In this document: one piece after another, positions 1-33,171 of the stretch
Layout of the letters: every line of letters starts with the position of its first letter
How positions within the stretch are numbered: position 1 is the stretch's first letter
Assembly: GCA_029548445.1 (NCBI GenBank)
Contig: JAKPNJ010000003.1
Span: forward strand, 1 to 33,171
Direction of reading: 5' to 3'
Length of the DNA stretch: 33,171 nucleotides
DNA from: Bacillota bacterium
Lineage (GTDB): Bacteria > Bacillota > Clostridia > Saccharofermentanales > UBA5734
Notes under the pieces: model-generated
Database searches by the model: none
The model's input: only the letters and a program-made list of their open reading frames with translations
What the model was told of the DNA's origin: nothing
Program-made: the position numbers and the translations under genes

Positions 1-1
1 G

Positions 2-502
2 GCCCGGGCCATCGGGCGCGGCTGCGTCTTCCTGTGCATCTGCGGCGGCTACCAGATGATGGGGGCGTACTACCTGGACGCCGAGGGCAACACCCTGGAG
101 GGCCTGGGCCTCCTGGACGTCCGGACCGAGGCGGGGGCCACCCGCTTCATCGGCAACACGGCCTACCGCTGCGACCTGCTGGGGAACGGACCCGACGCCG
201 TGATCTACGCCTTCGAGAACCACGCCGGCCGGACCCGGCTCGGGCCGGGGGCCACGCCGCTGGCCCGGGTGCTCCGGGGCGCCGGCAACAACGGCGAGGA
301 CGGGACGGAAGGCCTCCGGTACCGCAATGTTTTTGCCTCCTACGGTCATGGCAGCCTGCTGCCGAAGAACCCCGCCCTGGCCGACTGGCTGCTGGCGTTG
401 GCCCTGAATCCCGAATCCGGCACGGCCGCCGACCTGGCGCCGCTGTCCGACCTGCTGGAAAGGAGCGCCCGCGATGCCTGCGCCCGTCGCCTCTCCCTTT
501 GA
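2..502 (+). CDS. gatD: Lipid II isoglutaminyl synthase, glutamine amidotransferase subunit GatD (5' truncated)
   Basis: The gene enters from the left edge, so its start and N-terminal third are missing. GatD supplies ammonia from glutamine to MurT, which amidates the D-glutamate of lipid II on the cytoplasmic face of the membrane. The visible part shows the class I amidotransferase nucleophile elbow (CICGGYQMMG, catalytic Cys) near the edge. Later it has YGHGSLLPKNPALADWLL, whose His fits the catalytic His and whose HGxLLPKNP context is typical of the GatD/CobQ-like group rather than of CobB or CobQ. MurT should lie just upstream, outside the window. The 3' end overlaps dapF by 29 bases, which places cell-wall amidation next to diaminopimelate synthesis. 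The family call is firm; the exact substrate follows from the family. Confidence 0.85.
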   Translation, partial: ARAIGRGCVFLCICGGYQMMGAYYLDAEGNTLEGLGLLDVRTEAGATRFIGNTAYRCDLLGNGPDAVIYAFENHAGRTRLGPGATPLARVLRGAGNNGEDGTEGLRYRNVFASYGHGSLLPKNPALADWLLALALNPESGTAADLAPLSDLLERSARDACARRLSL

Positions 503-1394
503 AAAAATCGAGTTCGTCAAGATGGAAGGATGCGGCAACGACTATATCTTCCTCGACTGCTTCGCCGGCGGCGTACCCCGGGACCCGGCCGGCCTGGCCC
601 GGATCCTGTCCGACCGGCATGTCGGCATCGGTGGAGACGGCCTCGTGCTGGTGCTGTTTTCCCAGAAGGCGGATGTCCGGATGCGGATCTGGAATGCCGA
701 CGGGTCCGAGGCGGAGATGTGCGGGAACGCGATCCGGTGCGTGGGCAAGCTGGCCTATGAACGGGGCCTTGCGACCAGCAACCCGATGACCGTGGAGACC
801 GCCGCGGGCATCCGGACCCTGGAATTGTCGGTCCGGGACGGCCAGGTATCCTGCGCCCGGGTCCACATGGGCTCCGCATCCTTCGATCCGGCCCGGCTGC
901 CCGCCGAAGCCGAACGATACGACTTCGTCCGCCACCCCTCGGGGGTCTGGCAGGGGACCCTGGAGGCCGACGGCGAGACCCTTGCCGTGTCCCTGTGCTC
1001 CATGGGCAATCCCCATGCCGTGGTCCATGTCCGGGATACGGACCGGTTTCCGGTTACCCGGATCGGCCCCCTCCTGGAACGGCATCCCTGCTTCCCGCGA
1101 CGGGCGAACATCGGCTTCGCCCAGGTGGCCGGGCCGGACGCGATCCGGCTGCGGGTCTGGGAGCGGGGCAGCGGGGAGACCCTGGCCTGCGGAACCGGGG
1201 CCTGCGCCGCCGCCGCCGTGTCCGCGGCCCTGGGCCTGTGCGGCCGGAAAGTCGACGTGACCCTGCCCGGAGGCACGCTCCGGATCGAGACCCCCCGGGA
1301 AGGACCCGTCCACATGACCGGTCCCTGCCGGACGGCCTTCGAGGGCACGGTCCGGGTCCCGCCCGCCGAGGACCTGTCCCGGGAATCCCAGTGA
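474..1394 (+). CDS. dapF: Diaminopimelate epimerase
   Basis: The product interconverts LL- and meso-diaminopimelate, the last step before lysine and the cross-linking residue of peptidoglycan, and is cytosolic. The 306-residue protein is slightly longer than the usual 270-280. It has MEGCGNDYIFLDC at about 17-29, the first catalytic cysteine at about 83 in EMCGNAIRCVGK, and the second at about 239 in GSGETLACGTGACAAA. These two cysteines are the paired acid/base residues of this cofactor-free epimerase. The ATG at 474 is preceded by a strong Shine-Dalgarno (GGAAAGGAG, 457-465) and lies inside the end of gatD, suggesting coupled translation. With dapL two genes downstream it completes the aminotransferase variant of the DAP pathway. 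Confidence 0.95.
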   Translation: MPAPVASPFEKIEFVKMEGCGNDYIFLDCFAGGVPRDPAGLARILSDRHVGIGGDGLVLVLFSQKADVRMRIWNADGSEAEMCGNAIRCVGKLAYERGLATSNPMTVETAAGIRTLELSVRDGQVSCARVHMGSASFDPARLPAEAERYDFVRHPSGVWQGTLEADGETLAVSLCSMGNPHAVVHVRDTDRFPVTRIGPLLERHPCFPRRANIGFAQVAGPDAIRLRVWERGSGETLACGTGACAAAAVSAALGLCGRKVDVTLPGGTLRIETPREGPVHMTGPCRTAFEGTVRVPPAEDLSRESQ

Positions 1395-1416
1395 ACCGCA
1401 TCGCAAGGAGGACGCC

Positions 1417-2574
1417 ATGAACCCCCTGACTTCCCGCGCCGAACCCCGACCGCCCCGCCGAGCCGTGTCCGGGGGCCTGGTCCTGGCCAACGGATCCGTG
1501 TTCGAAGGCCGGCTCCACGTCCCGGCCGGATACCCGGAAGCCGCCATGGATCCCCTGGTGGGCGAGGTGGTCTTCAACACCGGCATGGTCGGCTACCAGC
1601 GCCTGATGACCGATCCGTCCTACTGCGGGCAGATCGTGGTGCTGACCTACCCGCTGGTCGGGAACACCGGCGTCAACGAACTGGAATTCGAGGCTGCGGC
1701 CCCCGCCCTGTCCGCCATCGTGGTCCGGGAGATGACCGAGAACGATACCCATTACCTGGGGGCCGTCCGGCTGCTGGACTGGCTGTCCGGCCTGGGGATC
1801 CCGGTCCTCTCCGGCGTGGACACCCGAGCTGTCGTCCGGCAGCTGCGGGAGCAGGGCACCATGAACGGGGCCCTGGCGGAGGGATCTCCGTCCCCCGTCG
1901 AGCCCGGTCTCGCGGAACGCATCCGATCCCACCGGCTCTTCCATCCCGTGGGTCGGGTCACCCCCGCCGCCCCCTGCGTGGTGCCCGCCCCGGATGCCGC
2001 CGCGCCCGCCTTCCGGCTGGCCGTCCTGCATTATGGATGCAAGTCCGGCATCCTCCGGTCCCTGTCGGACCGAAACTGCGAACTGACGATCTTCCCGGCC
2101 GGAACCCCGGCGGACACCATCCTGGCCGGCGGGTTCGACGGCGTCGTCCTCTCCAACGGGCCCGGCGATCCCGCGGACTGCACCCACGAGGCGGAGCAGG
2201 TCGGGAAGCTGGCCGGCCGCCTGCCCATCCTGGCCATCTGCCTGGGCCACCAGCTGCTGGCCATGGCCATGGGAGGCACGACCGAAGCGCTGGCCTTCGG
2301 CCACAGGGGCAGCAACCACCCGGTCAAGGACCTGGTGGAGGGACGCTCCTTCGTGACCTCCCAGAATCATGGCTACGCGGTTCGGCCCGGGTCCCTGCCG
2401 CCGGGAGTGGCCACCGTCACCCATGTCAGCCTGAACGACGGGTCCGTCGAGGGGCTGTCCTACCGGGACATCCCGGCCATTTCCGTCCAGTTCCACCCCG
2501 AGGCGTCGCCGGGGCCCGCCGACACGGAGTATCTCTTCGACCGGTTCCTGGCCATGCTGGGCCGTCGCGGCTGA
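1417..2574 (+). CDS. carA: Carbamoyl-phosphate synthase small (glutaminase) subunit
   Basis: CarA hydrolyses glutamine and channels ammonia to CarB for carbamoyl phosphate, the precursor of arginine and pyrimidines. The 385-residue protein has the CarA-specific N-terminal domain (GEVVFNTGMVGYQ at about 49-61 and SGVDTRAVVRQLRE at about 132-145). The C-terminal class I glutaminase domain follows: LSNGPGDP at about 245-252, nucleophile Cys275 in AICLGHQ, and His360/Glu362 in VQFHPEAS. A Shine-Dalgarno AAGGAGG stands 5-6 bases before the ATG. carB normally follows carA, but here dapL follows after a 24-base gap and no carB is in the window. All catalytic residues are present, so the gene looks intact and its partner is presumably elsewhere. 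Confidence 0.93.
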   Translation: MNPLTSRAEPRPPRRAVSGGLVLANGSVFEGRLHVPAGYPEAAMDPLVGEVVFNTGMVGYQRLMTDPSYCGQIVVLTYPLVGNTGVNELEFEAAAPALSAIVVREMTENDTHYLGAVRLLDWLSGLGIPVLSGVDTRAVVRQLREQGTMNGALAEGSPSPVEPGLAERIRSHRLFHPVGRVTPAAPCVVPAPDAAAPAFRLAVLHYGCKSGILRSLSDRNCELTIFPAGTPADTILAGGFDGVVLSNGPGDPADCTHEAEQVGKLAGRLPILAICLGHQLLAMAMGGTTEALAFGHRGSNHPVKDLVEGRSFVTSQNHGYAVRPGSLPPGVATVTHVSLNDGSVEGLSYRDIPAISVQFHPEASPGPADTEYLFDRFLAMLGRRG

Positions 2575-2598
2575 AGCCGCCGAAAGGAGCGCCGATCC

Positions 2599-3798
2599 AT
2601 GGCATTCGCCAACCAGTCCTTCCTCGATATCCCCGAAACCTATCTCTTCTCGATGATCAGCCGCCGGGTGGACGAAGTCCTGCGCAGGCGGCCGGACCTC
2701 CGGATCCTGCGGATGGGCATCGGGGACGTGACGCGGCCCCTGCCCCCTGCCTGCGTGGCGGCCCTGCACAAGGCGACGGACGAGATGGCCGATGCGGCCA
2801 CCTTCCGGGGATACGGCCCGGAACAGGGGTATCTCTTCCTGCGGGAGGCCGCCGCCCGGGAGGAGTACCAGGCCAGGGGCTGCGACATCGCACCCGACGA
2901 GATCTTCGTGGGAGACGGCTCGAAGAACGACATCGCCGCCTTCGTGGACCTGTTCGGCCAGCATAACCGGATCGGAATCCCGGACCCTGTCTATCCCGTT
3001 TACCTGGACAGCGTCCGGATCGCCGGGTTTTCCCCGCTGCAGGTCCTCCTGCTGCCCTGCACCGCCGACACCGACTTCGCCCTGCCGGTGCCCGACACGC
3101 GGCTGGATATCCTGTATCTTTGCTCTCCCAACAATCCCACCGGCACCGCCATGAACCGGGACCGGCTGGCCCGGCTGGTGGCCTACGCCCGGGAACACGG
3201 CACCCTGGTCCTGTTCGACGCGGCCTACGAAGCCTATGTCCAATCGCCGGACGTGCCCCGGAGCATCTACGAGATCCCGGGCGCCCGGGATGTGGCGGTC
3301 GAGTTCCGGTCCTACTCCAAGACGGCGGGGTTCACGGGCCTCCGGTGCTCGCTTTCCGTCGTGCCCCGGGGCCTGCTGGCCAGGACCCGGGTCGGCCACG
3401 ATGTGGACCTGCATCGCCTGTGGCTCCGGCGCCAGACGACCAAGTTCAACGGCTGTCCGTACATCGTGCAGCGGGCCGCGGAGGCCGTCTATACGCCCGA
3501 GGGGAAGGCCCAGGTGGCCGCCCTCATCGACGGGTACCGGGAGACGACGGCCCGGATCCGGGCGGCGTTTGCCTCCCTTGGCAATCCGGTGTATGGTGGA
3601 GTCGACGCCCCGTATGTCTGGGTCCGGGTCCCCGGCGGCATGACCTCCCAGGAGTACTTCGACCACCTCCTGGAGCGGTACGGCATCGTGGGGACCCCCG
3701 GCAGCGGGTTTGGGGCCTGCGGCGAGGGATATATCCGGTTCAGCGGGTTTTCCCGGCCCGCGGATGTGACGCATCTCGAGGAGGTGCTTCGGTCGTGA
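2599..3798 (+). CDS. dapL: LL-diaminopimelate aminotransferase
   Basis: DapL converts tetrahydrodipicolinate directly to LL-diaminopimelate using glutamate and PLP, bypassing the acylated DapD/C/E intermediates. The 399-residue protein is the usual size. It shows MGIGDVTRPLPP near 39-50, FRGYGPEQGYLFLR near 69-82, CSPNNPTGT near 175-183, Asp207/Tyr210 in LVLFDAAYEAY, and the Schiff-base Lys241 in FRSYSKTAGFTG. The start and the spacing of these motifs match DapL better than generic aspartate aminotransferases. The ATG has GAAAGGAGCG about 9 bases upstream. Its stop overlaps the GTG start of nadE. With dapF nearby, this organism probably makes meso-DAP by the aminotransferase route. Confidence 0.93.
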   Translation: MAFANQSFLDIPETYLFSMISRRVDEVLRRRPDLRILRMGIGDVTRPLPPACVAALHKATDEMADAATFRGYGPEQGYLFLREAAAREEYQARGCDIAPDEIFVGDGSKNDIAAFVDLFGQHNRIGIPDPVYPVYLDSVRIAGFSPLQVLLLPCTADTDFALPVPDTRLDILYLCSPNNPTGTAMNRDRLARLVAYAREHGTLVLFDAAYEAYVQSPDVPRSIYEIPGARDVAVEFRSYSKTAGFTGLRCSLSVVPRGLLARTRVGHDVDLHRLWLRRQTTKFNGCPYIVQRAAEAVYTPEGKAQVAALIDGYRETTARIRAAFASLGNPVYGGVDAPYVWVRVPGGMTSQEYFDHLLERYGIVGTPGSGFGACGEGYIRFSGFSRPADVTHLEEVLRS

Positions 3799-5807
3799 GG
3801 AACGGATTCTTCCGGGTCGCCTGCGTCGTGCCGGAAACAGCCCCCCTGGACTGCCGGGGGAACGCGGAGGTCCTGGCCCGGTGCGCCGCGGCCGCCGCGG
3901 AAGCGGAGGCGGGGCTCGTCCTCTTTCCCGAGCTCTCCCTGACCGGTTACAGCTGCGGCGACATGTTCCACGGCGGCTACCTGGCCGATGCGGCCCTGGA
4001 CGCGCTGCTCCTCCTTCGGGACGCCACCCGGGACCTGTCGCTGGCGGTCGTGGCGGGACTCCCGCTGCGGGTGGACGACGGCCTGTACAATTGCGCCGCC
4101 GTACTCCAGTCCGGCCATGTCCTCGGCCTGGTGCCCAAGTCCTACCTGCCGGAATACGCCGAGTACCACGAACCCCGTTGGTTTCGGCGGGCCCGGGATG
4201 CCGGCCGGACAGCCGTCCGGATCGGGGGGGATCCGGTGCCCTTCGGCGCCGGCCTGCTGTTCGAGGATGCGGAAGCCGGTGCCGTATTCGGCGTCGAGAT
4301 CTGCGAGGATCTCTGGGCTCCGCTGCCGCCGTCCGCGGGGATGGCCCTGGACGGGGCGACCCTCCTCCTCAACCTCTCGGCCAGCAGCGAACAGGTCGGG
4401 AAGGCCGACTACCGGCGGAAGCTCGTCGAGAGCCATTCCGGCGCCCTGTCCGCCGCCTATGCCTATGTTTCCTCCGGCCCCCTGGAATCCACCGCGGACG
4501 TGGTCTTCGGATCCCATGTCCTCGTGGCCGAAAACGGGCACCTCCTGGCCGAGGCGGGACCCCTCTCGTCGCCGGGGGACTCCGTGCCCGTCCCCGGCGG
4601 CCGGATGACCGTCGTCGACCTGGATCTCCTGCGGATGCGCCGGGAACGGGCCCGGCTGACTGTCTTCGGCGACTGCGCCGCCGACCGGGTCCGGGACCGG
4701 CAGGGACCCGGTCCCCGCCGGGTGGCCTTTTCCGCCTCCGGAGGCCCCGGGACCCCGGCGGATGTGCGCCATCCGACGGACCCGTCCCCCTTCGTCCCGT
4801 CGGATCCCGGACAGGTGGCTGCCCGCTGCCGCGACGTGTTCGCCATCCAGGTCGCCGGCCTGGCCCGCCGCCTCCGGGCCGCGGCGCCATCCGCCTCCCC
4901 GGCGGCCATCGTGGCCCTGTCCGGCGGGGTCGACTCGGCCCTGGCGCTCCTGGTGGCCGAGGGGGCCTTCCGGGCCATCGGGCGACCGGTGGCCGACCTC
5001 CTGGCCCTGACCATGCCGGGACCCGGCACCACCGGCAGGACTCGCGGCAACGCCGGCAGCCTGGCGGACGCCCTGGGCATCCCCCTTCGGGAGATTTCCA
5101 TCGCCGCCGCCGTGACGGCCCACCTGGACGACATCGGCCATGACGGGACCCTTGATGTGACGTACGAGAACGCCCAGGCCCGGGAGAGAACCCAGATCGC
5201 CATGGACCTGGCCAACCGGTCCGGCGCCCTGGTCATCGGCACTGCGGACCTCTCCGAGCTATGCCTGGGCTTTACCACCTACAACGGCGACCACATGTCC
5301 ATGTACGGCGTCAACGCCGGCGTGCCCAAGTCCCTCGTCCGGCCCATCCTGGCGACCCTGGCGGAGGACCGGCCGGAAATCCGCGACACCCTGTCGGACA
5401 TCCTGGCGACGCCGATTTCCCCGGAACTCCTGCCGCCCGGCCCCGACGGGACCATCCGGCAGCAGACCGAGCACATCGTCGGGTCCTATGACTGGAACGA
5501 TTTTTTCCTGTACCACTTTCTCCGGTGGGGAGAGCCTCCCGACCGGATCCTGTTCCTGGCCCGCCGGGCCTTTCCGGACATCGCCCCGGACGCCCTGGCC
5601 GAAGCCCTGGAGAACTTCCTCGGACGCTTTTTCCGCAACCAGTTCAAGCGATCCTGCCTGCCGGAGGGACCCAAAGTCGGGTCGGTCTCCGTCTCCCCGC
5701 GGGGGGACCTGCGGCTGCCCGGGGACCTGGACGGCACACCCTTCCGGGATGCGGTGGGCCGGAAGTCAGCCGGTCCGGGGAGCGAAGGGCCGGACGGGCC
5801 CGCATGA
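3795..5807 (+). CDS. nadE: Glutamine-dependent NAD+ synthetase
   Basis: The product amidates deamido-NAD+ to NAD+ using glutamine and ATP. The start is the GTG overlapping the dapL stop (GTGA), with GAGGAGG about 8-9 bases upstream; this gives 670 residues, typical of the two-domain form. The N-terminal nitrilase-like glutaminase domain has Glu46 (LFPELSLTGYSC), Lys115 (LVPKSYLPEYAEYHE) and Cys170 (GVEICEDLW), the Glu-Lys-Cys triad. The C-terminal synthetase domain has the PP-loop SGGVDSALALL starting at about 376, GTADLSELCLGFTTYNGDH, and the late KRSCLPEGPKVGSVS segment. A Pro/Gly-rich stretch at about 300-340 links the domains. It is probably cotranscribed with dapL through the overlap. 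Confidence 0.94.
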   Translation: MRNGFFRVACVVPETAPLDCRGNAEVLARCAAAAAEAEAGLVLFPELSLTGYSCGDMFHGGYLADAALDALLLLRDATRDLSLAVVAGLPLRVDDGLYNCAAVLQSGHVLGLVPKSYLPEYAEYHEPRWFRRARDAGRTAVRIGGDPVPFGAGLLFEDAEAGAVFGVEICEDLWAPLPPSAGMALDGATLLLNLSASSEQVGKADYRRKLVESHSGALSAAYAYVSSGPLESTADVVFGSHVLVAENGHLLAEAGPLSSPGDSVPVPGGRMTVVDLDLLRMRRERARLTVFGDCAADRVRDRQGPGPRRVAFSASGGPGTPADVRHPTDPSPFVPSDPGQVAARCRDVFAIQVAGLARRLRAAAPSASPAAIVALSGGVDSALALLVAEGAFRAIGRPVADLLALTMPGPGTTGRTRGNAGSLADALGIPLREISIAAAVTAHLDDIGHDGTLDVTYENAQARERTQIAMDLANRSGALVIGTADLSELCLGFTTYNGDHMSMYGVNAGVPKSLVRPILATLAEDRPEIRDTLSDILATPISPELLPPGPDGTIRQQTEHIVGSYDWNDFFLYHFLRWGEPPDRILFLARRAFPDIAPDALAEALENFLGRFFRNQFKRSCLPEGPKVGSVSVSPRGDLRLPGDLDGTPFRDAVGRKSAGPGSEGPDGPA

Positions 5808-5934
5808 ACCGCAAGGCAATCACCTGTCAAGTCTGGTCAGGAAATCAAATCCGTGGTACCTTCTGTTGAAGAGTCCACATGCAGGCTGACGACAATGGGC
5901 GTGACAACCGGGAGATGCGGAAGGAGAACCCTGG

Positions 5935-6975
5935 ATGGAATCGTATCGGGTGATGCCCGCCGGAACCCATGAGATCCTGGTTGGAAGCGGGATCGCATTC
6001 CGCCTGCCGGAACTGCTGGCCGCCGGGTCCCGGCCCGTGGGCGCGCCGGGCCGGATCGCCCTGCTGACCGACCGGACCGTGGCCGGCCTTTACCTGGCCC
6101 GATGCCAGAAGGCCTTCGCCGACGCAGGACTGGACGTGCGGCCCATTGCCATCGACGGCCAGGAGAACGGGAAAACCCTGGATGCCGTCCGTTCGGTCTT
6201 CGAGCAGATGGAGGACATGTCCTTCGGGGACAGCGACCGGCTGGTCGCCCTGGGCGGCGGGGTCGTCTGCGATGTGGCGGGTTTCGCGGCTGCCGGCTAT
6301 CGGGGCGGATGTCCCCATGTGATCCTGCCGACCACCCTCCTGTCCATGGTCGATTCCAGCATGGGCGGCCGGTGCCAGCTGAATTTCCGGGGCCACAAGA
6401 ATCTCCTGAGCCTGCCGTCGGCGCCGGCCCTGGCCGTGGTGGATCCGTCCTTCCTGCAGACCCTGCCCAAGCGCCACCTGGCGGCCGCCATGTCCGAAAT
6501 CGCAAAATTTGCCCTGCTGGACGACCCGTCCCTCCTGGATCTCCTGGAGAAGGTCCCCTTTCCAGCGGAAGAGGTCATCGTCCGCGCCCTCGCGGCACGG
6601 GCCCGGCTCCTGGGGGCGGCTTCCGGCGTCCCGCACGAGGACTCGCCGCTGTCCCTTGGCCACGCAGTGGGCCATTCCATCGAAAGCCACTTCCGCTTCC
6701 TCCGTTTCCTTCATGGCGAGGCCGTCGCCCTGGGGCTCCTGGCCGTCTGTTCGAGCCCGGGGCTCCGGGACCTGTTCGGACGCCTGGGACTGCCCGTCCA
6801 GTTGGACGGCGTAACGGCCGAAACCCTGGTCCGGCGGATCCTGCGGGACTATCCCGGCCATGCGGGCACCCTGAGGATGGTCCTCCTCGACCGGCCCGGT
6901 TCCTACCGGGTCGAGACGGTGGCGGCCCCGCAGGCCGAGGGATTCCTGTCGGCCCTGCTGGCCCGCATCCTCTAG
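5935..6975 (+). CDS. 3-dehydroquinate synthase-like sugar-phosphate cyclase with altered active site
   Basis: The 346-residue protein has the DHQS fold signature: LVALGGGVVCDVAGFAAAGY (about 103-122), PTTLLSMVDSSMGG (132-145), SEIAKFALL (187-195), LGHAVGHSIE (241-250) and FLHGEAVALG (258-267). The three metal ligands of the family, Glu188, His243 and His260, are present, as are the aspartate of VDSS and Lys191. Several positions that bind substrate in classical AroB differ. The GGK lysine is Arg146, the Arg and Asn of the R-x3-N-x-GH motif are Asp236 and Ser240, and the DKK motif near the C terminus reads Asp-Tyr-Pro (305-307). No other shikimate gene is adjacent. It may be a divergent DHQ synthase or a cyclase for another sugar phosphate, so no gene symbol is given. 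The ATG has GGAAGGAG about 9 bases upstream. Confidence 0.8.
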   Translation: MESYRVMPAGTHEILVGSGIAFRLPELLAAGSRPVGAPGRIALLTDRTVAGLYLARCQKAFADAGLDVRPIAIDGQENGKTLDAVRSVFEQMEDMSFGDSDRLVALGGGVVCDVAGFAAAGYRGGCPHVILPTTLLSMVDSSMGGRCQLNFRGHKNLLSLPSAPALAVVDPSFLQTLPKRHLAAAMSEIAKFALLDDPSLLDLLEKVPFPAEEVIVRALAARARLLGAASGVPHEDSPLSLGHAVGHSIESHFRFLRFLHGEAVALGLLAVCSSPGLRDLFGRLGLPVQLDGVTAETLVRRILRDYPGHAGTLRMVLLDRPGSYRVETVAAPQAEGFLSALLARIL

Positions 6976-6984
6976 CCGTCCGCC

Positions 6985-8331
6985 ATGTCGCGGCCTGTGA
7001 CCCGCCTGCTGTTTCGGGAGGATTCCTATCTCCTGTCGTTCCGGGGCAGGATCGTCGATGTCCGCCCGGCCGATCACCCGTACCTGTTCGTCGCCCTGGA
7101 CCGCACGGCCTTCTTTCCGGAGGGCGGCGGCCAGCCCTGGGATACCGGGTGGATCCGGATCGATCCGTCGATCGATCCGTCCGACGATCCCGATGTCCGG
7201 TTCGGCGTGGACCAGGTCCTGGAGGGCCCCGGGGGACCCTGGCATCGGCTGGCCCTGCCGCCTGGTTCGGGCGTCGCGGCCCGGGAAGCCTGGGCCCGAC
7301 CGGAATCCCTACCCGGCCGACAGATCCTGGGACAGGTCGACCCGGTCCGCCGCACGGACCATGTCCAGCACCACGGCGGACAGCACCTTCTGTCCGAAGT
7401 CCTGTGGAAGACCCGGGGGATTGCCACGCTGGCCTTCCACCTGGGGGACGGGGACGCCGCCATCGAGGTCTCCGCTGACCGGCTGTCCCGGGAAGAACTG
7501 GATGCCCTGGAGGACGAGGTCAATGACCGGATCCGTCGGGGCGGCCCTGTCCGGACCTTCGTGACGGACCTGCAGACCGCCCGGGGGCTGCCCCTGCGGC
7601 GGCCGCCGCCCCCGGAGGACCCGGTCCGGATCGTGGAAATCGTGGGCCTGGGAATGGCCGCCTGTTGCGGAACCCATCCCGACGACCTGTCAAGGATCGG
7701 CCTGCTTCGGATCACGGAAGCCGAACGGATCCGGGGCCGTCTCCGGCTCCACTTCCTGTGCGGCCGCCGGGCCTTCCTCGCAGCTCGGTCCGACCTGCAG
7801 GCCGCCGGCGAGGCGGCCGCCCGGATGTCCGGCCCGGTGGCCCGGCTGCCTGCGCTGGTGGATGGCCTCCGGAGCCAGGTCCGGACCCGGGAGGCCGAAG
7901 CGGCCGAGGTCCTGGCAGAACTGGCCCGGCTGCGGATTGGCCAGGCCCTGGCCGCCATCGGGGAAGCCGAGGGACCGCGGATCCTGTCCCTGCCGCTGGA
8001 GGATATCCGGCGGATGGACCTGTACGGGGATACGGCCATGGCCATGGCGGCCGGGACCGATCTCGCCGCCGTGGTCCTGGCAGCGGAGGACCGGGACGGG
8101 ATCCGGTTCCAGGTCCGGCGGACCGGTCCGGCCGCAGGCGGACCGGACCTTCGCGGACTGATGAAGGAACTGGCCGCGGTGCGTCCGATCCGGGGCGGCG
8201 GCAGCCCGGACCGGGTCCAGGGAATCCATGTCCTGGAAGGCATGTCCGCCGGCGCACTGGCGGACCTCCTTCGGCAGGCCTGCGCCCGGTTTATCGGCCG
8301 GTGGGGGCCGGGGTCGGCGTCGGGGGCCTGA
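6985..8331 (+). CDS. Alanyl-tRNA editing protein, AlaX-like with DHHA1 domain
   Basis: Free-standing AlaX proteins hydrolyse mischarged Ser- or Gly-tRNA(Ala). The 448-residue protein begins with a short beta domain that includes FFPEGGGQPWDTG (about 39-51). It then has the editing-domain zinc motif HHGGQHLL (HxxxH, about 130-137) and the second zinc pair in CCGTHPDD. A C-terminal segment from about 270 with a helical linker and GSPDRVQGIH resembles the DHHA1 domain of long AlaX proteins and of AlaRS. There is no aminoacylation domain, so it is an editing factor, not AlaRS. The ATG lies 9 bases after the previous stop without a clear Shine-Dalgarno, suggesting coupling. The 3' end overlaps the converging M28 gene by 41 bases. 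Confidence 0.85.
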   Translation: MSRPVTRLLFREDSYLLSFRGRIVDVRPADHPYLFVALDRTAFFPEGGGQPWDTGWIRIDPSIDPSDDPDVRFGVDQVLEGPGGPWHRLALPPGSGVAAREAWARPESLPGRQILGQVDPVRRTDHVQHHGGQHLLSEVLWKTRGIATLAFHLGDGDAAIEVSADRLSREELDALEDEVNDRIRRGGPVRTFVTDLQTARGLPLRRPPPPEDPVRIVEIVGLGMAACCGTHPDDLSRIGLLRITEAERIRGRLRLHFLCGRRAFLAARSDLQAAGEAAARMSGPVARLPALVDGLRSQVRTREAEAAEVLAELARLRIGQALAAIGEAEGPRILSLPLEDIRRMDLYGDTAMAMAAGTDLAAVVLAAEDRDGIRFQVRRTGPAAGGPDLRGLMKELAAVRPIRGGGSPDRVQGIHVLEGMSAGALADLLRQACARFIGRWGPGSASGA

Positions 8332-9571
8332 CCGCGCCGGCCAGGCCTTTTTCGATGGCGCCCACCAGGAGGAACGCCGCCGTATTGACGCGTTTCAGCA
8401 GCCGGCCCTCCTCCAGCAGGGGTTCCAGCAGCCGGAAATCGTCGGAAGCAGTTCCCGATATGTAGCCGCCCGTCGCGGCGAAGGCCGGGTTCCTGGATTC
8501 CGCGAAATCCCCGACGGACTCGATGAAGTAATCGCCGGAATCCATGTGGACGCAGGGAATGCCCAGCTGGTCGAATGGCCGGTAGTCCGATTCCCGGAGG
8601 GTCACTTCCCGGTACACCTCGGTCACCCCGTCGCCGTCCAGGTCCACGTCCAGGTCGGCCTGGTTGGTCCGGAGGTCGATCTTGCCCTGGATGGCCACGT
8701 CCGTCATCTCGTACAGCTTCCGCCGCATATCGTATTTCTTCCCGGCTGCCGTGGAGTTCCAGCCGCTGTGGGCATACAGCCGGTCGCCGGCGTATAGGCC
8801 GTCGACGGTATAGACCGCATCCAGGGAGGCCAGTTCGCCGGCATCGAGGGACGCGGCGAAATGGCGGGCGCCCGCCTGGCCGTCTTCGCCGGCGCCGAAA
8901 AAGACGATCACCACATCATAGCCCGGCTGTCGCTCCAGGAGTTCCCGGGCCATCACCAGTACCGCCGCGACCCCGGCGGCGTTGTCCTGGATGCCATTGA
9001 ACCCGGGGGCGGCCTCCCGGTCGGCCTCCGTGCCCAGGGCCGTGTCGTAGTGGGCCCCGACCAGGACCCAGCGCCGTTCCGGAATCCATTCGGGTTCGAC
9101 AGCGCCGGCCGTGGGCGAGGGGCTCCCGTCGGGCACGAGAAAGCCGGTGCCCCCGATCCGGACCACCAGGTTCCTGGAACGGCGCACGGGCGCTTCCGCC
9201 GGGGTCGGCGACAAGGCGTTTTCCGACTCTTCCTGGCCATCCTCCGCAACAGGCACCTCGAAGGAGACGATCTCGGGTTCGAAGCCCATCTTCCGAAGCT
9301 CGGCCAGGATCCAGTCCCCGGCCGCCTGTTCCCCGGGACCCCAGGCCTTCCGGAACGGATGGGCCGCCGCCAGGGACCTGGCGAGGGACGCGCCGGCGGT
9401 GCCGTAGTCCGTGGGGGTTTCCGGCGTCACTTCCGGGGCGCAGCCCAGGAGGGACAGCCCCAGGAGGCAGGCGGTCAGGGCGGATGCGATCCGGCGAAAG
9501 GCCGACGGCCGGCGACGGCACATCCGGCAAGGGAGGACCGGATACCCGGCCCGGGGCAGCTGTCGAGGCAT
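8291..9571 (-). CDS. M28-family zinc peptidase, predicted lipoprotein
   Basis: Metalloaminopeptidase-type exported enzyme. From the ATG at 9571 the product is 426 residues. It has Arg-rich n-region, a hydrophobic stretch and lipobox LLGC (Cys44), so it should be lipid-anchored outside the membrane. Candidate zinc ligands are His174/Asp176 (GAHYDT), bridging Asp196 (IQDNAAGVA), Glu229 in FFGAGEDG (where most members have Glu-Glu) and Asp257 (TVDG). The usual final His in an HTxxD context is not apparent. An Asp-rich loop reading DVDLDGDGVTE resembles a calcium-binding loop. The start is preferred because GGAAGGAG lies about 10 bases upstream; the ATG at 9523 would give a shorter, more usual signal peptide but has no Shine-Dalgarno. 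The pro-domain-like region 50-165 is poorly conserved. Confidence 0.82.
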   Translation of the reverse strand: MPRQLPRAGYPVLPCRMCRRRPSAFRRIASALTACLLGLSLLGCAPEVTPETPTDYGTAGASLARSLAAAHPFRKAWGPGEQAAGDWILAELRKMGFEPEIVSFEVPVAEDGQEESENALSPTPAEAPVRRSRNLVVRIGGTGFLVPDGSPSPTAGAVEPEWIPERRWVLVGAHYDTALGTEADREAAPGFNGIQDNAAGVAAVLVMARELLERQPGYDVVIVFFGAGEDGQAGARHFAASLDAGELASLDAVYTVDGLYAGDRLYAHSGWNSTAAGKKYDMRRKLYEMTDVAIQGKIDLRTNQADLDVDLDGDGVTEVYREVTLRESDYRPFDQLGIPCVHMDSGDYFIESVGDFAESRNPAFAATGGYISGTASDDFRLLEPLLEEGRLLKRVNTAAFLLVGAIEKGLAGAVRPPTPTPAPTGR

Positions 9572-9622
9572 GGACGCATCGCTCCTTCCGAACGCCGCGC
9601 CCGGAGGCGGGGGTTCCGCCCC

Positions 9623-9651
9623 ATGATACAACAATTCCCCGCCGCTGGAAA
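9623..9651 (-). promoter_or_regulatory. Candidate sigma-A promoter for the M28 lipoprotein gene
   Basis: On the - strand a TTTCCA hexamer and a TATCAT hexamer are separated by 17 bases, about 50 bases upstream of the M28 ATG. The -10 matches consensus at 5 of 6 positions and the -35 at 4 of 6. The spacing and the locally AT-rich sequence in a GC-rich genome support it. Confidence 0.4.
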
Positions 9652-9706
9652 ATCCGCGGGACCCGGGTCGAACCGCTCCCGGGACGTTCTGGTGCGCCCG
9701 CAGGAG

Positions 9707-9715
9707 TGATAGAAT
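9707..9715 (+). promoter_or_regulatory. Candidate extended -10 element upstream of the NfeD-like gene
   Basis: The nonamer TGATAGAAT fits the extended -10 pattern (TG, one base, then TAGAAT). No good -35 lies upstream. Transcription would start about 18 bases before the preferred ATG at 9740, giving a very short leader carrying the Shine-Dalgarno. Confidence 0.33.
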
Positions 9716-9739
9716 GGATTTGGAAAGGGAGGGATGCCC

Positions 9740-10207
9740 ATGATCCTCGGATTGGACGCATGGATTTTCTGGCTGATCCTGATGGTGTTGTTCCTGGCTG
9801 TCGAGGCGGCCACGGCCGGCCTCGTCAGCATCTGGTTCGCCGCCGGTTCCCTGGTGGCGTTGCTGGCCGCCGCCTTTGGAGCCGGTCTTTGGGTGCAGGT
9901 ACCCCTGGCGATCGTGGTCTCGCTGGCGACCCTGGTCGTCTTCATCCGGCTGCGCCATGACCGGAGTTTCGCCCACAGCGCCACGGTTCCGACCAATGCG
10001 GACCGCTGGATCGACGCCGAGGCGGTGGTGATCGAGGCGGTGGACCCCATCCGGGGGACCGGCCAGGTCAAGGCCATGGGCCAGGTCTGGAGCGCAGTCA
10101 GCCAGGACGGCAAGCCGGTCCCGGTCGATGCCGCCGTCCGGATCGTGGAAATCCGGGGGGTCCGGGCCGTGATCGTCCCCATGGAACCGCCCGCGCCCGG
10201 CGGCTGA
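9740..10207 (+). CDS. NfeD-like membrane protein
   Basis: Short NfeD-family proteins partner with SPFH/stomatin proteins in membrane organisation; their molecular role is not well defined. The 155-residue product starts with two to three hydrophobic helices (about 7-22, 25-45 and 50-66: WIFWLILMVLFLAVEAATAG, then further Ala/Leu/Val-rich segments). It ends with a soluble beta-rich domain (about 80-150) of the NfeD OB-fold type. Two in-frame ATGs occur at 9734 and 9740. The GGGAGG Shine-Dalgarno (9727-9732) is one base from the first and seven from the second, so 9740 is preferred. The SPFH gene follows 89 bases downstream, the standard NfeD-SPFH pairing. Confidence 0.85.
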   Translation: MILGLDAWIFWLILMVLFLAVEAATAGLVSIWFAAGSLVALLAAAFGAGLWVQVPLAIVVSLATLVVFIRLRHDRSFAHSATVPTNADRWIDAEAVVIEAVDPIRGTGQVKAMGQVWSAVSQDGKPVPVDAAVRIVEIRGVRAVIVPMEPPAPGG

Positions 10208-10296
10208 CCCGGCCGGCTGTCGTGTCCGGTCGTTTGTTGTGTCCCGGAATCCAGGATGCCCGGCATCCGCTTGCATGAAGAAAGGAAGGAATCCCA

Positions 10297-11220
10297 ATGC
10301 CCGATGTCACATGGATCGTCCTCCTCATTCTCGCCGCCCTGGCGGTCGTCATCCTCTCCCGCAACGTCCGGATCGTGAACCAGGCCTTCGCCATGGTGGT
10401 GGAACGCCTTGGCAAGTACCATGTCACCTGGGGAACCGGCTTCCATGTCAAGACGCCCTTCATTGACCGGATCGTGAAGATCGTGTCCCTGAAGGAAAAG
10501 GTCGCCGATTTCCAGCCCCAGGCCGTCATCACGAAGGACAACGTGACGATGCAGATTGACACAGTGGTCTTTTTCCAGATTACGGACCCAAAACTCTACG
10601 CATACGGCATCGAGAACCCCATCCAGGCCATCGAGAACCTCTCCGCCACCACCCTCCGAAACATCATCGGCGACCTGGAGCTGGACCAGACCCTGACTTC
10701 CCGCGAGGTCGTCAATACCAAGATGCGCCTGATCCTCGACGAGGCCACGGACGCCTGGGGCATCAAGGTCAACCGGGTGGAACTCAAGAACATCATTCCG
10801 CCCAAGGAGATCCAGGTCGCCATGGAGCGCCAGATGAAGGCCGAGCGCGAGAAGCGCGAGAATATCCTCCGGTCCGAGGGCGAGAAACAGGCCCAGATCC
10901 TGGTGGCCGAAGGCGAGAAGCAGGCGGCGATCCTCCGGGCCGAGGCCAAGAAGGAAGCCCAGATTCGGGAAGCGGAGGGCGAGGCCGAGGCCATCATGAA
11001 AGTCCAGCAGGCCCGGGCCCGGGGCCTTGACATGATCAAGTCGGTCCAGGCGGACAGGGCCCTGATCGCCCTGCGCAGCCTCGAGGCCCTGGAGAAGCTG
11101 GCCGACGGCAAGTCGACCAAGATCATCGTACCCTCCGAGATCCAGGGGCTGGCCGCCCTGACCGCCTCCCTGCGGGAGCTGGCCGTGGACGACGCTGCCC
11201 AGGCGGCTCCGAAGACCTGA
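10297..11220 (+). CDS. SPFH/Band 7 (stomatin-like) membrane protein
   Basis: The 307-residue protein has one N-terminal transmembrane helix (about 6-21), then an SPFH/Band 7 domain starting VNQAFAMVVERLGKYH and including GFHVKTPFIDRI and VITKDNVTMQIDTVVFFQI. A long charged helical region (about 180-245) follows, with EGEKQA-type repeats that form the coiled coil used for oligomerisation. This is the QmcA/stomatin layout, scaffolding membrane microdomains with NfeD partners. The ATG has GAAAGGAAGG about 7 bases upstream. The NfeD-like gene lies upstream and the ATPase gene begins 22 bases after the stop, so the genes are probably one transcript. A role in membrane integrity is known for the family; any link to the ATPase is inference. 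Confidence 0.9.
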   Translation: MPDVTWIVLLILAALAVVILSRNVRIVNQAFAMVVERLGKYHVTWGTGFHVKTPFIDRIVKIVSLKEKVADFQPQAVITKDNVTMQIDTVVFFQITDPKLYAYGIENPIQAIENLSATTLRNIIGDLELDQTLTSREVVNTKMRLILDEATDAWGIKVNRVELKNIIPPKEIQVAMERQMKAEREKRENILRSEGEKQAQILVAEGEKQAAILRAEAKKEAQIREAEGEAEAIMKVQQARARGLDMIKSVQADRALIALRSLEALEKLADGKSTKIIVPSEIQGLAALTASLRELAVDDAAQAAPKT

Positions 11221-11242
11221 CGCCGGCCGGTCGAGGCGCTCC

Positions 11243-12451
11243 ATGCTGCTGGGATTCCGTATCCGGAACTTCGGCCCCCTGGTCGATGTCGCCATCGGCC
11301 TGGACCCGGCCGGTGTTCCCCGGGGGAGCCGTTCCTGTGCCATGACCCCGGTCTCGGCCCTGATCGGGCGGAACGCCACCGGGAAAACGGCCGTACTGGA
11401 CGGGCTCTCGTTCCTGTCCGATTGCCTGCGGCTGGGTGTCCCGGCCGCGTCCCTGGAGGGCGACCGGGGGGGCTATACCCGCCTTCGGACCCATGACGCG
11501 ACCGATCCCGTCTCCTTCGATGTCTACCTGGATGCCGGAGATCCGGATGCGCCCGTGGGCTATCGCCTCGAGCTGGATTGCGATGCCCAGGGCCGTCCGT
11601 CCGTCCGATCCGAGAAGGCCTGGTTCCTGAAGACCGGCCAGGCCTTTTTCAGGCTGGACCAGGGGACGGGCCACGTGCTGGAGCGGCCCGGGGAAGCGGG
11701 GGAGAACCGGCGGGACGCCGGCGTGGCGAACCTCAAGCATCCGGCCCTGTCCGCATACGGGCGCCTGAAGGAGCACGGGCGCCTCCGGGCGATCTTCGAT
11801 GACATCAGCCGCTGGTATTTCTGCCGCTTCGATCCCCGGCTCGCCCGGGAACCGGCCCATGCGGGCGGCCAGCACCATGTCAGCAGTACCGGCCACAATC
11901 TCGGCAACGTCATCCAGTATCTCGAGGATGAGGACCCCGAGTCCCTCCGGGTCATCCTGGACAGGATCGCCGACCGGATTCCCGAGATCGGCGGCCTGCA
12001 TTCCCGAAAAACCCACGACGGCCACCTGGTGCTCCAGGTCGGCGACGACTCCCTGGACGATCCGTCGGTCCTCCGGCGGCTGTCCGACGGAACCCTCAAG
12101 ATGTTCGCCCTCCTCCTGCTCCTATCGGATCCCTCCCCGCGGCCCATGATCTGCCTCGAGGAGCCGGAGACCGGCCTGCACCACGAAATGCTGGATACCC
12201 TGGCCATGGAGATCCGCCACCACGCGGCGGGCATCCGCCGGGGACGGCCCGGTGCCCAGGTCCTGTTCACGACCCACAACCCCTTCCTGCTCGATTCCCT
12301 GCGCCCGGACGAGGTCTGGGTCCTGGAGCGACCCGGGGAGGGCGCCCCCAGGGCCCGGTGCATCGGGGCGGATCCCGTGGTCCAGAGCCTGTACAGCCAG
12401 GGAATCGGCCTCGGCGCCCTGTGGTACAGCCACCACTTCGAGGGGATGTGA
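11243..12451 (+). CDS. AAA/ABC-type ATPase of the AAA_21 group, partner of the DUF4276 gene
   Basis: The 402-residue soluble ATPase begins MLLGFRIRNFGPLVD, the usual beta-strand opening of RecF/SMC-like AAA_21 proteins. Walker A is GRNATGKT at about 42-49, an ABC-signature-like RLSDGT lies at about 279-284, Walker B MICLEEPE at about 302-309, and a switch His in TTHNP at about 343-347. A split ATPase head with about 200 intervening residues fits this family, found in OLD-like and other two-gene systems. The stop overlaps the GTG start of the next gene (ATGTGA). Pairing with DUF4276 is a recurrent arrangement in bacteria with no settled function, and a defence or DNA-maintenance role is inference. 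The gene lies between SPFH and hemW without a mobile-element signature. Confidence 0.85.
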   Translation: MLLGFRIRNFGPLVDVAIGLDPAGVPRGSRSCAMTPVSALIGRNATGKTAVLDGLSFLSDCLRLGVPAASLEGDRGGYTRLRTHDATDPVSFDVYLDAGDPDAPVGYRLELDCDAQGRPSVRSEKAWFLKTGQAFFRLDQGTGHVLERPGEAGENRRDAGVANLKHPALSAYGRLKEHGRLRAIFDDISRWYFCRFDPRLAREPAHAGGQHHVSSTGHNLGNVIQYLEDEDPESLRVILDRIADRIPEIGGLHSRKTHDGHLVLQVGDDSLDDPSVLRRLSDGTLKMFALLLLLSDPSPRPMICLEEPETGLHHEMLDTLAMEIRHHAAGIRRGRPGAQVLFTTHNPFLLDSLRPDEVWVLERPGEGAPRARCIGADPVVQSLYSQGIGLGALWYSHHFEGM

Positions 12452-13128
12452 ACCGGCTGGTGCACCTGGAAGTGCTGGTGGAGGACCGCTCGGGAAAAAT
12501 GTTCCTCGATCCCCTGCTCCGGCGCCTCCTGGCCGGTGTCGGCCGGGACGTGGAGGTGGCGATCCGGCCCCACCGGGGCAAGGGCCGACTGCCCGCCGAT
12601 CCATCCGCCCGGCCGGATCGGTTCGCCAGCGGCCTGATGGACCTGTTGCCCGCCCGGATGCGGGCCTATTCCGCGGTCTTCGCCCCGGGGACCCACGGCA
12701 TCGTGGTGGTCCTGGATTCGGACGAGGAAGACCCGGAAACGGTCCGAACCCGCATCGACCGCCTGTCGCGCCCGTATCGGAACGGCCTCCCGGTGGTCAT
12801 CGGCATTTCGGTGGAGGAGATGGAGTCCTGGATGCTGGCAGACCGGGCCGCCATCCTGTCGGCCTTTCCCCGGGCCGATCCGCGGGTCCTGGACGCCTAT
12901 TCGCAGGACTCCGTCTGCGGCACCTGGGAACTCCTGGCCAGGGCGATCCTGGGGGACGAGGCCGAAGACCTGATCGAGCTGGGGTATCCGGCGGTGGGCC
13001 GCTACAAGGCCGAGTGGGCGACCCGCATCGGCGTCCACGCCGATCCCGACCGGATTCGCTCGCCCAGTTTCCTCCGCTTCCGGCGGGACCTGGACAGGCT
13101 TCTCGAAACCGGAGCCCCGACTGCATGA
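12448..13128 (+). CDS. DUF4276 family protein (TOPRIM-like), partner of the upstream ATPase
   Basis: The GTG at 12448 overlaps the ATPase stop and gives 226 residues. Features typical of DUF4276 are the opening LEVLVEDRSGKMFLDPLL, the acidic strand IVVVLDSDEEDPETV, SVEEMESWMLADR, AYSQDSVCGTWELL, and the C-terminal block EWATRIGVHADPDRIRSPSF. The N-terminal Glu and the D-x-D-E-E-D cluster resemble the metal-binding acidic residues of TOPRIM nucleases and primases, so a metal-dependent nucleic-acid function is plausible but unproven. The stop overlaps the hemW ATG (ATGA), so ATPase, DUF4276 and hemW are probably translated in sequence. The family is recognised with good confidence; the biochemical role is unknown. 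Confidence 0.8.
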   Translation: MNRLVHLEVLVEDRSGKMFLDPLLRRLLAGVGRDVEVAIRPHRGKGRLPADPSARPDRFASGLMDLLPARMRAYSAVFAPGTHGIVVVLDSDEEDPETVRTRIDRLSRPYRNGLPVVIGISVEEMESWMLADRAAILSAFPRADPRVLDAYSQDSVCGTWELLARAILGDEAEDLIELGYPAVGRYKAEWATRIGVHADPDRIRSPSFLRFRRDLDRLLETGAPTA

Positions 13129-14372
13129 GACCATCCGGTCCGGTTTTCCCCCGGTACCGGCCCGACGGAACGGTGGGGGCCGCGTTCTCCGCCTATCTTC
13201 ATGTGCCGTTTTGCGTCCGGAAGTGTGGGTACTGCGACTTCCATTCGCTGGCCATCGGCGACCCCCGGTCCGATCCGGACGGACCGGCCGCAAGGCAGAT
13301 GGCGGCCTATGCCGAAACCGTCCGGGAGGAGATCCGGCGGACGGCGGACGCAATGGAGCCGTCCGAACGCGTGCCGCTCGAGACTGTCTATTTCGGCGGC
13401 GGAACGCCCACCCTCCTGCCTCCGGCCACCCTGGCCGCCATCCTGGACACCCTGGGGACGGCCCTGGGACTCGCGGACGACGTCGAGGCCACCCTGGAAG
13501 CCAATCCCGGCACCCTGCGTCCGGAGGACTTCCGCCAGCTCAGGGAGGCCGGGTTCAACCGGGTCAGCCTGGGCCTCCAGGCCATCCAACCCTTCCTCCT
13601 TCGCCGCCTGGGCCGCATCCACGACGCAACCCGGTTCGACGAGGCCGTCCGCGACGCCCGGGCGGCCGGCTTCCGAAACATCTCCGCCGACCTGATGGCC
13701 GGCATCCCGGGACAGACCCCCCGGCACATGGCCGACAGCGTGGACCGGGCCCTGGCCGCCGGCGTGACCCATGTCTCCGTCTATTCCCTGACCCTGGAGC
13801 CCGGAACCCCCTTCCACACCCGCTACGCCTCCCGCCCCGATGCGCTGCCGTCGGAGGACCAGGAGCGGGCAATCTACCGGACCGCCATGGACCGGCTGGC
13901 GGCGGCGGGCCTCCCGGCCTACGAGATCAGCAGCGCGGCCCGGCCGGGATTCCGGTGCCGGCACAACGAGGCCTACTGGATGGCGGAAGGGTATCATGGC
14001 TTCGGTCCTGCGGCCCATGGGTACCGAAGCGGCATCCGGTACTCGAATCCCCGGGACATGGATCCCTGGCGCGACCGGGTCCGGCAGGGCGCAGTCCGTC
14101 CGGAGGACGACCCGGACGGGGTCCGGATCAACCGGGACGAGGCCATGGACGAGGCCATGTGGCTGGGATTCCGACGGCTGGACGGCGTGTCGGCCGACAC
14201 GTTCCGGGCCCGCTTCGGGACCTATCCCGAGGAGCGGTATGGCGACCGGCTCCGGCAGCTCCTCCGCCGAGGCCTGCTGGAGCGGGACGGGGCGCCTGAT
14301 CCCGCCGGTTCCTATCGGCTGTCCGGGCTGGGCCTCGACCTGGCGAACCAGGTGTTCCTGGAATTCGTGTAG
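13125..14372 (+). CDS. hemW: Radical SAM heme chaperone / coproporphyrinogen dehydrogenase-like protein HemW
   Basis: HemW binds heme and a [4Fe-4S] cluster and is thought to deliver heme to respiratory proteins; it is often misnamed as oxygen-independent coproporphyrinogen oxidase. The 415-residue protein has the cluster motif C-x3-C-x2-C at Cys30, Cys34 and Cys37 (HVPFCVRKCGYCDFHS), the SAM-contacting FGGGTPTLL, EANPGTL, and NRVSLGLQAIQP, with the C-terminal HemN-type domain (EAMDEAMWLGFRRLDGV). HemW retains the three cysteines but lacks the extra fourth Cys of true HemN. The ATG overlaps the DUF4276 stop. In many Bacillota hemW directly precedes hrcA; here a sugar module of about 4.4 kb separates them. 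Confidence 0.92.
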   Translation: MRPSGPVFPRYRPDGTVGAAFSAYLHVPFCVRKCGYCDFHSLAIGDPRSDPDGPAARQMAAYAETVREEIRRTADAMEPSERVPLETVYFGGGTPTLLPPATLAAILDTLGTALGLADDVEATLEANPGTLRPEDFRQLREAGFNRVSLGLQAIQPFLLRRLGRIHDATRFDEAVRDARAAGFRNISADLMAGIPGQTPRHMADSVDRALAAGVTHVSVYSLTLEPGTPFHTRYASRPDALPSEDQERAIYRTAMDRLAAAGLPAYEISSAARPGFRCRHNEAYWMAEGYHGFGPAAHGYRSGIRYSNPRDMDPWRDRVRQGAVRPEDDPDGVRINRDEAMDEAMWLGFRRLDGVSADTFRARFGTYPEERYGDRLRQLLRRGLLERDGAPDPAGSYRLSGLGLDLANQVFLEFV

Positions 14373-14396
14373 CCCGTGCCGATCCTCGCCGCATTG

Positions 14397-15617
14397 TCAG
14401 TCGCCGGCATCCGGCAGGGTGGCCCCCGTCCGAAGCCATTGCTCCAGCACCAGGGCCACGCCGCCCCAGAGGGGCGCGTCGGCCCCCAGGGCTGCCGGGC
14501 GAATGGGGATCCGCTTGATGCCATGCTGGAGCATGGCGGCGTTGACGGCCTCTTCCAGTTCCGGAAGCAGCAGGTCCGCCGCCTGGGCGCCCTCGTGGCC
14601 CAGCAGGACCAGTTCCGGGTCCAGCAGGTTGGCCAGGTCGGCCAGGGCCTCCGCCAGGTGGCTGCGCAGGAGGCGAATCCGGCCGGCCGCCAGTGCGTCT
14701 CCCCGCCGGGCACCGTCCAGCAAGCCATCCCAGGAGTCGGCCCCGGTCTCCCGAAGCAGGACCGGGACGCTGGCCACAACCTCCAGGCACCCCCGCCGTC
14801 CGCAGGGGCAGGGAGGACCCGACGGATCCAGGATCATGTGGCCCGCCTCCCCGGCGAATCCCGACGCCCCGGTAAAGAGCCGGCCCCCGGACAGGAACCC
14901 GGCGCCGATTCCGTGGGTGATCCCGAGATACAGCACGGTCCCGTGGTCCCGTGCGGCGCCGAACAGGGATTCCGCCAGGACGGCGGCGTTCATGTCGTTG
15001 TCCGCCCGGACGGCCAGGCCGGATTCCGACCGGACCCAGTCGGCGATCGGCAGGTCGGCCAGGCCGTAAAAGTCGGGGGGATCCAGCAGGATGCCCGCCT
15101 GCCGGTCCAGGGGACCGATGGAGGCGATGCCGATTCCGAGGGGCCGGGGCGCTCCCGATCGACCGAACGGCGCCATGCCGTCCCGGACCAGGTTGGACAG
15201 CAGCGCCCGGAAGGCCTCCCTGTCCGGCCGGGGCGGGAAGGAGAGGAACCTCCGATCCATAACGGCGCCCGAGAGGTCGGCGGACAGGAGGGCCATGCCA
15301 TCCCGGGAAAGATAGAGACCCAGCAGCGCCAGGCGTCCCGGCGCCAGGGACAGGCGCCGGGGCATCCGGCCGCCGGCAGGCCGCGGGGCGGCACCCCGGG
15401 CGGCCGGTTCCTCCTCCAGGAGTCCATCCTCACGCAGTCCCCGCAGGATCGTGCTGACCGTCATCCTGGACAGGCCGGTCCGTTCGGCCAGCTCGGCCTG
15501 GGAATCGGCCCGCCCCGCGGCCAGCAGGCGCAGCAGGGCGGCGCGGTTGCGCCCCCGCAGCGATTGGAGGTTGAGACCCGCCGGGGCCGGGGATGGCGGG
15601 ACGGGAAACCGGGGCAT
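14397..15617 (-). CDS. ROK-family transcriptional repressor (NagC/XylR type)
   Basis: The 406-residue protein has an N-terminal winged helix-turn-helix (about 17-70; SQAELAERTGLSRMTVSTIL is the recognition part). A sugar-kinase-like ROK domain follows, with DNDMNAA (Asp208 at the catalytic position), ITHGIGAG, GEAGH (His260) and the zinc motif CPCGRRGC (Cys270, 272, 277). ROK repressors bind a sugar or sugar phosphate and release DNA. It is divergent from the isomerase and dehydrogenase-kinase genes, so it probably controls them and itself. An in-frame GTG at 15623 directly abuts the Shine-Dalgarno GGGAGGA, so the ATG at 15617, about 7 bases away, is preferred. It converges on hemW with a 24-base gap and no visible terminator. 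The effector cannot be read from sequence. Confidence 0.87.
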   Translation of the reverse strand: MPRFPVPPSPAPAGLNLQSLRGRNRAALLRLLAAGRADSQAELAERTGLSRMTVSTILRGLREDGLLEEEPAARGAAPRPAGGRMPRRLSLAPGRLALLGLYLSRDGMALLSADLSGAVMDRRFLSFPPRPDREAFRALLSNLVRDGMAPFGRSGAPRPLGIGIASIGPLDRQAGILLDPPDFYGLADLPIADWVRSESGLAVRADNDMNAAVLAESLFGAARDHGTVLYLGITHGIGAGFLSGGRLFTGASGFAGEAGHMILDPSGPPCPCGRRGCLEVVASVPVLLRETGADSWDGLLDGARRGDALAAGRIRLLRSHLAEALADLANLLDPELVLLGHEGAQAADLLLPELEEAVNAAMLQHGIKRIPIRPAALGADAPLWGGVALVLEQWLRTGATLPDAGD

Positions 15618-15649
15618 CGGCACTCCTCCCAGGGGGTGGTTCCGGAAAC

Positions 15650-15655
15650 ATTGTA
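15650..15655 (-). promoter_or_regulatory. Candidate -10 hexamer for the ROK repressor gene
   Basis: TACAAT on the - strand (5 of 6 matches) stands about 33 bases before the preferred ATG. No convincing -35 is seen at 16-18 bases, so this is tentative. Confidence 0.28.
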
Positions 15656-15695
15656 CCGTCCCGCCAGCCGAAAGGCCATAGGTTGATAAGAAGTC

Positions 15696-16358
<663 letters not shown>

Positions 16359-16411
16359 GGCCGGCGTCACGCCGGAGGGACAGCCGGCAGGATCGGGACA
16401 GGAGGACCCGG

Positions 16412-18808
16412 ATGGAAAACAGGGATCATGATTCCGGTCGGCGCCCCAGGGCGGTGATGATCGGCGCCGGCAACATCGGGCGCGGGTTCATCGGCGAGAC
16501 CTTCAGCCGGTCGGGCTATGACGTCGTGTTCGTGGATGTGGACGAGGCCCTGGTGGCCGCCCTGAACCGGGAGGGCCGTTATCCCGTCCGGGTGGTGTCG
16601 GACGAGGGCGATACCGAAACCCTGGTGGGACCGGTCCGGGCCGTATCCGGCCGGGATCCCGAGGCCGTGGCCCGGGAACTCGCGGAAGCCGACCTGGCCG
16701 CCACGGCGGTGGGCGCCGGGATCCTGCCCCGGATCGCCCCGGTGCTGGCCAAGGGGCTCCTGCTTCGCTGGAGCCGCGGAAACGGGCGGCCCCTGGACCT
16801 CCTGATCTGCGAAAACCTGATGGACGCCGACCGGATCCTGCGGGACCTGGTGGCCTCCCACCTGCCGCCCGGGGACCGGGAGCGCCTCGACCGGTCGGTG
16901 GGCTTCGTGGAGGCGTCCATCGGCCGGATGGTGCCGGTCATGACCCCGGAGCAGAAGGCGGAGAATCCCCTGCTCGTCTGTGTGGAAGCCTTCCGCACCC
17001 TCCCGGTGGACCGGGATGCCTTCCGGGGCCCCATTCCCGCTCTTGCGGACCTGGAACCCTTCAGCCCCTTCGGTTACCATCTCCGGCGCAAGCTTTACAT
17101 CCACAACATGGGCCATGCCCTGGTCGCCTACCTGGGGGCCCTGTCCGGACACGAGCGGATCCGGGATGCCGTCGAAGACCCTGAAATCCGGTCCCTTGCG
17201 GAAGCCGCCATGCACGAGTCGGCCGACGCCCTGTCCGCTGAGTACGGCGTGGACCGGGCCATCCTGCGGGACCATGTGGCGGACCTGCTGCACCGGTTCG
17301 GCAACCGGAAGCTGGGCGACACCATCGACCGGGTCGGCCGGGACCCCATGCGGAAACTGGCGGCCGACGACCGCCTGGCCGGCGCCGCCCGGTACTGCCT
17401 CGATCGCGGGGTCTTCCCGAGGGCCATCGCCGTCGGCCTCGCCGCCGCACTCCTCGCCAGGCAGGAAGACGACCCGGGATCCGCGGAGCTGGCCGCCCGC
17501 CTGTCGCAGGAAGGGCCCGAAGGCTTTCTCCGCTCCCATTGCGGCCTCGACGACCCCGGTCTCCTTCGGCATATCCTGGCCCTCGGAACCGCCCTGGCCG
17601 GCCTTCGCCAGGTCCGGTCCGCTCCCCCGCCCATGGTGGCCGGACATCTCTGCCTCGACATCAGTCCTGCGTTCCGGGACACCGGGGCCCGGGCCCTGTC
17701 CGACCTCCTCGTTCCCGGCAAGCTGGTCGATGTGGGCCAGGCCGTCCTGTCGACGGGCGGCGCCGTGTCCAATACGGGGCTATCCATTCGGCTCATGGGC
17801 CTGCCGGTCCGGCTGTCCGGCAAGGTGGGGCCCGACCTTTTCGGCGAGGGAGTGGGACGGACCCTGGACCGGTACGGCGGCCGGGAAGGCCTGATCGTCG
17901 ATCCCGAGGCCAGGACTTCCTACTCCATCGTCATCGCGCCGCCTGCCGTGGACCGGATCTTTCTCCATGATCCCGCCGCCAACGACACCTTCGGCGCCGA
18001 CGACCCGGACGAGGCCATGCTGCGGGAAGCCCCCCTCTTTCATTTCGGATATCCGCCCCTGATGCGGCGCATGTACCGCGACGACGGCGACGAACTGGTC
18101 CGGCTGCTCGCCCGGGTGCGGTCCGCAGGCGCCGCGGTCTCCCTGGACATGGCCCTGCCCGATCCCGCCTCGGAGGCGGGCCGCGCCGACTGGGCGGCCA
18201 TCCTGGCCCGGGCCCTGCCCCTGACCGACCTGTTCCTTCCCAGCCTGGAGGAATTGTTGTTCATGCTGGACCGTCCGGCCTTCCAGCGACTTCGGGAGGC
18301 AGGCGGCGACCCGGGCGGCCGATTCGGTCCGGAGGACCTGTCCGCCCTGGGGGACCGGCTTGTGCGCATGGGTGTCGCCATGGCCGCCATCAAGCTGGGC
18401 ACCCGCGGGTACTACCTGCGAACGGCCGGACCGGACCGGCTCCGGCACATGGGCCGCCTGTCCATGACGGATCCCGTCGCCGCCGCCCGCTGGGCCGACC
18501 GGGAACTCCACCACGAATGCTTTGTCGCGGAGCCCGTCGTATCCGCCTCGGGCGCAGGAGACGCCAGCATCGCCGGCTTCCTCTCCGGGCTGCTGACGGG
18601 ACTGGGGCCCGAGGATTGCCTTGCGCTGGCCAATGCGGCGGGGTCCCTCAATGTCCTGGTCCGGGAATCCGTGGGCGGCGTGAAGCCCCTGGTTGCCACC
18701 CTGGTCCGGATCCCGGGATGGGAGACGATCCCCGCCTGGCGGGAGTCCTCCTTCTTCGTTCCGACCGGTGCCGGAGCCTGCCGCAGGGGGCCCCGGGACC
18801 GGGCCTGA
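16412..18808 (+). CDS. Fusion protein: mannitol-1-phosphate 5-dehydrogenase-like domain plus PfkB-family carbohydrate kinase
   Basis: One uninterrupted 798-residue frame holds two enzymes. Residues about 13-400 are a mannitol dehydrogenase-type domain: Rossmann motif GAGNIGRGFIGETF at 18-31, LICENLMDADRIL at 131-143, and the catalytic-lysine motif KLYIHNMGHA with Lys227. Residues about 408-780 are a PfkB kinase: GHLCLDISPA, GGAVSNTGLS, LSGKVGPDLFGEGV, NDTFGADD, LFLPSLEELLFML, and ASGAGDASIAGF with the catalytic Asp717. A short Pro-rich joint (APPP, 404-407) connects them. Inference: the kinase phosphorylates fructose or a related ketose and the dehydrogenase interconverts the ketose phosphate with a polyol phosphate, so the isomerase upstream would feed it. 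A good Shine-Dalgarno (GGAGG) precedes the ATG. Base composition matches the neighbours. The two domain calls are firm; the substrates are not. Confidence 0.85.
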   Translation: MENRDHDSGRRPRAVMIGAGNIGRGFIGETFSRSGYDVVFVDVDEALVAALNREGRYPVRVVSDEGDTETLVGPVRAVSGRDPEAVARELAEADLAATAVGAGILPRIAPVLAKGLLLRWSRGNGRPLDLLICENLMDADRILRDLVASHLPPGDRERLDRSVGFVEASIGRMVPVMTPEQKAENPLLVCVEAFRTLPVDRDAFRGPIPALADLEPFSPFGYHLRRKLYIHNMGHALVAYLGALSGHERIRDAVEDPEIRSLAEAAMHESADALSAEYGVDRAILRDHVADLLHRFGNRKLGDTIDRVGRDPMRKLAADDRLAGAARYCLDRGVFPRAIAVGLAAALLARQEDDPGSAELAARLSQEGPEGFLRSHCGLDDPGLLRHILALGTALAGLRQVRSAPPPMVAGHLCLDISPAFRDTGARALSDLLVPGKLVDVGQAVLSTGGAVSNTGLSIRLMGLPVRLSGKVGPDLFGEGVGRTLDRYGGREGLIVDPEARTSYSIVIAPPAVDRIFLHDPAANDTFGADDPDEAMLREAPLFHFGYPPLMRRMYRDDGDELVRLLARVRSAGAAVSLDMALPDPASEAGRADWAAILARALPLTDLFLPSLEELLFMLDRPAFQRLREAGGDPGGRFGPEDLSALGDRLVRMGVAMAAIKLGTRGYYLRTAGPDRLRHMGRLSMTDPVAAARWADRELHHECFVAEPVVSASGAGDASIAGFLSGLLTGLGPEDCLALANAAGSLNVLVRESVGGVKPLVATLVRIPGWETIPAWRESSFFVPTGAGACRRGPRDRA

Positions 18809-18849
18809 CGCGGTTCCGTCACGCAGGTGACCATGCCGTACGCCATCGA

Positions 18850-18879
18850 TTGACAAACGTTCTGCCTGAATGGTAGAGT
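18850..18879 (+). promoter_or_regulatory. Promoter of the hrcA-dnaK operon
   Basis: A perfect TTGACA (18850-18855) is followed after 18 bases by TAGAGT (18874-18879) with TG one base before it (extended -10). Transcription would begin around 18886, at the left arm of CIRCE, so HrcA binding would block initiation. Confidence 0.8.
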
Positions 18880-18883
18880 GGCC

Positions 18884-18910
18884 TTAGCACTCGAGACAAA
18901 TGAGTGCTAA
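18884..18910. promoter_or_regulatory. CIRCE operator (HrcA binding site)
   Basis: Exact TTAGCACTC and GAGTGCTAA arms are separated by 9 bases (18893-18901), identical to the CIRCE consensus. It lies just downstream of the -10 and 39 bases before the hrcA ATG, so the whole heat-shock operon, including hrcA, should be repressed by HrcA. Confidence 0.98.
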
Positions 18911-18949
18911 GGCCTTTTCAGGCAGATCGGGGAAAGGAGGCGGACCCGC

Positions 18950-20125
18950 ATGGAAGCGTTGAACCGGCAGGGGCTGGACGAGCGGAAGCGACAGATTCTC
19001 AGGGCCATCGTCGACGACTATATCGAGACGGCCGAGCCGGTCGGCTCCAGGAACCTGGTGGACCGCCACGCCCTGAACCTGAGCTCCGCCACGGTCCGGA
19101 ACGAGATGTCCGACCTGGAATCCCTGGGGTACCTGGAGCAGCCCCACACCTCGGCGGGACGGATTCCGTCGGACCTGGGCTACCGGGAATATGTCGACCA
19201 CCTGATGCGGGTGGACGAGCTGACGCCGGAGGAGAGCGCGGCCATCCGCGACCGGCTGCGGGACAGCTTCGACGAAGTGACCGAGCTGCTCCGGAAAGCA
19301 TCCGGCGTCCTGGCCAGCCAAACCGGGTACACCTCCCTGGCCGTGACCCCCCGGGTCCGGCAGAGCCATCTCCGGCAGCTGAAGATGCTCATGATCGAGC
19401 CCGGCCGCGCCCTCGTGGTGGTGGTCCTGGCGGCCGGCGTCGTCAAGGACCGCCTGGTCCGGATTCCCGATGCCCTGGACGCCGACATGCTGGCCCGCAT
19501 TTCCTCCGCCATCGAGGAGGGGCTGTCGGGCATGCGGCTCGAGGACATCACGCTGGTGACGGTGGCCACCGCGGCCTCCCGGGCCCGCCTGCCGGAGACC
19601 CTCCTGAACCAGGTCCTCTACGAGGCCTATGTGTCCATCAAGCAGGCGGACAACCTGGAGGTCTACCTGGAGGGCCAGCACCGGATGCTGGAATACCCGG
19701 AGTTCCGGGATGTGGACCGGGCGCGGACTTACCTGGAAGCCATCCATCGGGACGGGATCATCGCCGGGTACCTGTCCGAGGATTCCTGCCCCGAACGGGA
19801 CGAGGAAGAGGACGAGGCCGACCCGCGGTTTGCGAAGACCGTGGATGACCAGGGCACCACCGCCGGCATTCGGCGCCGGTGTCCCTACATGATCCGGATC
19901 GGCCAGGAGATCTCCCTGGATGGCATGCGGGACTGCAGTTTCGTGACAACCACCTACAAGGTCGGGGACCGGATCGTCGGCAATATCGGCGTCATCGGGC
20001 CGAAGCGGATGGAATACGCCCGGGTGGTGTCCAACATCCAGTTTGTAAGGAAGGCCCTCAACGAAAACCTGCGGCGGCTGATGGTACGCTACGGAAAGCA
20101 AGGGACGGAGGAAGACGGACGATGA
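18950..20125 (+). CDS. hrcA: Heat-inducible transcription repressor HrcA
   Basis: HrcA binds CIRCE and represses chaperone genes; GroEL helps it fold. The N-terminal winged helix is clear: RKRQILRAIVDDYIETAEPV at about 12-31, SSATVRNEMSDLE at 45-57 and HTSAGRIPSDLGYREYVD at 66-83. The C-terminal GAF-like dimerisation domain ends GDRIVGNIGVIGPKRMEYAR. At 391 residues it is about 40-50 longer than usual. The extra length includes an acidic stretch at roughly 278-312 (CPERDEEEDEADPRF and onward) placed before the MIRIGQEISL strand. The ATG has a perfect AAAGGAGG about 8 bases upstream, and the stop overlaps grpE by 4 bases (ATGA). Autoregulation through the upstream CIRCE is expected. Confidence 0.95.
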   Translation: MEALNRQGLDERKRQILRAIVDDYIETAEPVGSRNLVDRHALNLSSATVRNEMSDLESLGYLEQPHTSAGRIPSDLGYREYVDHLMRVDELTPEESAAIRDRLRDSFDEVTELLRKASGVLASQTGYTSLAVTPRVRQSHLRQLKMLMIEPGRALVVVVLAAGVVKDRLVRIPDALDADMLARISSAIEEGLSGMRLEDITLVTVATAASRARLPETLLNQVLYEAYVSIKQADNLEVYLEGQHRMLEYPEFRDVDRARTYLEAIHRDGIIAGYLSEDSCPERDEEEDEADPRFAKTVDDQGTTAGIRRRCPYMIRIGQEISLDGMRDCSFVTTTYKVGDRIVGNIGVIGPKRMEYARVVSNIQFVRKALNENLRRLMVRYGKQGTEEDGR

Positions 20126-20757
20126 AGCGACATGGCACACATCCCGGGGAGGACAAAACCCCCCGGGACGGGGGAGCGGCCGGTGCCGGAGCGCCTGGGA
20201 CCGCCGCAGATACGGCGGGACAGGCCGGTGGACCGGCTGCCGAGCCGGCGGTCGAGCCGGCGGTCGAGCCGGCGGCAGGACAGGCCGGCGATGCCGATGT
20301 CCGGGAGCCGGTTGAAGCCGATCCCGCGGTCCTGCTGGCGGACCTGTCGGACCAATATCTGCGCCTGGCGGCGGAATACGACAATTTCCGTCGCCGGACG
20401 CAGAAAGAAAAGGAAGCGCTCTACGCGGACGCCCGGGCGGATGTCTCCCGGGAGTGGCTGCCCGTCCTGGACTCCATGGAGTCGGCCATCTCGGCCCTGT
20501 CCGGACTGGAGGGCGATGTGGCCCGGCGCAGTGCCGATGGCGTTTCGCTGGTTCTCCGGCAGGCGAGGGATGTACTGGACCGGCTGGGGATACGGGAGAT
20601 CGACGCCTGCGGGGAGCCCTTCGATCCGGAACTCCACGAGGCCGTGGTCCACGAGCCCGGCGACGGGGGGGTGCCCAAGGTGCTGGGCGTGCTGAGGAAA
20701 GGATATCGGACCCAGGACCGGGTGCTGCGACACAGCCTGGTCAGGGTAGGAGACTGA
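20122..20757 (+). CDS. grpE: DnaK nucleotide exchange factor GrpE
   Basis: GrpE releases ADP from DnaK and acts as a thermosensor. The start overlaps the hrcA stop and gives 211 residues. An acidic, Ala/Pro/Gly-rich disordered N terminus (about 1-65) contains an AEPAVEPAVEPA repeat. The coiled-coil region (about 66-105) has LRLAAEYDNFRRRTQKEK. The C-terminal beta domain ends GEPFDPELHEAVVHE and VLRKGYRTQDRVLRHSLVRV, the GrpE signature. The position between hrcA and dnaK confirms the call. It is translated from the CIRCE-controlled transcript. The N-terminal repeat is encoded by a 12-base tandem repeat annotated separately. Confidence 0.95.
   Translation: MKRHGTHPGEDKTPRDGGAAGAGAPGTAADTAGQAGGPAAEPAVEPAVEPAAGQAGDADVREPVEADPAVLLADLSDQYLRLAAEYDNFRRRTQKEKEALYADARADVSREWLPVLDSMESAISALSGLEGDVARRSADGVSLVLRQARDVLDRLGIREIDACGEPFDPELHEAVVHEPGDGGVPKVLGVLRKGYRTQDRVLRHSLVRVGD
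20241..20276 (+). repeat. Three 12-base tandem repeats within grpE
   Basis: Units of CGAGCCGGCGGT start at 20241, 20253 and 20265, the third differing only in its last base. They encode the Glu-Pro-Ala-Val type repeats in the disordered N terminus of GrpE and keep the frame. Confidence 0.8.
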
Positions 20758-20850
20758 TTTGTCCTGCGGCGGGCCGTCCGGCCTGCCGTCCAGGATTTCA
20801 GATAGGAATCGACCCAATCGGGATACAATAGCCAGAGGAGGCGAACCCAC

Positions 20851-22680
20851 ATGCCGAAAGTCATCGGAATCGATCTTGGAACCACGAACTCCTGCGTCGC
20901 CGTCATGGAAGGCGGAGAACCGGTGGTCATCCCCAATGCGGAAGGGAACCGCACCACCCCCTCGGTGGTGGCGTTCACCCGCACCGGGGAGCGACTGGTG
21001 GGCCAGGTCGCCAAGCGCCAGGCCATCACCAACCCGGACCGGACCGTGACCTCCATCAAGCGGGAGATGGGGACGGACCACAAGATCCGAATTGACGACA
21101 AGGTCCATACCCCCCAGGACATTTCCGCCATGATCCTCCAGAAGCTGAAGGCGGACGCGGAAGCCTACCTGGGCGAGACCGTGACCCAGGCCGTCATTAC
21201 CGTGCCGGCCTACTTCAGCGACTCCCAGCGACAGGCCACCAAGGACGCGGGACGGATCGCGGGCCTGGAAGTGCTGCGCATCATCAACGAGCCCACCGCC
21301 GCCTCCCTGGCCTATGGCCTGGACAAGGAACACGACCAGAAAATCCTGGTTTTCGACCTGGGCGGCGGTACGTTCGACGTATCGGTCCTGGAGATCGGGG
21401 ACGGGGTCTTCGAGGTCCTGGCCACCGCCGGCAACAACCGGCTGGGCGGCGACGACTTCGACCAGAAGGTCATCGAATGGCTTGTGGACGGATTCCGGAA
21501 GGAACAGGGCATCGACCTGCGCAATGACCGCATGGCCATGCAGCGCCTCAAGGAAGCCGCCGAGAAGGCCAAGATCGAGCTGTCCGGCGTCACCGCGAGC
21601 AACATCAACCTGCCCTTCATTACCGCCGACGCCTCCGGTCCCAAGCACCTGGACGTGACCCTGACCCGGGCCAAGTTCGACGAGCTGACGGCGGACCTGG
21701 TGGAGAAGACCATGGGTCCCCTGCGCCAGGCCATGAAGGATTCCGGCCTGATGCCCGAGAAGATCGACAAGATCCTGCTGGTGGGCGGCTCCACCCGGAC
21801 CCCGGCGGTCCAGGAGGCCGTCAAGAACTACTTCAAGAAAGAACCTTTCAAGGGCATCAACCCCGACGAATGCGTGGCTGTGGGAGCTGCCATCCAGGCT
21901 GCCGTGCTGACCGGCGACGTGAAGAACCTGCTGCTCCTGGACGTGACGCCCCTCTCCCTGGGCATCGAAACCCTGGGCGGTGTCTTTACGCGGATCATCG
22001 ACCGCAACACCACCATCCCGACCAAGAAGAGCCAGGTCTTTTCCACCGCCGCCGACGGCCAGACCCAGGTGGAAGTCCATGTGCTCCAGGGCGAGCGGGA
22101 AATGGCCATGTACAACAAGACCCTCGGCAAGTTCAGCCTGGACGGCATCCCGCCGGCTCCCCGGGGCGTTCCCCAGATCGAGGTTACCTTCGACATCGAC
22201 GCCAACGGCATCGTCCACGTGGGCGCCAAGGACATGGGAACCGGCCGGGAGCAGCACATCACCATCACTGCGTCCACCAACCTGACCGAGGACGAGATCA
22301 AGGCCAAGGTCAAGGAGGCCGAGCTCCACGCCTCCGAGGACAAGAAGCGCAAGGAAGAGGTGGATATCCGCAACGAGGCGGACGCCGCCGTGTACCAGGC
22401 GGAGAAGATGCTGAAGGAGACCGGCGACAAGCTGGAAAGCGACGAGCGAAGCCGGATCCAGTCGGCGGTGGACCGCCTGAAGTCCAGCCTGTCCGGCACC
22501 TCCCCCGACCAGGTCAAGGCCGATTCCGAAGAGCTCCGCAAGGTGTTCTACGAGGTGTCGGAGAATCTCTACAAGCGCCAGGCACCGGGTGCCGGCCCCC
22601 AGGGACCCGGACCGGACTTCGGCGCGGACGCGGGCCCGGGGGATGCAGGCGGATTCAAGGATGCGGGCGGAGACGCCTGA
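20851..22680 (+). CDS. dnaK: Chaperone protein DnaK (Hsp70)
   Basis: DnaK is the ATP-driven Hsp70 that binds exposed hydrophobic segments with DnaJ and GrpE. The 609-residue protein has [20 protein letters not shown] at the start, [44 protein letters not shown], the linker [18 protein letters not shown], and a substrate domain with [13 protein letters not shown]. The C-terminal tail is Gly/Pro/Asp-rich. The length is that of Gram-positive DnaK. GAGGAGG lies about 9 bases before the ATG. The 93-base gap after grpE contains a TACAAT hexamer but no good -35, so transcription from the CIRCE promoter is the likely source. A strong hairpin follows the stop. Confidence 0.98.
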
Positions 22681-22712
22681 TCCGGACCCGGAACGTCGTT
22701 CCCGCCGGAGCG

Positions 22713-22741
22713 GCGCCATGGCACGGACCGTGCCGTGGCGC
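22713..22741 (+). other. Strong hairpin in the dnaK-dnaJ intergenic region
   Basis: The 14-base arms GCGCCATGGCACGG and CCGTGCCGTGGCGC flank a single central base. They pair throughout with one G-T wobble, giving a stem of about 13 pairs and a 3-base loop. No T-run follows, so it is not a standard terminator; it could limit read-through or set mRNA stability. Confidence 0.6.
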
Positions 22742-22783
22742 TGCGCTGCGAAGCGGGCGTGACAATGGAGGAGGAGCCGCCAG

Positions 22784-23917
22784 GTGCCGGAGAAGCGCGA
22801 CTACTATGAAGTGCTGGGGGTCCAGCGGACCGCCGCCGAGGACGACCTGAAGAAGGCCTACCGGAAGCTGGCCAAGAAGTACCATCCGGATATGAATCCG
22901 GGGGACAAGGAAGCCGAGTCCCGGTTCAAGGAGGCCAACGAGGCCTATGCCGTGCTGTCGGATCCCGAGAAGCGGGCCAAGTACGACCAGTACGGCCACG
23001 CCGGCATGGACGGACAGGGGTTCGGATTCGATCCGTCCGGGTTGAACATCGACCTCGAGGACATCTTCGGCTCCTTCTTCGGCGGGTTCGGCCAGTCTTC
23101 CCGCCGCCGGCAGGGGCCCCAGCGGGGCGCAAACCTCAAGTACCGGATGGGACTCGACTTCCTGGAGGCCGCCTTCGGCGTCGAGAAGGACATCACCATC
23201 ACGAAAGAGGACCTCTGTGAAGCCTGCCGGGGCAGCGGAAGCCGGGACGGGTCGACGCCGGTTCCCTGCGGTGCGTGCCATGGGACCGGGCAGGTCAGTT
23301 CCCGCCAGCAGACCCTCTTCGGCAATGTCATGACCTCCCGGCCCTGTCCGTCCTGCGGCGGAACCGGCAGCCAGATCCAGGACCCCTGTCCCGAATGCCG
23401 GGGATCGGGCCGGAAAAACCGGTCGAAAAAACTTCGAATCAAGGTGCCGGCCGGCATCAACGACGGCGAAATGCTGACCATGAGGAACGAGGGCGAGCCG
23501 GGCGCCCGGGGAGGACCGCCAGGCGACCTGTACGTGGAGATCCACATCCGGCCCCACCCGGTCTTCCAGCGCCAGGGCTACGACACCTACTGCGAGGTGC
23601 CCGTGACCTTTGCCCAGGCAGCCCTGGGCGGCGACATCGAAGTGCCGACCATCGACGGGCCCTCGACCTACTCCCTGCGGGAGGGAACCCAACCCGAGGA
23701 GGTCCTCCGGCTCCGCGGCAAGGGCATTCCCCACCTGAACCGCCCCGGCCAGCGGGGGGACCATATCGTCAAGGTGACCGTGGAGATTCCCAGGCACCTG
23801 GGGGGCCGGCAGAAGGACTTGCTGCGGGAGTTCGAATCCCTGTCCCAGGACCGGCAGTACGAGAACCGGAAGCGCTTCTCGGACCGGATCCGGGACCTGT
23901 TCCGGGATCGTCCGTGA
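22784..23917 (+). CDS. dnaJ: Chaperone protein DnaJ (Hsp40)
   Basis: DnaJ delivers clients to DnaK and stimulates its ATPase. The start is GTG at 22784, which gives the canonical opening [10 protein letters not shown] and has GGAGGAGGAG 8-9 bases upstream. The 377-residue protein has the J domain with HPD at 34-36 and a short Gly/Phe-rich segment ([10 protein letters not shown]). Four CxxCxGxG zinc repeats follow ([32 protein letters not shown]). The C-terminal domain has [13 protein letters not shown]. All four zinc repeats are complete, so this is a type I DnaJ. The stop overlaps the GTG of prmA (GTGA). Confidence 0.97.
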
Positions 23918-24966
23918 ACTGGCTGGAGGTCCGGGTCGACACCACGCCGGAGGCCCTGGACGCGGTATGCGAGCTCCTTCTGTCCGCCGGGGCCGGCGGG
24001 GTCGACATCCGCGACGCCGGTGAATTCCGGCGATTTCTCGATGCATCCCGGCCCGACTGGGATTATGTGGAGGAGAGCCTTCTCCGGGACATGGCGGAAG
24101 GCCCCACCCGCGTGACGGCCTACCTGGCGGACGGGCCGGCCGGTCGGGACTGCCTGGCCGCCATTCGCGACGCCCTGGAGCGCCTGCGCCGATTGGCGGA
24201 GGACCCCGGGTTCGGCCTGGATCCCGGGACCCTGGCCCTGGACGTGGCGCGCCGGGACGGCGAGGACTGGGAAATCGCCTGGAAGCGTCACTTCACGCCG
24301 TTTCCCGTCGGGAAGCGCCTGTTTGTCCTGCCTGCCTGGCTGCCGGAGCCTCCCGGACTGGACCGGACCGTATTCCGCCTGGAACCGGGAGCCCTTTTCG
24401 GTACCGGTCTCCACGCCACCACCCGGCTCTGCCTCGAGGAAATCGAAACCCGCCTGCAACCCGGGATGCGGGTCCTGGACCTGGGTTGCGGCACGGGGAT
24501 TCTTTCCGTCGTCGCCCTCCAGCTGGGCGCCGGCTCGGCCGTGGCGGCGGACCGGGATCCCGCCGCCGGGGACATCGCCCGGGACAATGCCCTCCGGAAC
24601 GGGGTCCCCCTGGACCGGTACCGGGTCCTGGCCGGCGACCTGCTGGACGAAACCGCCGGAAACCTGCTCCAACAGATGGCGGATCCGCCGGCGGACCTGG
24701 TCCTGGCCAACATCGTGGCCGATGTCCTGATTCCCCTGGTTCCCCGGATTCCCGGACTCCTCGCCCCCGGCGGCGTCTTCGTCCTGTCCGGCATCCTCGT
24801 GTCCCGGGTCGGCGAGATGGCGGCGGCGCTGCACCAGGCCGGGTTCGCGATCCTGTCCCGACGGGACGAGGAAGACTGGACCTGCCTGGCCTGCCGGCCG
24901 GCTGACAAGGGGGGATTGCCAGATGATGCCCACCACCGGGAAAAAACCGAAATCCCCATTTCCTGA
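23914..24966 (+). CDS. prmA: Ribosomal protein L11 methyltransferase
   Basis: PrmA transfers methyl groups from SAM to L11. The GTG at 23914 overlaps the dnaJ stop and matches the usual opening [17 protein letters not shown], giving 350 residues. It has an N-terminal L11-recognition domain, then the motif block [36 protein letters not shown], the SAM-binding loop [16 protein letters not shown] and [13 protein letters not shown]. These are diagnostic for PrmA. The C-terminal tail (about 330-350) is charged and overlaps the next gene by 44 bases. The position after dnaJ is standard for Bacillota heat-shock operons. Confidence 0.93.
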
Positions 24967-25345
24967 ACCAGGGGCCGCTGCGGGACCCACCTTCCGGGAC
25001 CTGGTGCTCCATTGGGTCGGACGGATTCCGGCGGGACAGGTCGCGACTTACGGGCAGTTGGCGGTCCTCGCCGGCGCTCCCCGGGCGGGACGACAGGCGG
25101 GATGGGCCGTGGCCCGGCCGCCCCGGTCCCTGGATGGCCTGCCGTTTCATCGGGTGGTGTCCCGGGATGGCCGGCTCGCGCCTCCGGACGTGTTCGGAGG
25201 ACCCGGGAACCAGAGACGGATGCTGGAGCGGGAAGGGGTGGCCTTCCTGCCGGACGGCCGGGTCGACCTGGACCTATGCCGGTTCCGGCCCCTGGCCCAG
25301 CCAGGGCCCGAACCGCCAGGAAATGAAAAAAGTGAAAAACTGTAA
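24923..25345 (+). CDS. Alkyltransferase-like (ATL) protein with Phe at the active-site position
   Basis: The 140-residue protein is the DNA-binding domain of the O6-alkylguanine alkyltransferase family: RIPAGQVATYGQLAVLAGAP (about 34-53), RQAGWAVA with the arginine-finger region (57-64), and LPFHRVVSRDG (73-83). The family motif P-C-H-R is P-F-H-R here, so the alkyl-accepting Cys is replaced by Phe75 and the protein cannot repair by the normal mechanism. Known ATL proteins usually have Trp at this position and flag lesions for nucleotide excision repair. The ATG at 24923, with AAGGGGGG upstream, lies inside the prmA end. An N-terminal extension of about 20 residues precedes the domain. A role in damage recognition is inference. 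Confidence 0.8.
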   Translation: MMPTTGKKPKSPFPEPGAAAGPTFRDLVLHWVGRIPAGQVATYGQLAVLAGAPRAGRQAGWAVARPPRSLDGLPFHRVVSRDGRLAPPDVFGGPGNQRRMLEREGVAFLPDGRVDLDLCRFRPLAQPGPEPPGNEKSEKL

Positions 25346-25381
25346 CCTGGGACAAGAAAATTCGAGAACATCCCGGAAATG

Positions 25382-25410
25382 TTGACATTATGCAAAAACG
25401 GAATCATAAT
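25382..25410 (+). promoter_or_regulatory. Strong sigma-A promoter of the BlaI-type gene
   Basis: A perfect TTGACA and CATAAT (5 of 6) are 17 bases apart in an AT-rich stretch that stands out from the GC-rich surroundings. Transcription would begin near 25417, with the 17-base inverted repeat just downstream and an AAAGGAGG Shine-Dalgarno before the ATG. Confidence 0.8.
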
Positions 25411-25424
25411 GGGATTAAACAGTT

Positions 25425-25441
25425 GGAAATACCGGATTTCC
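25425..25441. promoter_or_regulatory. Perfect inverted repeat, candidate BlaI-type operator
   Basis: GGAAAT and ATTTCC flank ACCGG, just downstream of the expected transcription start. A further GGAAAT copy lies at 25375-25380, just upstream of the -35. This placement suits autorepression by the BlaI-type protein, though it is not the classical TACA-TGTA box. Confidence 0.45.
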
Positions 25442-25466
25442 GGTCTGTGCAAAGGAGGTCGTCCCG

Positions 25467-25838
25467 ATGATTCCTCGTATCTCCGGATCTGAATGGAAAA
25501 TCATGAAAATCCTCTGGACGAAGGATACCGCCACAGTCAACGAGATCCTCGCGGAGTTCTCCGATCCGAAGCCGCCGGCACCCGCCGTCTTTACCTTCCT
25601 CAACCGCCTGACCCGCAAGGGAATCGTGGAAGTGGTGGCGACCTCTCCCCTCAAGCGCTTCCGGGCCATCATGCCCGAAGCGGACTGTGCCCGGAGCGAA
25701 TTCCATTCGCTGCTGGACAAGGTGTTCGACGGGCAGGTCTCCAACCTGGTGGACACGATCGTGGCGGAGGGGCAGCTGGACGATGCGGATGCGAAAAAGC
25801 TCGAGAAGATGCTGAAGGAACGCAAGAAGAAGGCCTGA
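25467..25838 (+). CDS. BlaI/MecI/CopY-family transcriptional repressor
   Basis: The 123-residue protein has the family's winged helix: RISGSEWKIMKILWTKDTAT (about 4-23), VNEILAEF, then the recognition region AVFTFLNRLTRKGIVEV (about 40-56). A C-terminal helical dimerisation part follows (DKVFDGQVSNLVDTIVAEGQ, about 84-103) with a Lys-rich end. Family members repress beta-lactamase, copper or cell-wall genes and are usually inactivated by a BlaR1/MecR1 protease encoded next door. No M56 protease gene lies nearby and the gene is flanked by its own promoter and terminator, so it is an orphan in this window. The targets are unknown. AAAGGAGG precedes the ATG by about 8 bases. Confidence 0.88.
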   Translation: MIPRISGSEWKIMKILWTKDTATVNEILAEFSDPKPPAPAVFTFLNRLTRKGIVEVVATSPLKRFRAIMPEADCARSEFHSLLDKVFDGQVSNLVDTIVAEGQLDDADAKKLEKMLKERKKKA

Positions 25839-25866
25839 TGGGCGGACTTCGTCCTTTCGGGATCCT

Positions 25867-25895
25867 CCGGCCCCGCGAAAGCGGGGCCGGTTTTT
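25867..25895 (+). terminator. Intrinsic terminator after the BlaI-type gene
   Basis: CCGGCCCCGC (25867-25876), a GAAA tetraloop, and GCGGGGCCGG (25881-25890) form a perfect 10-base-pair stem followed directly by TTTTT. It lies 29 bases after the stop. Confidence 0.93.
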
Positions 25896-25940
25896 CGCCC
25901 GGGCATCCGGCCTGACCGGCACCGGGACCATCGAAGCATT

Positions 25941-25981
25941 GAAATATCCGAGAAATATCGAGAAATCCGGAGATCCGTCGA
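25941..25981 (+). repeat. Helically phased degenerate repeats upstream of the rplM promoter
   Basis: Four related units starting at 25941, 25952, 25962 and 25972 (GAAATATCCGA, GAAATATCGA, GAAATCCGGA, GATCCGTCGA) recur every 10-11 bases and end about 19 bases before the -35. The A-rich starts fall on one face of the helix. This could be an UP-like or bent segment; no binding protein is known here. Confidence 0.5.
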
Positions 25982-25999
25982 TCTATTTTGAAATGATGG

Positions 26000-26028
26000 T
26001 TGACAGGGTCCGGCCCGGTCGCTATGAT
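26000..26028 (+). promoter_or_regulatory. Strong sigma-A promoter of rplM-rpsI
   Basis: A perfect TTGACA and TATGAT (5 of 6) are 17 bases apart, 60 bases before the rplM ATG. The leader of about 54 bases could carry an L13-type autoregulatory structure, but I cannot identify one by eye. Confidence 0.82.
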
Positions 26029-26087
26029 GGGGAAGCACTGTCAGGATGGCTCCGGCATCGTGGGCCAGGAACGGGAGGAACCGACCG

Positions 26088-26522
26088 ATGAAGACCTATG
26101 TGGCCACCCCGTCGACGATCGAGCGAAAGTGGTATGTCGTCGATGCGGAAGGCAGGACGCTGGGCCGCCTGGCCAGCGAAGTGGCAAAGATCCTGAAAGG
26201 GAAGAACAAGCCCTCGTACACCCCTTTCCTTGATACCGGCGACTACGTGATCGTGGTCAACGCCGACAAGGTCGTCGTAACCGGCGGCAAGGAAGAGGAC
26301 AAGTTCTACCGGCACCATACGGGCTATCCCGGAGGGCTCAAGGAAATCAGCTACCGCCACTTGATGAAGAAGAAGCCCACCCGTGTTTTCGAGCTGGCCG
26401 TCAAGGGAATGATGCCCAAGAACGCCCTGGGCCGCGCCATGTACCGCAAGCTGAAGGTGTATGCCGGACCCGTCCACGAGCACCAGGCCCAGAAGCCCGA
26501 GACGCTCGTGCTCGACGTCTGA
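26088..26522 (+). CDS. rplM: 50S ribosomal protein L13
   Basis: L13 is an early assembly protein of the large subunit. The 144-residue product opens [20 protein letters not shown] and contains [30 protein letters not shown] and the signature [20 protein letters not shown]. The ATG at 26088 follows GGGAGGAA by 7 bases and gives the normal L13 start. An in-frame ATG at 26046 would add 14 residues not found in the family. rpsI follows in the conserved rplM-rpsI pair, and transcription is from the promoter at 26000. Confidence 0.97.
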
Positions 26523-26542
26523 TGGATGGAGGCAGGAAAACC

Positions 26543-26956
26543 ATGGCGACGAAAACCTCGAAAGCGACCCGCATCTTCTTCTACGGCACAGGCCGGCGCA
26601 AGAACGCCGTCGCCTGCGTCCGCATCCTTCCCGGCAAAGGCGCCATCACCGTCAACGGACGCGACCTGGACGACTACTTCGGGCTCGAAACCCTGAAGAT
26701 CATCGTCCGGCAGCCCCTGGCCGTCACGGCCACCACCGACCAGTTCGACGTGGTGTGCAAGGCCTTGGGCGGCGGCCTGTCCGGCCAGGCCGGCGCCATC
26801 CGGCTGGGCATCGCCCGGGCCCTGATCAAGGCCGAGCCCGCCCTTCGTCCCGCCCTGAAGAAAAACGGCTACCTGACCCGGGATCCCAGGATGAAGGAGC
26901 GCAAAAAGTACGGTCTCAAGAAGGCCCGCCGCGCGTCCCAGTTCTCCAAGCGCTGA
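26543..26956 (+). CDS. rpsI: 30S ribosomal protein S9
   Basis: S9 binds 16S rRNA near the P site, and its C-terminal tail contacts tRNA. The 137-residue protein has [20 protein letters not shown] near the start, [19 protein letters not shown], the [18 protein letters not shown] block, and the invariant end QFSKR. A TGATG overlap with the rplM stop offers an ATG at 26522, but the ATG at 26543 matches the family and has GGAGG about 10 bases upstream. The two genes are cotranscribed and followed by a terminator-like hairpin. Confidence 0.97.
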
Positions 26957-26985
26957 TCCCAGAATCTCCGCGATCCGACGCAACC

Positions 26986-27028
26986 GGACGGGACGAGGCC
27001 TGACCTTCGTCCCGTCCGCGTCTTGTTC
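26986..27028 (+). terminator. Terminator-like hairpin after rpsI
   Basis: GGACGGGACG (26986-26995) and CGTCCCGTCC (27008-27017) form a perfect 10-base-pair stem with a 12-base loop that can extend the pairing by a few bases. It is followed by GCGTCTTGTT, a weak T-tract. It lies 29 bases after the S9 stop. Confidence 0.65.
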
Positions 27029-27084
27029 GGCACCCATGCGGACGTCCGGTACCAACCGGCCATCCCCTGAAAGGAGAGTCTCCC

Positions 27085-28260
27085 ATGATCCTCATTCGGA
27101 ACGGACGGGTCCTGACCATGGAACACCGAGCGGTGTACGATCCCGGTTATGTCCTCGTGGACGGGGAACGGATCCTGTCGGTGGGGCCCGGCGACGGCCC
27201 GCCGGACCTTGTGGCCGGCCCGGACGACCGGGTGGTGGACGCACAGGGCGGCACCATCCTGCCGGGCTTCGTCGAAGCCCATTGCCATGTGGGCCTGTGG
27301 GAGGACGGATCCGGCTGGGAAGGCGAGGACGGCAACGAGACGTCCCAGCCCGTGACGCCCCATCTCCGGGCCCTGGACGCCATTACCCCCATGGACCGCT
27401 GTTTCCGGGAAGCCCTGGCGGGCGGCGTCACCACCGTCATGACCGGCCCCGGCAGCGCCAACGTGCTGTCGGGCCAGTTCGCCCTGCTGAAGAACCGGCC
27501 GTCCTCGGTGGACCGCATGGTGATGCGGGCGCCCGCGGCCATGAAGGCCGCCCTGGGGGAGAATCCGAAAAAGGCCCACGGCAAGGCCCGGAACGTGGCG
27601 CCCATGACCCGCATGGGCAATGCCGCGCTGCTGCGGGAAGCCCTGGCCGCCGCCGCAAACTACCGGGACCGGAAAGCCGCGGGGAAGGACCCCGAGTACA
27701 ACGCCCGCTGGGAAGCCCTTCTCCCGGTGCTGTCCCGGGACCTGCCCCTGAAGGTCCACGCCCATCGGGCCGACGACATCCTGACGGCCGTCCGGATCTG
27801 CCGGGAGTTCGATCTCCGGTATACCCTGGAACACGTCACGGAAGGCTACCTGGTGGTAGACATGCTGGCCGGTCCGGAGGCGGGTCGTCTCGAGGGCATC
27901 GTCACGGGCCCGCTCCTGACCGACCGGAGCAAGCCTGAACTCAAGCGGGCCGATATCCGGAATCCCGCCATCCTGGCCGCTGCCGGACTGCCGGTGGCCA
28001 TCATGACCGACCACCCCGTGACGCCTCTCCAGTATCTCCCGGTCACCGCCGCCGTGGCGGTCCGGGAGGGGATGGACGAATGGGCCGCCCTGGAAGCCAT
28101 TACCATCGTGCCGGCCAGGATCCTCGGGGTTGCCGACCGGGTCGGGAGCCTGGCCCCCGGCAAGGACGCCGACGTGGTGGTCATGACGGGACACCCGTTC
28201 CTCGTGTCGTCCCGGGTGCGGATGACCCTGGTGTCCGGACAGCCGGCCTACGAGGCATGA
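27085..28260 (+). CDS. Amidohydrolase family protein, imidazolonepropionase-like
   Basis: The 391-residue cytosolic enzyme belongs to the metal-dependent amidohydrolase superfamily. An N-terminal beta-sandwich strand (ILIRNGRVLTMEH) precedes the barrel. Metal-site motifs are H-x-H at His66/His68 (FVEAHCHVGLWEDG), HAHRAD after LPLKV, LEHVTEG, and Asp in IMTDHPVTP. The C-terminal SLAPGKDADVVVMTGHPF closes the beta-sandwich. This order fits the imidazolonepropionase/prolidase-like group, but no other histidine-degradation gene is near, so the substrate is unknown. AAAGGAG lies about 7 bases before the ATG. The stop overlaps tsaE by 4 bases (ATGA), a linkage that may reflect cotranscription rather than shared function. 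Confidence 0.85.
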   Translation: MILIRNGRVLTMEHRAVYDPGYVLVDGERILSVGPGDGPPDLVAGPDDRVVDAQGGTILPGFVEAHCHVGLWEDGSGWEGEDGNETSQPVTPHLRALDAITPMDRCFREALAGGVTTVMTGPGSANVLSGQFALLKNRPSSVDRMVMRAPAAMKAALGENPKKAHGKARNVAPMTRMGNAALLREALAAAANYRDRKAAGKDPEYNARWEALLPVLSRDLPLKVHAHRADDILTAVRICREFDLRYTLEHVTEGYLVVDMLAGPEAGRLEGIVTGPLLTDRSKPELKRADIRNPAILAAAGLPVAIMTDHPVTPLQYLPVTAAVAVREGMDEWAALEAITIVPARILGVADRVGSLAPGKDADVVVMTGHPFLVSSRVRMTLVSGQPAYEA

Positions 28261-28865
28261 AACCGGACGCCGGGGGAGCCGTCGGAATCCGGGTCGGAAG
28301 CCGCCGCCAGACCGTGGCGGTGGGGGAAGCCCTGGCCGCCTGCCTGCGGGCCGGCGATCTCGTGGCCCTGGACGGGGACCTGGGGGCGGGAAAAACCGCC
28401 ATGGCGGAGGGCATCGCCCGGGGCCTGGGCGTACGGGGGCCGGTGGCCAGCCCGACGTTCTCGCTGCTCCACCCCCACCCGGCGGGCCGACCGGGGGGAC
28501 TGGCCCTGTATCATGCCGACGCCTATCGCCTGAACCATCCGGACGAATTCGGGGAAGCGGGGCTGGACGATATCCTGTACCAGGGCGGTGTCACCCTGGT
28601 CGAGTGGGCTTCCCTCCTGGACGGGGTCCTGCCGGCCGACCGGATCCGGGTCGATCTCCTCCAAGTCTGCGACGACGAATTCCGGAGCGGGATGCCGGAC
28701 GAAACCCCGGACAGGACCGGTGAGGAACCCCGGTGGATCCGGATCCGATGGCCCGCCGGCCGGGAGGACGACCGGGAGGTCTTCCTGTCCCGGCTGTCCG
28801 CCCTGCCCGACGGGGCGGACCTGGCCCCGGGCGAGGCCGGGAACGGGGAGAGGGGGACGCCATGA
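28257..28865 (+). CDS. tsaE: tRNA threonylcarbamoyladenosine biosynthesis ATPase TsaE
   Basis: TsaE is the ATPase that cycles the TsaB-TsaD complex in forming t6A at position 37 of ANN-decoding tRNAs. The 202-residue protein has Walker A GDLGAGKT at about 40-47, VASPTFSLLHPH, LYHADAYRLNHPDEF and LVEWASLL, all diagnostic. The usual length is about 150-160; the extra residues form an Asp/Glu/Arg-rich C-terminal tail from about 150 on with no recognised domain. The ATG overlaps the amidohydrolase stop and the gene's own stop overlaps the tsaB-rimI ATG, so translation is probably coupled. Confidence 0.93.
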   Translation: MKPDAGGAVGIRVGSRRQTVAVGEALAACLRAGDLVALDGDLGAGKTAMAEGIARGLGVRGPVASPTFSLLHPHPAGRPGGLALYHADAYRLNHPDEFGEAGLDDILYQGGVTLVEWASLLDGVLPADRIRVDLLQVCDDEFRSGMPDETPDRTGEEPRWIRIRWPAGREDDREVFLSRLSALPDGADLAPGEAGNGERGTP

Positions 28866-30136
28866 TCCTGCTGGCCCTGGATACGTCCACCGATCACCTG
28901 TCCGTAGCCCTGCTCCAGGACGGCCGGGTCCTGGCCGAACAGGCCGGAACAGGGGACCGGAACCATGCCATGACCCTGATGGCGGCCATCCGGGATGTGC
29001 TGGACCGGGCCGGCCTGTCATTAACCCATGTGGATGCCTTCGCCTGCACCACGGGTCCCGGTTCCTACACCGGCATCCGGATCGGGCTGGCCACGGTCAA
29101 GGGCATGGCCTTTCCGCACCGTCGCCCTGCCTGCGGCGTGTCCTCCCTGGAGACGCTGGCGTTCGCCCATCGGCCGGGACGGCCCGGACAACCGATCCTG
29201 GCGGTGATCGAGGCCCGGAACGGCCGGGTGTACGCCGCCGCCTGGCTGGATGGCACCGACGGCCTCGGCCCGGTCCTGCTGCCTCCGGCCAACGAGTCGC
29301 CCGACGGGCTGGCGGACCGGCTGTCGGAGATCCTGTCCAGGATGGCACCCCCGGACGGGCCCCTGGTCCTGTGCGGCCTGTATGGCCCGTCCCTGGCGGA
29401 TCGGATTCGGGAGCGTCTTGTCTGGCCCTCCGAACCCTCATCCGCCCCGGGACCCGTCCCCGGCTGCAGGCCCGGGGTGCTGCCCCTGCCCCCGACCGCG
29501 CCCTCGGCCGCCGTTTGCGGCCTCCTGGCCCATGTTCGCTTCCGGGACCTGCCGGCGGCGGATCGCCCGGTCCTGTTCCCCCCGGACGCCCTGTCCGCCC
29601 TGTACCTGGCCTCGACCCAGCCCCGGCGCCGGGAACCATCCCCTGACGTGTCATTGCGGTCATTCCGTGAAGGCGACCTCCAGGCCCTGGCGGAGCTGGA
29701 GCGCCGCTGTTTCGCCATCCCCTGGAGCCGGGAGGCCCTGGCCGCCACCTTCCTCCACGGGGATGGCCGTGCGACCGTCGCCGTATCGGAAACCGGGGCT
29801 GTTCTCGGCTATATCGGCGTCCGTCCCCTGCCTGACGCCCTGGAGATCCTGAATCTCGCTGTGGCGCCGGAAGTCCGCCGAACCGGCATCGCCAGGCGTC
29901 TCCTGGCCGGGGCCGATGCAGAGGCCGCCACCCTGGGGCGGCCGACGGTCCTTCTGGAGGTCCGCGACGGCAATCTCCCGGCCCGGCAGCTGTACCGATC
30001 CGCCGGATTCCTGGAAACGGGCCGCCGCCGCCGGTATTACGCCGATACGGGGGAAGACGCCATCCTCATGCAGAAGACGCCGGCTTTCCCCCCGAATGCC
30101 CAGGGGGGAGACAGGGCGCAGGGGGGCTGTCATTGA
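28862..30136 (+). CDS. Fusion of TsaB (t6A synthesis) and RimI-type N-acetyltransferase
   Basis: One 424-residue frame joins two proteins usually encoded by adjacent genes. Residues about 1-255 are TsaB, the non-catalytic platform of the t6A complex: ILLALDTSTDHLSVALLQDG, TTGPGSYTGIRIGLATVKG, and the later PPDALSALYLASTQPR. A Pro-rich loop lies at about 188-215. Residues about 262-410 are a GNAT acetyltransferase of the RimI type: LRSFREGDLQALAELE, IPWSREAL, LNLAVAPEVRRTGIARRLL (acetyl-CoA loop) and NLPARQLYRSAGF. RimI acetylates the N terminus of S18. TsaB-RimI fusions are known in several lineages. tsaD is not in the window. The stop lies inside the -35 of the next promoter. Confidence 0.92.
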   Translation: MILLALDTSTDHLSVALLQDGRVLAEQAGTGDRNHAMTLMAAIRDVLDRAGLSLTHVDAFACTTGPGSYTGIRIGLATVKGMAFPHRRPACGVSSLETLAFAHRPGRPGQPILAVIEARNGRVYAAAWLDGTDGLGPVLLPPANESPDGLADRLSEILSRMAPPDGPLVLCGLYGPSLADRIRERLVWPSEPSSAPGPVPGCRPGVLPLPPTAPSAAVCGLLAHVRFRDLPAADRPVLFPPDALSALYLASTQPRRREPSPDVSLRSFREGDLQALAELERRCFAIPWSREALAATFLHGDGRATVAVSETGAVLGYIGVRPLPDALEILNLAVAPEVRRTGIARRLLAGADAEAATLGRPTVLLEVRDGNLPARQLYRSAGFLETGRRRRYYADTGEDAILMQKTPAFPPNAQGGDRAQGGCH

Positions 30137-30162
30137 CAATCCACCGGATCGATCCCTATACT
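30133..30162 (+). promoter_or_regulatory. Promoter of the HPr-like gene
   Basis: A perfect TTGACA (30133-30138, overlapping the TGA of the upstream gene), an 18-base spacer and TATACT (5 of 6) lie about 75 bases before the HPr-like ATG. The match is strong for this GC-rich sequence. Confidence 0.72.
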
Positions 30163-30236
30163 TGATGTCGACGGACGGATCGGCGGAGCGGCCAACGGCG
30201 CCGCAAGCAGGCCACGCGAAGTCGGGAGGTTCTCGG

Positions 30237-30497
30237 ATGGTAACCAGGAAAGTGGTGTTCCACTGCGACGAGTCGCTGCACATGAAGATCGTGGCGATCC
30301 TGATCCAGAAGGCGTCAACATACCGCTCCAGTGTCTGGCTCGGACGGGGAGACCGGCGGGCCAACGCCAAGAGCCTCCTGGGCGTCATGTCCCTGGGACT
30401 CGAACCCATGTGCGACGTCGACGTAACCGTGGAGGGTCCCGACGAGGAGGAGGCCCTCGACGCCATCTGCCGCTACCTCGAGAAACCGGAGACCTGA
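30237..30497 (+). CDS. HPr-family protein with altered His15 motif
   Basis: The 86-residue protein aligns end to end with HPr/Crh without gaps in the key regions. His15 is present in SLHMKIVAILIQKAS, but the usual H-A-R-P-A reads H-M-K-I-V, so the Arg17 that stabilises phospho-His and the following Pro are lost. The regulatory Ser46 region is well kept (NAKSLLGVMSLGL), and the C terminus GPDEEEALDAICRYLE is typical. This suggests a regulatory protein phosphorylated on Ser46 rather than an efficient PTS phosphocarrier; that is inference. The ATG at 30237 is fixed by GGGAGG 7 bases upstream. It has its own promoter and precedes uvrC; the HPr kinase gene is often found near uvrC in Bacillota, but none is within the window. 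Confidence 0.85.
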   Translation: MVTRKVVFHCDESLHMKIVAILIQKASTYRSSVWLGRGDRRANAKSLLGVMSLGLEPMCDVDVTVEGPDEEEALDAICRYLEKPET

Positions 30498-30518
30498 CGG
30501 TCGGACGGCTCGACCGTC
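30496..30518 (+). other. Hairpin overlapping the HPr-like stop codon
   Basis: GACGGTCG (30496-30503) and CGACCGTC (30511-30518) form an 8-base-pair stem with a 7-base loop. A C-rich stretch rather than Ts follows, so it is not a standard terminator. Confidence 0.4.
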
Positions 30519-30533
30519 CCCGGCCCCCCGCCC

Positions 30534-32555
30534 ATGAACCCTGAAGCGATGCCCTTCGACGCCCGGCTGGACCTGGTTCCGGAAAAGCCGGGCGTCTACC
30601 TGATGAAAGACGCCGGCGGCACTGTGCTCTACGTGGGCAAGGCGGTGTCGCTGCGCAGCCGGCTCCGCAGCTACTTCGTCCCCAATCCCCGGGTGACGCC
30701 CCGGATCCTGGCCATGATCCAGCGGGTTCGGGACCTGGAGACCCTGGTCTGCGGCACGGAACTGGAAGCCCTGATCCTCGAGTGCAACCTGATCAAGCGA
30801 TACCAGCCCCGCTACAACATCCTGCTTCGGGACGACAAGGAATATCCCTACATCCGCGTGACCCTCAACGAAGCCTATCCCCGGGTACTCAAGGCCTTCC
30901 ACATCGGTCCCGACGCGGCGGAGGGCGCCCGGTACTACGGCCCATACCCCGGCGGAACCCTTCGGGATGCCCTGGAGACCCTCAAGCGGCTTTTTCCAAT
31001 GAAGACCTGCCGCCGGGTCCTGCCCCGGGACATCGGCAAGGAGCGACCCTGCCTCAATTACCACATCGGCCGCTGCCTCGGCCCCTGCCAGGGATCCGTG
31101 TCCCGGGACGCCTACCTGGAATCGATCCATGCCATCTGCCGCTTCCTGGAAGGCCGGACGGCAGGGCTTCGGGAGGACCTGGCCCGGCGCATGCGGGAGG
31201 CGTCCGACGCGATGGCCTACGAGCAGGCGGCCCTGTTCCGGGACCGGCTGGCCTCCCTGGACCGTCTCCTGGAACGGCAATCGGCCGTGACCCGCCGGGA
31301 CCGGGACTGCGACGTGTTTGGCTTCGGCCGGAACGGCGCCGAAGCCTGCCTGATGCGGCTGGAAGTCCGCGAAGGGCGGATCGTGGGCCACGGTGCCTTC
31401 TTTGTGGAGGATGAGGGGTCGGACCCCGGCGACATCGCCGCCGCCCTGCTGGTCCAGTATTACGCCTCTGCGCCCAGGATTCCCCCCGAAATCCTCGTGC
31501 CGGCCCTGCCGGAAGCCCCGGAGGACGCCACCCTGGCTTCCTGGCTGTCCGACCGGGCCGACACCCGGATCCGGATCCGCGTGCCCAGGCGGGGGCCGGA
31601 TACCGACCTGTTGAAGATGGCGGAGAACAACGCCCGGGAAGCCCTGACCCGTCGGACGCTCCTGTCGGGCGGCGAGGGGGCCTCCCGGATGGCGGTCGAG
31701 GAGCTCGGGCGACGGCTGGGTCTCCTGCGGGCACCCGCCCGGATCGAGGCCTACGACATCGCCCATGTGGCCGGCGATTCCCCGGCGGCGTCCATGGTCG
31801 TCTTCCAGGACGGCCGGCCCCTCCGGTCGGGATACAGGACCTTCCGGGTCCGGGAGGCTGGTGCCGGGGACGACCCCGCCTCGATCCACGAAGCCGTGCT
31901 CCGGAGGATCCGGCGGCTGTCCGACCCGGAGTTCGGCCCGGTGCCGGACCTGGTCCTGGTGGACGGCGGACCGGCCCAGGTCCAGGCGGTCCTGAAGGCA
32001 CTGGAGGGGGCCGCCCCGGAAACCGCGGCGTCCGTGGCCGTGGCCGGCATGGTCAAGGATGCCCGGCATCGGACCCGGGGGCTCGTGCTGCCGGATGGCA
32101 GGCTCCTCGACCTGCGACGGGGCGGGAGCCCCGATGCCGAGAAGGCCGGGCCGACCGGGCCAACCGGGCCAACCGGGCCGACCGGGCCAACCGGGCCGAC
32201 CGGGCCGACCGGGCCGACCGGGCCGATGGGGGCGGCCGGAACGGACGAACCGGACGACGGCCTGGACCGGGAGACCCGGCTGCGGCTTCTTCGCCTGGTG
32301 ACCGCCATCCAGGAGGAAGCCCACCGGTTCGCGGGGCGGTATCACAGCCGGCTCCGCACCGCCCGGCATTTGCGCTATTCGCTGGAGGACATTCCCGGGG
32401 TGGGGCCGTCCCGGCGAAAACGTCTCCTCTCCCGTTTCGGCACGTTGAAGGCCCTGTCGGAAGCCCCGCTGGAGGCCATCGCTTCCACGCCGGGCATCCC
32501 CGGACCCGTGGCGGAGCGCATCCACAACCGATTCCACCCGCCAGGGGAGGACTGA
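30534..32555 (+). CDS. uvrC: Excinuclease ABC subunit C with a collagen-like insert
   Basis: UvrC makes both incisions in nucleotide excision repair. The 673-residue protein has the GIY-YIG nuclease (PGVYLMKDAGG, VLYVGKAVSLRSRLRSYF), the four-Cys segment RPCLNYHIGRCLGPC, a UVR motif (AYEQAALFRDRLASL), the RNase H-like nuclease (EAYDIAHVAGDSPAASMVV, LVLVDGGPAQVQ) and C-terminal helix-hairpin-helix motifs (DIPGVGPSRRKRLL, TPGIPGPVAERI). Residues about 539-565 are eight Gly-Pro-Thr triplets and one Gly-Pro-Met, inserted between the RNase H-like domain and the conserved IQEEAHRFAGRYH. Catalytic residues around it are intact. The ATG at 30534 has no clear Shine-Dalgarno; 30549 is an alternative start. 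Confidence 0.95.
   Translation: MNPEAMPFDARLDLVPEKPGVYLMKDAGGTVLYVGKAVSLRSRLRSYFVPNPRVTPRILAMIQRVRDLETLVCGTELEALILECNLIKRYQPRYNILLRDDKEYPYIRVTLNEAYPRVLKAFHIGPDAAEGARYYGPYPGGTLRDALETLKRLFPMKTCRRVLPRDIGKERPCLNYHIGRCLGPCQGSVSRDAYLESIHAICRFLEGRTAGLREDLARRMREASDAMAYEQAALFRDRLASLDRLLERQSAVTRRDRDCDVFGFGRNGAEACLMRLEVREGRIVGHGAFFVEDEGSDPGDIAAALLVQYYASAPRIPPEILVPALPEAPEDATLASWLSDRADTRIRIRVPRRGPDTDLLKMAENNAREALTRRTLLSGGEGASRMAVEELGRRLGLLRAPARIEAYDIAHVAGDSPAASMVVFQDGRPLRSGYRTFRVREAGAGDDPASIHEAVLRRIRRLSDPEFGPVPDLVLVDGGPAQVQAVLKALEGAAPETAASVAVAGMVKDARHRTRGLVLPDGRLLDLRRGGSPDAEKAGPTGPTGPTGPTGPTGPTGPTGPTGPMGAAGTDEPDDGLDRETRLRLLRLVTAIQEEAHRFAGRYHSRLRTARHLRYSLEDIPGVGPSRRKRLLSRFGTLKALSEAPLEAIASTPGIPGPVAERIHNRFHPPGED
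32148..32228 (+). repeat. Nine 9-base tandem repeats inside uvrC
   Basis: Units of GGGCCRACC start every 9 bases from 32148; eight fit (R is A or G) and the ninth ends ATG. They encode the Gly-Pro-Thr collagen-like stretch. A 9-base unit keeps the frame whatever the copy number, so length changes would alter the linker but not disrupt UvrC. Confidence 0.95.
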
Positions 32556-32556
32556 C

Positions 32557-33171
32557 ATGGCGCTTTTCGCGATTTCCGACCTGCACCTGTCCCTGGGCCT
32601 CGACAAACCCATGGACATCTTCGGCCCGCATTGGAAGGACCATGCCGGGCGACTCCAGGCCCGCTGGACCGACACTGTGGGAGAGGACGACACTGTCGTG
32701 GTGCCAGGCGACATCTCCTGGGCCATGCGAATGGCGGACGCCCTGCCCGACCTCGCCTTTCTCGACGCCCTGCCTGGCCTCAAGATCCTGGGGCGGGGCA
32801 ACCACGACTACTGGTGGGGCACATTGGGCAGCATGGAGCGGCAGATGGCGGCGGCGGGCTTCCGGACACTGCGGTTTCTCCGGAACAACGCCCACGTGCT
32901 CCCGGACGGTACCTGCCTTTGCGGGACCCGGGGGTGGCTGTTGCCCGATGATCCGGCCTTCGGGGAGAGCGACGGGTCGATCCATCTCCGGGAGATCAAC
33001 CGTCTCCGGCTGTCCCTGGCCAGTCGCCCGGACCCGGCCCGCCGGACCGTGGCGGCGCTGCACTTTCCTCCCTGCGGCCGGGACGGCGGAGAAACCGAGT
33101 ACACCCGATTGCTGGAAGAGGGCGGTGTGGACATCTGCGTCTACGGCCACCTTCATGGGGACGGCATATCG
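32557..33171 (+). CDS. Calcineurin-like metallophosphoesterase (3' truncated)
   Basis: The frame opens one base after the uvrC stop with AGGGGAGG 6-7 bases upstream and runs off the right edge after 205 codons. Motifs of the metallophosphoesterase fold appear in order: DLHLS (metal site, residues 8-12), VVPGDISW (about 48-55), GRGNHDYWWG (about 80-89), LHFPP, and YGHLHG near the edge. These supply the dinuclear metal ligands Asp, His, Asp, Asn, His and His. The family includes phosphodiesterases and phosphatases with many substrates, and nothing here fixes the substrate. The tight spacing suggests cotranscription with uvrC. Confidence 0.88.
   Translation, partial: MALFAISDLHLSLGLDKPMDIFGPHWKDHAGRLQARWTDTVGEDDTVVVPGDISWAMRMADALPDLAFLDALPGLKILGRGNHDYWWGTLGSMERQMAAAGFRTLRFLRNNAHVLPDGTCLCGTRGWLLPDDPAFGESDGSIHLREINRLRLSLASRPDPARRTVAALHFPPCGRDGGETEYTRLLEEGGVDICVYGHLHGDGIS

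Follow-up and report, generated by a model that had tools for sequence, protein, structure and literature searches.

An ABC-type ATPase gene and a DUF4276 gene lie directly in front of hemW in the window (the whole 33,171-nucleotide stretch of DNA that was analysed), and in its order this pair is close to fixed as a part of the core genome, a status that is newly described here. The order was inferred to be Saccharofermentanales from named relatives, and the host lineage is common in the rumen (gut) and in sediments. Defence systems are usually recognised by their patchiness and mobility; here, genes annotated as defence are inherited in the manner of core genes and keep one position in a housekeeping locus. 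This core-like inheritance of a defence-type pair before hemW suggests that a nuclease of the defence type was recruited to a permanent task in the cell. If this is true, the pair would provide a clear example from bacteria of a nuclease of the anti-phage type turned to cellular use, and the uncharacterised DUF4276 family would gain a testable system. Automated HEC-01 calls in rumen metagenomes may then mistake housekeeping genes for immunity.

Gene layout at the hemW locus

The pair and hemW are encoded on the forward strand. The ATPase gene (11243-12451) is an ORF of 402 residues that matches Pfam AAA_21 (106 bits, cut-off 27), the PADLOC HEC-01A model PDLC04182 (354 bits, residues 3-400 of 402) and the PADLOC AAA_21/AriA model (101 bits). 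The DUF4276 ORF (12448-13128) has a GTG start and encodes 226 residues. It matches the PADLOC HEC-01B model PDLC04205 over residues 5-217 of 226 (196 bits), and its score against Pfam PF14103 (27.3 bits, E = 5e-6) is slightly under the curated cut-off of 30.2. The third gene, hemW (13125-14372), encodes a 415-residue member of the radical SAM heme chaperone family (TIGR00539, 254 bits, cut-off 205). Both junctions are 4-base overlaps, GTGA at 12448-12451 between the ATPase and DUF4276 genes and ATGA at 13125-13128 between DUF4276 and hemW. An earlier sequence-only reading had described an ATPase-DUF4276 pair coupled to hemW through these two overlaps. The overlaps are confirmed, and the Pfam and PADLOC matches and the recurrence of the three-gene order in relatives identify the pair as real. 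We propose that the pair and hemW would be made together through translational coupling.

An SPFH/Band_7 gene (10297-11220, forward strand) ends 22 bases upstream of the ATPase gene and is preceded by a gene for its NfeD-like partner (9734-10207, forward strand), both detected with Pfam. The pair thus sits within a housekeeping run with SPFH upstream, a setting that the sequence-only reading had rightly called unusual for defence. Downstream of hemW, a perfect CIRCE operator (18884-18910, forward strand) precedes hrcA, and hrcA, dnaK and dnaJ, the usual Firmicutes chaperone run, lie further downstream in the window. CIRCE is placed between hemW and hrcA in 82 loci of relatives and was found upstream of the ATPase gene in none of the loci examined. 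The ATPase-DUF4276-hemW genes are therefore a separate unit, and their membership of the heat-shock (HrcA/CIRCE) regulon was rejected.

The hemW and hrcA genes are adjacent in most relatives. They are separated in the window by a sugar-acid gene block (14397-18808), a lineage-specific insertion of sugar metabolism genes. The block encodes a ROK-family regulator on the reverse strand, a lyxose-isomerase-like protein and a 798-aa fusion of mannitol-dehydrogenase-type and PfkB kinase domains. Elsewhere in the window, a 448-aa protein (6985-8331) has weak matches to the tRNA_SAD and AlaRS domains and is possibly an AlaX-like editing protein or a DHH phosphoesterase protein.

Distribution, synteny and inheritance

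DUF4276 was detected in 33 of 58 relatives' genomes and the ATPase likewise in 33, with hemW alongside. The named matches came from Saccharofermentans, Mageeibacillus, Fastidiosipila and other Clostridia. Across the order, DUF4276 is present in 137 of 188 genomes (83 of the 106 good ones) and in 20 of 30 genera, nearly always as a single copy. A class-wide sample of 391 genomes yielded 13 matches, all from the order. Family f2, the one with the best sampling, has DUF4276 in 108 of about 115 genomes (a count read from genome numbering). Seven f2 genomes lack it; six of these also lack hemW, and those assemblies are 74-86% complete. Genome G460 of this family is a true absence of the pair, with coaD followed directly by hemW. 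The type I methylase HsdM, used as a yardstick, is patchy in the order (40 of 106 good genomes), as are PF14103 across the phylum (17/300) and RloB in the class (18/148).

The neighbourhood survey that the sequence-only reading had called for shows the three-gene arrangement recurring in nearly every relative with DUF4276, so the arrangement is not due to chance. Of 80 named loci, 78 have all three genes with their order and strand unchanged. The hemW gene comes next after DUF4276 and shares its strand in 78/80 named loci and in 35/37 genome loci, two sets that partly overlap. The DUF4276-hemW junction across the order is most often a one-base TGATG overlap. Three departures from the arrangement were seen. 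Locus L114 (5968-8605) has the ATPase-DUF4276 pair without hemW, and the next gene resembles the Orn/Lys/Arg decarboxylase family. An ATPase-like gene lies between DUF4276 and hemW in one genome (loci L133 and L198), and the intervening ORF in L133 (685-1941) begins like a DUF4143-type ATPase. In locus L196 (genome G029, 5372-7344), hemW is inverted with respect to the ATPase-DUF4276 genes and is still 3 bases from DUF4276. Independent genomes show the identical arrangement, one of them a single-contig assembly (G025), and an assembly artefact is unlikely. Recent mobile insertion into this genome was rejected by the synteny across the order.

Upstream genes differ between families. The pair is preceded by NfeD-SPFH in three families; in the fourth it is preceded by recG-rsmD-coaD, which were identified by eye in the sequences, plus a coiled-coil gene. 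These differences leave hemW as the constant partner of the pair, and SPFH as a constant functional partner is unsupported, one of the four families having other upstream genes. Where the pair is missing, hemW stands by itself, often as the gene immediately after SPFH, and the junction that remains after a loss, SPFH-hemW or coaD-hemW, is clean. The pair is absent from entire genera that keep hemW, which means that it is not essential in the order. Clean losses are as expected of a dispensable module and count against a standing role.

The pair is inherited vertically in the order like core genes. Its presence and absence require about 9 changes on the hemW tree, and these are grouped by genus. 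Copies from the order split from outside relatives in the DUF4276 and ATPase trees (support of 91 and 100), and the families largely hold together in both, with the exception of f1. The ATPase tree disagrees with the hemW tree inside f1, so some transfer may have occurred there. The window ATPase is placed near the root, unlike its hemW, which may reflect either slow evolution or transfer. DUF4276 distances correlate with those of hemW (r = 0.76; maximum of 1000 permutations, 0.22) and of dnaK (r = 0.73; maximum of 1000 permutations, 0.23). Evolution is slower in DUF4276 than in hemW (median distance of 1.97 versus 2.69). A dN/dS of 0.05-0.23 in close pairs, similar to or below that of hemW, indicates that DUF4276 is under purifying selection.

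Motifs and predicted folds of the two proteins

The ABC/OLD-type motif set is complete in the window ATPase, as the sequence-only reading had stated. Walker A is GRNATGKT (residues 42-49), the signature is LSDG (residues 280-283), Walker B with the catalytic Glu is ICLEEPE (residues 303-309, with EEPE at 306-309) and the switch His is H345 in TTHN. The AF2 model of the ATPase (pLDDT 89) matches PtuA, GajA (8x5i), OLD (6p74), Rad50 and SMC heads in Foldseek with E below 1e-9. A search by sequence found no solved homologue of the ATPase at E ≤ 0.01.

Alignment of the order's ATPases indicates that the intact motifs of the window copy are an exception, a point that was absent from the sequence-only reading, as was the order-wide vertical conservation. 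Among 89 unique copies from the order, the catalytic Glu is retained in only 7, and SDGTLK occurs together with EEPE only in the window copy and in genome G006. The catalytic motif is ETPD in 61 of the 89, and others have ESPD, ENPD, DQPD and so on. No SxG signature was seen in family f2 copies, in which the exact signature positions are alignment-dependent. The Walker A Lys is retained in 89/89 copies and the switch His in 88/89. ATPases of relatives outside the order have the SDG signature and the catalytic Glu intact in 11 of 11 cases (EEPE in 10, EESE in one). Decay of the signature and the catalytic Glu coupled with retention of Walker A and the switch His suggests that the ATPase in most of the order may have shifted from hydrolysis to nucleotide sensing, and the window copy would keep the ancestral, hydrolysis-competent motifs. 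Walker B mutants of Cran1, an archaeal ATPase-nuclease, are unaffected (PMC12796447), so loss of the catalytic Glu does not prove loss of hydrolysis.

The acidic residues of DUF4276 are invariant or nearly so. D90, D92, E123, E124 and E126 are present in 100% and E12 in 99% of 101 sequences from the order, and E12, D90, D92 and E126 are also kept outside the order wherever aligned. E12, D90, D92, E123/E124 and E126 probably form a TOPRIM-type metal site. The AF2 model of DUF4276 (pLDDT 92, pTM 0.89) has predicted strands at residues 6-11, 36-41, 83-90 and 116-121 and the layout of a TOPRIM domain: a β-α-β-α-β-α-β core with E12 after β1, D90xD92 after β3 and E123/E124 at β4. Foldseek comparison of the model with the PDB gave no match at E ≤ 1e-3; the TOPRIM of topoisomerase IV (3ksa) scored E = 0.1 with TM = 0.29, and no convincing TOPRIM match was found in the PDB and BFVD. 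No convincing solved homologue was found by sequence. Profile alignment with RloB is weak (P = 7e-4 to 2.5e-3) and in register at the DxD and ExExW positions. The yardstick alignment of RloB with the OLD-TOPRIM profile (P = 5e-4) is about as weak. The sequence-only reading had called DUF4276 TOPRIM-like. The layout of the model and the weak RloB match, taken with the lack of a significant PDB match, make a TOPRIM-like fold likely and not proven, and DUF4276 is a putative nuclease.

Relatives outside the order and proposed function

Relatives of DUF4276 outside the order are 32-36% identical, each has an ATPase in front, and no hemW was found beside these pairs. One related pair lies between antiterminator and lysis genes in the prophage of Rahnella plasmid PRA1 (locus L184, 6715-8657), a typical cargo position. 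A second adjoins mobF on a conjugative Pseudomonas plasmid, and others occur in two viral contigs and one phage record. These locations indicate mobility in the wider family, in contrast to the fixed version of the order. Both proteins of the window match the models of HEC-01, a PADLOC candidate defence system, over their full length and in the same arrangement of ATPase then DUF4276. The PDLC04182 and PDLC04205 matches and the adjacency of the genes place the pair in the HEC-01 protein families. The known HEC-01 relatives travel as mobile cargo and have kept their ATPase motifs intact, whereas the order's pair is fixed, vertical and hemW-coupled and its ATPase motifs have mostly decayed. Its locus is a housekeeping one across the order, with neither a defence-island nor a mobile setting. 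A HEC-01 defence role of the order's pair is thus unsupported by gene context, and the family membership stands. The sequence-only reading had held that the pairing has no agreed function. The literature search agreed insofar as it found, among the papers that it covered, no functional study of HEC-01, which the one relevant paper merely lists as a predicted system, and no paper naming DUF4276; the pairing itself already has a name, HEC-01 in PADLOC. The PADLOC HEC-01A/B labels seem swapped for two models: the ATPase is matched by PDLC04144, which is labelled B, and DUF4276 by PDLC04143, which is labelled A.

Four further known groups resemble the pair. PARIS likewise has two genes, an ABC ATPase (AriA) followed by a TOPRIM-type protein, and its AriB is a separate TOPRIM partner that can cut tRNA (PMC12409363). 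No sequence relation between DUF4276 and AriB (DUF4435) was detected, no AriB model was among the PADLOC matches of DUF4276, and the order's pair lacks a mobile-element setting. Gabija GajA and OLD share the match of an ABC ATPase fold with a TOPRIM-type nuclease, but they are single fused polypeptides with a different TOPRIM family. Assignment to Gabija was not supported, since the GajB helicase is absent and the neighbours are SPFH and hemW. Bound ATP gates the TOPRIM of GajA without hydrolysis, and hydrolysis is reported to have been lost with nucleotide-dependent control kept (PMC12796447). Cran1, a class 5 OLD protein of the Sulfolobales, is an ATPase-nuclease found throughout its order, with a role that is apparently essential and unrelated to viruses (PMC12796447). 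The order's pair resembles it in being order-wide and vertically kept and in its proposed cellular function. Cran1 differs in being an archaeal fused protein that has conserved active sites, is expressed with the cell cycle, is apparently essential and has no hemW link. AbiL and RloA-RloB also place an AAA_21-type ATPase gene before a small TOPRIM-like protein, but the RloB-DUF4276 profile similarity is weak and RloB is patchy in the class.

The explanation that we favour, with confidence slightly above even, is that the pair is an ATP-gated nuclease module of the HEC-01 kind that passed from the mobile defence pool to a vertically inherited core pair with a standing cellular role. The module would consist of two subunits, the ABC-type ATPase and a TOPRIM-like DUF4276 nuclease. 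The ancestor of the order would have acquired the pair from the mobile pool, and the pair would have become fixed in front of hemW. It would serve the stress response or the quality control of nucleic acids and would not be a swappable anti-phage system. An ATP-bound ATPase dimer may keep the DUF4276 subunits inactive, and loss of ATP or a stress ligand may release or open the nuclease. The nucleic-acid target would then be cut with the help of two metal ions bound by E12, D90 and D92 (with E123/E124/E126). This target may be DNA or, given that AriB can cut tRNA, RNA, and the DNA-maintenance role raised in the sequence-only reading is conjectural. Gating by ATP occupancy is suggested by the retained and lost ATPase motifs and the GajA precedent. 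The claim that the pair is a domesticated, hemW-coupled ATP-sensing nuclease in which the ATPase hydrolysis motifs were lost repeatedly, a bacterial two-gene counterpart of Cran1, is tentative and falls a little short of an even chance. The mobile cargo status of the closest relatives and the PADLOC defence label both count against a cellular role.

There is a real, if minority, chance of the main alternative, in which the pair continues to act as HEC-01 defence against phages and has merely become fixed at one chromosomal site in the order. The ATPase would sense infection and unleash DUF4276 on host or phage nucleic acid, like AriA and AriB of PARIS. The full-length HEC-01A/B matches, the relatives in a prophage, a conjugative plasmid, viral contigs and a phage record, and the intact motifs of the window ATPase all point this way, and loss in whole genera suits dispensable defence. 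A defence role fits poorly with a near-universal single copy at one hemW locus that diverges in step with housekeeping genes. No defence genes were found neighbouring the pair, the ATPase motifs have decayed unlike those of the mobile relatives, and type I R-M has a much patchier distribution across the same genomes.

It is improbable that the pair serves HemW directly, for example as a switch or quality-control module in the handling of heme or Fe-S cofactors, with DUF4276 acting on hemW mRNA or a tRNA to regulate HemW. That hemW is the constant neighbour, mostly through the one-base TGATG junction, is consistent with such a service, as is an adjacency that outlasts the hemW inversion in L196. 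However, translational coupling is by itself enough to maintain adjacency, many genera retain hemW in the absence of the pair, L114 has the pair without hemW, and the domains suggest nucleic-acid rather than cofactor chemistry. Passive retention, in which the pair hitch-hikes in the operon with no strongly selected function, would suit the clean losses in several genera but is very improbable given the purifying selection on DUF4276 and metal-site residues that are invariant in about 100 sequences from four families.

Follow-up and report, generated by a model that had tools for sequence, protein, structure and literature searches.

The window, meaning the whole 33,171-nucleotide stretch of DNA analysed here, carries a gene for an HPr-like protein beside uvrC (Table 1). 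The fold is that of HPr: PF00381 covers residues 2–82 at 75.6 bits (E 3.3e-21; cut-off 23), TIGR01003 (PTS_HPr_family) matches at 61 bits (cut-off 47.9), and Foldseek aligns the predicted structure to HPr structures with a TM of 0.9. The codons and the PF00381 span confirm an earlier note on this DNA, which described an HPr-like protein aligning with HPr over its whole length, with His15, MKIV where HPr has ARPA, and the Ser46 region intact. The HPr active centre is incomplete, with His15 there and Arg17 and Pro18 gone; codons 16–19 read M-K-I-V where canonical HPr has ARPA. The same note listed the Arg and Pro after His15 as lost, and both are absent, but the list was too short: Gly13 is missing as well, replaced by Ser. 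Canonical HPr proteins from related genomes (n = 26, selected because they carry LHARPA) read G13 L14 H15 A16 R17 P18 A19 without exception.

Table 1. Features of the uvrC-linked HPr-like locus, in window coordinates
Feature	Position	Strand	Basis
tsaB-rimI fusion, upstream neighbour	28733..30136	+	TIGR03725 and TIGR01575 above cut-off
Sigma-70-type promoter, TTGACA-18-TATACT	30133..30162	+	1 found against 0.1 expected; -35 overlaps the upstream gene's stop codon
GGGAGG, probable ribosome-binding site	30224..30229	+	read from sequence, upstream of the ORF
HPr-like gene	30237..30497	+	86 aa, ATG start; profile matches and order-wide orthologues
Codon 15, CAC (His), drifting position	30279..30281	+	sequence; H in 13/56 orthologues
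Codons 16-17, Met-Lys in place of Ala-Arg	30282..30287	+	sequence; MK in 54/56 orthologues
Codon 46, AGC (Ser), predicted HprK target	30372..30374	+	sequence; Ser in 56/56 orthologues
uvrC, conserved downstream neighbour	30534..32555	+	TIGR00194, 481 bits; linked in 55/56 orthologues

The HPr-like gene and uvrC probably start their own transcription unit. Promoter-like sites lie upstream of 51 of 55 orthologues, against 8.9 expected from shuffles, and their hexamers are conserved while the spacers vary. The upstream neighbour reads TsaB and RimI as a single protein, with TsaE upstream of it. Within the window's uvrC, nine copies of a 9-base repeat (32146–32226) give a collagen-like GPT run near the C-terminal part of UvrC, a run that a pattern scan found in none of the other loci examined.

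The window protein belongs to a conserved uvrC-linked family. Members occur in 56 of the 58 genomes of the window's order, and 55 of them immediately precede uvrC in the same orientation; the remaining one is cut by a contig end. Chance does not account for the MKIV deviation: 54 orthologues have MK at residues 16-17 (one has TK, one IR), and Pro18 occurs in none of the 56. Gly13 survives in only five, compared with 25 of 25 other HPr proteins. Ser46 is present in all 56, and the surrounding A42-N43-K45-S46-L47-L48-G49 is unchanged across 26 diverse members. Residue 15 is variable, with Q in 31, H in 13, E in five, L in four and P, F and D in one each. Much the same picture emerges from 80 named loci, the best 80 of 301, which overlap with the 58 order genomes and so are not independent: residues 15-17 read QMK in 64, HMK in 11, EMK and AMK in two each and PTK in one, and uvrC linkage holds in 78, the other two having too little room.

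His15 in this family looks like a drifting position rather than a stage between HPr and Crh. On a UvrC protein tree of 77 rows (of 81 possible from the 80 loci and the window, rows with fewer than 300 uvrC residues having been dropped), at least six changes between His and not-His are needed at residue 15. The window's closest rows (L131, L137, L145 and L130) all have Gln15 in the neighbouring HPr-like protein, although the window's own row is a long branch whose exact placement is unsure. Given these repeated switches we reject an evolutionary intermediate en route to Crh; the proposal of "a different intermediate" in the earlier note is not supported, the more so with the family in 56 of 58 genomes. 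That note also contrasted the protein with Crh proteins, which lose His15 and keep Ser46. The Ser46 half of this comparison holds, but the His15 half is blurred, because 43 of the 56 orthologues have lost His15 too. His15 by itself is no marker of a working phosphocarrier.

The window's genome encodes the serine kinase but no detectable phosphotransfer chain. This genome is a 3.03 Mb draft in 359 contigs, 97% complete. It holds one HPr kinase/phosphorylase (TIGR00679, 368.9 bits; cut-off 240) with both its Walker A motif GESGVGKSE and its signature EIRGIGILD intact; the hprK gene adjoins what we take, by reading the sequence, to be murB, rapZ, yvcK and whiA. The enzyme I N-domain (PF05524) had no match, in a search whose control matched in 7 of 14 genomes, nor had PTS_EIIC (PF02378) or EIIA_2 (PF00359), the two families that made up the EII search. 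The check for enzyme I, EII and HPr kinase genes suggested earlier thus came out in favour of HprK only, and with enzyme I, EIIC and EIIA_2 undetected there is no sign of a phosphotransfer chain for the window protein. A suggestion that PTS transfer is weakened was right that phosphocarrier function is impaired, but a transfer that is only weakened is not supported in a genome in which none of these partners was detected. PF00381 matches twice in this genome, to the present gene and to a 75-aa HPr-like protein (L002 1501-1653; C32:9099-9251) that contains DAKSIMGIFSL and lacks the His15 region. Short matches of that type occur in 29 of the 58 order genomes, and this one is a possible second HprK substrate.

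Across the order, canonical HPr tracks enzyme I and the uvrC-linked type does not. Of the 58 genomes, 57 have a PF00381 match, 53 have HprK and 15 have enzyme I, and by set arithmetic on the match lists 37 genomes combine a full-length HPr and HprK with no enzyme I match. The phmmer hits on which the order's family and HPr counts rest include 25 other HPr proteins in 14 genomes, all H15-x-R17, and 13 of those genomes are enzyme I-positive. Two further H15-x-R17 proteins (L067 and L076), absent from those hits, were read individually and added. With them, a separate HPr carrying His15-x-Arg17 is found in 15 of 15 enzyme I-positive genomes, compared with one of 43 enzyme I-negative genomes (G012, 65% complete). 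Some enzyme I-positive genomes hold the uvrC-linked paralogue alongside a working PTS. The enzyme I N-domain profile also found no match in G025, a genome in one contig and 99% complete, and with 43 of 58 genomes lacking a match, we reject assembly gaps as the sole cause of the absence. Twelve of the 23 EIIC-positive order genomes (for example G007, G014 and G056) have no enzyme I match. The earlier claim that Ser46 signalling is kept is borne out at the level of sequence, by Ser46 in every orthologue and HprK in 53 genomes as well as in the window's own.

Structure prediction points to a rebuilt active-centre region. In an AlphaFold2 model of the window protein, helix A spans residues 12–27 (pLDDT 94.8); in a canonical HARPA protein of the same class, modelled as a control, it spans 16–26 (pLDDT 97.2), both predictions coming from 26-row alignments. 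Residue 15 is thus predicted to fall within helix A in the window family and before it in canonical HPr. Searched with the window model, Foldseek recovers HPr and Crh structures and ranks 7ff5, 'Ruminiclostridium cellulolyticum Phosphocarrier', second.

The closest relative with a solved structure is this clostridial protein. 7ff5 is the top phmmer match in the PDB, and its chain is identical over residues 1–81 to the protein of locus L302, whose genome (G189) has HprK, a uvrC-linked HPr-like gene and no enzyme I match. It shares with the window protein the HPr fold, the Ser46 site RANAKSLLG, Lys17, the uvrC linkage, HprK and an enzyme I-less genome, but it differs in having Gly13 and Asp15-Ser16 where the window protein has Ser13 and His15-Met16 (47% identity in the structural match). 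The window protein combines uvrC linkage with Lys17 and the absence of Pro18, as 7ff5-type clostridial proteins do; some 7ff5-like members of other orders retain Pro18 (SKPAA). Among open-licence PMC papers we found none describing 7ff5 and no description of proteins with MK at residues 16-17 and a residue 15 that drifts. Excerpts of a 2013 study describe Ccel_0806 of C. cellulolyticum as a Crh-like protein, in a species that seems to be without an HPr orthologue and cognate EII, and propose LacI-family partners for it from a model (PMC3656788). 7ff5 and Ccel_0806 come from the same species and are not equated here. Given these two precedents, the Crh-like, signalling-only kind is already known, and the MK variant with its drifting residue 15 is a new form of it.

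The window protein also stands apart from both textbook relatives. B. subtilis Crh (2ak7, 1mo1, 1zvv) resembles it in HPr fold, Ser46, HprK as presumed kinase and lack of a PTS role, and phmmer aligns the two at 47.7 bits; unlike Crh, the window protein has His15-MKIV and lies beside uvrC. B. subtilis Crh itself has Gln15 followed by ARPA, and its gene is located by yvcK-whiA. Compared feature by feature, the window protein has the Ser46 and HprK recognition region, and HprK is encoded in its genome; it retains the His15 that Crh and 43 of its own orthologues lack, yvcK-whiA lie beside hprK instead of beside its gene, and its score under the Crh model NF010354 is 61.7 against a cut-off of 123. 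With canonical HPr (ptsH) it shares fold, His15 and Ser46, but it lacks Gly13, Arg17 and Pro18, and its genome lacks enzyme I, EIIC and EIIA_2 matches.

The partner of the phospho-serine form is harder to place. The CcpA model TIGR01481 detects LacI-family proteins broadly, with 24 matches in the window's genome, yet no protein exceeds its cut-off there or in any of the 58 order genomes, so any CcpA-like effector is putative. Excerpts of one paper give Arg304 of CcpA as its main contact to phosphorylated Ser46 (PMC4591507). Of seven of the genome's 24 LacI proteins compared at this position, three have Arg (L122, L124 and L126) and four an acidic residue, and the best CcpA-like protein has Asp. 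Three order genomes (G040, G043 and G051; 92, 97 and 90% complete) encode an HPr-like protein and HprK, yet nothing in them matches the CcpA model.

We consider it likely that the window protein is a Crh-like HPr paralogue devoted to signalling and a substrate of HprK, related to 7ff5. Its role is probably regulatory alone, because its genome has no detectable enzyme I to supply phosphate. HprK would phosphorylate Ser46 while ATP and glycolytic intermediates are abundant and strip the phosphate off again when they fall. The phospho-serine form would then bind an effector and adjust carbon use; analogy suggests a LacI-family regulator. Residue 15, lying within the extended helix A and with enzyme I absent, would no longer carry phosphate. 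Arg17 of HPr contacts its partners, and Lys17 would preserve the positive charge at this position. Several observations count against a purely signalling role: the lack of a CcpA over cut-off, the coexistence of the paralogue with a PTS in some genomes, the draft state of the genome, a helix extension modelled from 26 sequences, and the many class loci described below that retain both His15 and Arg17 in genomes with no enzyme I match.

Might the protein instead be a degraded but working phosphocarrier, phosphorylated on His15 by a missed enzyme I or another PEP-using enzyme and passing the phosphate on weakly? Its retained His15, the 97% completeness of its draft genome and the 12 of 23 EIIC-matching genomes without an enzyme I match all speak for this. 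Against it, 43 of 58 order genomes have no enzyme I match, the single-contig G025 among them; Gly13, Arg17 and Pro18 are all gone; and only 13 of 56 orthologues have His15, so that we judge it improbable. A decaying, functionless remnant of HPr would explain a drifting residue 15 in a genome without a PTS, but this is the least credible reading of all and we reject it: Ser46 is universal, the segment around it is invariant in 26 diverse members, and both promoter and gene position are conserved.

A more serious alternative, though still an unlikely one, is that Ser46 signals to a target unlike CcpA, such as an enzyme of metabolism or a protein encoded in the rapZ-yvcK-whiA cluster that adjoins hprK. 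The three genomes with the switch and no CcpA-model match, the presumed murB, rapZ, yvcK and whiA genes around hprK and the Asp at the Arg304 position of the best CcpA-like protein favour it. These points are offset by the incompleteness of the three genomes, by the Arg in three of the seven LacI proteins compared, and by the LacI-family partners proposed, in the excerpts cited above, for R. cellulolyticum (PMC3656788). More tentatively still than the signalling role itself, we suggest that the order keeps an HprK/HPr-like serine switch without a PTS and, in some members, without a LacI regulator, so that its effector would have to differ from the Bacillus ones. Helix A, rebuilt through the former active centre, could possibly offer a new binding face.

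The combination extends beyond the order. In 196 genomes of the class, the family profile, which picks up canonical HPr as well, matches in 153, enzyme I in 69 and HprK in 157; 81 genomes have a family profile match and HprK but no enzyme I match. We read 90 class loci (sets of 30 and 60), one best hit per genome of the 153, leaving out the weaker 63. Thirty of the 90 carry His15 without Lys17 in genomes with no enzyme I match, so enzyme I loss alone does not explain the decay of the motif. His15 and Arg17 of HPr have a role in partner binding, and the enzyme I-less loci that keep His15 fit such a role. At L232, L243, L267 and similar loci, the HPr next to uvrC is canonical (GLHARPAT), and the genome gives no match to enzyme I. 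At L217, L229 and L227 (G140, G166 and G232), the HPr-like gene lying directly upstream of the enzyme I gene encodes Glu or Gly as residue 15 (GLESKPAA or GLGAKPAA), an odd pairing of enzyme I with an HPr unable to accept its phosphate; G140 and G166 encode a separate GLHARPAA protein in a stretch with hprK.

Excerpts of a 2008 survey of 222 genomes report only a few species that possess HPr but not enzyme I (PMC2405797). As 81 of 196 class genomes pair HprK with such an HPr and give no match to enzyme I, PTS-less carbon signalling may be common in Clostridia. If our reading is true, the two jobs of HPr are cleanly separated here, with the serine switch outliving the phosphocarrier role. It also raises a testable question: what does phospho-serine HPr bind where no CcpA is evident?
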